Shown here: piece after piece, positions 1-64,000 of the stretch
How the letters are laid out: each line of letters begins with the position of its first letter
How positions within the stretch are numbered: the stretch's first letter is position 1
Notes under the pieces: generated by a model
Told to the model about the DNA's origin: nothing
The model's input: the letters and a program-made list of their open reading frames with translations, nothing else
The model's database searches: none
Position numbers and translations under genes: made by a program
Assembly: GCA_002989075.1 (NCBI GenBank)
Contig: PSQN01000007.1
Span: forward strand, 558,001 to 622,000
Direction of reading: 5' to 3'
Length of the DNA: 64,000 nt
Source of the DNA: Arthonia radiata
Taxonomy: Eukaryota; Ascomycota; Arthoniomycetes; Arthoniales; Arthoniaceae

Positions 1-1
1 T

Positions 2-1000
2 AAAGGCTCTATAGGTAATATAATCTTGTAGACTAGACAGAATGTATATAGCAGCCCTACTATCGCGATTATAAAAGATTCTGTTCTAAAGTAAGCTTCG
101 TATACTAGAGTTAGTGCTACTAGTATAGCGCGCAGCTCCGGCTTAGTACAACTAACAATACTCTAATAATAAAGACCCTAGATATATAAAATCTCGCTTA
201 ACCTGCGAGACGTAAGCGAATCGGCGTAGTAGAGCGTTAACCCGACAAACTCTATTGTAGTATACTAAAAAATTTAGACTAGCTTTAAAAGCTTTAAGCC
301 GCTTTATACGACTCGAATCTAAAAATTTATAAAATTGCAGGACAACAATATAGTTATAATTAGACTACTTAAGAAGAACAAAAAATAGTTTAGAAATAGT
401 ATAAATATATAGATACACCGATATTTAGAAAAAAACTATATATCCGGCCGCTAATAGTACTTAGTAAAGCTTAATTAAGTTCTAAAAGACTTTATACTAT
501 ATAACGGAGAGATAAGAGATAGCCTTAAAGAAGACTTCTATAAGGAGAACGAATATTATCTAGTAGCAATTTAGTAAATTAGATAGTAGAAGGACTACAA
601 GCAGTATTGCTCTGTTTCGGTATAGTTTAACGATATTAAGTAGTGCAACTTAATATTTTAGAAAACCGAGGTAAGTATTAGCAGATATATAGTATACACT
701 AATTATTTTAAGCGTCGTTCGGTACTAGTACAATATATAAAGTACTACTAATTTAGCTACAAAGCAGCTTAATATAGCAACGAAGAACGCTACGGCCGAT
801 ATAGCTAGAGAGGCTATATATATAAAGACTGCTCTAATAAACTATAGTATATTAACTGTAGCTAGGTTTACTCGGCTTAGATTACTTACTATACAGAATT
901 TAAGAATTAACGCTATAATATACGGTTTAAATAAGTATACACTAGGCTTAAACTATAGAGTACCAGCTAATAGAGACAATACAGCTACCGGAGGCCTTCT
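2..1000 (+). pseudogene. LINE ORF1 (Gag-like) remnant
   Basis: Read in frame 2 with TAG/TAA taken as former CAG/CAA, this stretch is continuous from the window edge to about base 1000. Bases 785-835 keep a CCHC zinc-knuckle skeleton in which several Cys and His codons have become Tyr (TGC/TGT to TAC/TAT, CAT to TAT), each explained by TpG-to-TpA or CpA-to-TpA change. A second, shorter knuckle-like stretch follows. The protein would bind element RNA in an active copy. I see no TGA stop in this frame, as expected if RIP alone made the stops. The exact end is not fixed because it overlaps the start of ORF2. Confidence 0.7.
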
Positions 1001-4000
1001 CGGTACTTTAGTATAATATAGGTAAACGCGAGATTACTTATAATAGTATATTTAATAATAAGATATTACGTAACTTTAGTGCTATTATAGTACAAGAGCT
1101 ATACTCGTTTCGTACAGCAGATTAGAGCCTAATAACTCTACTAGTAGTATCGTTATACTAAATATAGTTTCTTTCTATAGATTACTTTTAAACGCAATCT
1201 ACTGCTAATTTGTAGTTAGATCGCTATTGAGCGGGCTTATAGATAAATAAGTTACTTAAGACAATACTAGTAGTAATTAAGTCTATAAATATAGTAGCTG
1301 CTACGTTATACTTACCGATACGAGTTATCCTCTTATTTTTAGTTTATATCCCGTCTATTAAGCTACAAGCGGAAGAACAAGAAATTCTTAAGAAATTTCT
1401 ATAACTAATTATCAACGCAATTATAGAAACTAAGAAATAATATGTTACGCTCAATATACTCGTTACTGAAGACTTTAACCGATACAATCTACTTTAGAGT
1501 AGCCCTAAAGCTATAAAACAAGGCCTTTAAGACGAAGCTAACGCACTATATAAGCTTATTAGATTGTAGAATCTCTGTTCCTTGCTTTCGATAGGAACTA
1601 TTACTTTTAAGAAGGCTCTCGGGTCGTCTACAATTAACCTTGTTTTTGTGTTAGCTTAGCTCGCCGAGGAAGTTATTTAATGCTCAACTCTCCTCGACAA
1701 CTACGGATCGGATTATCTACCAGTTTAGACAGTCTTTGCGATTAAAGCGTCCGTAACAGTATAAGCTTAAAGATATAACTTTAGACAGGCCCCTTAGGCT
1801 AAAATTAATGTCTATATTTTAGAAGAAGTTTAGTACTAGAGCGTTAAGCGTACAATAGATCTAATAATCGATTTTTAAGAAGTAAGACTAGTAAAGGTAG
1901 TTTAAAAAGCTTTAAATCTATACTGCTCTAGATATAAGCCTTCGCTATATACAAAATATTGGTAATCGGCCGACCTTACGGTACTACAAAATAATTACCG
2001 CTACAAACGGAACGCAGCACGCTCTGCTCGCCGCTAGGGTACTAAGTTTCAATATTTAAACCTAGTAGCAAGAGAGGCTCTATATAAGTAGTTAAAAACA
2101 GTTAAGGCTAGAAAGAAAGACTACTAGTTATCCTTTTTTAACGATACTAATAATATTTAGAGAGCCTTATAATATCTTAATTTAGCAAAGTTAAGCGCGT
2201 TTATATCGATACTAGCAATTTAAGTAGATAAAATACTCTATACTAATAACGTATCGATTGCTAATAAACTAGTTTTAGCGTTCTTTCTATAAGTACTAGA
2301 TACAGCGGAGAGACAGTAATAGTTAGTTTTTTAGCAACTCTCCGACACTTCTCTTAGTAACAATAAGATTCGTAGGGCTGTTTTTATCTATAGTCTTAAT
2401 AAAGCTTTAAGTCTTAATGGGCTGCCTACGTTAGTATAGTAAAAGATATAGAAGCCGCTCGGTTTCTACGTCTACCGCCTCTTTAAGAATAGTCTGACCT
2501 AAGCGAAGCTACTAGGGTCGTAGAAAGCCGTAAAAATTGTTTCTCTTAAGAAGTAAGGTAAGCCTAACTATACAGCGCTTAAAGCGTATCGTCTAATTTC
2601 GTTACTCGCTATACTAAGAAAAGCACTAGAGTACTTAGTTGCTAAATATATCTCTTTTTTAGTTAAGAAGTACTCGTTGCTATCCGCTATATATTTTAGT
2701 AGCTATAAACAACGCTCTACTATTTAAGTATTAACGTACTTTTAAGAAAGTATCTATATAGTATAGCGGCAGAAGAAAGTACTTTTAATAATTATATTTA
2801 ATAACAAGAGTACCTTTAACGGGGTCTTAAAAGCTACTCTTTTTGTATGGCTACGCAGTTAGTAGATACTAGAGCAGCTTATACGCTAGATTAATAACTT
2901 TTACTCCGATAGGCAAGTATCTATACTTGTTAACAGATACGAATTACCTAAGGTCTTACTATATTAGGCTGGGCTGCTGTAGAGGTCGCCTTTATTGTCT
3001 ATATTGTTTTTATTCTTTAATACCGATCTAATACAATACAACGTACGGGGAGGAGACTCCTTCGCTTACGTTAATAATTATACAGCTTGGGTAGTAGGAG
3101 ACTCTATAATAGACAATAGAGCTCAAATTAAAGCTAATTTACTGTTAATTCTCTATAAATAGGAAGTAAATAGTAGCGCAATATTTAAGGCCGAGAAGAC
3201 GCAATTCTGCTACTATACGTAGTACCGCGACAAAGTAGATAGTTAGTGTCTTATATTTAAGAATTAAGAGATTTAATCTACTAGAGATATAAAGCTCTTA
3301 GAAGTTATATTCGACTTAGCGCTCCGTTTTAATAAGCATGTTACTAATATAGCAGTAAAAGTAACTAAAGCGGCTCTCGTACTATAGTATCTTTAAGGCT
3401 TACGTCCGGTTATCGCTCGCCAACTATTTACTTTAACGGTTGTACTAGTAGGAGACTATACTTCACCTATCTGGTTACAGCAGGTAGTATTAGAGCTTCT
3501 ACGTTAATTTTATAGGAGCTAACGTATCGCCGTAGCGTCGATTATAGAAGGATTTTAATCTAACTTATTAACAGTTCTAGAGTACGAGGCGGCTATCGCG
3601 CCGTTTTTAAAGCGCTATTTATTGTAAGCTCGGGCCTTCTAAATAGCGATAAATACCCTACTAACTCAATATCCCTTATAAAGACAATATATTAGCTAAA
3701 GTAGGCGATTTTTAAGTTCTCTACAACGTATTTAGAAACAATTTAGCGATATAAATATTGCTCGCCTAGAGGTAATTAAGCTATTCTATATACCTCTATA
3801 GAGACCGCTGCTAAAAGTAGAGGTTCTCTAAAGAGAGAAAGCTATAAAGAAAACTAGTATATAACGGGTTAGTAATATATTTATAGACGCCTTAATTTAG
3901 AAAGAACGTCTAAACCTAGGTATATAGCATTCTAAAGGCTATTAAGTATCTATTCAGGTTGTCGATTACTAAATACTATATATAGGTAAACTCCTTACTA

Positions 4001-4764
4001 TTAAGTAGACTATAATTATAGTAGTACTGCTATACTAGATAGTTAACCTAGTTATAGTTTATTTAGACTATTTAGTAGCGATTTAGTTAATTTAACGACT
4101 AAAGTATTAATTAGGGCAAGTACTTCTACGTAGAATACTTAAATTAGTATATACGTAGATAAGCTTTTACTAGTATTTTAGTTACTCTAAGATAATTAGT
4201 AACGAGCATGTCTATTGGTTAGCTAAGCTAACTACGCTACGTAAAAAAGGAATTAGAAATGTAACAAGGTACTACTTAACAGTTAAGAGTAAAATTTGTA
4301 GACAGAAATTATAATCGGTAGAAAAATTAATAGCAGATATACGTAGTAAGTAAATTATAAGGTATATTAATAAGGCTTTAATAGTACGGCTATATCTTAA
4401 GAAGCTATATAACTCTCTCTTACAATAGAGCGTAGCGATTCTATGTTAGTTACAAATAGAGAAAGCTAAGCTTAACGATTATTTATTAAAGATTAAGGTA
4501 GCTAACACTAATTTATATAAATATAGGTAGCTAGAGATAGTACAACACTTTCTCTTTTATTACTTAAGATAGAGAGAATACTGCGGCAAGCTTCTTAGTT
4601 ATCCTCAATTTAGTAATGTTGCGGCCTTTGTTAGTACATACTTAGCGACTAAACTCCCTACTAGGGAACCGAGGAATAGTCTATTATCGAAGTGGGCTCT
4701 AGATCTAGTAGCGGTTACTGCTACTATTGAGTACGCCTATGCTACAGGGCGTCTCTTACACTAA
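961..4764 (+). pseudogene. LINE ORF2 (endonuclease-RT-RNase H) remnant
   Basis: Frame 1 stays in register for 3.8 kb with no frameshift; only TAG/TAA codons interrupt it. Visible landmarks are an LQYN-like endonuclease start near 1006, the QE motif at 1093, a DFN motif at 1471, and SDY (from SDH) at 1708-1716. The reverse transcriptase catalytic box at 3067-3078 reads YVNN instead of YVDD, and a degenerate RNase H first motif lies near 3883. A former C-X-C...H...C region lies near 4510-4560, where Cys codons are now Tyr. The natural stop appears to be TAA at 4762. The copy cannot be active because catalytic residues are lost and stops are numerous. Confidence 0.8.
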
Positions 4765-5122
4765 GAATAGTACTTACTTGCGTACGCCTCTCCGCCGGCC
4801 TACCGCACCTTCGTACCACGCCGCTAAAGACTAGTGCACCTATAAGCATTAGCCTATAGATCAACAGGCTTTATTGTAGAGCTTAGCGGGAGTCCTGCGT
4901 TAATTTGTACTACCCCCTTCTTTCCTCCGCCACCTACCCACTCTTATACCTATCGACCTACGCACACGCCTAAGTGCTCAGACAGCTAGATAGACGGCTT
5001 TTAGGCAATCAGGAGGCTCCTTTTGGTGAGACGAGGATTAATTATGACTGCTGTTGAGCAGAATTGCTATATATAGTACTTACGTATGCTCATGCCCACT
5101 AGGGCGACACGGCACCTGAATA

Positions 5123-5142
5123 AATCAATCAATCAATCAATC
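5123..5142 (+). repeat. (AATC)5 microsatellite, possible LINE 3' tail
   Basis: Five perfect AATC units lie just beyond the RIP-altered block and 200 bp before YME2. LINEs often end in A-rich or simple-repeat tails, so this may mark the insertion end. It could equally be an ordinary microsatellite in the YME2 promoter. Confidence 0.5.
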
Positions 5143-5342
5143 ATCTTCCATCAAGCCTTAATCTTTAAGAATATTATAAAGGAGCTAGAAGGGGACGAAA
5201 AAGGTATTCGCATCGATCTCAATCGACGTCCGCAGAGCAATACTAGACTGCGAACCATGCATTGCCACAACCATTGCAAACCAGCAACAAGTGCCAAGAC
5301 GCGCTTCAGGGGCTCGATATCGGAATAGGTATATAGGACCTC

Positions 5343-7952
5343 ATGGCCACGGCAACTCGCATTCGTTCCATGAACGCATCATGCCAGCTTGGTCCGACAT
5401 ATCTAAGAAGACTCGCCGTGCAGGATGTCGGGCATCATCCTCACGTACTCACACGATGTCAGAGGCAGGCTTCTACTGCAATGGGCAACAACAGTGCTGG
5501 ACACATTGAGACAGCTGAGAACGAAGGCGTAATATTCTTCAACAGTCAGTACTTCTGAAAGAGTTTAACAACGCAGCGAGCATTCCACCGCTGACGATGA
5601 CAAGGCGTGTTCCCACGTAGACTAACATGGCTGTTACGCTATCCCTTTGAGAGCACGCGAGTGATAGAGCAGCTGGAAGGCACACGCAATCAGATGTTCG
5701 ACCCCGTCAAAATATTTAGCAAAGCCCTAGACAACAAGGGTCAGAAAGGTATTGCTACAGTGAAAGGCGTCACCCCTCTGGTGCGGGATGGAGGAGCTTT
5801 TCTGAAGTTCTCGCATTCACCGGAAACGACGAACAACGACATCGTCAAGCTGGTGCAACAGTATCAGGCGAAGAACACGACTCATCCCTGGTGGAACCCC
5901 TTCGATAAGACGCTCGCTCATCTTGTTCAGGGAAGACCATGGATTGAAGACCTCTATCGTCCTCCGTGTGGTCGTGTGAAGGTAGAGTACGAGCCTGAAG
6001 GCACTGCGGGTGGCTCGAACCCAGAGCTGTCGCAGGAGCAAGTGTATAGTCTGCTCCGACCATACGGCAAGCTGGACGATATCCGACCGCAACCGCCAGA
6101 CTCGAAAGACTTTCCACGCTACGCTACAGTCGATTTCGCGTCGACCAAGCACGCCATCACCGCCAAGAACTGCCTGCACGGCTACGTCGTCCGCGACGAA
6201 GAGGGCGCCGGCAAAGGCCTCGTGATCCGCCTGAAAATCAGCTACCAATACTACCAGCGCTCCAGCTGGATGAAAGATTGGCTCTTCAACCACCCACGCA
6301 TCGTCATTCCCCTCCTAGCCGCCCTCGGCGCCTTCATCGCCAGCGTCGTCTTCGACCCCATCCGCACCACCTCCGTCAAACTCCACATCACGCGCGCCCT
6401 CCACCTCAACGACAACATGTTCGTCAAGATGATCATGTCGCGCACCACCAACTTCATCAACGGCTACCGCGACCGCGCCGAGGACGCCTCCGCCTCCTAC
6501 CTCGACGCCATCTGGGCCGACCGCAAAGCCCATATCGAGACCCTCGAAAAGTGGCTCATGGAAACCGCCGACACCTTCATCGTCGTGCAGGGCCCCCGTG
6601 GCTCCGGAAAGCGCGACCTCGTCGTCACGCAGGCGCTCAAGACCCGCAACAACAAACTCGTCATCGACTGCAAGAAGATCCAGGACGCGCGCGGCGACGC
6701 CGCCACTATCAACGCGGCCGCGGATGCCGTCGGCTATCGCCCTGTCTTCTCCTGGATGAACAGCATGTCCGGCATGATCGACCTCGCGGCCCAGGGCGCC
6801 ACCGGCGTGAAGACCGGCTTCTCCGAGACCCTCGACGGTCAGCTCAACAAGATCTTGGGGAACACCGCCTCTGCCCTCCGCTCCGTGGGATTGCAAGACC
6901 GCAACAAAAAAGACAAAGACGCCGCTCTTGCAGACGACGACTACCTCGAAGCGCACCCGGAGAAGCGCCCCGTCGTGGTCATCGACAATTTCCTGCACCG
7001 CGCCAACAGCGCAGATACCTCCGATAGCATGGTCTACGACAAACTCGCGGAGTGGTCCGCCGACCTCGTCGCCGGCAACCTCGCGCACGTCATCTTCCTC
7101 ACCACCGACGTCAGTTTCGCGAAATCTCTCTCCAAAGCCCTGCCCGACCGAGTGTTCCGCCAGATCAGTCTAGGCGACCTCCCCGCAGACGCCGCCAAAC
7201 GCTTCGTCGTCTCGCACCTCGACAGCGACCCCGAAGAGACCGCAAAAGAAGGCGAGAAGAGCGATAAACAAACGCCGTATCAACGTCGCGGCGACCTCTC
7301 CGAGCTGGACGACTGCATCGACGCGCTCGGCGGGCGGTTGACGGATTTGGAATATCTGTCCCGCAGGATCCGCAGCGGTGAGACGCCGAAAGCAGCTGTG
7401 AAGGGGATAATCGAGCAGTCCGCTTCCGAGATCCTGAAGATGTACATTTTAGGCAGCAGATCGAGCGTGGAGGAAGCGCAGTGGAGCGCGACGCAAGCGT
7501 GGGTGCTCGTCAAAGCGCTCGCGGATAATGGAGGGAGCCTGCGGTATAACGAGATGCTTCTGCACGACTGTTTCGGCGCGAAGGGGCCGAACGTGATCGC
7601 GGCGCTGGAGCAGGCGGAGCTGGTGACGGTGAAGAGCAGAAACGGGCGGCCGTTTGAGATCAGAGCCGGGAAGCCGGTGTATTTGGAGGCGTTTCGGATG
7701 TTGGGGGAGGATCAGGTGTTGGGGGCGAGGATGGAGGGGCAGGTGGTGGCGGAGCAGTTGAAGGCGGCTGTGAGTGGGATTGATAAGGCGGAGGGGGAGT
7801 TAGAGTTGCTGGGGCGGTTGCCCGGGGTGCCGAGTGAGGTGAAGGGGCGGGTGGTGTGGTTGGCGGGGAAGATCGAAAGTGGGCAGCGGGAGGTGGAGAG
7901 GTTGGAAAGGAGGCAAGCGGAGTTGAAGGGCGTGTTGAGGAGGGAGTATTGA
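5343..7952 (+). CDS. YME2: Mitochondrial escape protein 2 (YME2), inner-membrane AAA-like protein
   Basis: Two exons, 5343-5544 and 5605-7952, joined across a 60-bp intron (donor GTCAGT, branch CTGAC) that restores the family-typical stretch where GHIETAENEG runs on to VFPRR; 849 aa. The first 60 residues are basic and Ser/Thr-rich, fitting a mitochondrial presequence. An RNA-recognition-like segment lies near residues 213-268, a membrane helix near 300-318, and a P-loop (GPRGSGKR) near 396-403. The C-terminus is charged and helical. YME2 proteins sit in the mitochondrial inner membrane and affect mitochondrial DNA maintenance and nucleoid structure. The C-rich coding strand turns strongly G-rich in the last 500 bp. 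The upstream neighbour is the dead LINE, so the promoter is only about 200 bp. Confidence 0.92.
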
Positions 7953-8320
7953 GTTGGTGGGATGGGGTTAGGCATGGTGGTTGGGGCGATGGATATGTGC
8001 ATAGTAGCTTATACCCCTCAATCTTAGTAATTCGTGTTTGTGAAAATTCCCGAAATCGCACCTTTGAATCTTCATTCTATGTTCTTTGAGGTTGCCACGT
8101 GCTGGCTTCTCATTGTGGGTAAGCAGCGTGAGGGTCTCTTCACAATCATGAAAATTTCAATAGACAAACACCAGCTCGCTTGCATACCTGGAAATCAGCT
8201 CCTGGAAGTCACAGAGACAAGACAAGTCCCTGCTGGCAGTCTTTACCGGTGTGAGCGTGCAAAGAACAAAGCAGCACAAGAGCCCTCTGTAAGCGTACGA
8301 ATAAATTCAAATTCATGACT

Positions 8321-8962
8321 TTGCCGGCATCTGGCTAGCTGGCATGGGGTATATGTTAGATACATTTTCCACCCGTCCGCTTCGACGCCGAGCAAGCGAT
8401 TCAATGCAGCCAGCCGCCATGATGTCTTTGAAACCATGCAAAACCTCTCGGACTGGTGCTGGCTCCCTTGCATATCACAAATTTGGTATAAGAGGGCATT
8501 TGTGATCCAGGTCATTTGCTCGTTCGTGTACTTTTGGAATTTCACGGAAGAAAGAACTTTGAGCAAGGGGCTAGAACATAGCCAGCTGCCACGATGTCTT
8601 TGAAACAATGCTAAAGCTCTCGGGCAAATGTCAGCTTGCCGGCGTGTTATAATGCGGGTGCAAAGGAGCGTCCGTGGTCCAGGGCATTGCTCGCAGATCC
8701 ACAAGCACGATTCGACCTGGCTGGAATGTAGGCAGCTATCACAATACCTAGGGACCAATGTAAATGCTCCTAAAATGGTGGTAGCTCGCTGGCATATACC
8801 GAGAGTGGTTGCAAAGGGGCATTTGTGATTCTAGTGATTTGCGCTTCATACCTTTTTGGAATTGTAAAAAAATCAAGCTGGAACAGCAAAATGAGGGCCT
8901 TGAAATAGGATTGACATATACTATTCGTGACTATGCCGGCACCTGGCTAGCTGGGGTATATG
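8321..8962 (+). repeat. Three-copy degenerate tandem repeat (period about 172 and 151 bp)
   Basis: The motif GATGTCTTTGAAA occurs at about 8420 and 8592, with a third decayed copy near 8742. The motif GCATTTGTGATCCAGG recurs at 8496, decayed at 8668, and again at 8819. The word TGGCTAGCTGG is present at both edges (about 8331 and 8944), inside near-identical 30-bp segments. No open frame is shared by the copies. It lies in the intergenic space between YME2 and the convergent SUZ12-like gene. The 366 bp between YME2 and this array hold nothing I recognise. Confidence 0.7.
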
Positions 8963-8997
8963 AACGCCATAAGAGCTGCACATCTGTCAGTGCTCCT

Positions 8998-11638
8998 CTA
9001 TCTAGCCCTCATCCGCATCCTAGCTGCACGACTGGACTCTGCGACAACAGGCTCCTTCTCAGTGCGCTTGCGCTTTCCCTTCTGGGCCGGCCCGGCTACG
9101 CTGGAACCGCCATGAACTGCATCCGCCTTCCTCTTTCGGCTCGTCTCAGCTGCCTTGGGCTGAGCAACCGCCTTTTCTTCAACCGGCGCCATCTCAATCC
9201 CCTTCACAATATTGAGGCACTCCACCACTCCAGCAGCCTTGATATTCCCCAACGCCTGCATCCGACACAACTGTATCCCAAACTCCTTCAACATCCCCTC
9301 GCCTTGCAGCTGGGTCCAATACTCATACGCGAACCGCTTCAAACAGCCCAGCAGGAACTTGTTCGCGCGCGGTCGCTCCTTGCGCATGTGCTCGTTGAAG
9401 ATTTCGACGAACGCGACTGTCTTGGGTGAGCCGGCGTGTGCGATCAGCTTGATGTTGAGGCGATGGCGAAGCGTGGGGAGCGTGTCGTCGGGGTCGTCGT
9501 CGGATTCGGAGAGCTGCTCGCCGGTGTCGAGGGGGCGTTTGGTCTTGTTGCGGTAGAGGGTTTCGCCGCCTTCGGCTTTGGGGACGGGGTGCTTGATTTT
9601 GGTGCGGGTGGGGCGGCGGAGGTCGGTGGGCATGGTGGGTGGGTTGAGAGTTGTGGAGGTTTGTGCGTTTGTAGGGACTTTGGGCTGTGCGCAAGATTGT
9701 TCGGCCATGGAAGGGTCGGCGATGGCGGGAGGGTTGAGAGCGGGAGAAGGTTCCTTATGTGTAGGGGCCTTGGGAGTTGCTGGAGTCTGTCCGACCGCGG
9801 AGGGGTCGGCGATGGCGATTACCTCCGGAGTCGTGCAGGGTTGTTCATTTTGAGGAGGTTTGGGCTCTGCGGGAGATTGTTCGGCCTGGGAGGAGGGCTC
9901 GGCCATTGTAAGTGGCTTGAGAGCGTCAGAAGCGGTTATGCCGATGTTCTCTGCAGTAGAATCAGTAGGTATGTCGGTGTTGCGTGCAGAAGATCGAGAG
10001 TCATCCGTATTGTGGTGCTCAACAAGACTCGACGAAGATGGCTGGGGTGGTCCGTGCTCTAGGATGGAAAGTGATGCTCCTTGAGGCAGCGGCGTTTCAT
10101 CTGTTTGCTTTTCCTTGGCATCGACCTGTTTCAAGAACACCTGGAGCTCTGCGCCAACATCCTCATGCGCCTCGGCCGAAGGGACACTGTCCGCCTCGCC
10201 ATCCGACAACGTCAAGTCGACCGACGGCCAGCGCTTTTTAGCACGTATCTGTGGGCTCATTTCCCTGGAGAGAGCGTCTGACACTGCGCGAATTTTTACT
10301 GTTCTACGCGACCGCTTCCTCGGTCTGTCGCGACCAACAGGAGCGCGGTTATCTTGTCGTTCTGAGGGGTCGTCTTTCCCGCCTGTTAAATCAATAATCT
10401 CATGATTTCGCCGCTTGCGACCGATATTCTGCTCCGTTCGCGGGGCGTCGTCATGAGTTCCATCCACTTCTACCATCAACTTGTTCGACGCAATTTCGGA
10501 AGTGGGCCCATCGGGACCCCTAGAATGCGTTTCAAGATCAGCAGCCATAGCTCCCGGGCGACGTGGTAGTAGATCGTGAGCTCCAAGGGCATCATTTTGG
10601 AGCTCGCGCTTGCTATTAGGCATATTGCGGGGCTTGTTGTTCACATCTAGTTTGACACTGGCTATCTCTGAGGAGGATTTCGTCTGTCCGAACGCGACTG
10701 ATGGCTTTGCTGCGGCTTCCGGCGTATACGCAGGTGCACCATCGACGGAGTGCGTTTGTGACGCGTCCGAAGGACGTGGAGTCGGGTTGGCTTGATCTGA
10801 ACCCGTTCTACACTCCTGCTGCCCGACGTTACACCTGTCTAGTGCCGGTTTTGTACCTTGCGAGTGTTTCTCACCTCCGTCAACTCCAAGGACAACGTTA
10901 AGCATCACCGTCTGCAGCGAGATGACTCGTGCGCCGCAGTGATAGCGCAGCGGGAGAGACATCTCAGCTGGCGCCGATGGTAGACAGAGTTGAGCCTGAG
11001 CTTCCATGAATGCGAACTTCTTCACATTCTGGATTCGCTCATTCGCAAGAATCGTCTTACAGAAGACAACGTGCTCATTGAACTCGGGAAACTGTATGCG
11101 AACAGTGACATTGTGGTGAGTGTTCGGCAAGAACGGCTCATTGCCATGGACGGCGTCCCAGAAATGTCTCCCAGAAGTATTGACTGGTATACTCCAAGGT
11201 TCCCTCAGTCGCACCGTTGCCTTGGTGTTAACAGCGTCATTCAACCAAACGATTTCCGCTTTTCGACGTTGATGAAACCATGCGTCAGCCCGAGGTCTAT
11301 CAGCTTCACACAACTGGATGATGACATCCACATTGCATGTCTGCAAAAGGTCACCGCGAGGAGTGGCATCAACCCGTCCATTGCTGCTGGGGCGCGAGCG
11401 CTCAATGTGATTGATGTTGACAATGAAGTTGCGGACTTTTTTGTGAAGTGTGGCTGCTATAGACATGTATCTATTCACCTGTCTCGTCTCTACTGTCGAT
11501 AGCGTCTCCCATGAAATCACCCTCCTTTTCGTTGCATGTCGTGCGAATTTTACCGGTCAAGTGCTCCGGACGCAAGTCGAGGCGGATATCAACTGTGGCA
11601 AGGCAATACGTCGACCATTGAGAGGGGTTAGTCTGTTG
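8998..11638 (-). CDS. SUZ12-like PRC2 subunit (VEFS-box protein), 5' end incomplete
   Basis: The main exon is 11456-8998; a 64-bp intron (11520-11457) joins it to an upstream exon running to at least 11638, and the first exon is not resolved. The C-terminal 200 residues resemble the VEFS box of SUZ12: a Tyr/acidic lead-in (GETLYRNKTKRPL, then SESDDDPDD), an IFNEHM segment matching the SUZ12 LWNLHV position, and helices around GMLKEFGIQLCRMQALGN. The N-terminal 200 residues could be the C2-like half. The middle is long, Pro/Ser-rich and disordered, and the tail is Lys/Arg-rich. SUZ12 scaffolds Polycomb repressive complex 2, which methylates H3K27. The match comes from remembered family patterns, not a search; an unrelated nuclear protein is the alternative. 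Confidence 0.68.
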
Positions 11639-12138
11639 CTGCCCGTGATTATTTACAATGGAGCAGCAGAAGTGTTTCGAATGTGGGCCAAAGTGAGGTT
11701 ACTCGACGACAACAGATTCGGACGGGAGCCACTAGTGCGGGCTGCCGTCCAATCACCCGTCAGCATTGGATTCAGTTGCCGCCTTCAATACCGAATTCAG
11801 GTTTGGGCCTTGCGCTCCCACGCCACCATGAATGTCCAAAGATCGAGCACATAACTTTAGACAGTGTCCTTTGGGAAATCTCAATACGGACAACAAAGAG
11901 CTCGAAGATAGAGACAGCACTTATTTCTAGGGAAAGCTCTGCTGATTGACGCACACAAGTGCGGCAACCTATCCTGGCATTGGATATAGCGTAGAAGCAC
12001 GGACCACCTATCGCCCCATGAGCTAGGACCCCCTCGCTCTCAAAGTGATGTCAATCTGACACCCATTGCTGATTGTTGTCCATCCTGCGCATTGTTTGCG
12101 ACGACCCTTCGACAACTTTTGTCTTGATGTTCGACATG
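11639..12138. other. Divergent intergenic region, includes unresolved 5' exon of SUZ12-like gene
   Basis: The minus-strand frame of the SUZ12-like gene stays open to 11698 but has no in-frame ATG, so its start exon should lie further up, possibly in the 11772-11954 minus-strand frame. The rest should contain the promoters of both divergent genes. I see no clear motif. Confidence 0.5.
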
Positions 12139-14516
12139 GCTGCCAAACCCGCCACCACCACACGTCGCTCCACACGCACTCAAGCAGTCTCATACCGCGA
12201 GACCTCATCTTCCGATGCCTCACCGTCTTCAGATGAGGAGGAGGACGAGACCGACTTCATCGTTGCTGCAGAGCCTCCGACTAAAAAGCGTCGATTGTCC
12301 GGACCACAGCGTGGCACACGTGCCAAGCAAGGCTCTGCAGCAGCCACGTATTCCCTCGCTGCCCCGCGAAAACATGGTGCGCGGCCTGTGCACTCAATGA
12401 ACCGAGTCAGCCGTTGACGTACCTTCATAGTGATCAGCCCCGCAAAGAAGGCTCCCAACGCCCTCAAAACGATGTCGCATACCATCCCAACCGACAACAT
12501 AATACCAGACTGGGCGTCGCTACCCTACGAAGTGCTCCTGTCCATCTTTCGCTTTGCGTCAACGCCGTTACGAGATGAACCTCTTCTCCGTCCCAAGCCT
12601 TCCGTCAACTGGCTTCTCACTACAGCGAAGATGTGTCGCGCTTTCAAAGAGCCTGCTCTCGCCGCTCTATACGAGTCACCGCCGCTATTTGAATTGGCTG
12701 GTCCTCACGGCCTCCTCGCCTTGCTGAAGAGCAATCCGTCTGAACAGTCGATGGCGTATGCGACAAAGATAAGAAGACTTGAAATCGACGCCAATCGTAC
12801 GTTAGTATATACGGCGCCGGGAATGGGGTTGATAGACGTTGTGGATCTATTGAGCCACATGCCTCAACTGTCAGAGGTAGAGATTCTTGACGGTGCAGAC
12901 AGGCCACCATACAGGCTGCTACGTAAGTCTCAGAGCGTCCACACGTATTGTTCTGCTGCCTTTAAAGCAATGCTCGGCAGCCGGTGCACTGGCGTCGCCT
13001 CAAAGCTCCCTGTTTGACACATGAACACTCCCCAGACGAGGCTGTGCTGACATCTTGCTTTCAGACCGGGGAAAAACGTGGACGTACCCAGACATGTTTG
13101 ACGCTCTATCTGCGAACAGCGTTCGGCTCTCCAAATGGCATTGGAATGCACACATGGTGAAACAGCTGTCCGTGGGCGAAGGCTTCTCTGATGGCGTGGC
13201 TGACATGCTCAATCATGCGCATAGCGCTCCAGCGCTCCATCAGTTGAAGCATCTTTCCATGTCGCAGTTTGAGCCTACGAGTGGGCCGCGTGGGTCGAGG
13301 AGGAAGTCTGACGCCAATGAGGAGCCAACGATCCTCGCTGATCGCGTGCGAAGGGTTGTGGCACCGTTGAAGAGTCTGCAGTCCATCTCGTTAGTGTTTT
13401 GTAGTGCCTTTGAGCGAGCCTGGTCGGAAGTGTTGCAGGCTCTGCCGTCCAACTTGCAATCACTGACGATCTCAAACACACAATTCCTCCACTCAGGATC
13501 CTTGCGGGAGTTTCTGAGCAGTCACGGACGGCAGCTACGAGAGCTTGTCCTTGACCACAATCAATCCTTGGATCTGGGGTTTGCTGTGGATCTCGCACAG
13601 ACGTGCCCCCACCTGGAATCTTTACACATGGATATGACTTTTTACAATCACATTGTTAGTTACGAAGACAACAAGCCCTTGTTTGACACACTCCTCTCAC
13701 CAGGTAAGTCTACACCCTCCACGCTATTTCTTGTGTTGTTTCTTGAAGCGGTTTCAGTCGTTATGTTGGAGGCGCTGTCTGGATGCGCGCATTCTAAAAG
13801 CAAAACACGCTTGTGTGTGTGCTCTTTGAGAATGGCTTGTGCTGACACGTAGCGCGTTAGGCGAGGTCCCCACTTGGCCCAAGTCGCTCAGGTCTCTGGA
13901 GCTCTACAATCTCCGCCAATGGTCGTCAGACATAGCGGAGAACTTCTTCAAGTCTTTAATCGATTCTGCGCCCGGTTTGCCTGATCTGCGATACCTCATT
14001 ATCAAGGCAATCCTCAATATTGGCTGGCGAGACCGGGCAGGGTTCCGGGATACTTGGATCAGCAGATTGCAAGCAGTCTTTCATCGGCAGTCAGTAAATC
14101 CCGATCCAAGCCTTGCTTCCAAACGCGCATTTCTGGAGTCACGCCAGGGTATCGCTTCAGACGCGGCGATTCTACAGACTGATGCCGTACACGCTGGTGG
14201 CTCTCCCGCTGCGCATGCCGATGGACTTGCAGACCTATCCTTGGAGCCTGTCATGGGCAACAGAGCAAGGAGAAGTCAGCGTATCAGGACGAAAGAAGTG
14301 GAACGCGTCGACCACGCGGAAAGCCCGCCTTCAGACGCAAGTCTGGAAGACGTGCCCCGCAGCGGATGGAAGCTGCCAACAAATCCAGTCATTCAAGGGT
14401 TGTGCGAGGTGGTGGACATCAATATTGACAACAACCGCCCTGGCGAGGTCCAATTCAGGGAAGGCGACTTTCTGGACTCAGATCCTGGTGAAGATGAGGA
14501 ATACCTGGAGGACTGA
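12139..14516 (+). CDS. F-box/leucine-rich-repeat-like protein
   Basis: Four exons: 12139-12376, 12431-12922, 13065-13703 and 13861-14516, all in phase, giving 674 aa. Residues 1-90 are basic and Ser/acidic with a KKRR nuclear-type signal. An F-box (WASLPYEVLLSIFRFAS) starts near residue 108. The middle holds repeated Leu-rich segments (LQSLTISNTQF, LRELVLDHNQS, LRSLELYNL) typical of degenerate LRRs. The C-terminal tail is acidic, with FREGDFLDSD before the end. F-box proteins recruit substrates to SCF ubiquitin ligases; the substrate is unknown. Introns of 54, 142 and 157 bp have good GTAAGT or GTGCGC donors. Start chosen as the ATG of MAAKPA, after an in-frame upstream Met of weaker context. 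Confidence 0.8.
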
Positions 14517-14893
14517 TAGCAATCATCCGTAAATTGATAATATATCATCTTCTTCCATGTGCTCTGCTGGTAGATCCAGCTTTCAGAGGGGCCTCCCAGC
14601 CTCGACATACTGTTGGTCACGTCTCAGATCCGCGTCTTTCTTGACTACGCCAGTGCCTCCAGCTGATGAGCTTAGAGTTGTACCGTAAACAATAGCACGG
14701 GGCCGTTGGACTGACCGTCTGAGCTGAGATTGGATCCGCAAAATCCTATCTCCGATGACCGGCGAATGCCGGCTCTAAACAAATTTCTTGGACGACAGTG
14801 ATTCCCAAGTGCATCTCACCTTTGGTCGCCGGGTGAAGAAAAGGTCACCAGTAAGCAAGACGAAAGCTTCCACTGCAGCTGAACTCCGTGGCA
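14517..14893. other. Intergenic, F-box 3' end to GGC1 start
   Basis: No coding frame that I can support; presumably a terminator and the GGC1 promoter. I see no specific site. Confidence 0.4.
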
Positions 14894-16142
14894 ATGTCGC
14901 CACCCGTAGCGATTGCCAGCAATGCCTCCGCGAAAGATGTTAAGAGGGAGTCCGCAGCTGCGCGCTTGACTGGCGCAGGTACGAGCTTTCTACTCGTGCG
15001 CGTAATGCTGTGTCTGACATTGTCAAAGGTGCTGCGGGAATAGCAGAGCTTGCTGTCTTCCATCCGGTACACACCAAAAGAGACCGATACTCGCGACGTC
15101 TCGCTCACGTCTGATAGGTGGACACCATCGCAAAGAGGCTCATGAGCAACCAGGGCAAGGTGCGCATTCGAAAAGCAACCAGTGCGCGATTATGTACTCA
15201 TTGGTTGACAGGTCACGTCAGCCTCCGCTTTCAACAGCGTCATCTTCAGAGACACCGCCAATGCAGGACTGAGTACCCGAATGTTCTCCCTCTTTCCTGG
15301 CTTAGGATACGCCGCTGCATACAAAGTAAGAAACATGAGAGGAGCTGTCACGAAAAAGGTGTTGATCAAGGCCTCACTCAGATCCTGCAACGAGTATACA
15401 AGTACGGAGGGCAGCCATTTGTGCGAGACTACTTGGCGAAGAACCACGGAGATACATTTGACCGCATGTTCGGCAAGGGCAACGGGAAGGCTATGATGTC
15501 TGCATTCTCTGGCAGGTGCGTACAGGCGTTGAATGTATGCTGCGAGGGATTCATCTGCTCACACCTGCGATAACAGCTTGATCGGCGTCGGTGAAGTCGT
15601 CTTATTACCCCTCGACGTCCTCAAGATCAAACGCCAAACCAACCCAGAAGCATTCAAAGGCCGAGGCATATTCAAACTCATCGCCGATGAAGGCTTCGGT
15701 CTATATCGTGGTTGGGGCTGGACCATGGCACGCAACTTTCCTGGCTCCTTCGCTGTGAGCATCAGGCCTGGCACATTGACTTCTGAGAGTTGCTCACATC
15801 CTCCAGCTTTTCGGCGGCTCAGCAGCCACCAAGCAGTACTTCTTCAAACTCAGCGACTACAACCAAGCTACCTGGGGCCAAAACTTCGTCGCATCGGTTG
15901 CCGGCTCATCGTCCTCAATCCTTGTTTCAGCGCCCCTCGACGTCATCAAGACACGTATCCAGAATCGCAACTTCGACATCAAAGAAAGTGGCTTCAAGAT
16001 CGTTGGCAAGATGGCGCGGCAAGAGGGTCTCTCTAGCTTCTTTAAGGGGCTAACGCCAAAGCTGCTGATGACTGGACCCAAGCTTACGTTTTCATTCTGG
16101 TTGGCGCAAACACTGATACCCATCTTCAGCAACTACGTTTAG
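14894..16142 (+). CDS. GGC1: Mitochondrial GTP/GDP carrier (GGC1/YHM1 family)
   Basis: Seven exons (14894-14978, 15029-15066, 15118-15159, 15212-15325, 15382-15515, 15577-15754, 15807-16142) join in phase to 308 aa, the usual carrier length. The three carrier signatures are visible: HPVDTIAKR, LPLDVLKIKR and APLDVIKTR. GGC1-typical stretches such as LSLFPGLGYAAAYK-like and RVYKYGGQPF are present. The protein exchanges GTP for GDP across the mitochondrial inner membrane and supports mtDNA and iron homeostasis in yeast. All six introns are 50-61 bp, so no single open frame shows the gene. Its length, signatures and splice phases agree, making this one of the firmest calls here. Confidence 0.93.
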
Positions 16143-16769
16143 CATTCTCACACTTGTCTTGTGTAAGTCAGGACTTTGTACGGCAACCAATAGCGCGGAG
16201 TTCAGGTACGTGTACATACTTAAGAGGTCGTAGATGTCCGGCTCCGCCCGATCTGTCGAGGGCGCGGGCCAAACAACGGCAATACTGAATCACCACTACT
16301 CATCATGCACTCTCTTCACTTGGCGCGACATCAAGCTGATCGAAGCTATGATGCCACTATTTCGAAGGGATCGCGGGCATCCCACAATAATTCTGCTCGA
16401 AGTGAGGCAAGTGTCGTATCGTTCGCTAATTGGGCCTACAACTATAGTTGACCAAATACTTTCCGATAATTGCTCTTTTTCCTATTGGTTGCTATTCTTG
16501 GCCTATTGCAAGTATCAGTTAGCATACATTCAAAACTCAATGCACATGGTCAGAAACCAATTAATTTCATATTTCGCACTCGGTAAAATTGCCACGTGTT
16601 CTCTTGAATCTTTCACTTTGCACGCCAGGAGAAAATCAGGGGCACGAGTGTCGGAGGATGGAATCACCATAAATCCTAGCTTGCGATCACTCATTATCAG
16701 ACAAAAAGGAAAGGCGCACAATAAATCTAGTCGGGAGGCGTGTTTCCACTCACTATCCAGTGATACCCG
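16143..16769. other. Intergenic, no supported gene
   Basis: A plus-strand frame of 179 codons crosses this stretch, but its composition is not protein-like and it has no domain. AT-rich patches near 16480-16560 may be promoter DNA of the next gene. Confidence 0.4.
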
Positions 16770-17618
16770 ATGAACGCCCAGACTACCTTTGATATCACCT
16801 CAACTCCCAATACCCTTACCTATACCTATCGCGACCGTCGAACCAAACATTACGAATTACACTTCTGCTGCAACGACGTCCCTACCTCGGGTTTCTTGGA
16901 CCACCTGCGCCTCAAATGGGGCAGACAAGTCGCAAGCCACGCCGTCGATCATATACCAGGCGGGCGGCCGGAGACCCACGTCGCGAGGATACGTTTTCGA
17001 CCATGGTTCACTGCATTTCCGCCACACGACATCTACTTCAAACGATCCGACTGTCACCTTTTCGCGGGCTTGGGCGCCGGTTATCGCCTCGAACTCCGCC
17101 ACGCATGGGCCGCAGGCGCACCATCCGGGCTAAGGCCAGGCGCCCAGCTAACATGCGCAAATGTTCACGCCGATTTTGGCGACATCGGTGATCACTACGT
17201 GGTTTGCTGCGCGGAGACGGAGCTCACTGTCATGCGCCTCAAGCACCGCAATTTTTGGGAAGCGGGGCTGGTATGTGGCAGCGGGCAGGCCTCCCACGGT
17301 CCCGGAGTGCCTATTGCACGCTTGCGCCAGGCAGGAACGGCGGCGTTGTATCACCATGACTGGCACGGCTGCACTCTTGAATCTCTGAGAAACCAAAACT
17401 GCTTGAGTGACTTATATTTGATCGCTGTGCTGAACCTAGTATACCTCTTTAGCTTTCCGCGTGTGCGAGGGCGGCCTGGCGTGCGGGCGTCTACCGCCGG
17501 GCCTGTGTCGAGAAGTCGTGGCAGCGAGGCTACTGAAGAGTCTGAAATGACGGCTACTGAGGCGTCTGAAATGACGACTGCAGATTCGAGTTCGGTTCTA
17601 GAATACAATCAGGAGTAG
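16770..17618 (+). CDS. Uncharacterised protein, possible member of local orphan family
   Basis: Single-exon frame of 282 aa starting at an ATG. I recognise no domain. It has many aromatic, His and Cys residues arranged as alternating beta-like segments (TLTYTYRDR, HYELHFCC), then a hydrophobic helix near residues 218-232 (LYLIAVLNLVYLF), and a low-complexity tail where ESEMTATEASEMT repeats. The order beta-rich body then one hydrophobic helix resembles the better-defined family at 19.2, 22.1 and 25.0 kb, but residue identity is too weak to claim homology. No signal peptide is visible. Longer than its shadow frames, with balanced codon use, so probably real. Confidence 0.5.
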   Translation: MNAQTTFDITSTPNTLTYTYRDRRTKHYELHFCCNDVPTSGFLDHLRLKWGRQVASHAVDHIPGGRPETHVARIRFRPWFTAFPPHDIYFKRSDCHLFAGLGAGYRLELRHAWAAGAPSGLRPGAQLTCANVHADFGDIGDHYVVCCAETELTVMRLKHRNFWEAGLVCGSGQASHGPGVPIARLRQAGTAALYHHDWHGCTLESLRNQNCLSDLYLIAVLNLVYLFSFPRVRGRPGVRASTAGPVSRSRGSEATEESEMTATEASEMTTADSSSVLEYNQE

Positions 17619-18108
17619 ACCCGTGACTCAGCTAAGCTCAGATTATAATACCTATAAGACGGCGTATAATAGGCTCATGCACATCGCCGGGCGACCCGTC
17701 ATAACTGTTGGTATTTGAAACGCTACAAAGGAGCAAACAAGAGCACAAGAAGAATTGCCTTTATAGTTCGCAACGCTGGTCATCCATATCGCCAATCAGC
17801 TCTATGACCCGGACGGCCCTATGAGACCAGGTATGCTTCTCAACTACCATACCATCGCCCTCAAAGACCCTCTTCTCGCCAGACGCCCACCTACGTTCAA
17901 AACACGCATAGCCATGGGTCAATCCGCCAATTAAAACTCAAGCCCACCTCATACTTACGAAAAAGTCCGGGGCCGGGAAAAACGAAAAGATACAAAGCTG
18001 CATGTCCCGTTCGCACACAACTATACCAACGACAGGTCGCCTTCACAGAGATGTACTAAATCAGAGCCATATCACGACTCCTACCGTCCCGAGGCACCCA
18101 CAGCAGAC
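17619..18108. other. Intergenic, no supported gene
   Basis: No frame or RNA gene that I can support. Confidence 0.4.
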
Positions 18109-18290
18109 GACGATCCGCACGGCACTTCCATCGACGCTCTGCACCGCGAATTCCATCGGCTAGCACCACACCACCTGCGGGCAGAGGCGCCACAGCCTGG
18201 CAACTCGTACAGACGCCCATCACCGCCGCTCCCACAGCACGCCAAGGAAATGATGATCCGCACGGCACGTCCTTCAACGCTCTGCACCGC
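18109..18290 (+). repeat. 39-bp direct repeat, two copies 143 bp apart
   Basis: The segment beginning GACGATCCGCACGGCAC at 18109-18147 recurs with few changes at 18252-18290. Both copies could encode a DDPHGTS-ALHR motif, but in different frames relative to each other, so a single continuous protein is doubtful. Confidence 0.6.
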
Positions 18291-18565
18291 ACGCTCAACC
18301 GTTTGGCGGCGGGACTCGCACAGCCCGAGCGATCGCATCTAAGCCCATCGTACACCACGCCGCCGCCGCAGAATATAGAGGGCTACACCAGCGCCGAGCT
18401 CCTGCACAGCCTTGAAGATTTTGCTGATCACCTCACCGCGCTAAGGCACGGTGCGTACCACATTTACGCTGAGCACGACTGGGTGGCACTTGCGCAGGGA
18501 AGACCAGGGCAGATGTGGGCGGAACCGCCTTGTGTAATGCCGCCAAAGTCTTCAGGTCAGTATGA

Positions 18566-18895
18566 ATGTCACAAGCTCTCTTTCTTATCTTGCATCGTTA
18601 TCGGAATAACTTACTTGACCAGTATGGAACCGTGGACCTCAGACACATGGGCAGAGCTCCGGAGCGAACCATCGTAATCGACTGGCGTAACCAGGTCACA
18701 ACGACAGTGAACTGCGAGGGACACCGTTGCTATGCTGTACGCATGCGTCCTCAGACGCCGACAAGCACACATCTTAAGCCGTTTTCGGACGACGCAAGAT
18801 CAATACGTGTATGTTACCCTGCGAGCGGCCGCCAAAAGCAGGGGGATATGGTAACGTCGATAGACCGCAGCCGCGGACAACCGGCCGCGGCCTAA
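18566..18895 (+). pseudogene. Degenerate or partial paralogue of the 19.2-kb orphan gene
   Basis: This frame of 109 codons contains QYGTVDLRHMGRA followed by TIVIDWRNQ. That parallels EYGHVEFEHTSGQ followed by FTIDWRHYS in the gene 600 bp downstream, with the same spacing. The rest does not align, the C-terminal helix is missing, and the upstream frame at 18303 does not splice cleanly into it. I read it as a decayed or partly annotated tandem copy; a working gene with unseen introns remains possible. Confidence 0.35.
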
Positions 18896-19157
18896 GGCGT
18901 AATTGCCCGTACCCTTCTGGGGCTGATTCAATGTACGTTTCAGAAGTTATGTCAGCCTTCCGGGGCAGCCGGTGCCTTCGATTGTTTGCGGTACAAATTG
19001 GCAGGAATAGCAATACTTGACTTGACTTGCCCGTGAGAGCTTGGGCTTCGGCCCGGAGCCACGCTGTGAGAACATTGTAGTCAGATGACACGTGACATTT
19101 TTGACCACGGACGCATGCGATGGTTGTAAGGGTCTTTTCTCATAAAAGAATCTTACC

Positions 19158-19974
19158 ATGCACATTTATTGCGCTTCGCCCGTCAATACAATGCGGTCCA
19201 AAATCGACACACACCACTACATTATCCACACTGAGAATGAGTATGGACATGTAGAGTTCGAGCATACGAGTGGACAGCCCAACTTCACTATCGACTGGCG
19301 TCATTACAGTAACCCGCGGGGTACGAACGGGAACGCCCCAGGCAGACCGTGGCTGGGCTGTAAGTTCATTTCCTGGAGGATCAATTCCGGGGTCTGACAG
19401 TAGTCCCAGGCGTCCGGAAAGGAGGATCAGAAGGTGAAATTCGATGGGGCCTAAGACGCGTTCGGACCGACAACGCGCTGGTCGTCACGGCGGAACGCAG
19501 CGCGCCCGGCACAGGCGGCAGCAGTTCTATCAGATGGGGCCTAAAAGAAGGCTCGACTGACGTGGTTCGAGGGACTCCGGAAACACATGGGCAAGACACG
19601 CTCATCACGCTTCACAAGGATCTTGAACCCAACAATCTTATAATGATCCACGCGAAGGACTCGGTGGTGCGCATTTATCGCCACCATACTGGAACAGGAG
19701 AGGATCACCTGGGTTCGGGAGGCCATGTCGCAGATGTGCAGCCGCCGCCGGGCGCCAATGGTAATATGCACGGATGGCCATGGCCAGACGGGAGCGTGTT
19801 GACCATTCACCGCCATTTGCTACATCCTACTCAGAAAAATGATATGGTAAGTCATATGAGCTTATCCGGAGCACTGCTCGTGCTAACAGAATGTAGATTA
19901 TATCTTTTGTTGCTGTGGCTTTGTGGATCGTGTCGCCGGATTATGAAGTGCCGACTGTTTCACGTGATCCGTAG
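19158..19974 (+). CDS. Orphan protein, three-exon gene with terminal hydrophobic helix
   Basis: Exons 19158-19359, 19401-19846 and 19897-19974 keep phase and give 241 aa. The last exon is only 78 bp and encodes a hydrophobic helix (IISFVAVALWIVSPD). The middle has two related segments, EIRWGLRR and SIRWGLKE, about 35 residues apart. No known domain. The plan of a beta-rich body followed by a tiny last exon with a hydrophobic helix is shared with the genes at 22.1 and 25.0 kb, suggesting distant common ancestry. Introns are 41 and 50 bp; the first is unusually short. An alternative last acceptor 7 bp upstream would give a different, shorter end. Function unknown. Confidence 0.55.
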
Positions 19975-20407
19975 GCGGGGTCTTCTAGAGCTACGGGCGG
20001 CGCCAACTAGTCCGCGCGCTTTACGCGGGCGGAGTTGACGGATGCTGTGTGTACATGAACAGAACGTGCCTACGCTGTACTGCGGTCTGACTGTCTTCGG
20101 TTCATTTTCCTGCTGCACAGGAAACATGGATTCGATATAGTACGACACTGTAAGCAATGAAGCACGCTCGACCCACCGAAAACGACCATAGTCGCTCAAT
20201 GCTTATCACTTCATGCTCTCTCTGAGCATCAGTGGGCTAACGCTTATCTCGACTTTGGGAACAAGACACCGTGTCTATTCCTGTTGGTCTTGATTCATCT
20301 CCTGCTCGCGCTTCTTGCGGTCTCCAAGTCGTTTTGTGGTGTAGAAAGGTTACCTGACAACAGCACCCTCAGAATACATGCTCCACCCTCCACTATGCAG
20401 TTCAAGT
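19975..20407. other. Intergenic, no supported gene
   Basis: No frame that I can support on either strand. Confidence 0.35.
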
Positions 20408-20699
20408 CTAGAACAGGGAAGCTTCTGGGGATGCTCGAGGCTTCTCAATCTCGGCCTGAGCTTGCTTTCGTTTGTTCATTTCGTGAAGTTCTTTTAGGTA
20501 AGGGTTAGTGCTGGGGTCTTGGGGTACGAAATGGTGATAAGTAGTATGCTCGGATGCTACGAGATGTCAGCTTTCACTTTGCTTTCTGTGGGAGGATCGA
20601 TTGCAGATGCGTACACGTGTCACTCAGCTCGCTATCGGTCCTGCGGTCTTTGTGCTTGCGCCGCGGAAACCGGGAGAAGAGGCGTCTTCCGACATGCAT
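20408..20699 (-). CDS. Small basic protein, possibly mitochondrial, function unknown
   Basis: Two exons, 20699-20624 and 20556-20408, flank a 67-bp intron with a CTGAC branch and GTAG acceptor; joined phase is correct and gives 74 aa. The first 25 residues are rich in Arg with spaced Phe/Leu (MHVGRRLFSRFPRRK), like a mitochondrial presequence. The second half is charged and helical (NPYLKELHEMNKRKQAQAE). No domain recognised. Neither exon is long enough to stand out as an open frame. A chance frame is possible, but splice consensus and composition agree. Confidence 0.45.
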
Positions 20700-22079
20700 A
20701 GTGGAAGTTGTTTGGCCGGTGAGTCTTGCTCAAAGGCTCTGTCTTTTGAGAGATGCGAAATAAGGATCAGAGTCTGAATGAATAGAAGTTGGATGGAAGT
20801 CAACGGGACCAGTTTCCACGGTTCGTACCGGAGATGCCAACCAGGAGATGTGTCCTCTGAGGGAATTATAGGTGTTATACAGAGCACAACCATTCGACCG
20901 TATCCGGCCGTACGTGGCCCCAGTAGCTGTCACTTGTCGTGGGTTTACGATCGCTTACCTGAAATGCTTCGAATTCAGAGTTCTTCCTTGCTCGGGGCTA
21001 TGGAACCGTTGCCCCATTATGCTTAGGACACTATGTTGCACGAAGCACGCCAGCGTGGTCTACCGTCTTGAAAAAGCCTGAGAGGTATCGAGATCATCTC
21101 TTTGGCTGGCTGCGCTATGTTGAGCAAGCCATGACTGCCGACCACAAGTCGCACGCGCCTTCCGCCTGTAGCAGCTACCGCATTCTTACAGTCATGCATG
21201 CAGTGTTTACTTGCGTTTAAGCGTGCATGTACTCTTTCACGCTATTTCGTGTCGTGGTGTCAACTCAAATTTCCAACGTCCCAAAGGATACGTGTCACGA
21301 TCTGGACCATTGGCGAAAGGTCAGTGCAGAGAAGTGCGAGGTCCTGCAGCCTTGTGCGAACTGACACCTTTCATTGCCTTGCATCCGTCCACCGGTTTCA
21401 ACTGCTTCGTTGCAGTCAGAACCTCTGGAACAAGCTGAAAGTGTCCAGATTCTGGCACTGGGAAAAAGTGAAAGATGAAAGGTGGTGTAAAAGATGCGGC
21501 CAAGTAGCCAAGTTGAAGCTAGCGGGCTCCGTCAATATCCTTGTGGCATTCTCTTTAGTTCCTGTTGACAGTCATGAGTGTCTCGTTTCTCGCTCACGTC
21601 ACCAATCTTGGCATTATCTAGCTCTTGGCATCTGCCGCCAGTCTCTCTCACCTCTTGACTGCTTACCTTCAAGTACGCTCGAGGACGGGCTGCCTCGGCT
21701 CAGTATATTATGTTAGCGTCTGTCTCCATCACGAGAGCTTACAGACAGTGATCCATAGAAGCGCAGCGAACGCTTGTGAAGGCTCAGAGGCGCTCCTTGT
21801 TCAACAAGGAGCTATGGCCCAGGCGTATCAAGTCCTTTTTGCGATGACCAGCTGGCAAATGTCTGCCGGCTAGGGTGTCGAGGCGGATACTAATTTTTCC
21901 AGTGAACGGGAAGCCGTATCCGCGATGGCCAGCTGGTCATTGCGCATCAGGTTTGAGAAGGTAAACGCGCCGTCTTCGGGAACACTTCCGTCAGTCAACC
22001 TTCATAATTCAGCGCTCCGCCTGCAAAATAACCGTCACGACACTTTGAAACTCAGAAAAATTCTTACATCAAAAACACC
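20700..22079. other. 1.4-kb stretch with no supported gene
   Basis: A 172-codon plus-strand frame (21198-21716) is present, but its composition is Cys/Ser/Arg-rich and unlike a protein, with no domain or sensible splice partners. No RIP signature and no RNA gene seen. Confidence 0.4.
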
Positions 22080-22976
22080 ATGTCTTTCAACGTGACTGAC
22101 GAACGGCTTCGTAGATATGTTGTGCCTTTGATAAGCGCAGGCAATACATATAGCTACAAGATAACAAAGACAGGAAGCATGGCTGGACCACACCATCTGA
22201 AATTTGATCATCGTAACAATATTTCTGTACATGGCTACATACACCATATGCAGCACCCGAGATGGGGCGACCAACACTCACGCCTCCACCTCGCAGGGTT
22301 GCAGCCTGCAGAAAACAAAATTTGTGTGTGCTACTCTGCACAGATCTCAAACGCATGGAGCGCAGATATCAAGCTTTCCCCCCGCAGGCCATAGCTCAGG
22401 TAACTAACAATCATTACACAGCTCTGCAGGACTCTGAAGAGGTTGAATTGATGACGATCGTCTTCACGAAAGACCCCAACGTCTACTACACAATAAAGCC
22501 CCTCGGCATCAAGCTCATGGCGTACATGTCAATGTCTGAGGGGAAAGATCATGAGGTCCACCTCACCACCAATCGCGCCGACCGAGGAGCAGATTCTGCA
22601 CTTGGACTTCGGACATGCGAGGCTTCCTGTACGCGTGCCGATCGCCAATTTAAGGTTCTGATAGATGGAAAAGAGATAGCTTCGGGCAAGCTCCCACCAA
22701 CCTATCATCAAAGGAAATGGTTCGAGTTGCCCGACTTCACACCTATTCTTCATGGAACAGAAACAGAACCTACAGTGGGTGAGGTGATGATGAAGCATGG
22801 TACGAACATGGCTGTGGTACGTTTATCACCCAATGTTTTTTCTCATTGCCATCGGAACAGACCTTCCGAATCGCTACGGTTGTACGATGCACTGACACGA
22901 GTAGATTGATGCTATTGTTGCGGCTCTGCACGGAGCGGAGCACCAACCGCATCTCCCAGAGGTTCACGAAGGGTAG
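22080..22976 (+). CDS. Orphan family protein A1
   Basis: Exons 22080-22323, 22422-22816 and 22905-22976, in phase, 236 aa. The first intron has a CTAAC branch. Recognisable shared motifs with the 25-kb copy: MSFNVTDERL at the start, KFDHRNNISVHGYIH near residue 41, YYTIKPLGIK in the middle, LIDGKEIASGK, and a last 72-bp exon encoding IDAIVAALHGAEHQPHLPEV. No signal peptide and no domain I know. The body looks beta-rich with one closing hydrophobic helix, an arrangement also seen in tubby/LURP-one-like folds; that link is speculation. Confidence 0.65.
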
Positions 22977-23833
22977 TGCGGGTGTGCAGGTTGACCGAAG
23001 TTCGATCCGTAGAGCGTAGAATTTATAGAACTAAGATTATCAATGCATACCACATACAGATTTCCTCTATACTCCAGGATACATGTTGCCACCTAGCGAG
23101 AAAATGAGTCTTTGAGATAAAGGCAACGAAAAACGAGGGCAACTACGCATACACCAGCTTAATTTCGATGACCGTGTTGACGGAACATCCAAGAATGAGC
23201 GATGTCCACTTTTCGCGACCGCCGTATGGCTGTTGCACGTGCGGATATACGTATCTAGCACCGAAGAACCTGACGGCCTGCGATAATGTACGTCCTACAA
23301 ACAGTCTGTCACCGCCGTCGCTGGACTAGTCGGCGCCCGTAGTCCTCCAAGCCTCGCAGACATTCGAGGAAGTCCTCCGCCGCTCGAGCCACCAGATGGC
23401 GTTTGGCACAGATCTGTGATTGTTCCCTTTGGAGCATTCATTGTACCTGCTGCGCGTTCGCGAGATGAAGCGTGGCCGCTGGCAAGTGCCAGGCAGATCG
23501 TGCCGTTCCGAGTTATTAGGCGACGGTACGGAAGTATGCGGATCAAGCAGCCGAGGAGGACGGCGCATGGGATTGCTGGGTGCATGTGACGACGCCGCAG
23601 CCTTGTGTTATGGCTAAGATGTTGCGTGTCTAGGCCGTGCTAGAGCGTGATAGAACCGCTCGGGCGTTACAGTCATTGGCCACCGGCGTTTGCACAGCGA
23701 CCGCTACCCAAAGCGCAAACTAGAACGGTATATATCCGCTCTTTCAGGCACGCAAGACCATCCCACCACACCTATCGACTCACGACTCTGGGTGGAGTCT
23801 CTAACTTCAACAGTGACACCCATCTCACTATCC
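22977..23833. other. Intergenic, no supported gene
   Basis: Several frames under 100 codons on both strands, none with coding character. The stretch just left of 23833 resembles DNA left of 24452, part of a duplicated block. Confidence 0.4.
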
Positions 23834-24076
23834 CTATCTATGCCGCTTCGCCTCGGCCATATCCTTCCTTACCTGGGCCCATTTCTGCTGCTCTGTCTGT
23901 TGAGGTACACCTGCTTTGCGCTCAAGATCCGCGAGGGTCTCCTCATGCCCTAGATCACCGCACTCATTAGCTTTAGCGGTATACAGAGGGGTGAAGAACT
24001 TGCTCTTTCCTCCAAAGGGATTGAGGTACGAAGCGGCATGGTAGACAGCATTTCCAGCGCCTCTTACGTGGTCCAT
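23834..24076 (-). CDS. Small charged orphan protein C1
   Basis: Single exon, 80 aa, start chosen at the ATG of MDHVRGAGNAVYH. The first 35 residues are aromatic and Gly-rich (AASYLNPFGGKSKFF), the rest is a charged helix ending ADLERKAGV...RKDMAEAKRHR. The same end is visible in the frameshifted copy 600 bp to the right, so the frame is under or was recently under constraint. No signal peptide or known domain. Similar small, charged, single-domain proteins are common in Dothideomycetes and usually uncharacterised. Confidence 0.55.
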   Translation of the reverse strand: MDHVRGAGNAVYHAASYLNPFGGKSKFFTPLYTAKANECGDLGHEETLADLERKAGVPQQTEQQKWAQVRKDMAEAKRHR

Positions 24077-24451
24077 TGTTGGGTCTGTTGAAACGCACAC
24101 GGTATAGTTGGGTTTTGCTTTGGGGATTTATGTTCGTGAGTTGATCAACAGTGAGAGAGAATAGAGCTATGATATAGACCTCTTTTTATTTGTCACGTTA
24201 GCAGGGTTTTGAGTTTGGTGAGGAACAGCTGTCCTCTACACGATTAGATACGAAACCCGCCGCGGAGAAAACACGCACGTGCATTAACATAGCATCGACC
24301 TCGTTCACAGCATGCACGAGCATTAAGAAAGCACTTGCTTTGTTTACGAGACGCTACCATGACTTCAAACCTAATAGATTGGGGAGACACACACACGTTC
24401 ACTATCTGGAGTGGATATATCTTCTAGATACGCAAAGTTCTACTACCCGAT
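24077..24451. other. Spacer between duplicated C1 and C2 units
   Basis: No gene seen. The right part (around 24415-24470) resembles the DNA around 23730-23790, showing that the duplication includes 3' flanking sequence. Confidence 0.45.
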
Positions 24452-24645
24452 CTATCGACTCGAGGCTCCAGGTGCGCATTGACACACATACCACCTTTCT
24501 TTATCCTGCCGCTTCGCCTCCGCCATATCCGCCCTGGTTTTTTCCCACTCCTTCTTGTTCTGCTCAAAGCCTTTCTGTTCAGGCCTGACGCCTGCCTTAA
24601 GCTCAGCAACACGTGCGCATCACCAGCGCCGGTGTCATTGCGGCC
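24452..24645 (-). pseudogene. Frameshifted paralogue C2 of the 23.8-kb gene
   Basis: From 24613 leftwards the minus strand encodes RVAELKAGVRPEQKGFEQ and then TRADMAEAKRQDKERWY, clearly parallel to TLADLERKAGVPQQTEQQ and RKDMAEAKRHR of C1. Directly upstream the matching frame (NDTGAGDAHV) is off by one base, so a single-base change breaks the gene. The N-terminal aromatic part is not found. Either a young pseudogene or an assembly error. Confidence 0.5.
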
Positions 24646-25005
24646 TTCGTTGCAAATGGGGATTGTTCTCTGAACCCGACGCAGCGCCGTGTGATGGACA
24701 CACCAAAACCTGAAGTCGTAAGGTCTTGCACAATCAAATCTCCAGCAATGCTGACTGCTGACGCTGTCCTCCTGTCCCTCTTGTTTTGCCGCCTGGGTGA
24801 ACTTGGGGATGCCAGTCAACAAAGCCAAAGGAACACATATCACACATCATCTGACGCCTCTTGTGGTCTCCTTGATTGTGCGCGCTCCCTTGTTGCGACA
24901 TCAGGTCTTACCGCACTATCATATCGAGTTCCTGAAGGATGGTCTTCTCGACGGGTAAATCAGCTTGACGCGCCTCCGCTACCGCCAGTCCGCCGCGAAA
25001 GTGCC

Positions 25006-25893
25006 ATGACGTTTTCATTCCGCGATTCGCAGCTTCAAGAGCTAGAGAGTTGAAGCCTACTCTGTGCCCGACTATACACACGGCACCTTACCTCGATATT
25101 AGGCGCAGAAAGAGCGTGGTGTCATTCTACATAGCTCACAGCGACTGCATTTCGACCATGCGGGTCCTATCTTTGTCTATGGTTACTTGCACGACTCGCA
25201 CTACCATAGATGCGATTACCTGACTGAGATGGCTGCTAAGCTCGGGAAGCGAGAGGACAAGCTGTGTAAGTGGACCTTTACAAGATTCGCAATGCGTTGA
25301 TCACCCTCAGCAGACATGTTCCTCAGATGTGTGATGACAAGTATGCAGCTGATTGACATGTGGTCCCATCCAGCCGTAGTAAGCATCAACCATGAAGAAC
25401 TGCTGAACGTTACCTTGGTGCATGACACCAGAATTTATACAATGAATCCCCTTGGGATGAGTTTCCAAGCGGGCGTAGTGGAAGCTGGCATTGACGATGA
25501 TGAGGTTGTGCTCTCAACGGACGGCATTGAGCAGTCGTTCGACCCAGCAGTTTCGGCCCAGCATTGCGCAGCTTTGGTAGGGATCGACGCATTCCGAATT
25601 GTGGTGGACGGGCAGGAGATTGCATCAGGCAGAGCGCCAGAGCGTTCCGCGCTCGATATGCTGCGTTGGATCGAGCGGCCAGAGGCGTGGGAAATACAAA
25701 TCAAGCGCGATACCAATCTTGCTGTGCTATGTTCAAATCTTCTCAAGATTGTTTGCTCCGAACTCGTTATAAGCTCTTCGCTTCCTCGGCGAGCTGACGA
25801 CGTAAACAGATGGACACTGTCATAGCTACGTTATTGCACGCCGTAGAGCGTCAGCCAAGTCTGCCATTCATCAAAGAACGGGCTTGCTCGTAA
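25006..25893 (+). pseudogene. Orphan family paralogue A2, 5' part disrupted
   Basis: Conserved pieces line up with A1: MTFSFRDSQL at the start, HFDHAGPIFVYGYLH near 25148, IYTMNPLGMS, VVDGQEIASGR, and a last exon (25810-25893) encoding MDTVIATLLHAVERQPSLPF. The introns 25266-25373 and 25724-25809 match those of A1 in position and phase. Between the start codon and the FDH motif, however, a TGA at 25051 and two frame changes interrupt the reading. A weak intron (donor GTTGAA at about 25049, acceptor at about 25112) could just rescue it. Hence the call is pseudogene or mis-modelled gene. Confidence 0.5.
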
Positions 25894-26222
25894 GCAAGCT
25901 GGAAGCCTCGATCCAAGTCTCATTCACAAAGACGCTGTGAGTCTTTGCAGTCGGGCGTCGGCTGCAATACCTGGCTTCAGCATGCACAAGCGCAAACGCA
26001 TAAGGGGAGGGTTCGCCTACGTCAGCTCAGAGCAGCCGACATACATGCAGAGCATTTCCGAGTCTTACTAGCCGCCAAAATGAGGGCAAACTCGCAGGTG
26101 AAGCGAAAGAAGAGCATCGCTATCAAGGAAGTGTCGATTCGTAATTAGAGATGATAATGTGATGCCAGGTGTCGTACGCAGATGTCTTGGCTCCGCCAAG
26201 GTTCTAGCCTTATTTCTGAGGC
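25894..26222. other. Intergenic, no supported gene
   Basis: No frame that I can support. Confidence 0.35.
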
Positions 26223-26639
26223 TCAAACATCCGCTCGTTCCATCTTCTCCATCCTTTCCTTTGCCTCAGCCTCAACCGCCGCGCCGAATTCAGCAATGGT
26301 ATGCTCGGCGAACTCAACAGCTCGCACAAATTGCTCGGTGCGCACTTTCTCTGGCTCTAATTCAGCTTCGTCTCTGAGTGCTGGCAGCCCGATCTCCAGA
26401 TTGACTGTCATGATCGTCAGTCTCGTTATATGAATTGAAACATATGCTTTTCTATACACACGGAAGATGAGGTATTGAGTCAACATTTCTTTGAAACGCG
26501 TGGAGAGCTCTTTGGACCGCAGAACGATGTATTGATGGTTCACCCATGATGCTTTATCAATGAGACCTTGGATATGCCATGCGATCTCCTTTGGAGTCTT
26601 GTTGGCAAGAAGCTCTCGTATCCTCTCGGAGGGGTCCAT
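26223..26639 (-). CDS. Small helical protein, function unknown
   Basis: Exons 26639-26462 and 26404-26223 with a 57-bp intron (donor GTGTGT, branch CTGAC) give 119 aa; because 57 is a multiple of three, retention would also stay in frame (138 aa). Start is the ATG of MDPSERIRELL; the frame upstream lacks another ATG. The protein is almost entirely charged helix (ERIRELLANKTPKEIAW, KVRTEQFVRAVEFAE), likely coiled coil at the end. No family recognised. Confidence 0.5.
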   Translation of the reverse strand: MDPSERIRELLANKTPKEIAWHIQGLIDKASWVNHQYIVLRSKELSTRFKEMLTQYLIFRVYRKAYVSIHITRLTIMTVNLEIGLPALRDEAELEPEKVRTEQFVRAVEFAEHTIAEFGAAVEAEAKERMEKMERADV

Positions 26640-27314
26640 ACTTGGCCGAAAGGAGAGGGTTCGACGCGCGTAGATGTGTGGAAGTGTACTGTCGTTTACG
26701 AAGGGATGTGGTCTGAAGTAGGTTTTTTGATGCTGCACACTGAAGAAAGCCTATGCCTGAGGCATGCTGGGTTTTATAACCTTCGCAGCGACACGCTCGC
26801 GCACTTGCTGCACACCAGCCGTAAATCGCCGGACCGCGGCCATGCGCGCGTTGTCAGTCTCATCCCTTCTCAAGGCGTAGCTGGTGCCGGTTGAGCACGC
26901 ATGAAAGCTTACTCAAGCCCGTGTGCAGGCTCTCCACGGTGGGCAATGCCTCTCCGCAGCCCGTTATACGATTCGATGGGTTGCAGAACGGAAAGAAAGA
27001 TGATGCGATTGCGCTTTGATAAGAACACCTCTCACCTTCACGACAAAGAGCATTACTATGGGAATGTGCTAAGTATCTTCGTGCAAGATGCTGGAATGTA
27101 CATGCACACGGCAGTATCCTCCAGGAGCGATTATAAGATTCCCCGAACACTTTATGTGGCCTTGTCCGTGTATGTAAAAGGCTACTCACCTAGGCTACAT
27201 ATAGCATGGCATCGTTTACGGCGTCCCGACCTCTTTCGTTCCCCAAACACCACCTTGTATCATCTCAGGCTGCGATATATTCCTGGCCATGCAAGATTTC
27301 TGGCACGAATGCCA
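26640..27314. other. Intergenic, no supported gene
   Basis: Only short shadow-like frames; nothing I can support. Confidence 0.4.
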
Positions 27315-28536
27315 TCAGAGTATCACAACATTACCCTCAGGCGGATGATCCCGGCCTGACAACTGCCAATGTTGCTCGGACACTGTACCGAGGCGGTTCT
27401 CATCGTAAGCGAAAGCCTGCGCGCTTCCATTATCCGCCTTGAGAGCGCCTGTCAATGCACGGAATTGAGCATCTTCAAAGCTCTCAACGCGGCCAAAATC
27501 AGCCAGCCAATGGACGGTAAGTACCACCGGGGTAGGCGCGTTCTCACCCGAAGATTTTGCACCAGATATCATCGCCCGGTTGCTCCAGCTGAGACGTCCA
27601 TCCGCCGTGGACACAAAGTACTCTGACGGACAATGACGGCACCGACAGAGGTTGCTATTCTTGATAACGCCGCTTCGACTTGACACTTTTGGCTGCGCTC
27701 CGTAAAATGAGGCTTGCGTTACCCTTCGACAGGTTGATGACAGCTGGCTTGAGCCTTGCTGGTGCAGACAGGCGAGAAAGCCCATAGGTGACGCCAGGCT
27801 GTTGAAGGCTTGAGAATCTCTCCAGTCGATGCATCTGCGCGCTCTAATAGACAACAGCAATCGTCCGTCAGAGGTGATTCGCGGATCTATACTAATCTTG
27901 TGAAGGGCGCCTTCGAGTGCCCGTTGATAGCTGGGCCCAAAGATGTGGAGTGGTTTCCCATACCGAGGACCTAAGCGATGAGACCTCATGATGAGGTGCA
28001 GTGTGAGCCAGTTGACGTGCTTTTCTGCCGGCAGAGCGGAAGCCTTACTGAGCCGTGACAGCTTGCATGTCACATCAGGTCCATTCTTCGCGACCGACTT
28101 GATGTTGTGATACTTGCAGCAGCTCGAGCACAAGAAGTCGTATGGAAATGCGTCCTGAACTCGTTGTAGGAAAGTGAGAGTTTGCTCTCGGGAAGTATGA
28201 AGGTTCTTCCATGCTTCGTGCAAGGTACTAGACTAGGGTGCTACATGTCAGTACAACGCGTTTTGAGTGAGCACACTCACGAGTTCATTTTGCCTTTAGA
28301 AAGGACGTTGTTAGATAGCGCCTCCGTTTCAAGAAATGAAAGCTTCTCAAGGAGCAACAGGAGACTCAGTATGGAGGCTGTAAACTTGCCATTCGGCGCG
28401 ATGTCATAGCCAAGCACGCTGCAGAGGGTGGGTCGAGAAAGTCTGCGATATCGAGCCAGAGCTCGAGCGGTAATGTATGAGCTGGGGATAGCCGACGTTT
28501 GCGCCGGAGAAGCTTTCTGAGGAGATTGAAGGTCAT
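27315..28536 (-). CDS. F-box protein E1 with a GC-AG intron
   Basis: Exons 28536-28390 and 28232-27315 give 354 aa when joined by a GC-AG intron (donor ATG|GCAAGT, the usual GC-donor consensus). The junction then reads MSSTLHEAW, matching MASVLGEPW in the intronless paralogue next door; no GT donor keeps the frame. An F-box (LPLELWLDIADFLDPP) lies near residues 22-37. Shared blocks with the paralogue include YDFLCSSC, LIMRSH, DPRITSDGRLLL, RCRHCPSEY and WLADFGR. The CxxC pairs may bind metal. Likely an SCF substrate adaptor of a lineage-specific family. Confidence 0.65.
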
Positions 28537-28875
28537 GGTGTGGAAGTTCTTTGCCCCTGCTAAGATTCCGTGAAGAGGAAACGTGTATCTGACGGGAGTC
28601 GAGGCCAACTTATGTGTGAGGCGTACGCTCAGACAGAGTCATTGCATCATTTCTGCGTGCCTTGATGTCTGCCTTCGGGTGTCGTTCATAGAGCATCTGA
28701 AAACGATCAACTCGTTCCTGCTAGCGACAACTTGGATGAAAGGCACGGTTAATAACGAATCCCCACGCATCACCATTTGAGGGTCAAAGGCGCCCACAAG
28801 AGCATTAGATATTCACTACATGGAGATGATTTTTGCGTTTCCTACTTCTCCGCGCTTGCGCTGGATCTCTATACA
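28537..28875. other. Spacer between the two F-box paralogues
   Basis: No gene seen; should hold the promoter of E1 and the 3' end of E2. Confidence 0.4.
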
Positions 28876-30042
28876 TCAACTTGCGTACTCTCCGCCCTCC
28901 TTCAATAGATATGGTCTTCTTTTTACCTTCCTGTATCCCGGCTTTGTAAGAATCTGGTGTTGTTCCGAGATATTGCCAACGCTGTGGACGGGATATTCAT
29001 GGCGCAATGCTCGTCCGTGCTCGCAGACTTGACCTCTCAGTGCATTCCACTCAGGCTCATGGATCGACAGACCTCGCCCAAAGTCGACCCACCAGCACAC
29101 AATGAGGACAAGTGACAGGGAGCTGTCCCGGTGTCCAGATAGCATTCTAGAAGCCCATTCATCTTTGGCGGCATTCGACATGCTGATGGTGTACTCCGAT
29201 GGGCAACGATCGCAGCGGTAAAGAGGACTAGAAGCCACTTCGTGAGGTACCACCCTGCTTGTACGGGCAGGTGTCTGGCCGTGAAAGGCATCTTGTAGCA
29301 CTTGGCGACAAAAAGCCGACAGCTCTTTAGAATGGAGTTGATGTCGGCAGGCCAGCATTTCGTTCGGCACGTCTTGTCGACCGTATGTTTTCCAGTCTGT
29401 CCAATTCACGGCTCGTCTTGTTTCAACCAGTACCAATAATCGTCCATCAGGGGTAATGCGAGGGTCTGTGCGGACATCATGTTTGATTCCGTTCAGTTTG
29501 ACTTTAGATTGCCTGCGGAGTGGCGCTAGACCTGTGCCGTGCGCAGGCGAGAACCAGTGCGATCGCATGGCTAGGTGTACTGTGCGCCATTGGAGGTCGA
29601 AGCATGAGCAGCACCAGAAACGTATGCGCTCCGTGTTGAGCTTGCAGCGTGCACCTACAGCGGTCGCTCCCCGTATTGCGTGGTATCCGAAGCACGACGT
29701 ACACAGAAAGTCCTTTGAAAAGCTACCCTGAATTGCCGCAAGGAACTCGAATGTATTTCGCAAGGGCGCTGTCTCCAATATGAGCCACGGCTCGCCGAGA
29801 ACTGAGGCCATGTCGTGGCAAGTCATAGCCAGACATACTGCTGTGTCAGGCTCGAGGTACTGCGCAATTTCAATCCAGATCTCCGGGGGTAACTTCATTG
29901 CTGGGCTTGATGGAGTTGTACGACCATGTTGCCCCGTCACTAGTTGTTCCTGTGTTGTGGGCTCCGTCCGCTGTTCCGATTGAGCATTTTGTCTTGGGTG
30001 CGGGCAGATGCAGAACAAGCGCAATAGCCGTCCGAAGTCCAT
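28876..30042 (-). CDS. F-box protein E2
   Basis: Single exon, 388 aa, from ATG of MDFGRLLRLF. An F-box (LPPEIWIEIAQYLEPD) lies near residues 51-66, followed by the same block order as E1: KDFLCTSC, AMRSH, DPRITPDGRLLVL, YRCDRCPSEY, WWVDFGRG. Two CxxC pairs are conserved. Tandem head-to-tail arrangement with E1 on the same strand indicates local duplication, with the intron gained or lost in one copy. Function beyond a presumed SCF adaptor role is unknown. Confidence 0.72.
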   Translation of the reverse strand: MDFGRLLRLFCICPHPRQNAQSEQRTEPTTQEQLVTGQHGRTTPSSPAMKLPPEIWIEIAQYLEPDTAVCLAMTCHDMASVLGEPWLILETAPLRNTFEFLAAIQGSFSKDFLCTSCFGYHAIRGATAVGARCKLNTERIRFWCCSCFDLQWRTVHLAMRSHWFSPAHGTGLAPLRRQSKVKLNGIKHDVRTDPRITPDGRLLVLVETRRAVNWTDWKTYGRQDVPNEMLACRHQLHSKELSAFCRQVLQDAFHGQTPARTSRVVPHEVASSPLYRCDRCPSEYTISMSNAAKDEWASRMLSGHRDSSLSLVLIVCWWVDFGRGLSIHEPEWNALRGQVCEHGRALRHEYPVHSVGNISEQHQILTKPGYRKVKRRPYLLKEGGEYAS

Positions 30043-31094
30043 TGCAGTAAGCGAGTTGCAACACCTATCGAGAGTTTGGAGAGGACAAGGAGGAGCAAGG
30101 CCTGGACCTTATATAAGGGGCCATACCTCAGGCAGTCGCACAGCCCGATCTTGGGACACTGCGTGTGCGTGATGCAGTCGAATTGCTCAGAGTTGCACGA
30201 ACTCAGTACGTTTTTGTTGTACGTACACGTTCACGACGTTATGCTGATGGTTGCCAAGGCCAAGCTTACATGAATATGGCATGTCTCTGGCATACATCTG
30301 ACGATTACAGGTGAACGGGGTCCAGCTTCCTGGAGAAGTGTGCTTGACTAGCCTCACTGCAAACACGTGGTCAGTGGATCCTGTGGGTAGATCCACGTCT
30401 TGAATGTTAGAGATGGCCACGTGGTTCTGGCATGCCTACATCATCAAGCATCTGCTTATAATTGTGTCAACGACGTGTCATTCTGATCGTGAAGACACTG
30501 CCGCGATGTCTGTTCGACAAGCAGACTGTGAGCTCATAGTCTCGTCACGAGGGAAAGCATAGTTCGACGGGCGAAAGGCCTAGAGCCTGTTGCATGCCTG
30601 GCTTCAGAATTCACGGCCAGCCTTCGTCGCCTTGAGTGAAGGGAGCCATTATTCGCGTGGCAGCGTCATATTGTCTCTAACATCAAGCCGTGCAGTAGAC
30701 TGTTTGGCCGCATACTCCGTTGGCGATGGTAGAAGAGAATTAGAGTCTGTGAGCAGACGCTCTAAACTTGGATAGGTAGCAAGTGCTGAGGGAAATCTCA
30801 CTGTCTCGAAAGGGCAATTCTTGCGGCCGGTCAGTAAATGTACGATTGTATTATGCCGGCACTAATCTCAAGAGAGCGTAGCTCCATCGGAGGGGTTGTT
30901 CCGCACTCTCCGCATTTGGCTCATGGACTCGCCGAGGCTTCCGCTCTCACTCAGTTGGCATCCATCTCGAGCTCGATTCCTTGCGCTGTAATACTATAAG
31001 ACCTGGTGGAGGTCCGAAGACAACAGTCGAGCTATTCACACATCATACAACTACACAGCAAAGCAGTGTACATACAACAAGACCACCGCCCACC
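30043..31094. other. 1-kb intergenic stretch, no supported gene
   Basis: Frames are all short and lack coding character. It marks the right border of the gene-poor accessory block. Confidence 0.45.
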
Positions 31095-32953
31095 ATGTCC
31101 TCCTCGCCCATCCCAGAGTTTGTCCACACGGACATGGACAGCATCTCCAAGACCGCCAGCAGCCTACGCGCAACCTTTGCTTCACACAAGACTAAGCCCA
31201 TCGAATGGCGGCAAGTCCAGTTACGGAAGCTCTACTGGGCGTAAGGCCACCCTTTCCTCCATCAGCACCGCCACCCTTCATCGCGCCCTTCATACTCCAT
31301 GATACAGAATGCAGAAGCTGACACACTTCAAGCATCAAAGACAATGCCGCCCTCATCGCCGCCGCCTGCGCATCAGATCTCAACAAGTCTGAGATGGAGA
31401 CTCAGCTCACCGAGACCGGTTGGTGCGCCAACGACTGCATCTTCGCCTCTTCCAACCTCCCTAAGTGGGCCAAAGACGAGACCGCACCGGACGTCGCACT
31501 CTTGAACAAGCCGCTGAACCCGCGCATTCGGAAAGACCCCATGGGCTGCGTGCTCATCATCGGAACGTACAATTTTCCGTTTCAGCTGTCGCTTGGCCCA
31601 CTCATTGGCGCGATCGCAGCAGGCTGCACGGCAGTGCTGAAACCGAGCGAGAGTGCACCGGCGGCCGCAATGGTGGTGCAGAAGATAGTTGAAGATGCGC
31701 TGGACCCGACGGCATTTGCGGTCGTGCAGGGTGCAGTGCCCGAGACGAGCAAACTTCTGGATGAGAAGTGGGACAAGATTTTCTACACAGGCGGGTACAA
31801 CGTCGCCAAGATCATTTCCAAGAAGGCCGCGGAGACACTCACACCAGTCACGCTAGAGCTTGGAGGCAAGAACCCCGCTATCGTGACCAAGAACGCAAAC
31901 ATGCGACTTGCAGCAAGGCGACTATTATGGGGCAAGGTGTTCAACGCTGGACAGGTGTGCGTGAGCCAGAATTATACAATGATCGAGGAGGAGATGCTGC
32001 CGACTTTCTTGACCGAATTCAAAGCTGCGCTCGCAGAGTTTTATCCGAACGGCGCGCGCGAGTCGAAAGACTACGGCAGGATCATCAACGTGCGCCAATT
32101 TCAGCGCTTGAAGAAGATGCTCGATTCTTCCAACGGGAAGATCCTTATCGGTGGGACCATGGACGAGGCGGAGAGGTACATTGAGCCGACAGTCGTGCAG
32201 GTGTCTTCACCCGACGATTCGTTGCTGGTCGAAGAGTCGTTCGGCCCGCTGATTCCGATCCTACCGGTAAAGGACCTTGACACAGCCATCAGGATCGCAA
32301 ACGACGTCTCCGTGACGCCCCTTGGCATCTACCCCTTCGGCAACAGAAAGGAGACGAACAAGATCTTAGCAGAGACGAGGAGCGGTGGCGCGACCGTCAA
32401 TGACGGTTTCTTCCATGCCAGTGTGCCCACAATACCATTTGGTGGTGTCGGCGAGAGTGGTCAAGGAAGCTACAGAGGACGCGCCAGTTTTGAGTGTTTC
32501 TCACATCGACGGACTGTCGTGGAGACACCGGGTTGGATGGAAGGACTGCTGGCAGCACGGTATGCATTCCTCCCCTTTCTTCCTTTGCTGATTCTTCTCT
32601 TTACCGAGAAGCTCTTTCTGATCGGCCATCTACATTCAATGCTAATAGGCGCAGATACCCGCCTTACTCAACCTCTAAACTCAACCAAATGAAGAGTATT
32701 GCCGACCTCAAGCCAAACTTCGACCGCGACGGAAAGGTGCAATTCAGTCTTGTGCGGTACGCCGCCACGCTCGGAGGAGTAAGTGCAAGCCAAGGGCTCA
32801 TACGTTGGGTCCTTGTTGCTATGTGTATGTTTCTGTTGCTTTAATGGGATCCGGAGCGGCTGGCCACCGCTTTGGTGACCTACTGATGAATAGATGTGCT
32901 GACCATAATTAGGCGCAGTAGCTTGGCAGCAGTATTCGCTGCGACGACGATAG
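31095..32953 (+). CDS. Fatty aldehyde dehydrogenase, ALDH3 family (HFD1-like), tail-anchored
   Basis: Exons 31095-31240, 31333-32559, 32655-32824 and 32913-32953 give 527 aa. The enzyme oxidises long-chain aldehydes to fatty acids with NAD(P). The general-base Glu is in LELGGK near residue 224 and the catalytic Cys in GQVCVS near 258; the C-terminal RYPPY motif is typical of the family. The end encodes a hydrophobic helix followed by SLRRR, a tail anchor as in human ALDH3A2. The last intron has two good donors (GTAAGT at 32779, GTATGT at 32825) sharing one acceptor. Using the first removes the anchor, and reading through ends at 32844. First-exon splice phase was checked and fits. Confidence 0.9.
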
Positions 32954-33683
32954 AGCTGTCGAATCTTATGGTGAGTATGTGAATAGCTACAGGGGCCTTC
33001 AGAAGACTATCACCAGTGCACGAGGTGGATATGACCTGGGTCTGAAACCTATGTAGCTTACGAGCAGGTCCTCACTGGTTTGTACTTATACCCGCATTTT
33101 ACCTGTACAACATCGAAAACACGCGTTTGACAATGTAATCCTTGCGCTTCACCAGCCTTTCTATCTGCTCTTTCGGAACTTTGCAGATCAGAACCGAATC
33201 CCGAAACGCTGTATGCCGAGCAAAACAATGCGATTCAGTACTGACGACCGAGCAAGACTTGTGATGGCAAGCGAGGTTGCACGCTGCTAGTCGAGAGCTG
33301 AGATCCTTGTGTGATCTTCAATACAGGCTATAGAAGGACAGATCCTTGTAAAACTTACCTAATGCTAGTTCGCGACAAGGTTATACATGTTGCATTGCAC
33401 GCCTATGCGCAGACTGCCTACTTGAACGTTACTAGGTCACTAGCCCGCTTCGGTTACGTGACAGATCTGAGTAGCAGCACTTTTAGCTTGTACAAGCTTT
33501 ATGCCACCCTGGTTACTGGTGCCCCCATGGTCCAGACGGACAAGATGGCCAGCGTTCGCAGCAGGATCGTCCCTGGCACGAGGACAGCATCAAGCATAAA
33601 TAGAGACGCGAACTCCAACCCGATCGATCGACCACCACCACACCTCACTCTATCCTCCCACCGTCCACCAACCATCACCACCA
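32954..33683. other. Intergenic, promoter side of the GH7 gene
   Basis: No gene supported. The 100 bp before the GH7 start are rich in CCACC/CATCACC words, as is common in highly expressed fungal promoters. Confidence 0.4.
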
Positions 33684-34889
33684 ATGGCATCCTCCAAGAC
33701 CTCCCTCGCCCTCCTCTCCCTCCTCGCCCTCACCACCGCCCAACAAGCCGGCACCCCCGACGCCCACCCCCTCCTCACAACCCAAAAATGCACCAAAGCA
33801 GGCTGCACGACCCTCCAAACCTCCGTCGTCCTCGACTCCGGCACGCACACCCTCGGCAACACCAACAACGCCAATTGCGCCTCCTGCTCCTCCGCCCAAT
33901 CCTGCAGCACCGCCTGCGCCCTCCAAGGCATCTCCGACTACGCCTCCCACGGCGTCAGCACCGCCGGCTCCTCCCTGCACCTCTCCCAGTACCTCAACGG
34001 GCGCGCCGTCTCCCCGCGGGTCTATCTCCTCGACCCCAGCGGGAATTACACCCTGCTGCAACTGCTGAACCAGGAGGTGTCCTTTGATGTGGACGTCAGC
34101 AACGAGCCCTGCGGCATGAACGGCGCGCTGTACCTCTCCGAGATGGAGGCGTCGGGCGGGCGGTCGAGCCTGAATCCTGCGGGTGCGAGTTACGGGACGG
34201 GGTACTGCGATGCGCAGTGTGGCGCCCCGAGCTATATTAATGGCGTGAGGAACACGGGGAACCTGGGGGCCTGCTGCAACGAGATGGACCTGTGGGAGGC
34301 GAACGCGAATGCCACCGCGTTGACGCCGCACGCGTGCACGACGACGCGGCTGTACGAGTGCAGTGGGAACGACTGCGGGAGCAACGGCGTGTGCGACAAG
34401 GGCGGGTGCGGGTTCAATCCGTACGCGCTCGGCGACAAGAGCTATTACGCGCCGTCGGGCACCGGGGTGGACACGCTGCAGCCGTTCACGGTGACTACGC
34501 AGTTTCTGACGCAGAACAATAGCCCCAGTGGTCCGCTGGTGGAGATTCGCAGGCTGTACAAGCAGAACGGGAAGATCGTGGCGAACGCGAAGGTGCCGTT
34601 TAATGGGGCGCAGATTGATTCGATTACGGATGGGTACTGCGCGAGTAGTAGTGGGTCGTTTCAGCAGCGGGGTGGGTTGAAGCAGATGGGTGATGCGTTG
34701 GGGCGGGGGATGGTGCTGGTTTTTAGTATTTGGAATGATGCTGGTGGGAGCATGAATTGGTTGGATAGTGGGAATGCGGGGCCGTGTAGTGCTAGTGAGG
34801 GCGCGCCGGCGGTGATTCAGCAGAGGGATCCGAGCACGGATGTGACGTTTAGTAATGTGAAATGGGGGGATATTGGGACGACTTATTAG
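33684..34889 (+). CDS. Secreted GH7 glycoside hydrolase, probable endo-beta-1,4-glucanase
   Basis: Single exon, 401 aa. A signal peptide (hydrophobic LALLSLLAL, then cleavage near residue 19-20) leads to a full GH7 domain. The catalytic motif EMDLWEAN lies near residues 201-208 (nucleophile and acid/base Glu). Many paired Cys and the family end KWGDIG are present. There is no CBM1 or linker, and the length of about 400 aa plus the IWNDAGGSMNWLDSG segment favour an endoglucanase over a cellobiohydrolase. The enzyme would cleave cellulose or related glucans outside the cell. The coding strand is extremely C-rich at the start and G-rich at the end. Confidence 0.9.
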   Translation: MASSKTSLALLSLLALTTAQQAGTPDAHPLLTTQKCTKAGCTTLQTSVVLDSGTHTLGNTNNANCASCSSAQSCSTACALQGISDYASHGVSTAGSSLHLSQYLNGRAVSPRVYLLDPSGNYTLLQLLNQEVSFDVDVSNEPCGMNGALYLSEMEASGGRSSLNPAGASYGTGYCDAQCGAPSYINGVRNTGNLGACCNEMDLWEANANATALTPHACTTTRLYECSGNDCGSNGVCDKGGCGFNPYALGDKSYYAPSGTGVDTLQPFTVTTQFLTQNNSPSGPLVEIRRLYKQNGKIVANAKVPFNGAQIDSITDGYCASSSGSFQQRGGLKQMGDALGRGMVLVFSIWNDAGGSMNWLDSGNAGPCSASEGAPAVIQQRDPSTDVTFSNVKWGDIGTTY

Positions 34890-35189
34890 GGGGTGAGGGT
34901 GGTGGATGGGTGTTTGATGATGGGTCTGTAGGGTTGGGATGAGCATTGCTCTGGTTGTTCAGGCTTCTTCGTCTCGAAGCTAATCTCAAGTCAAGCGTAC
35001 TGCCATATCGTGCGTGATTTTCGACACGTATGTGGACTGCGTGAGCGACTCTAGGTCCAAACATTATCATTGCCATTACGAATGAGCTTGGAAGAAAAGA
35101 GCGAGAATACAAAGTTTCCATGCGACTGAAAGGGATGTCGCCCGTGGTAGTCCTCAAGTTCAATGCTTGTGTTCTCATCACTCCGCGTC

Positions 35190-35460
35190 TTATTGGCTCC
35201 ATTCTTGGCCCGAAGACATCTTTCCATGCTCCGTCGCCTGCTGATTCTCTTCACCCTGCTGGTGTATTATCGTCTCGGCAGTCAATTCATTCATCTGCCC
35301 AACAACAGCCCTTGACTGCGCCTCGAGCTCTGTGCACGATTGTCAGCGTTGATAATACAATGCCCGAGAACGCCGCCCTACCAAACAACTCTGCTCGCGA
35401 TGTCTCCATTTTCTTCATTATCTCGTTGTATTCTTGCACGAGAGAATCGAATCGGTCCAT
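35190..35460 (-). CDS. Small coiled-coil protein, function unknown
   Basis: Exons 35460-35382 and 35329-35190 around a 52-bp intron (CTGAC branch, CACAG acceptor) give 72 aa in phase. The whole protein is heptad-like (DRFDSLVQEYNEIMKK, LEAQSRAVVGQMNELT), Gln/Glu-rich at the end. The frame remains open just upstream of the ATG, so a further 5' exon may exist. The 300-bp spacer to the GH7 gene holds nothing else. Real splice signals and amphipathic pattern argue for a gene; homologues are unknown to me. Confidence 0.45.
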
Positions 35461-36199
35461 CCGAGCCAGTGCCGCGTCAAGGGTTGGCGTTAAGCTGATG
35501 CCTCCGTGTTAGAATGTTCGTGTAGGTTTGCTGTTAAGGGCGGAGTTCTATTGACAGGCAGTACCTTGTCATTTTATTGCCTGGTCGAACAGTAGCCTAA
35601 GCTCTGTTGTTGCGGTCCAGAAACGTAGGTAGATATTTGTAGGTGCCGAGAGATGTTGCTGGTGACTTCAAGTGCTGTCAATAGTGAACAAGATGCTGTG
35701 TCTGATATGAGCGATAATTGTTCCGGGGCATTGTGGTCTTTATATCAGTGCAACGGCTGTCCGGGGAACGCTGAAACGGCACCCTGCGTCCAGCAAAGAC
35801 GTCGGCAAGCGCTGTATAGCGCTCTTGCCCATCTGAGGAGAGCGGCCGGCAGCGGGCAGTGGTTGCATGATAAGGCCTTTCATTCTGCCGTTATAATGCA
35901 TACAAATTCGCACATACCCGCACGGTATCAAGCGCTGCGGACAGGAGAGGGTAGATTGCTGGAGGCGGCTGAAAAGCACAAACTTGATATCTAGATTACT
36001 ACCATCGTTAAATCATCATGAGTAAAGAACGCTTGTGCGCATGTTAGATTGACAGTTTTGGGTGGTTCTCATGGTGGCCGTCATGATGTTTCTGCACAGA
36101 TATCCAGTCAATCAGAGCAAACCTCTATGACAAACATGGTTGCAACCTCTGTCGGTTGTAGCAGATTCTTAAGCAGGTCACCACACACGTCAGACAGGC
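35461..36199. other. Intergenic, no supported gene
   Basis: Possible 5' exon of the small coiled-coil gene around 35560-35590; otherwise nothing. Confidence 0.35.
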
Positions 36200-38136
36200 T
36201 CAGGCCTTCTCCCTGATGATGTCTTCGACAACCTGCCCAGGCCCTTTGCCACTCACGCTTCCCATGCGCTCCTCAGGCTTGTCGGCTGGCGCACCGAGAC
36301 TCACCTTGCGCTCGTCAAGCTCCTCATCACCAAGAAGCGCCATCAGCCCAATCTCATGCTCGATCTCCCTCTTCAGTCCCTCGTCCGCCTGAGCGAACCC
36401 TGCGTCTCCAAAGAGCTCGTCCATCTCTTCCAGCGTCCTACCCTTCGTTTCCGGCACCAAGAAATAAACATAGAATACCGCGACCGTCGTGATGGCGCCG
36501 AAGAAGATGAAAGCGCCAAACTGGGTGTTCGCAATGAATGGAGAGGTAGAAATGCCGACAGCGAAATTGTTCAGCCAGTTCGCAGAGCCACCTAGCGAAA
36601 CACCCTTGGCACGCATGGAGAGTGGGAAGACTTCAGACACGATGATCCACGCGACCGGGCCCCAGGAGTATCCAAAGTGCGCGGCGTAAAGCCACACCAT
36701 GACAATAGCCGCCCAGCCACCAGCACGATGGCCAGTCCATTGAGAGTCGAAGCCGCCAATGATGCCGGCAACGATGAAGTGGCAGGAAGCCATGCCGATG
36801 GCACCAGCGATGAGGATGGTCTTGCGGCCGAATTTGTCAACGTAGAGGACTGCGGGGATCGTGAAGACGAACTCGAGGATGCCGACTACGCCGGTGGCGA
36901 GGAGCTTGATGGTGCCGGTGTCGAAGCCGAAGCCTTGGAAGATAAACGGAGCATAATAATTGATGGCGTTGATACCGTTCTGGAGAAGCATTGTCAGCAA
37001 GGTGTTCAAGGTTATATGAAAGAAAGGGAGGTTAAATACATACCCACTGCTGGAAGGTCATGATCAGGCAGGCGACGGTGGTGCGCCGGAATAGAGACGG
37101 GTTGGTGACAAGAGAGGCGTAATCGTACAAGCCGATCAGGAAGTTGGACTTCTTGGAGCCATCCTGCAGATTAGGGTATTTGACAGCAGCAGTACGCTTC
37201 TCGAACTCCCGCAGAGCTTTGATCTCCAGGAATTCGATACGGACGCGGATGGAATCCACCGACTCAGAACGCAGGCGGGCCAGTGTCTCGAGGCATTCGG
37301 CCTCCCGGCCAATGTTCATCAGATGACGTGGAGACTGAGGCATAAACAGCAGCATGCCGGTACCTAGTACCAGGGCTGGAAGGATCTGAATGCAGACGGG
37401 GACGAGCCAAGCCGCGTCGGATTGCTCGGGTCCAGTGCCACCGATGAAATTGCACCCGTATCCGATCCAGAAAGATACCATGATGCCGAATGTGATTGCG
37501 AGTTGCTGGACGGCCACGAGTGATCCACGGACCTCAGGGGGTGCGAGCTCAGCGTTGTAGAGAGGCACCACCATGGACAGGGAGCCGACTCCAAGACCAG
37601 TGACGAAGCGGCCAGCCAACACGTAGTCCTTATTCTGCGTGCACGCTTGGACAATGACACCAATGGTGAAGACGACGCAAGCAATTGTGGCGCACATCTT
37701 CCGACCCACTGCATCAGCAAGCCAACTGTTGATGAGGGTACCGATCCAGGCGCCGAGCTCGAGGATCGAGGTCTGAATGTTGTTGTCAGCGTGCGCGTCG
37801 AGAACCGAAGCATGCTCGGTGAGCTACATACCAGCAGACCTTGCGATATACCGGTAAGCTCGGCGTATCCGTCAGTTCTTTGGATAAATGACTGCATCGT
37901 CAGCACCTGGGCAAACATGCCCTGGTTGTCTGAACCCCACGATTAGTATGAATGATATCTCCTGCGACTGCATCATGTTGAGGCGCGCACTCACAGCCAT
38001 AGACAAGACCGCCCAATGAGGCGAAGAACGCTACAGCTGTGGTTCTCCGGTTGGAAATCAGTCCTTTGATGCCAGTGGGGCCAGCGAACTGCAGTCGCTT
38101 GGCCGACACCTGGCCCTCGACGCCCACAGGAGCCAT
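36200..38136 (-). CDS. MFS sugar transporter
   Basis: Exons 38136-37995, 37929-37832, 37772-37044 and 36979-36200 give 582 aa, all in phase with introns of 59-65 bp. Twelve-helix sugar-porter hallmarks are present: GYNQGMF in helix 1, AVGRK after helix 2, GLGVGSLSMVVPLY in helix 4, PESPR-like PQSPRH, NYYAP in helix 7, DKFGRK and PETKGRTLEEMDELF near the end. It should import a hexose or related polyol with protons across the plasma membrane; the substrate cannot be told from sequence. The cytosolic C-tail is about 90 residues and charged. Confidence 0.9.
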
Positions 38137-38624
38137 GATGAGAGAAATGTGCGAATCGAAAGTCTGCGTCTACAGCTCTCGGTCATAGAAACGCGTGCAA
38201 AGAACTGATGGCTAGACGGTAGAAAGAGAAACCATTGAGCGGTTTAATATTCAAGCTTCCGCATGACAGGCCACCAAAACTTCTCCACCTCACCTCCATT
38301 ACACGTGGTGGGTAGCATACCGCAGGGCCGGCTCACTGGGAGTACTGAGACGAATGAGAGCTAAGAGGAGATACATGGTGAATCTGAAGCGATGGCAGAC
38401 ACGTCGTTGACAGTGTGCTGACGACCCACCGAGCCGCATCCTGACGGGGTTTAATGTGCTGAAAAAGGAAGCTCGGACTTGATTATCTGCTGCATCCGAG
38501 TGCATACGACCAGGATGGCCTTGTTAGAATACCTTATTAATCATCGCGTTTCCTTTTCGCCGGCGAGGGAGTCCAATGGCTCAATATCAAAACAGCCGTG
38601 TGCGAACGAAACGGGACGCGAAGT
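38137..38624. other. Intergenic, upstream of the sugar transporter
   Basis: Presumed transporter promoter; no site recognised. Confidence 0.4.
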
Positions 38625-38948
38625 CTACCAATCTCCTTCGTCCGGCTCGCGAACTCGTTTTATTGGCTGAATTCTAACACGAGGGCGTGCAATGGCCACA
38701 GGTTTCGGAATGGAAGTCTGCTTTAGGGACCGAAGGAAGCTGACCTGGTCGATGAGAGCTAGCTCTGGACATGCTGGACACCCACACAAGTCGTTTACGC
38801 CGACAAGAGATGTGAGCTTCGGAAGATGGATAGCGCCTTGTCGGGTGTTCGTGAGTGAGGTTGCAGTGAGGACAGCAGTGGGCCGGCTGTGATATGGACG
38901 AGATGCCGGCGCCTCGTAGGGCTGATGTTTGATGCCAAGCCCTGCCAT
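38625..38948 (-). CDS. Small Cys-containing ORF, uncertain
   Basis: ATG-started frame of 107 aa, divergent from the PPR gene. It contains DLCGCPACPEL and a Pro/Arg-rich basic end (KPVAIARPRVRIQPIKR). No family recognised; two CxxC-like spacings might bind metal. It could be chance, since it lies in the promoter region of its neighbour. Confidence 0.3.
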   Translation of the reverse strand: MAGLGIKHQPYEAPASRPYHSRPTAVLTATSLTNTRQGAIHLPKLTSLVGVNDLCGCPACPELALIDQVSFLRSLKQTSIPKPVAIARPRVRIQPIKRVREPDEGDW

Positions 38949-39016
38949 TCTCGACGCGTTCGACGTCTGAAGAATGGCGTCCAGAGTCCCAAAGAATGAT
39001 GTGCTTGTGAAAGCGC

Positions 39017-41473
39017 ATGCACCCTAGCCATCATGTATCCGGGCGAACGCTAGTTTCCATTCTCAACGTTTCTCGTCTTGGGCCACGCTTCTTCGCTCTG
39101 GCCGCATACCGATCTACCTCCTTGACCAGCTGCAATACCGGCATCCTCGCCCGGCACCAATGTGCTGTCCATAACAAGCCAAAGCTATATGCAAACATTG
39201 GTCAGCTCGACAATGCGTTTCGAACAGGTGATAGCCGGCGGTTGGCATCGACCCGAATCCCTCAGTCGCAGGTCAATCACTCTTCAAAATGTTGGGTCGG
39301 AAGGCTAGCAGTCCAGCGAGGGCAATGCAGCAACATGCTATCCTGCGGTTCTTTAAACAGTAGCGACCATGCTCCTGCATGTTCTAGCCAGCGGCGTTCG
39401 CAATCATCGCTTGCCCAAGTCCATTCACCCGCAGATGCGGATGGGGGGGACGTATCTCCGACTCAGACATCAATGTTATACGAATCGGAGCATATTACTT
39501 CGCAAATCAAGACTGTAAAAGCTTTCGAGGCAGAGGCAATTCGGGAAGACCCCATTTCGGATGTCAAAGGCGAGCAGGACTTGCCTCAAGTGCTAGATAC
39601 CTTGCTACCAGAGGGGTTCATAGAGGATCAAGGGCAGCACTATGAAAAGTATGGGAGACGTCGGCAAGCACGAAAGGCCGCTGTTGAAGAGCAGAACTCG
39701 ATTCATGCCATCCGCCGGCAGAGCAAGATGCATCCCGAGACATCGGCGCAGGACATCTTCAGCTTCATGAGGGTCCACACCCCACGCGCACCGGGCGACT
39801 GGACCGCGTTGCGCGTATCTGGTCGCGCAAAGAGCCTAAGCCAGCTCCAGCGATCTCTCCAAGACGCCTGCGCGCAATGCAAACCAATCGTTAGGTTTGG
39901 CAAGTCATACTCGATGATCGTGGCTGGTCCTTTCTCAAGCCTCGAGGAGATTAAGCAGAACATTGGTGCATTGGTGCAGCAGCAGGGGAAACCTACCCAG
40001 GACCAACTTGTAATCGACTTCGCTGTCAGCAGCGACGTGAGCGGCGCTCAGCTATCTGACAAGGATCCGGAGTCTCTCGAGAGAAGATCCGCGCAACGCT
40101 CCTTCGAACAGCAGGTGCAACAAATATTGCAAGGAGCGCAAGGCGAGCGTGTAGAGCAGAAATCGACACATTTCAAGCGTTTGTTCGAAGCACATCAATA
40201 TGGAAAGCCTGGCGTCACGTTCAAAGGATTCCGGACCGCCGTCAAGTTCTTCCTTCGCCACGGTGAGATCAAAGCGGCGCAGGAACTTCTTTCGATCGCT
40301 TATCGATTTGGTATCGGCTTGTCGACCGCAACTTTCAACGTCTTCTTACGCGAGTGTTCAGAGCATTCTAATCTGCACGCTTTCAACGCCATTCTTAAAA
40401 AGATGATCGATGAGAGTGTCCCAATTGATGGCTCTACATGGCTCACGTTCCTCAACATTGTGCACTCTCCCTCTGACAGGAATCGAGTATTGAGGCACAT
40501 GCTGAAAGTAGGGTACGACAGACACGACAACGCGAGGCACCATTTGGCCGAGCCAGTCATTCGACAGGGTTTGGGCAATCATCTTGACAACGGTGGCACG
40601 CTGTCGGGGTACTTGACTGGGCTCAACGACATGTTTGGATCAACGTGGCCTTCACCCAGAGCTGCCATAACTCTGGTTGACGTGTTGATCAGCCGAGATT
40701 TACTGTCACCAGCAATTGACACCCTGAAGATGCTCGACGACAAGTTCGGATTCCAGACTAACACACATATCCTCGACGTCTTCCTCAAGCATTATAAAAC
40801 GCAGCTGGACTTGGCGAAGGCAATATATGCGTTGACTCAGCTGGCAGCCTCGTGGCCGTCAATGCAGCCAGGTAAGGTCACCTTTGACTGTTTGTGGCAG
40901 CTGGCGTGGAAGGCGCGCAGCGTCAATGTCGCGAAAACAGTGTGGAAGCATGCGTGTGCCGCAGGCCGAAGTTACGAAATGCGCTACGACCTCTTTCCGG
41001 CTCTTGTGTCTGCGCTATTAGCGCACGCCAAGGGCGAAACGGAGCAAACCGAGCTTACCATTTTGGAGAAGTGGCGGCGCGCTGCTGCGCTGATGATTGG
41101 TGATATTCGAGATCGTGACGCTCTTGCGGATTTGAAGAAGAGATCATCCGAAAAGGGTCCTGATATCGCCGCCAAGGAGCTTGCCCAAGCCATTGTCGGT
41201 GAAGACTTGGATGCAGTCGGCAACGTGGTCCCAACAATCCCTTTCGCCTCAGCTTTGGGTGAAGCGTGGGCAATGGACCGAGAGTGGGCTTCTAGCGGAA
41301 CACGGCAGACTGTCATGCGTGACCTCATGCAGGAAATCGTCTCGTACAGGGTCCCAATGGAGCCTACGAATCTATCTACAAGCAGATCAAGAGGTAAGAA
41401 TCTTGCGAACCAGGAAGTAACACTGGTGGAAGGCACCGAGCCTGTTGCAGCTCAGGGATCGACGCACGATTGA
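39017..41473 (+). CDS. Mitochondrial pentatricopeptide-repeat-like protein
   Basis: Single exon, 818 aa. The N-terminus is basic, Ser-rich and lacks acids (HPSHHVSGRTLVSILNVSR), fitting mitochondrial import. Residues 200-330 are a charged region; from about residue 400 helical-hairpin repeats of roughly 35 residues follow (for example FRTAVKFFLRHGEIKAAQ, STATFNVFLRECSEHSN, THILDVFLKHYKTQLDL), the pattern of PPR proteins. Such proteins bind organellar RNA and act in processing, stability or translation. The target is unknown. An in-frame Met at residue 1 is the only good start. Confidence 0.75.
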   Translation: MHPSHHVSGRTLVSILNVSRLGPRFFALAAYRSTSLTSCNTGILARHQCAVHNKPKLYANIGQLDNAFRTGDSRRLASTRIPQSQVNHSSKCWVGRLAVQRGQCSNMLSCGSLNSSDHAPACSSQRRSQSSLAQVHSPADADGGDVSPTQTSMLYESEHITSQIKTVKAFEAEAIREDPISDVKGEQDLPQVLDTLLPEGFIEDQGQHYEKYGRRRQARKAAVEEQNSIHAIRRQSKMHPETSAQDIFSFMRVHTPRAPGDWTALRVSGRAKSLSQLQRSLQDACAQCKPIVRFGKSYSMIVAGPFSSLEEIKQNIGALVQQQGKPTQDQLVIDFAVSSDVSGAQLSDKDPESLERRSAQRSFEQQVQQILQGAQGERVEQKSTHFKRLFEAHQYGKPGVTFKGFRTAVKFFLRHGEIKAAQELLSIAYRFGIGLSTATFNVFLRECSEHSNLHAFNAILKKMIDESVPIDGSTWLTFLNIVHSPSDRNRVLRHMLKVGYDRHDNARHHLAEPVIRQGLGNHLDNGGTLSGYLTGLNDMFGSTWPSPRAAITLVDVLISRDLLSPAIDTLKMLDDKFGFQTNTHILDVFLKHYKTQLDLAKAIYALTQLAASWPSMQPGKVTFDCLWQLAWKARSVNVAKTVWKHACAAGRSYEMRYDLFPALVSALLAHAKGETEQTELTILEKWRRAAALMIGDIRDRDALADLKKRSSEKGPDIAAKELAQAIVGEDLDAVGNVVPTIPFASALGEAWAMDREWASSGTRQTVMRDLMQEIVSYRVPMEPTNLSTSRSRGKNLANQEVTLVEGTEPVAAQGSTHD

Positions 41474-41864
41474 ATCGAATGTTGGACTATAAGAGCAGCT
41501 TCTAACAAGCGTTCATTCGCTGCAGATCCCCAATCAAGCTCAGCATGACCCTGGGGTGGTGGAAAGCGTAGGTTCAGAAGCTTGATTATGAGCAAGCGCA
41601 GGATGTGTAATACTATGTATCAATACTGTACAAACATGATGCTATGCAGAGATCGCTTCCGGCAACGGACCTCTATCAATTATGCCTCACTCTTTCACCT
41701 TGACCCCATCCTAATATTGTTCTCCTCATGGTCTGTGCGCAGGGGTGGTCTGTGGAACGTGCCAAGACACTCGATCACCAACCGCAAGCGGCAGCACACC
41801 TGCGACGGTATACTCTCCTTCTATCATCCTTGGAAGTCTGACGCCAAACGACATCTCAACGAGA
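41474..41864. other. Intergenic, PPR gene 3' end to IEC3 start
   Basis: No gene supported; the frame upstream of the IEC3 ATG stays open by chance. Confidence 0.4.
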
Positions 41865-42989
41865 ATGGCGGAGAGCGCTACTGCACCGGAAGATATCAAA
41901 ACAGAACCTCCTGCTCTCCTTCAACACAACATCCTACCAGCCCTTCCAGCAGCACCCGCTCCAGTGAAGTACAAGTCATGGAGGTGAGCAGCCAACGTTA
42001 TCTCCAATCACCCGCTCGCAGCTAACGACGACAATTCAGAAAGAAATACCGCAAAATGCACCACCGCTTCGACGACCGCATGAAAGAAGCCAACACCCTA
42101 TTCATCGCAACACACCACCTCCAAGAGACCGCGCAGCGTATACAGGAGCAGAATGAGTACGCCCAGCCCCCACTCCCTACACCGTGGACAATAGCAACCT
42201 CTGCTAACACCACAAAGCCAACTCCTCGAAATCCTCTCCGACCTCAACACCTCCACCAAAGTCCCCGCCCAGCACCGCTACGACACCTCCCTCCCCACCG
42301 ACACCCAAACCGACACACCCCCGCGCACCTCGAAACATGACGCCCCGCCCGGCGCCATCAAGCTCGCCGACCTCGAGCGCGCCGTCCCGCACACGCTGCC
42401 TGCAGACCTGGCCGCCCTGCCGCCTGAGCTCGCCGACCGCGACGGCAATCCGCCTGACGCGTACCTAACGCCCAAGCGCGAAGAAGAGTATCTCGCCGTC
42501 ATCGACAACGCGCTCGACGTCATTCCCTTGCCCTCTCCGTCCCGACCCAACATCATCCTCGATCCTTCTGTGGATCTACGTCCGCGCCATACATCCCCGC
42601 CGACAGAACGCGACTTCGCGACGCAGAACCCGATATCCGTGCATAACTGGCTGTTGCGCCACAAGCCAACCATTAAGAACGCGGATGACGTGTCCTCAGA
42701 GCGGGGGGACGCCGCGTCGACGACAGGGGTTCCCACGGGTGTAACTCATAAGAAGAAGGGGAGCAAGAAGGAGCGGACGAAGGAGGACGCGCCGTTTGAA
42801 GGTTTGGATGATGAGATTGGGTTTGATGTGGAGGAGGGGAGTAAGAAGAGAAGGCGGACGGGGGATGGGGATCATACGTATCGGCCCAAGGGGGGACGGA
42901 GTCGGGCGGCGAAGAGGAAGAGGGAGAGGGGCGATGAGGGGGAGGATGGGGGTGGGAAGAGGGTGAGAGGGGAGGATGGGGAGGAGTGA
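41865..42989 (+). CDS. IEC3: INO80 chromatin-remodelling complex subunit IEC3
   Basis: Exons 41865-41983, 42040-42156 and 42218-42989 give 335 aa. The junctions restore YKSWRKKYRKMHHRFDDRM and QEQNDQLLEILSDLN, which fit the conserved IEC3 N-terminal helix pair. The C-terminal third is Lys/Arg/Glu-rich with KKRRRTG and AKRKRERG nuclear signals. IEC3 is a fungal-specific INO80 subunit acting in the nucleus in nucleosome sliding and histone exchange. The coding strand turns from C-rich to almost pure G/A at the end. Introns are 56 and 61 bp. Confidence 0.85.
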
Positions 42990-43429
42990 GTATGGTGGAG
43001 GTTGGATGGGTTGCTGTTGCGGTGTGGTTGATGCTTAGCTTGGACTGGTTGGGCCGTGGTGGCTAAGATTTAATGTGCAACGCATTGGACGGTGAGTGGC
43101 CATGGAAATCTAGCGCAGAACTATCAATATTGCTTATCAAGCTGTAGAATTGATCTATTGCTATGTTTTGCATAAATTGTTGATCGTACACTTCTACCCT
43201 TCTCCAGCAGAGTTTATGCCAGGGGTGCTGTCGCGCAGCATGCTCGTTCAGCAAGTCTCCGGATCGGCATTGCTATCATGGAGCGACGCTGCCGTCCAGC
43301 AATGCTGTCGGCCAGCCAAACTTTCGTTTCGCACTTTACGCTTCAGCGAAGACCTTTCCTCGAATGGCTCGTTGATTGAAACCAAATTGTAGCCGTCAAT
43401 CAGACAACACCTCCACACAGCGCAGATGC
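42990..43429. other. Convergent intergenic region
   Basis: Between two convergent 3' ends; no gene seen. Terminators are expected but no defined signal was identified. Confidence 0.45.
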
Positions 43430-44470
43430 TCACTTCTTCCTCCTCTCCGCAACCACCATCTCCGGCTCCTCTCCTAACGCCTCCAACGGCACTCCCATCA
43501 ATTTCTTCCCATCGGCCACTTGCCCCTCCACCTCTCTCGTCTCGTCTCCCTTCCGCGCCTCTGCCCACTTCCCTGCCAAATACCGTTTCCGCTCTTCATC
43601 TAACTTCCACTCCCTCGGAAACGTCAACTTCGGTTTTTGCTTTGCATGCCGGAAATCAAATGGCACGTCCGCAAACGTATCCTGCCCTTCCCGCAACTCT
43701 CTCAACAGTTTCTCCAGCAAGCCCACGAGGTGATTCTTATTCTGCGGTGCAGTCGGGTAATTTTCACTACTCATCTTGGCTCTCTTACTGTGAGGATCAT
43801 ACCGCACGCCCAGCAGCTTCACCAATTTGTCCGCTTGTTGCTGCGATAGGTTCGGCAATTTGTAGGGACTGAATTCCAGTACCACCTTCCTGCTCCCCGC
43901 GTGCGTCTCCCCAAGATACGTCGTATACCGCCACCTCAACATGCCGTCTTCCGGCTTCTTGAACTCCTTTCGCTGTTCCCATAGCCTCGGCGCGTCCCAT
44001 CCACTCACCCTCTCCAACTCCCTCAATTCTCGTACTTGCTCCAGCTCTCCATGCGCGGACGCAGATATGTCATCCATATCGAACTCTGGATCGCCGTCGT
44101 GGTCTATGCCGCGCTCGCTGTCAGCGAAGAAGCCGTAGGCGGGCGGTCCAAACATGGACTCGGGCTCGACGACGGAGTATTCACGGGGGACGCTGTCTTG
44201 CATGCCGCGGGTCGTGTTGAGCTCGTAGGAGCTTTGGGACATGCTGAAGTTTTCGTCGGCTTCTGCGGCTAGGGCTTTCATGGATTTCTTGTTCTCGGGT
44301 CGGGAACGCTGGCGGAGGGTGCGGTGGGGTGTGCAGGATAAGGCACGGCGGGAGAGACATTGAGGGTGGTGAGTTTGAAGACTGGATCGTGGAAGGGAGG
44401 AGGTGCGGCGGGGGAGGCTGGTGGTGGTGTGTCGGATGAACGTGAGGAGAGGCTGTTGTGGGCCTGCCAT
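43430..44470 (-). CDS. RSM24: Small-subunit mitochondrial ribosomal protein mS35 (Rsm24 family)
   Basis: Single exon, 346 aa. The first 60 residues are basic and Ser/Thr-rich (mitochondrial presequence). The conserved core contains LRWRYTTYLGETHAGSRK, then SQQQADKLVKLLGVRYD and YPTAPQNKNHLVGLLEKLL, the pattern I associate with the mS35/Rsm24 (MRP-S28 domain) family. It would be part of the mitoribosome small subunit. Divergent from the carboxylesterase with a 430-bp shared promoter. Composition again shifts from C-rich 5' to G-rich 3' on the coding strand. Confidence 0.8.
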   Translation of the reverse strand: MAGPQQPLLTFIRHTTTSLPRRTSSLPRSSLQTHHPQCLSRRALSCTPHRTLRQRSRPENKKSMKALAAEADENFSMSQSSYELNTTRGMQDSVPREYSVVEPESMFGPPAYGFFADSERGIDHDGDPEFDMDDISASAHGELEQVRELRELERVSGWDAPRLWEQRKEFKKPEDGMLRWRYTTYLGETHAGSRKVVLEFSPYKLPNLSQQQADKLVKLLGVRYDPHSKRAKMSSENYPTAPQNKNHLVGLLEKLLRELREGQDTFADVPFDFRHAKQKPKLTFPREWKLDEERKRYLAGKWAEARKGDETREVEGQVADGKKLMGVPLEALGEEPEMVVAERRKK

Positions 44471-44901
44471 AGCGGCGATAGTTCGCAGGTCGCAAATACT
44501 GAGAATGGGATCAATAACGGGAGTAAAGTTGCGTGGTTGTCAGGTTGATCAGATGGATTTGAGCAAGATACCGCGCTATTCCGTTCTTGGTCAATTGATT
44601 GTGTCACCGACTGCCCAAGTTGGCGTATTTTGCGATTCACGTACGGCATCGTGTTTGCTGCGAGCATTTCTGTTTGCTTCTCCGCTCATCACAGTGAACA
44701 CACCAGGCTAAATCACACAACGCGGGTCGTATGCAATCGGGGTCTAGAAGAAGCGAGATCGCCCTCCGCTCAAAGAGAAAGCTTCACTGTCGGTCCGCAG
44801 ACCGTAGCGCCCCTGTAGTGTGAGGCCCCAACTCATAAGTAGCTCGTCGGGACAGCATCTTCTATTGATATCGTACTTGTTCCTCTTCGACATTCGCAGC
44901 G
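44471..44901. other. Divergent promoter region, mS35 and carboxylesterase
   Basis: Shared 430-bp upstream region; no gene or recognised regulatory site. Confidence 0.45.
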
Positions 44902-46997
44902 ATGGCGCGCAACGTAGGTCCAACTGTAGTGTTTTCCTTGTCTCTTGTCTCCCTTCTACTCGCGCTCTACTTAGCACCACGTCAAAACTTCGTAAATATA
45001 TCATGGCTTCGAAGGCAGTCTGAGAATCCGACAGTCTACAACTTTCACCGCAATATCACGTACATTGGAACACATCAAGACGGTGTTGAACATTTTCAGA
45101 ACATTTTCTATGCCGAAGAGACCTCAGGCAAGAACCGGTTCGCCCCTCCCGTCAAACTCAACCCTTCTCGAGGAGCTATCATAGATGCGACTAAGACCGG
45201 AGCATGGTGTCCGCAGGGCACGGGCGATATCTTGCCTTTCACAAGCAGTGTCACCAATATTAGCGAGAATTGCTTGAGCCTGCGAATAGCCAGGCCTCGA
45301 GGCGTTGCTGCGGGCGCGAAGCTACCTGTAGCCGTATGGTTGCATGGAGGAGGTCATGCATTGGGCTCGGGGCAAGACGTCCTGTATGAACCTGATGGGC
45401 TAGTCAAACAAGCGGCCACGGACGATAGGCCTCTTGTTTGGGTTGCTATTAGTTATCGACTTGGGCGTGAGTAGAGCAAGCCTCGCTCGACTATCTCAAT
45501 CACATAACGTACTGATCGATTCCAGTATTCGGTTTCGCCGCCAGCAAGGCTCTGACTGAAGTCAAGCATACTAATGTCGGTTTGCGAGACCAAAGAGCTG
45601 CACTCGAGTGTAGGCACAATTATGAGGTAATCATACACAGCGACCCGGGCTGACTATGACAAAGGGGTCCGTGACAACATTGCAGCATTTGGTGGAGACC
45701 CAAAGAATGGTACGTCGTTCACCCGGAACCACGGTTAGTGAAGGCTTTGCTGAGCACTACTTTGCGCAGTGACCGCCATAGGACAAAGCGTCGGCGCCAG
45801 CGACATCGGTCTGCACCTGACGTCGTTTGATGGCAAACTTGGCGTTCCATTCCAGAAAGCAGTGTAAGTCTTGCGTAGAGTATGTGCATACTCGGTTGGC
45901 GATTGCTCACAACTGTCACTAGCATGTTGTCTGGCGCACCAGGCCTAAACTTCAACACCCAATCCGACTTCGTTGCCAACAATACCGCAGACATCGCTAA
46001 ACAGGTCGGCTGCATTCACGACGGCGATGCTCAGTCCTCTGCAACACTCACCTGTCTTAAAGAAGCGCCAGCCGACATCCTCACCAACCTGTCCGTCACA
46101 GCCGCCCGCGCCGCTCATCCACCCTTCGGCGAAGCTTTCTTCCACCCCACTTACGACAGCGACCTCATAACTGACAGGCCTTCGAAGCTGATGAGAGCAG
46201 GCAAGTTTGCTGCGACTATTCCTGTGCTGGCGTCATGGGTTTCAAACGACGGCGCATGGTACGCTGCTCCCACTACAGCTACGGACGAAGAAGTCGTAGC
46301 AAGCTTTGGGCTCTACATGTTCGGCTTGTCAGACGCTACTCAGTCGCGGTTGCTCGAGCTCTACCCGCTCAAGGACTTCGAACACATGGTTCGGCCTAAA
46401 ATCGATGGCCCGATCTCCGCACAATACTATCGCGCGGCGCAGATGAACAGAGACCTCTGGTTCGTGTGCCCAATTCTAGATTTCGCATGGCAATACGCCA
46501 AGCACAGCGGCTCAGACGCCTCTGAGGTATGGTTGCGCGAGCACAATGCCACGCGTTTCACTCCAGTGTTCGAGAAGATGGGCGTGCCGATGTGGCGGGT
46601 CGCCCACCTGAGCGACATACCTTACGTGCTGAACAGTCAACGCTTGGGTGGCGGCGCGGACAACTCAGCAGAGCAACTGGAGTTGAGCAAGCACGTGAGC
46701 AGGGAGATCGCGGATTTCGTGAACACTGGAGACACATGGGTCCATACTAGGGACTGGGAAGAGCGTCCGGCGGCGTTCAACCTCACGGCTGACGAGTCAC
46801 TAGAGAAAGACTTCCCTGGGCATATGTTTATGGACGTCTTTGGAGGCGATGATGGAACAGGTCCAGCTAAGATCACCAGCCATAGTAGTTTGGGTCATGA
46901 CGTGTCTGATGTCCAAAAGGCCGTCGATTGGGAGAAGTTGTGGCAGCGGTGTGAGTTTACCAATAGTGAGAAGGTGAGGGAGGAGATGAGTGTGTGA
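44902..46997 (+). CDS. Type-B carboxylesterase (alpha/beta hydrolase)
   Basis: Five exons (44902-45466, 45526-45609, 45665-45709, 45770-45863, 45923-46997) join in phase to 620 aa. An N-terminal hydrophobic stretch (VVFSLSLVSLLLALYLA) is a signal peptide or membrane anchor. Oxyanion-hole HGGGHALGSG, ENCLSLRI and the nucleophile elbow GQSVGAS (Ser near residue 237) are present; the usual family elbow is GESAG, so Gln and Val are mild departures. Likely secreted or secretory-pathway esterase/lipase of unknown substrate. Introns are 55-60 bp; the 45-bp third exon is easy to miss. Confidence 0.85.
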
Positions 46998-47478
46998 GGG
47001 AGCCACTTTTAGAGCTCTGAATACACATATCGTGGATTTTGTTCGGAAGTGCTAGCGAGAATCACGTTTCTTGTTCGCGTCTCGCTTCCCCGTCACCTTG
47101 GATCCCCACCTTTTTCTACTCTTCCATCTCATGTGTACGATCATGATTCTTCTATTTTCCCATCGATAAAAGCGTTTGTGATCTTCAAACAACCTTCGCC
47201 GCCTAACATCTGCCTGTCAGAGCACCTCCAGCATCATGCGTGTATAGAGTACAAAGCCTCCTCTCCTACCACGCCAGCCCTCCGACTCCACAGTATCGCG
47301 GCAACCCAATCTGCGACAGCGCCCACCAGCTGGCGCATTCTTCGCAAGACTTCTCAGGCCTTTCCCCCGCTGTCAAAAGGTTGTCGACAACCACGTCACA
47401 TCAAGCCCCGCGCACAGACCCGTCCCTCACGGTCTTCACCACCCGTCATCCACTGCCGCTCCCACCTTACACATCACA
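46998..47478. other. Intergenic, upstream of ALG13
   Basis: Pyrimidine-rich stretches before the ALG13 start, typical of fungal promoters. No gene supported. Confidence 0.45.
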
Positions 47479-48276
47479 ATGTCCTCCTCCACCGCACCCA
47501 TCAAGCCCACCACCTCCCCTCCCACCACCACACCCACCAAACTCGCCCTCCTAACCGTCGGCGCCACCGCGCCCTTCCCCTCCCTCCTGCGCGCAACCCT
47601 CCACCCCACATTTCTCACCGCGCTCGCCGCTCACAACTACACAGACCTCCTCCTCCAATACGGCGAGGGCGGCTCAAAGATCCTGGAAACCGCAATCCCC
47701 GCAGACGACCACGGCAAGCGCGTGCGCAACGGCGTTAGGATCGCCGGGTTTGACTTTCGGCGCGATGGGTTGGGGGAGGAGTTTCTCGCCGCGAAGGGCA
47801 CAGCATCCACGAAAGGTTTCAAGGCTGTAAGAGATGCGAAAGCAGCAAAAGATGGAAAAGGACTGGGCGCGAGTAAACACGCGAGCTCGATACAAGAGAG
47901 AGTTGAAGGCGTGATAATATCGCACGCGGGTTCCGGGTCCATCCTCGAGGGTCTGCGCATCTCCGTGCCGATGATCGTGGTGCCGAATGAGAGTTTACTG
48001 GACAATCATCAGGAGGAGTTGGCGGAGGAGTTGGCACAGCAGGGGTATGTGGTTGATTGCCGGTTAGGTGGGGAGGGGAAGGCGGGGGTGGAGGAGGCGG
48101 CGAAGCGGTTGGGGAAGGCGTTGGAGGAGGTGGAAGCGGGAAGGGAGAGGAGGAAGAGGTGGCCGGGGGTGAATAGTGGAGAGGAGGGTGTGAGAGGAGA
48201 TGCAGGGGAGGGGAGAGGGGGCATTGGGGATGTGTTGGATGAGGAGGTGATGAGGGGGCGGTTGGATGGTGTTTGA
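47479..48276 (+). CDS. ALG13: UDP-GlcNAc transferase catalytic subunit ALG13
   Basis: Single exon, 265 aa. The N-terminal Rossmann part shows [14 protein letters not shown] and [11 protein letters not shown]; the donor-binding C-terminal part shows [16 protein letters not shown], then [18 protein letters not shown] and GYVV. With ALG14 at the ER membrane, ALG13 adds the second GlcNAc to dolichol-linked oligosaccharide for N-glycosylation. The end is extended by a Gly/Glu/Arg-rich stretch compared with yeast ALG13 (about 200 aa). Composition shifts strongly from C-rich to G-rich. Confidence 0.92.
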
Positions 48277-48613
48277 GTTGCCGTGCTTGAGCGTGGCGTC
48301 TGAATAAGGGCGGTAAGCAAGGTTGAAAGAATTTATGGGGTGTGCAGATGTGCAGAGCCCGCGCATTCAAGGGAAAAGCAGTGTTGGTGCGCAGCCGCTG
48401 GTTCTTGAGCGGAGCTAGCCAGGCCTTGACCAAGCTTTCATGGCCTGTCTGCAGTCTATCTACAACTGGCCAGCGGCTGGTACACTTCTCAGATGGCTAC
48501 GATGGCACCGGTCTGATCGATGCCGGAGTGCGAGCTAAGGATTGATGTAGCGCTCGAAAAATGGCCGTCGCTGCTCATAACCACCGACCAGCGGTGCACC
48601 ATCGACGCCCGCC
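48277..48613. other. Convergent intergenic region
   Basis: Between convergent ALG13 and GFA-like genes; nothing recognised. Confidence 0.45.
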
Positions 48614-49209
48614 TCAAGATGCCGGCTCGCTCTTCATACGATCGAAAAACTCCTCCACCTCCTTGCCACCCATCACAGTCTCATATCGTTTTGTTCCATC
48701 CACATGGTTCGCCCACTTCTGTTTCCGGCTGACGAAACACTCAACCTCCGGCGTGGGCAGTCCACCTTTCGTATCAGAGAAGATGCCGAGTTTCAATATG
48801 ACCATGTTCATCTTGTCGGCCCGCTCAACTTCGGACTTGATGGGGTTGCCCTTGAAGCTGATATCAGCGTTTCTGCACAGTATGACTTGGCTGTGCACCA
48901 CGTACGCATGTCTTGCAGAAGTAACGCCGCACTGGATTTCCAGACAAGGATCCCTTGTCTTCGTAGAGTGCGAGGTTCTCAGCGCCTGTCAGCGTGACGG
49001 CGTTTTTGGAGATGATGAGATTGGTGGCGGAGTCTGCCAAAAGTTAGATCACGTCGAGATGCCTGGTGATGCGGAAGGATGTGAAGCGTACTTGATCCAG
49101 ACGTCTTCTGGCAGTTGTAGCAATAGCATATATGCCCTCGAGGCTTCGTGTAGAGCTCCGGGTCTTCGACTTGGACTTTAATGGCGCCGCAGTTGCATTT
49201 GCCGTCCAT
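48614..49209 (-). CDS. GFA-domain (CENP-V-like) zinc protein
   Basis: Exons 49209-49092, 49033-48906 and 48850-48614 give 160 aa in phase. The zinc-binding Cys clusters of the GFA/CENP-V fold are in order: KCNCGAI, CYCYNCQ and, across the second intron, FCKTCGNPI. This fold is found in glutathione-dependent formaldehyde-activating enzyme and many uncharacterised relatives; the substrate is unknown. The intron that separates FCKTC from GNPI hides the motif in the unspliced frames. Length matches the family. Confidence 0.85.
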
Positions 49210-50034
49210 CGCGTCTTCTTCGCTTCTTTGAAGTGTGTTGGCTGGTCTGTACCTTTGAAGTGCGGAAGATCTGGGAGTACTATACTACTATTTCACAGTG
49301 CTTACAGGTACTTTAAATAAAATGATCACTCGGACTCAGGATCAGAAGGTGCGGTGAGGGTATGACATCTGTGCGCCCCCGCAAGCGTCAGAGCTTGTGT
49401 GTGCCGACACTGTTGGAACCCCACATTGGGGATCTGTGCTATGCGGCTGAGATGCTTACAACTGCGAAGCAGACACTGGCTCTGTTGGCTCGAGGTTGCT
49501 CTCCTCAAGACGATGGACATGCTCAGGTGCATTCCCGGCGTGCAGTACCTTTCGACATGGGTAGCTGGCTAGAGGGACGCAGCAAAGCCCATGTATCAGA
49601 CGAGCAAGGTTGAGGCGTTGATCACTATTGACCGCGCTCGCCGTCCGGAGTCTGGGCCGCTAGCATCGAAGGAAGAGCAGCCGTACGTGAATATTGGACC
49701 TTTTTTATTGGACGGAATCGGCGTCCTACGTCGAGACGTACAGTGCTGCGGGCGACGTTTGCGTCTTACTGGATAGCATCGATAAGGCAGAAACCTAAGC
49801 TACTTTGCGAGTTCCGCGGAGTTGGTATGGCTACGCTGTTGACCATTACAGAAGTGCCGAGCTCGAAACGTCTCAGTTGATTTTCTTGCGTGATTAAAGT
49901 ATGAAAGGATGGAAAAAGGACATGTAGAGGAAGCGATGGGATGAGTACCTGGATTGCCACGACTTGTGACAGTCATATCTTTCGTCATGCTTCGATATAT
50001 CCAAATCTAAGAATACTTCGTCATGTACTCACAT
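49210..50034. other. Intergenic, no supported gene
   Basis: Short frames only on both strands, none with coding character. Confidence 0.4.
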
Positions 50035-51009
50035 TTAGCATCCTACGTTCGCCGTCATCTTTGCTACTTTCTTCTCAAGGTCTTGAGGTCGACATCGCGC
50101 ATCCACAGTGACAATATCAATCGTGCCCGTCTTCGAAAGCCTCACAAACCCGACAGCGTCCAGCGCCTTAGCCTCCTCCGCAAGCAACCGCAAACAACGC
50201 TCGATCTCTTCAGCACCCATCGGACTCCTCGCGGAGTGTTGCACGCGCTGGGTCAGCGCCTTGAGCGAGTACGACCCTCGCGCCAGTGTCTTTTTTGCCG
50301 GTGGCATTGCTATTACGCGCACCACATCTGGTAGTCTTTGAAGTGCGTTCCTCCGAGCTGTCTCCTCAGCTGACAGCGGCGGAGGTGCGTTCGCCTTCTC
50401 AGCTACTTTTGCTCGTAATCGATCATAGAGTGAAATGCTGCGAGACTGGAGTGCTTTGGCTTTGCGGTTTGAAGGAGAGTCGGGAATATTAGGCGCCTCA
50501 ATTGCCGCGTGTGTCTTTTGCGCATTTGCGACGAGATCCTTGATGTCGAGTAATCGTTGTCGACCTTTCGTTGGCGTGGTCTGAAGCGCGTGCGGGGAGG
50601 TGGGCTTGGTAGGTGTCGAGTCTGGTGTTGGAAAATTTTGCGGGTTCGAGCGCGGTTTTTTGGGTGTCACGCATTCTGGGACGTCTGTTGTCCCTTCGTC
50701 ATCCGCCTTGGCTTTCTTGAATGGTTTGGCGCGACGTTGGTCAGCTTCGTCAAGCGCATCTTCGCTGCCCTCACGCTTCCGTTTAGAGGAGTGTTCTTGC
50801 TGACAAGGTGCTGTATTGTTCCTTTGTGTCTTACTGGCGATTTCCAACCTCGATACAGACTCTTTGCTAGTGACAGGTAATTGTGCTTTGGATATGCGGC
50901 CAAAGCTATTAATCAATGGTTGAGTCGTCCGAGATGGATGAGATGAACGTTTGGTAGTTGAAGATGGGTTTCGTGTGGGCATAATTGCAACGTGAGTAAA
51001 TCGTACCAT
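50035..51009 (-). CDS. Cdt1 C-terminal-like protein (replication licensing)
   Basis: Single exon, 324 aa (start could be the second Met, residue 10). The N-terminal half is disordered, rich in Ser/Thr/Pro and Lys with KRKREGSED. The C-terminal 130 residues resemble the Cdt1 C-terminal winged helix: SLYDRLRAK lead-in, ALQRLPDVVRVIAM, LKALTQRV, and EEIERCLRLLAEEA. Cdt1 loads MCM helicase at origins in G1. Fungal Cdt1 proteins are poorly conserved and usually longer, so this could be a domain-sharing relative. Several S/TP sites would suit CDK control. Confidence 0.65.
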   Translation of the reverse strand: MVRFTHVAIMPTRNPSSTTKRSSHPSRTTQPLINSFGRISKAQLPVTSKESVSRLEIASKTQRNNTAPCQQEHSSKRKREGSEDALDEADQRRAKPFKKAKADDEGTTDVPECVTPKKPRSNPQNFPTPDSTPTKPTSPHALQTTPTKGRQRLLDIKDLVANAQKTHAAIEAPNIPDSPSNRKAKALQSRSISLYDRLRAKVAEKANAPPPLSAEETARRNALQRLPDVVRVIAMPPAKKTLARGSYSLKALTQRVQHSARSPMGAEEIERCLRLLAEEAKALDAVGFVRLSKTGTIDIVTVDARCRPQDLEKKVAKMTANVGC

Positions 51010-51511
51010 GTGATGATTGTCTAGAAGGATGATACATGTAACATCTAAGCTAGACGATGCAATTGGGTAAGGGAAACAAAGTCATGAGTCTGGATAATCG
51101 AGAGTGAACTCGAGTTCATCGCGTTTCGAGACGCGACGCGTGACTAGCGCGTCAACATGTTTCCTTTTCGAGACAGGTAATTGAGATGGCAGGGTCCACA
51201 TCAATCAAGCGAATTACAGCAATCTGACTGAAGGATGATCCTGCCATTGTCGCCATGAAGGTGTAATTATGGACGATCTGTCTTCATCAGGTCGATTTGT
51301 GTGGTAGAGGGAACTGCTGGGCAGACGAAGATTCAACACCAAATGTAGCTCATTACCACGAGTAGAAACATAGCCATGTACCGAGACCGAAGTACGACAA
51401 GCTGAGAGACTCTTCATGGCCATTACGTAGAGTATCAACGCATGTCACTGCGATACACCAGCCCCTCAGTCATCTCAGATTTCACGCACGCGGAGACCTC
51501 CAGACACCTTC
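51010..51511. other. Intergenic, upstream of Cdt1-like gene
   Basis: No gene supported. MluI-box-like ACGCGT is present near 51138 (MBF sites are known at replication genes); a single match of six bases is weak evidence. Confidence 0.35.
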
Positions 51512-52134
51512 CTACTTCTTGCCGCTGCCGAACCAGCCGCCGAGAGTCGACTGAGTCTTGTCTGTGCCTTCTGAAACAGCGTCCGATACCTTGCCGATAC
51601 CCTTTTGTACGTTCTTGTCAAAGGAGGCGACCGCAGAGTTGGCCTCCTTCGCAGTGTCGTTCTTGCCTTGCGACAATCGCTTCTCGGCGTCCTGAGCGTA
51701 GTCCTGAATCTCACCGCTGACCCTCCGACCTTGAGATTTGGCGTCGGCAATCTAGGGACGAGCGCATTAGCCAAACGAGAACCATACTGGGCAGCGATGA
51801 ACAACAACTTACCCCCTTGTCGACCTTGGCACCCATGTCCTTCGCGGTCAGGTCGGCTTGCCTGGAGACCTCTTTCTCATCGCCTTTGAGCTTGGCCGAA
51901 AGCTTTGACGCATCGTCTGATGTTCGTGTTAGTAGACGAGATGATATTCCTTAGAATACGTTCGCATACGCTCAAACTTCTTCTCTGCGGCTTTGGGGTC
52001 GCCACCAGCTTTGTAGAAGTAGTACCCAGTACCTATTGAAAATGTCAGTGACCGATCCGACAGCATTGCAGTGCTCTTCATAACTGACCGGCTGCGGCGG
52101 CACCCAAACCGATGGTAATCAAGCGGCGTGACAT
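51512..52134 (-). CDS. Small membrane protein, calcofluor-hypersensitive-like
   Basis: Exons 52134-52089, 52032-51970, 51916-51813 and 51751-51512 give 150 aa in phase. The start MSRRLITIGLGAAAAG followed by YYFYKAGGDPKAAEKK is the pattern I recall for fungal proteins annotated as calcofluor white hypersensitive. A short N-terminal hydrophobic helix precedes a long Lys/Asp/Ala-rich amphipathic region, and the end is GGWFGSGKK. Possibly mitochondrial or membrane-bound; molecular role unknown. Introns are 53-61 bp. Confidence 0.68.
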
Positions 52135-52525
52135 AATGGTTGAAGTCTGTTTAGTCGGCGACTTGACAACTCAGTAGAAATTTGAGAAACGTTTGTAATC
52201 GGTGTGAAGTGTGTACAGGAATTGAAGGAAGAAATCGAAGTCCGACAAGTCAGAAGCAGCGAGGCAGGACTCACATGCCTTGACCGGACTGCTGGGCTGG
52301 GCTGAGCTCGGACGGTAGTGACGTCGTTAGCGCTGCAGGGAGGAGCACATTGGGGACGGCAGCTAATCCAGAAGAAGCGGGAGGCCAAGACAAGTGTGGC
52401 CCCGTGGCCCAAGTGGTAAACGCACCACTTGACAACCTGGCCTGTGGTTCTTCCTATACATTCATTTGGCCCAAGCGAGACATGCTCGTGGAACTACCAT
52501 CCATGTCGTTAAGAAGGCTTACTCA
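52135..52525. other. Divergent promoter region
   Basis: Shared upstream region of two divergent genes. A tRNA-like A-box near 52400 was examined and rejected. Confidence 0.4.
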
Positions 52526-53926
52526 ATGCAGGCGCCCATTGACTTGACCGCTGCTCCTGAAGCTGAGCCTGGCACCGACTCACCTAGCAAACCCTCTCAG
52601 TCTCTCGATACTGTCATAGATGTCCTTTACGAAAATCAACGCGGCGCATGGTTATGCGGCCTGCCGCTGTTCTCCTCAGCATCGCTCCTAAACTTTGATC
52701 CTGCGCCATGGTGCAACGCACATGGTAGAACCTCCCCCGTCAACGTCACAAATGCGCAAACACCTGATCCGAGCTGGCAATGGGCATGGTCAACGTGGTA
52801 CGTGGACATGTCGCAAGACGTCGATGAAGAAGGATGGCAGTACAGCCTTGGTTTCCGCAAAGGCCTAGCATGGCACGGCACACATCCCTGGTTTCACTCG
52901 TTTGTAAGAAGGAGAAGATGGGTGCGCATGCGACGGAAAGGCGGCAAAAGACATGCGAACGAGCCTCCTAGCGAGGGGCAAAGAGCAGCCGAGAAAGCGC
53001 GAGAGGGTCACTTGTTGAATGCGGACTACTTCACGATACATCCAGTCAAGACCTCAGATCGAGCGAGCACATATGCCCCGAGCCTAGCGAAGATTACTAC
53101 GGGCAATCGAATGAACCTCAGGGTGGTGGACAACATTGCAGACGAGCCGCCAGAGGAGATCGAAAACATACAAACGCTGCTCCGAATGCTACGAGCAGCC
53201 ACCGTAGACCGCGAGAAGATCCAGATGGTGCTGCAGTTCATGGAGCAAGGTGGGCAAGATGTCTACTATCTCTCCGATCAAATGCAGCACATTCTCTCCC
53301 TATTCGTGTTCCAGTACGCGCGGAGAGAGCTGCTGTCGCGGATGCTGCAGAAGATAAGCGAGGCTGCAGATCAGCGACTGGACCACGAGAAGAAGCACAC
53401 CGAGGAGTTCGCGCAGGAGAAGGAGAGGATTGACAACCTCTTGCATGCGGTCAGAGCTGCCGAAGATCAGGTGAAGACGTTGGAGTACTGGAGCGATATC
53501 CGGGACATGGCGCAAGGTGGAGAGACACTGCATGGCGTTGATCCTAAGGATGGATGGGAAGGCTGGACGGGCCTAGACCACAGCGGCGCTGTACAAGCGA
53601 CTTCACCTAAGCTTAACCGGAAAGCGCTCATTGATGATGAGGAGGTGGTGAAGAAGGAGGACGGTGCGTTGCCAAAGGAGAACGATGCGTCACCGAAGGA
53701 TAGCGATGCGTTGCCGAAGGATAGCAATGCGATGCCAAAGGAGGACGATGCGTCGCCGAATGATAGCAATGCGATGCCAAAGGAGGACGATGCGTTGTCG
53801 AAGGATAGCAATGCGATGCGAAAGGATAACGATGCCTTGTCAAAGGAGAGCGATGCTTTGCCAAGGGAAGAGACGATAGTGAAGACGCCGGGGTCACCTC
53901 CTAATAGTACGACTTTGCTTCATTAG
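52526..53926 (+). CDS. Dysferlin-domain (DysF) protein, Mug65/Spo73-like
   Basis: Single exon from the ATG of MQAPIDLT, 466 aa. Residues 30-140 match the DysF/peroxin type: VLYENQRGAWLCGLPLFS, paired Trp in WQWAWSTWYVDM, GWQYSLGF, and WHGTHPWFHSFVRRRRWVR. Residues 240-330 are helical with possible coiled coil. The last 90 residues contain ten 7-residue repeats of the form DALPKDS. DysF proteins in fungi act at peroxisomal, ER or prospore membranes; exact role here is unknown. Upstream frame is open but has no better ATG. Confidence 0.75.
   Translation: MQAPIDLTAAPEAEPGTDSPSKPSQSLDTVIDVLYENQRGAWLCGLPLFSSASLLNFDPAPWCNAHGRTSPVNVTNAQTPDPSWQWAWSTWYVDMSQDVDEEGWQYSLGFRKGLAWHGTHPWFHSFVRRRRWVRMRRKGGKRHANEPPSEGQRAAEKAREGHLLNADYFTIHPVKTSDRASTYAPSLAKITTGNRMNLRVVDNIADEPPEEIENIQTLLRMLRAATVDREKIQMVLQFMEQGGQDVYYLSDQMQHILSLFVFQYARRELLSRMLQKISEAADQRLDHEKKHTEEFAQEKERIDNLLHAVRAAEDQVKTLEYWSDIRDMAQGGETLHGVDPKDGWEGWTGLDHSGAVQATSPKLNRKALIDDEEVVKKEDGALPKENDASPKDSDALPKDSNAMPKEDDASPNDSNAMPKEDDALSKDSNAMRKDNDALSKESDALPREETIVKTPGSPPNSTTLLH
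53662..53871 (+). repeat. Ten 21-bp in-frame repeats in the DysF gene
   Basis: Ten consecutive units encode variants of DALPKDS / NAMPKED. The period is 21 bp and always in frame, with substitutions mainly at unit positions 1, 3, 4 and 6-7. Such arrays expand and shrink by slippage and may vary between strains. Confidence 0.8.
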
Positions 53927-54384
53927 ATACCTATATTTATTCCTATATGCATACTTCATACACTGCTTATCTTCAATTCTCTTCCCAACTCATCTGTTGT
54001 CAAGACCTGAACTTCCTCGTGACCGCACATTCACTTGGCCTGCAACGTGGTCGTAAGAGTAAGCGCCCGCGACGGCCGGTGGAGGAAGGTGCAGCCAATT
54101 GGAAGCTGACCACACCCACCACGGCGCTTCGGGCCTGCGTCCTTCCAAGAGTCCAAGAGCTTCGACTGTGCCTTCTAATTACTGCTCCCCTTTACCTTCG
54201 TCTCTTCGTCTCATCTCGTAGCCTGTCGCCTATTCCCTTCATTTTCCCTGCTCGGTCTGCCATTCCTACCCGACACTCTCAAGGGCGCACGAGCTACTAA
54301 GAGCATAAGACCTCAGCGCAGCCTATACATATCCACATAGACCAAGAAGAGCATCAGGGCCGCGAGCCAATCCACGCAAGCAAG
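53927..54384. other. Intergenic, upstream of AIM24
   Basis: Pyrimidine-rich promoter-like DNA (about 54170-54260); no gene supported. Confidence 0.45.
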
Positions 54385-55644
54385 ATGTCACACCCAGGCC
54401 ACACGCCCCCTCCGCCAGGCCAAGGCTACTCCTACCCTCGTAGGTCCCCTCCCCCACCGCCACATCATCCACCCATTAATCCAACCGTAGCACCACCACA
54501 AAACCACCATTATCCACCTCCACCTTCCCAACAGCCACAACAACCCTACGCCTACCCACCTCCTCCCTCCACTGGCCCACCACCCGGCCAACACCACGCC
54601 TACCCACCTCCCCCCAGCGCCCAGCAACAACCCCTGCAGACCTACCAATCCGAAGCCCCCACAGCCGCGCAGCAACACGCAGACTACTCCCAGCCTCCCG
54701 GCCCCGCTGGCAGCACGGGGGCTCACCACACCCAAGCCGGCTCCCTGTCCTCGCACCCCACCGCCGCGCCTGCATACGGCCAGCCCGCCCCACACACAGG
54801 AAGCCATCTCAGCGCCGCCCAAGAGAAAGCCCAGCTCCAGCACCACATGGCCAATATGTCGCTCTCGTCCGACGGCGCGCTCGACGACACGGCGCCAGGC
54901 GCTCTCGCAGGCGGCGCACCAGGGCAGAGCCACTTCCTCGGTCAGGGCACGACCGTCGACGACATCGGCACGTTCAACGGGGGCTCCTACCGGATCAGCC
55001 ACCGCGACACCAACACGCTGCTCACGATCCAGCTGGCGATGGGCTGTCCGATTACAGCCAAACCCGGTGCCATGATCGCGATGACGCCCACGGTCACGTT
55101 GAAGGGCAACGTGAAGTTCAGCATGAAGAAGTTCATTGCCGGGGGCGAGATGAGCCATAGCACGTACACCGGGCCGGGGGAGTTACTGCTGGCGCCGGCG
55201 GCACTGGGGGATGTGACGATGCTGCGGCTGAGCGGGGAGGAGCGGAGTCCGTGGATGGTGGGGAAAGATGCGTTTTTGGCGGCCACGCAGGGGATTCAGA
55301 AAGATTATAAGAGCCAGGGGTTGGGGAAGGGGATGTTCAGTGGGGAGGGGTTGTTCGTGTACCGGATGACGGGTTCGGGTATTGTCTGGATCACGAGTCT
55401 GGGCGCGATTATCCGGAAGGATCTGGGCGAGGGGGAGAAGTACATTATTGACAATGGGCATTTGGTGGCGTGGAATTGTGGGTATAACTTGGAGCGGGCG
55501 GCGAGCGGGGGGATTATCAGTAATTTGAGTGGGGGTGAGGGGTTGGTGTGTAAGTTTACGGGGCCTGGGACTGTGTTTATGCAGACGAGGAATCCGGTGG
55601 CTTTTGCGGCGTGGTTGGGGGCTCACTCAGCTTCCCAGCCCTAG
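54385..55644 (+). CDS. AIM24: AIM24-family protein
   Basis: Single exon, 419 aa. The first 150 residues are low-complexity Pro/Gln/Tyr/His (repeated AYPPPPS). The rest is the AIM24 beta-fold: [58 protein letters not shown] and [10 protein letters not shown]. Yeast Aim24 is a mitochondrial inner-membrane protein needed for normal cristae; this homologue has no clear presequence and its long Pro-rich extension suggests a cytosolic or different localisation. Third codon positions shift from C to G along the gene. Confidence 0.82.
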
Positions 55645-56029
55645 CAGGGTTCGAGCAAGACTTGCTTCACGTGAGGTGGGTGGAGGGTGTGTGTGAGATT
55701 GGAGTAGAGATTGGAGACGAACTGGAAGGACGTGGTTTGGTATGATGGGACGTGAGATGGACTACTACGACGAGAATGATATACCTAGAAATTATTGTCC
55801 TCTCTGACGTCTCTGTATTGTTGGAGTGTGGACTTGGGTAGTGAGTACAAACAGCGACTCCGCCGGACCACTGACCATCATGACGCGCTCACTCCTACCA
55901 ACGCCAGCACATGACACCTCCAGTCATCCATATCACACCCAGTCTCATCCACGCCTCGGACCACTCACAGCCCCTTTGACTCCACCCCTACCCCTTCACA
56001 CCGAACGACCCACTCTCGGACCACCACCC
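55645..56029. other. Convergent intergenic region
   Basis: No gene supported between the two convergent 3' ends. Confidence 0.45.
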
Positions 56030-57588
56030 CTACGACCAAAAACTCTTCGGCCTCTCCTCCTTCTTCCCATCAACCCACACATCAATCTTCTCATTCCAGA
56101 AACAGCACAATCCAGCCAATGACCCGCACTCCGGCGTCGTCTTGCCGAACTGGTAGTACCATACGATATCATCCAGCACCGTCTCTCCGTCGTCAGTTGG
56201 GATGACAAGGTCATAGTACTGCGCCTCGCCTTTGTAAGGGCATTGGGTTGTTGTTTTCTGCGTCTTATCAGCACTGCATCGAGGACGGTGGCCAAGACAT
56301 GCCTGGCTGTTATTTCATATAGAGAAGTTTGGCGGTAGCAGGGATCGGTATAAGACGGGGTCAAACACACCTTCGCACTCTCCCTCACCCATCCTTTCGT
56401 AAACGGAAGTGAGGTGATAGGAAAGTAATACCGCGTCGGCAGTAAAGTCTCATGCAAGTGGATGGCATGCGGCGTCTCGGCTAGCGTGATCGCTTTTGCG
56501 GGATCATCTGGAGCGGAGGGGGAGGGGACAGTGAATTTCAGATGCCGGTTCGAGACGAGGAGTTCGATGCGCTTGAACGGGTCCTTGGGGTGCACGTGGA
56601 TGGGCGTGTCTTCTTCGTACCATTGGTCTGTGGGGTGTGTTTAGTGTGGTGGGGTTGGCAGGAGGGTGGGAGTTGAGGGTGGCTGTTGGTGGTGAAGGAA
56701 ACAGAGGGGGCTATGGGTGGAGAGTAGGGTGCAAAGGATGGCATACCGACGGACGAAAACTCAACGCGCACGCGGCCGGAGAGTGCAGCGCCCGGCGAGT
56801 CCGCAGCGTTATCGCATTGGAACGAGAGTATTCGGTCGTTTGCGACTGTCTTGCCTTTGGGGCTCGTCACGCTAGCGATCTTGAATTAGCGTTCCCCGGC
56901 TTCCAATGTCGTAAACGCACGCTGCTATCCTTCGCGCGATGTGTGAGCGGCCTTACCTAACCTTCCACGTCGCCACCTTCGCACCCTTCTCCCCGGCCCG
57001 CTCATTCATCGTCCATTTCACGTTCTCGTCTTTGTGATCTGCGCCTTTGAAAGCGGACCATGGGAGCCAGAAGTATGGGTATCCGGCGTGCTCCCTGTGA
57101 GACGTCAGCATAAAGAATTGTCCACGGCGGCATCCACCTTGTCGTCATCAAGAGCTTAAGGCCTATAGGCGCATTGACACAAGCATGGCTGCCAAGACAG
57201 CTGCTAGGCACTGCTCCGCAGACGATGGGGTGAAATGCCGCGATGCTGACTTACCACACGTAAAGCACGTCGGTCGTATCCACGATCCAGACATCGTTGT
57301 GGAGGATGCGGACGCGGCGGGGCGTGGCGTGTGTTTTGTTAGGGCCGTCTGAGGCGAGGCGGGTGCCGAGAGTTAGAAGGCTGGGTGGTTAGCATGTGCG
57401 ATGGTCGAAGAGGACGCAAGGGCTGGAGGAGGCAACGCAAGGGAAGTGGAGGATAAATCAAGTGATGCTGAGGCTATTACTGTTCGCTGGTTGCTTCAAG
57501 CCTGGAGTGTATTCTGTTGAAATACGCAAATGCAAATTGTTCCTACTACAGAGAGTGCTTACTCCTTGTTGTCCAGTGGTAGAGGCAT
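56030..57588 (-). CDS. DUF427-domain protein
   Basis: Six exons (57588-57563, 57380-57255, 57094-56957, 56871-56747, 56627-56371, 56257-56030) join in phase to 299 aa. Two DUF427-like halves are visible: VRILHNDVWIVDTTDVLYVW with HAGYPYFWLPWSAFK, and IHLHETLLPTRYYFP with QCPYKGEAQYYDLV and CFWNEKIDVWVDG. Trp and Tyr residues are dense, as in the family. Biochemical role unknown. The first exon is only 26 bp (or 41 bp if an upstream Met is used) and its 182-bp intron is the least certain part. No single frame reveals the gene. Confidence 0.8.
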
Positions 57589-58308
57589 GCTTTTGATGAC
57601 CATGTGGTGCCTGTACCAATCTTGCGACGCCCGTTTCCTGCTGTATTATGACGATGGCGAGCAGTTCGAGATTAACGGAGCTTTCCTCGCATCAATAGCG
57701 TCGTACACTGTTTACTTGTATGGGAGTGTAGTCTGACAGAGCTGCAAGACGGCGGTAGTTCCGTTTGGCTGAGTCAAGCGGTGATGTCAGCTTACTACAA
57801 GGCGTCTTTTAGTAACAGTGTACGAAAAGCGCATGGAGGCTGTTTCATAACACTGAATGAAGAAAAAGGTGCATGAGACGAGTTCAGAGGAACGTGGAGT
57901 CGTGCGTGTCAAGATCAGTTGCCGACCCGCTGCTACAAAAGTCGAGCATCTTCGCATGGTGGTCTACTCCTCGAATGGCACTACGAACGCCAGATAGCGT
58001 CTGCGGCAAGAGACCTTGCTTGCTCTTGCAGGACGCTTGTGGGCTTTGCTGGTAATCAGTAGCTCCACTGATGGCTCGGCAATCTATACCAACGTCCACT
58101 GCGTGAACCAAAGTGGAGTCAAGCGATGGAAGCGCTGCAAACCCCACCGCACGTGAACACTGCATCCGAGACAGAAAGTGGGTATCATATTATTTCTGGT
58201 CTGCTCTCATGCACCTGATAGATATGACAACGACAACGTAATCTGTGATATCTATACAATTCATTCGAAAGTACCACCTCACACGACCGACACCTCTTCA
58301 TGCTACCC
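57589..58308. other. Intergenic, no supported gene
   Basis: Only short, non-coding-looking frames. Confidence 0.4.
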
Positions 58309-60010
58309 TCAGCTAGACTGATCCGGATCAGCACCCTTCTCGTTCAGACTCGCACTAACCTTTCTCTCGCTGATGACGCTCGTCCGCCTCATCGTGTGGT
58401 CGTCAGTCTCGTCGTACGCGATCAAGAGGCCACCGTTCTTGTCGTATCGATGCGGCTCGTGCTTGGCGATCTTGACACAGTTGAACCAGCTCGTCGTCTT
58501 CAAGAAGATGGCGTCCATCTCCTCCAATGACCGCAGCCGAGTCTCAGGGAAGAAGAAGTACGTGAACGGGAAGATGAAGGCGTTGATGACGGCGAAGATG
58601 ATATAGGTCTGGTACTTGATGTTGGCGAATGCAACCGGCGTGATCATGACGACCATGAAGTTGAACAGCCAGTTGGCTGACGTTGCCAATGCGTTAGCCG
58701 GCGCACGAATCCTCAACGGGACGATCTCAGCGGGGTACAGCCATGTCATGCCGAGCCAGCCGATGGCGAAGAAGGTGTTGAAGAGGAAGAGAAACGCAGC
58801 AGCGACAGCACCGGGTCCCTTCTGGTGCTCGAAACTAGTGCTGATGGCGAGTACGATCATGGAGATAGACATGCCCGCCGCACCTATCAGCATGAGCTTT
58901 CTGCGTCCGACCTTTTCAATGGTGAAGACGGCGATCCAGGAAGCAAGGAAGTACTCGGTGCCGTTGCAGGCGGCGAAGAGGCGAGAGGTGGTCCCATCGA
59001 AGCCTAGACTGTTCTCGTATATCGTCGCGGCGTAGTACGTGATCAAGTTGATGCCCGAGATCTGCTGGAACATCTGGTTGATGTAGGCCAGCGCTGTGCG
59101 GTGGAAGTGGCGGTTCTCGTCCATGGTGAACAGATCGGCGAAACTGCCCTTGGACATCTCCAGGACCGTGTCCTTGATCGCGGTGAATTCGTTCTGAATG
59201 TAGGGATCCCCGCGAGGTAGCTCGTTGAGGGCTTCGAGCACTTCAAACGCCTCGTCTTCTCGGCCCTTCAAAATCAGCCAACGGGGGGATTCTGGCAATC
59301 CGAGGATGGTGCAGAAAATGAAAACAGCAAAGACGATCTGAAAGGCGATAGGGAACCGCCAAGCGACTGGGTTGGGTGCTGTAAAGGACATCCCGAAGTC
59401 GATCCAATAGGAAATCATAATGCCACCAGTGATCAGCGCACCCTCGATCATGACCAATTGACCACGTCGATGAGCTTTGGACGTCTCAGATTGCCATGTG
59501 GGCACAGTGCTGGTGTTCATGCCGTTCCCAATGCCGGTGACGATACGACCAATAATGAAGTGTGGCAGTTGGAAAGCGGTGCACTGCAGGATCGCCCCAA
59601 TAGTCATGATGATGGAGCCCACAAAGATGGTCTTTTTACGCCCGAGGATCTGACCGACCCAGATGGTCAGCACTGCTCCACAGAAGCAGCCAACATTGTA
59701 CGATGCAACCGCAATGCCTGCGTCCCTGTTAGCGAAAGCGTGTGGTGAGCTGTAAACGCCTGACCTGCCTTGGTTGGTTGACTCTTGGGCACCCAGTTGC
59801 GCGTCGATGGACGGAAATTGGTTTGTGAACACCGGCAGAGCCAGCAGACCTCCCATCACGCCTTGGTCGTAGCCAAAGAGTCTGCGCGCATGTCAGTGAG
59901 GATGCCATACCGCATTCGCGGAGAGGAGCGCACAGGAAGTCAAGACCAGCTATAATACCAATGGCCCAATTCAGGCTAGAGCCTCTCATGCCGTAGAATT
60001 TCTTTCCCAT
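58309..60010 (-). CDS. MFS hexose transporter
   Basis: Exons 60010-59934 and 59881-58309 give 549 aa. The 52-bp intron restores GLDFLLFGYDQGVMGG in helix 1. Other sugar-porter motifs: ILGRKKT, GIGNGMNTSTVPTWQSE, LPESPRWLI, QQISGINLITYYAATIY, EKVGRRK, and FFFPETRLRSLEEMD. It should be a proton-coupled or facilitative hexose transporter in the plasma membrane. It is not a close duplicate of the 36-kb transporter. The C-terminal 60 residues are cytosolic and charged. Confidence 0.9.
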
Positions 60011-61583
60011 GATGGGCAGCTGTGATCGTTCACCCTTTGAGGTCGCGAAAGAGTACAAACCTTCTAGACTTGGAGACGCGGAATACGAGGTGCGTGCCCC
60101 GTGAAAGTGGTGATGCGATGCAGACGTAACGGAATAAGAAATCCGGGGCAGCTTTGGGTTTATAATCCCATCACGCACTGGCAGATTTGATGCGGAGATA
60201 GCGTGGATTCAGAGCTTGTCAAAATAGGCTCGGCGCATGGTGTATCCACTTGAAGGATGGCTCACTGCCGGAGGAAATTCGTCGCCATTGGCCCAGGAGC
60301 AGATCGGTGTGCAGAGTAAAGACCAGATGAGAACGTCTGCCTCGTGGCAGACACAAATGCGTTGTGTCAGGAGCACGTTGTGCCGCAAGCTGCGGAGTCT
60401 TCCCAAGCCATTGATCATGCGCTTGATCGAGCGCTTGCCGGTTACGGCGAAGACTTGTCCAATGGCGACCTCAGATTGATCTGATTAGGTAGTTTTTTAA
60501 CGACCTCCTCATCCCTGGGCATTGCTCAGAAAGGCCAGGCTCGAATGGGCACGCGATATTTGCCCACAAAGCTTCGAAACAGCTGCAATACGACGTCCAC
60601 GGAGCGCTCTGATGCTGTGTTTACATCCTTCGAACCTGGGGTACAAGCTTTGGAGGCAGACGCGGCGTGTGCGTCAGAGTTGTGTAAGCGGTGGAACGAG
60701 CTCTTAGCGTCGAGATCTTCAGCAAGCGAGGTAGGTTTGCCGGGAGGCGTCCCCAGGTCTTGAATCATGTCTAGCGAAGCCACCCGAGAGTCCGAGTCCC
60801 TAATCTTGCACGCTGCGAACCGTTTTCGCGCCCTCGGCCCAACTCCGACTTCTTCTGTTGCGTGAGACGCAAGTCATCGTTGCTGACCATCAAATATCTA
60901 CTCCATCCGGCCTCTTGACACCAAACTAGCCAGGCCAATGTAGGAACGCGCTTGGCGCATGCATGAGGTCCCTCGTAGCCGCGACTGCGACGTCGTTGCC
61001 CGGTCGTTTTGATAATTACCATCCTGGACCCCTTTTCATCAGGCTCTGGAGATCATCAATGAAGTCGGAGAGTCCCACGGTTTGTTTGCCTAGGCTACAA
61101 CTTCAGGCAAGCGGTATCTTGGCTGGAGATGAGGGAGGTAAGCAGATGCCTTGAGGCGCATGCCCAGCTTGGGAGGCCAGCACTCAGCTTGATACTGCCG
61201 ACCGTACGGTGTATCTGCGGACCTGCATTTGACAGTCAAGATGATAGGAGTCTATGCAATCATGGCCTGCTGATGTACGTACCTATGTTGGCCAAGACCA
61301 TCTAGATCAAAGCAATCGTAAGAGACACGAAAGGGATACGGATACCTCGAGGGCTGTAGCAAGATCTCGGAATGTCTCATTCGAACAGCTGGCGAGATGA
61401 CTACCTGATACTAGGTCTTTGAAGGCACCTGGGTAGTACCTTGACAACAGCATATTCAGTGATCTCGAATCCACCTACGGACTGCATAATCGTCTCCCAT
61501 CCACTCCACTAGTGATCACACATTGAACTCGCAAGTCTTCGTCGGGTGAGTGCATGCTCGGTACTAACGCATGCTCTTGTAGT
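60011..61583. other. 1.6-kb intergenic stretch
   Basis: Holds the hexose transporter promoter and the 3' side of the zinc-knuckle gene. An 85-codon minus-strand frame (60526-60783) has somewhat protein-like composition but begins with GTG and has no domain. No RNA gene or repeat seen. Confidence 0.45.
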
Positions 61584-63510
61584 CTACCACCCACCGGCAG
61601 TGACTCCACTGTCCCACTTTCCTGGTGCGGCGGCGGCAGCATCTGGAGCCTCGAAAGAGCTAGCCGCAGCATCCCCACCGGCACCGAAGCCTTCTCCAGA
61701 GTTGTCGAACCCCCCGCCCTGTTCTTCAGCAGGGGGCTTGGGGCAACGCGCACGTCCATGGCCGAACTCCTCGCAGTTGCTGCACTTCACTCTTGACCAG
61801 TCCTTGGGTTCGGAACACTCCTTCGCAGAATGGCCCTCAGCATCGCAGTTGCGGCACTTCATGACTCGCGGCTGGTCGCAGTCTTTAGCAAAGTGGCCTT
61901 CTTGTCCGCAGTTGCGACACTCGCCAGTTGGCTGGCGCGGCTTCTCGCAGTCCTTCGCAAAGTGACCCTCTTCACCACAGTTCCTGCAAGAGCCCCCACC
62001 ACCGCCTCCATTAGGACAATCCTTGGCCATATGACCCAGTTCGCCGCACTTGCGGCAGTCGACGCCTCCACCACCACGTGCACGCTCGACGCGGGGCTCG
62101 GTGCACTCGCGCAGTCGATGGCCTTTGTTACCGCAGTTCTCGCAGGCAGCCATGGCGTCAGGGGTCTCGGTGGGCTCCTGTGAGCAATTCTTGGAGATGT
62201 GACCGAGTTCTGGGTATCAGTTAGCAAGGTTCTCTACTAGATAGACAGCAGCCACGGTGGGCCTGCTGAGGTCCAAAATCGAGCAAATTCTTACCATTGC
62301 ACCGGCGGCATACTGGTTGGATCTGTTTCATGGCCTCTCCGGCGTTGGTGAGGCGCTCGAGGTTCTCATCCTGAGTAGCTGGCCATCCGTCTGCAAATGC
62401 TTGGCGCTTGGGCTTGCCAGTGAAAGAATAGAGGATACTGTAGTCGCACCCCTGTTTGCCTTGCAGACTCACTCGGGTCATGTGGATTGGGCATTCGCCT
62501 GGCTAGGAGATAGTTAGCTAGCCGACCTCATTGGAGCATGGCGGCTGCTCAAAGGTAGCAAAGTTCCCCCCGTATTGAAGAGCAGCCGCGGAGGGGGCTT
62601 TCGGGTCAAAAATAGGTCAAAACTCACCACGGCGATGAGATGGAGTCCCAGGCCACGCTTTCGAAACTCCTCTTCCAACTGGTGGTAGCTGATCTCAGCA
62701 TCGGCTTTGGCCAACGCCTGAACACCCTGTCGGAATTGGTCGGCGTCTCTGTCGGTCGCAGCTTCCTCAAGCTGTTTCCAAACTTCCTCAACGGTCATGT
62801 CGGGGACACCACTTCGGTCGATGACCCGGTTCAGCTCACACTCCGCGGCCTTGTGGCCCTCGCCGAGGCAGTTACGACACTTGTCAGGTGGCTTCTGAGG
62901 GCAGTCGCTAGCCCGATGACCCTGCTCTTCGCAAATGCGGCAGGTGCCGGTGAAGGGTCGATCGACCTTCTCATTGGTGCAGTCGGCTTTGTTGTGCCCA
63001 ACTTCGCCACAGTTGAAGCACTCACCCGTCATCTGACGCGGTTGAGGGCACTCTCGAGCGACGTGGCCGGGTTCGTTACAGCTGCAGACATGGTCAGCTT
63101 CTGCAGCGCGAGCGTAGCGGCTCGTGATCGTTAGTAACTCACTTGCGACAGATGATGGGTCCACGCTCGTCACCACCTTCGCCAGCGTCGAAGTCCCCAT
63201 TGGCGTGTTTGGAAGTGAAGTCAGCGTCCCCGCCGGAAGCTCCATTGGTATCCGACGCGAAGTTATCACCACCGCTCTGGAATGTGTTGTCTTTGGTGGA
63301 AGGGTCTTCCCAGGTTGCTGCTGTTGATTGATCCATGTCAGTGATGAGTGGTTGAAAAAAACAGTGGAGCATAGCAAAGCAGAATCAAGGCTAAATAGCC
63401 ATGCTGCTGCCCAAAGGTGAAGCTGAAAGAGCAGTGATAATGTGAGATTGTGGCTTACCCGACGGTTCTTCCCAACCGCCGCTTGCAGAAGCGACGCCCC
63501 AGCCTGACAT
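61584..63510 (-). CDS. CCHC zinc-knuckle protein (GIS2/CNBP-like) with eleven knuckles
   Basis: Five exons (63510-63459, 63320-63143, 63081-62628, 62502-62295, 62209-61584) give 505 aa in phase. Eleven CX2CX4HX4C knuckles are visible: four near residues 75-175, one rebuilt across the fourth intron (CRRCNELGHISKNC), and six in the C-terminal half. Between the groups lies a conserved helical region (YHQLEEEFRKRGLGLHLIAV, GWPATQDENLERL). Such proteins bind single-stranded nucleic acid and modulate translation or mRNA fate; yeast Gis2 has seven knuckles. The N-terminus is Trp/Gly/Asp-rich and the tail Ala/Gly-rich. Introns of 61-138 bp have good signals. Confidence 0.88.
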
Positions 63511-64000
63511 CGTTGTAGTTGGTCTTTGCCTTACTGATTGCGATGCAGGGAAGGCGCAGCTGATGAGGTCGATTGAGTTGGGTACAGTTGGTGGGCGGGC
63601 AAAATGTGTGGAGAGAGGATGAGGAAGAGATTTCTTCGGGGTGAAAGAGGAAGGAGCGGTCAAGTAAACAAACACCTCAGCGCGAGGAAGTCGCGACGTC
63701 ATTCGTTTCTGCCTTAATCAGGCCGACAGATGACAGTCAAGAGCAGAGCACATGGCCTGCACCACTTGTGGATGAGATGAGACCCTACTAGCTCGGTGGC
63801 GCTGCCCGATGAAGGAAGTGAGAAAATGTTAAACAGCTCGGTGGATACTCTGAATTACAAGAGTGGCTATGGATCGATGACAGAAGCGCGTCTTGACTCT
63901 GAACATTCCTGTCGAGCCGCACTCATAGTTGAGATGCATGCTGATAAGCATCATCGTGAGTTTGCCATCTCATGTCTCTTTTGAATCCCCTTTGATATCT
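63511..64000. other. Upstream region of the zinc-knuckle gene to window edge
   Basis: No gene supported in this part. Confidence 0.4.

Follow-up and report, generated by a model that had tools for sequence, protein, structure and literature searches.

Do the reading frames between 16.8 and 25.9 kb of this stretch of the Arthonia radiata genome form one group of related orphan genes built on a common exon plan, and what sort of protein would they encode? The window, that is the whole stretch of 64,000 nucleotides analysed here (C4:558001-622000), belongs to a genome of 33.5 Mb in 16 contigs, all of which was searched; its short introns and the genes it carries would fit a filamentous fungus, and its neighbouring genes include an RNA12-domain gene at 5.6-7.9 kb, a piece of a mitochondrial carrier at 15.8-16.1 kb and an aldehyde dehydrogenase at 31.3-32.7 kb. 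The preliminary description regarded the locus as a nursery of paralogues. This turned out to be half right: the shared architecture and the paralogy of two genes (C and D) stood, whereas the genes divide into two sequence families, and a further member (E) lies on another contig.

Three genes were modelled on the forward strand of the window. Gene B consists of exon 1 at 19158..19359, ending in phase 1, exon 2 at 19401..19846, which holds the body of the protein and is based on the gene model and a tblastn match to E, and exon 3 at 19897..19974 (78 nt including the stop, coding IISFVAVALWIVSPDYEVPTVSRDP), with introns of 41 and 50 nt. Gene C has its first exon at 22080..22323, ending in phase 1 at a GTGTGT donor, its second at 22422..22816, with an acceptor picked by a CTAAC branch-like site and by agreement with D, and its third at 22905..22976 (72 nt including the stop, coding IDAIVAALHGAEHQPHLPEVHEG); the introns measure 98 and 88 nt. 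Gene D comprises a 5' part at 25006..25265, which begins with the start-like MTFSFRDSQLQ and is open from 25103 (LHFDHAGPIFVYGYLH), an exon 2 at 25380..25723, entered in phase 1 and left in phase 0 through the weak donor GTGCTA, and an exon 3 at 25810..25893 (84 nt including the stop, coding MDTVIATLLHAVERQPSLPFIKERACS), separated by introns of 114 and 86 nt. Gene E, found on contig C1, has exons at 1254-1443, 1502-1875 and 1927-1959 (coordinates local to stretch L007) and follows the same plan as B, its last exon of 33 nt coding IVAMLGLALL and a stop.

The three-exon plan previously described for 19.2, 22.1 and 25.0 kb holds for the modelled B, C and D, as do last exons of 72-84 nt behind a phase-0 intron, and the peptides IISFVAVAL (B), IDAIVAALH (C) and MDTVIATLL (D) are all present as claimed. 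When E is included, three exons, intron phases 1 then 0 and a short last exon characterise all four chosen models; other borders are possible for intron 1 in C, D and E, so that phase 1 in 4/4 applies to the models as chosen, and the shared plan is firmer in the phase-0 intron that precedes the last exon. In C and D several acceptors are possible for intron 1, and the choice was made by frame, branch-like site and mutual fit; earlier models with first introns of 71 nt (C) and 48 nt (D) gave way to the present ones (98 and 114 nt), which are favoured by the branch-like site in C and by a better match between the two proteins. For intron 1 of E a phase-2 alternative can be made out by eye, and the phase-1 choice agrees with the border in B (G|L..VRKGG and G|S..IREGG). 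Donors of the form GTAAGT or GTGAGT occur in five of the eight introns (both in B, the first in D and both in E), the remaining ones being GTACGT (C, second) and the GTGTGT and GTGCTA already mentioned. In 4/8 introns (the second of B, both of C and the last of D) a branch-like CTRAY site has its end 8-13 nt ahead of the acceptor border, and in the other four it is 2, 26 or 38 nt away or missing.

Paralogues were searched for in the whole genome by six-frame tblastn (E <= 10). Exon 2 of B matched a single further locus, C1:2668494-2668841, with 42% identity (E 3.7e-6), and the spliced protein of that locus, E, matched just itself and B. The third-exon peptides of the two genes are weakly similar (66/2000 shuffles), and E is flanked by long open frames, one of 446 aa ahead of it and one of 758 aa behind it (stretch L014). 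By these matches E is a paralogue of B, located on a different contig and sharing its gene plan. Genes C and D match over 102 aa with 32% identity (E 1.6e-8; reciprocal 1.2e-8), a similarity reached by none of 500 shuffles, and the homology described earlier from the motifs FDH...GYxH and VDGxEIASG (IDGKEIASG in C) is therefore real. Their exon 3 peptides are also homologous beyond the helix (QP.LP; 0/2000 shuffles), and exon 2 of each matches just itself and its partner in the genome. Judged from sequence, C and D are paralogues, last exon included, and the genome appears to contain two pairs, B/E and C/D, as far as this search sees.

Homology among all members was not what we found: C is related to D and B to E, and the claim that B is a sequence paralogue of C and D fails, with shuffle z values of 1.0 against C and -1.2 against D and an hhalign probability of 0.03% for B/E against C/D (run with the first C and D models). 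Comparison of the exon 3 peptides across the pairs gave no signal either. We rejected a single sequence family of B, C and D, which neither shuffles nor hhalign support; there are two sequence families, B/E and C/D, united solely by gene plan and layout.

Two other frames had been suggested as further relatives. The one at 16.8 kb (frame A, 16770..17618, forward strand) is a single uninterrupted frame of 282 aa, in which about 55 residues come after the hydrophobic LYLIAVLNLVYLF. It shares this layout with the other genes, but its sequence does not support kinship: it has no sequence relative in the genome, its best shuffle score is z 3.4 with C (6/500 shuffles), and hhalign gives a probability of 0.1% (partly against the first C and D models). 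Against PDB sequences it picked up two T-cell-receptor chains (E 1.7 and 1.9), taken as chance. The frame at 18.6 kb (frame H, 18566..18895, forward strand, 109 aa) has a likeness to B exon 1 (..YG.V...H....TIDWR), and aligned with it (..QYGTVDLRHMGRAPERTIVIDWRN) it scores 54 points, reached by 1/5000 shuffles, with a tblastn E of 0.30. It ranks second of 1276 frames of at least 30 aa, behind the frame of exon 1 itself, but by a small margin, since the frame of B exon 2 reaches 53 points and one at 47.0 kb reaches 50. Its score with exon 1 of E is attained by 100/5000 shuffles, and it shows no similarity to exon 1 of C. Frame H is located 0.5 kb ahead of B, which speaks for a fragment, and it is possibly a remnant of exon 1 of a B-like copy; the kinship suggested earlier is weakly supported. 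A third frame, 18093-18674, was not accepted as a relative, since within the window (E <= 1) tblastn matched it to itself and to its own internal repeat and not to B, C or D, and the idea of a decayed relative of it at 23.5-23.6 kb was rejected as well, no match being seen at E <= 1.

Are these genes coding? Identity at codon positions 1/2/3 is 0.48/0.62/0.37 for C-D (191 aligned codons), 0.52/0.55/0.34 for B-E (190 aligned codons) and 0.57/0.78/0.35 for exon 3 of C-D (23 aligned codons). This gradient, with the second position above the first and the first above the third, indicates selection on the protein and supports real coding. Codon usage was scored against ten long frames of the window, with six frames compared per stretch, and the modelled frame was best in 6 of 11 stretches (A, the 18.1-kb frame, B exon 1, C exon 2, the exon 1 tail of D and D exon 2), A and the 18.1-kb frame scoring low even so; B exon 2 was undecided, and the modelled frame did not come first for C exon 1 or for any of the short last exons of the window genes (B, C and D; 23-27 codons). 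We regard both families as very probably real coding genes.

Gene D may be decaying: its 5' part, where the reading frame shifts near 25049 and meets an in-frame TAG at 25100-25102, looks broken, and it has no GT at the position of C's last donor. Its start resembles that of C (MTFSFRDSQLQ vs MSFNVTDERLR; 10/1000 shuffles), but this frame closes after 15 residues, and FDHAGPIFVYGYLH sits in another frame, the one with the TAG; the piece directly before the TAG has no clear likeness to C (276/1000 shuffles). An extra small intron could bypass both the frame change and the TAG. Local copies such as the possible fragment H and the decaying-looking D show ordinary duplication and loss.

The most hydrophobic 10-mer of the protein is the terminal one in all five (A, B, C, D and E), and in the four spliced genes no more than two residues separate its start from the border of exon 3. 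Shuffles place the hydrophobic maximum in the exon 3 region in 215 (B), 196 (C), 297 (D) and 97 (E) of 2000 cases, and position together with strength is matched in 4, 14, 217 and 3 of 2000, respectively. Only D is weak in this respect, its terminal 10-mer scoring 1.95 vs 1.93 for a 10-mer at residue 117. In both families the last exon supplies the most hydrophobic segment of the protein, a putative helix.

A body rich in strands with a short hydrophobic helix behind it would suit the tubby/LURP-one/scramblase superfamily, which is defined by a closed beta-barrel of 12 strands and a C-terminal hydrophobic helix filling it. The AlphaFold model of E exon 2, the better of two, is an all-beta meander with 8-10 successive strands, of low confidence (mean pLDDT 48.5, pTM 0.41), and covers that exon alone. 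The other, of frame A, made without an alignment, was useless (pLDDT 34.1) and was left out of the fold search. Foldseek returned 1337 matches for the E exon 2 model, none reaching E 0.001 (best E 0.019), and its top ranks were mostly meanders of the fatty-acid-binding type; no tubby-type chain is among the best 50 of the 1337 or among the VIA-align matches listed, which says little for a model of low confidence. The LOR profile PF04525, whose control rang in 3/14, and the PF01167 profile, which rang in none of its controls, gave no match in the genome. PF03803 found one scramblase, on contig C11 outside the window, to which neither pair could be significantly aligned by hhalign (C exon 2 fell on the start of the matched domain for C/D, E 0.1, probability 0.6%; E 0.17 for B/E). 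The last exon of E, yielding just 10 residues, is short for a plug and counts against the barrel, as does the missing alignment between B/E and C/D. A passage on LOR in PMC10264818 was counted in favour of the tubby-like reading. The earlier guess at a tubby/LURP-one fold thus retains a fitting layout and an all-beta body, modelled at low confidence, and has no profile match; we keep a helix-plugged, tubby-like barrel as a tentative guess. Under this guess, B/E and C/D would each encode an intracellular protein of about 200-240 aa, in which a strand-rich meander barrel would be plugged by the last-exon helix, and which would act as a soluble or peripheral membrane-binding (lipid/phosphoinositide) protein or as a scaffold.

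Another reading, doubtful yet credible, is that the two pairs are orphan families without kinship, each restricted to its lineage, that happen to have a similar simple layout, and in which the last-exon helix ends an ordinary, non-tubby globular fold and has no common origin. It agrees with the missing sequence link between the pairs by shuffles and hhalign, with phases (1,0) that would coincide by chance in about 1/9 of cases (our own estimate), and with the top Foldseek ranks of the partial model, mostly meanders of the fatty-acid-binding type and not significant; against it stand the similar protein size, the same exon number and phases in the chosen models, the hydrophobic segment at the last-exon border in 4/4 and the spacing of about 2 kb between B and C. 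A bolder reading, which seems unlikely, joins the two pairs as diverged branches of a single fungal superfamily that split off from tubby/LURP-one-type barrels and evolves fast; the plug helix would have its own exon there, and joining or skipping that exon in splicing would decide plugging.

The last exon could also code a tail anchor, fixing a cytosolic beta-rich domain to a membrane by its C-terminus, which we consider improbable. Uncharged hydrophobic runs are present in A, B (IISFVAVALWIV) and E (IVAMLGLALL), and the highest mean hydropathy over 19 residues reaches 1.81 in A and 1.58 in B, where the usual threshold for a membrane span is 1.6. However, the means in E (1.53), D (1.38, away from the helix) and C (1.22) are below it, as a membrane span the segment of C, D and E is either short or polar, with D and H residues inside it in the C and D proteins, and the 10 residues before the stop in the last exon of E are few for an anchor. 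That the models are open by chance, or are remains of dead genes in a region with repeats, and have no function is very improbable, for although the 5' part of D looks broken, H is perhaps a fragment and codon-usage scores are low or ambiguous in A, C exon 1, B exon 2 and the three third exons, the codon-position gradient appears in both pairs (the third exon of C-D included), the GTRAGT donors recur in 5/8 introns and E lies on another contig between its long open frames.

Orphan status was borne out in the libraries searched (Pfam, PDB sequences and prokaryote and viral collections). None of 11 queries matched Pfam, neither the eight unspliced exon pieces and frames (E <= 1) nor the three spliced proteins of B, E and C (E <= 10), and neither the B-E nor the C-D alignment matched PDB sequences at E <= 10. 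Pattern stretches were not confirmed in any case, i.e. 0 of 50 for the B-E alignment in the prokaryote contig collection, 0 of 100 for the same alignment in viral contigs and 0 of 156 for C-D exon 2 in viral contigs. Among the titles and abstract openings listed under tubby, LURP-one and orphan-gene topics, none describes such genes. If the proteins are tubby-like, some of the 'orphan' genes of filamentous fungi would be overlooked members of an old superfamily, eroded in sequence and known by their gene plan instead; if they are not, we are dealing with a small, ordinary orphan family that duplicates and decays locally.

Compared with the tubby, LOR (PF04525) and scramblase (PF03803) proteins, B/E and C/D share a size of about 200 aa, which is also that of LOR proteins, a strand-rich body as modelled and a C-terminal hydrophobic segment, and differ in having no profile match. 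The scramblase of this genome (a 577-aa frame) differs further, as its frame is uninterrupted to the end of the Pfam match and hence has no intron ahead of its C-terminal helix. Fatty-acid-binding (lipocalin-like) barrels resemble the E exon 2 model in most of its top Foldseek ranks, not significantly, and such proteins are not known to have a terminal hydrophobic plug helix. With other fungal orphan families the two pairs have in common few copies, local duplication and decay, and no Pfam or meaningful PDB match, but unlike them they share an intron-phase plan and a last-exon helix across two sequence families. As fungal orphan families, B/E and C/D are of a known kind, and the plan that places the helix in an exon of its own is the part worth following.

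If the last intron of the three-exon gene at 19.2 kb (gene B) is retained, our reading of the frames shows that an open frame (window 19846-20038) continues up to position 20038, and within it lies a long hydrophobic stretch, SGALLVLTECRLYLLLLWL. No comparable open read-through is found in either the three-exon gene at 22.1 kb (C) or the paralogue of B on another contig (E), where a stop is encountered within about 30 and 3 residues, respectively.

The frame at 18093-18674 contains an internal repeat (DDPHGTS..ALHR; window 18087-18290), detected by both DNA repeat search and tblastn (61 nt, 79%), and when compared with the whole genome it matched only its own locus and this repeat. On the minus strand, a small frame of 97 aa (..RKDMAEAKRHR; 23834-24127) has a partial second copy at 0.7 kb distance (24506-24604; tblastn E 0.009; DNA-level repeat of 59 nt, 73%), and the pair is a further case of local duplication with decay.

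The AT-rich left end (window 1-4800; GC 0.32-0.42 in 2-kb steps), with many stops as judged by eye, looks like the relic of a putative retroelement degraded by repeat-induced mutation. A long minus-strand frame (9001-11556) gives a sub-threshold match to the polycomb-protein VEFS-box, with an E-value of 0.0007 and a score of 19.9 bits, where the cut-off is 23.
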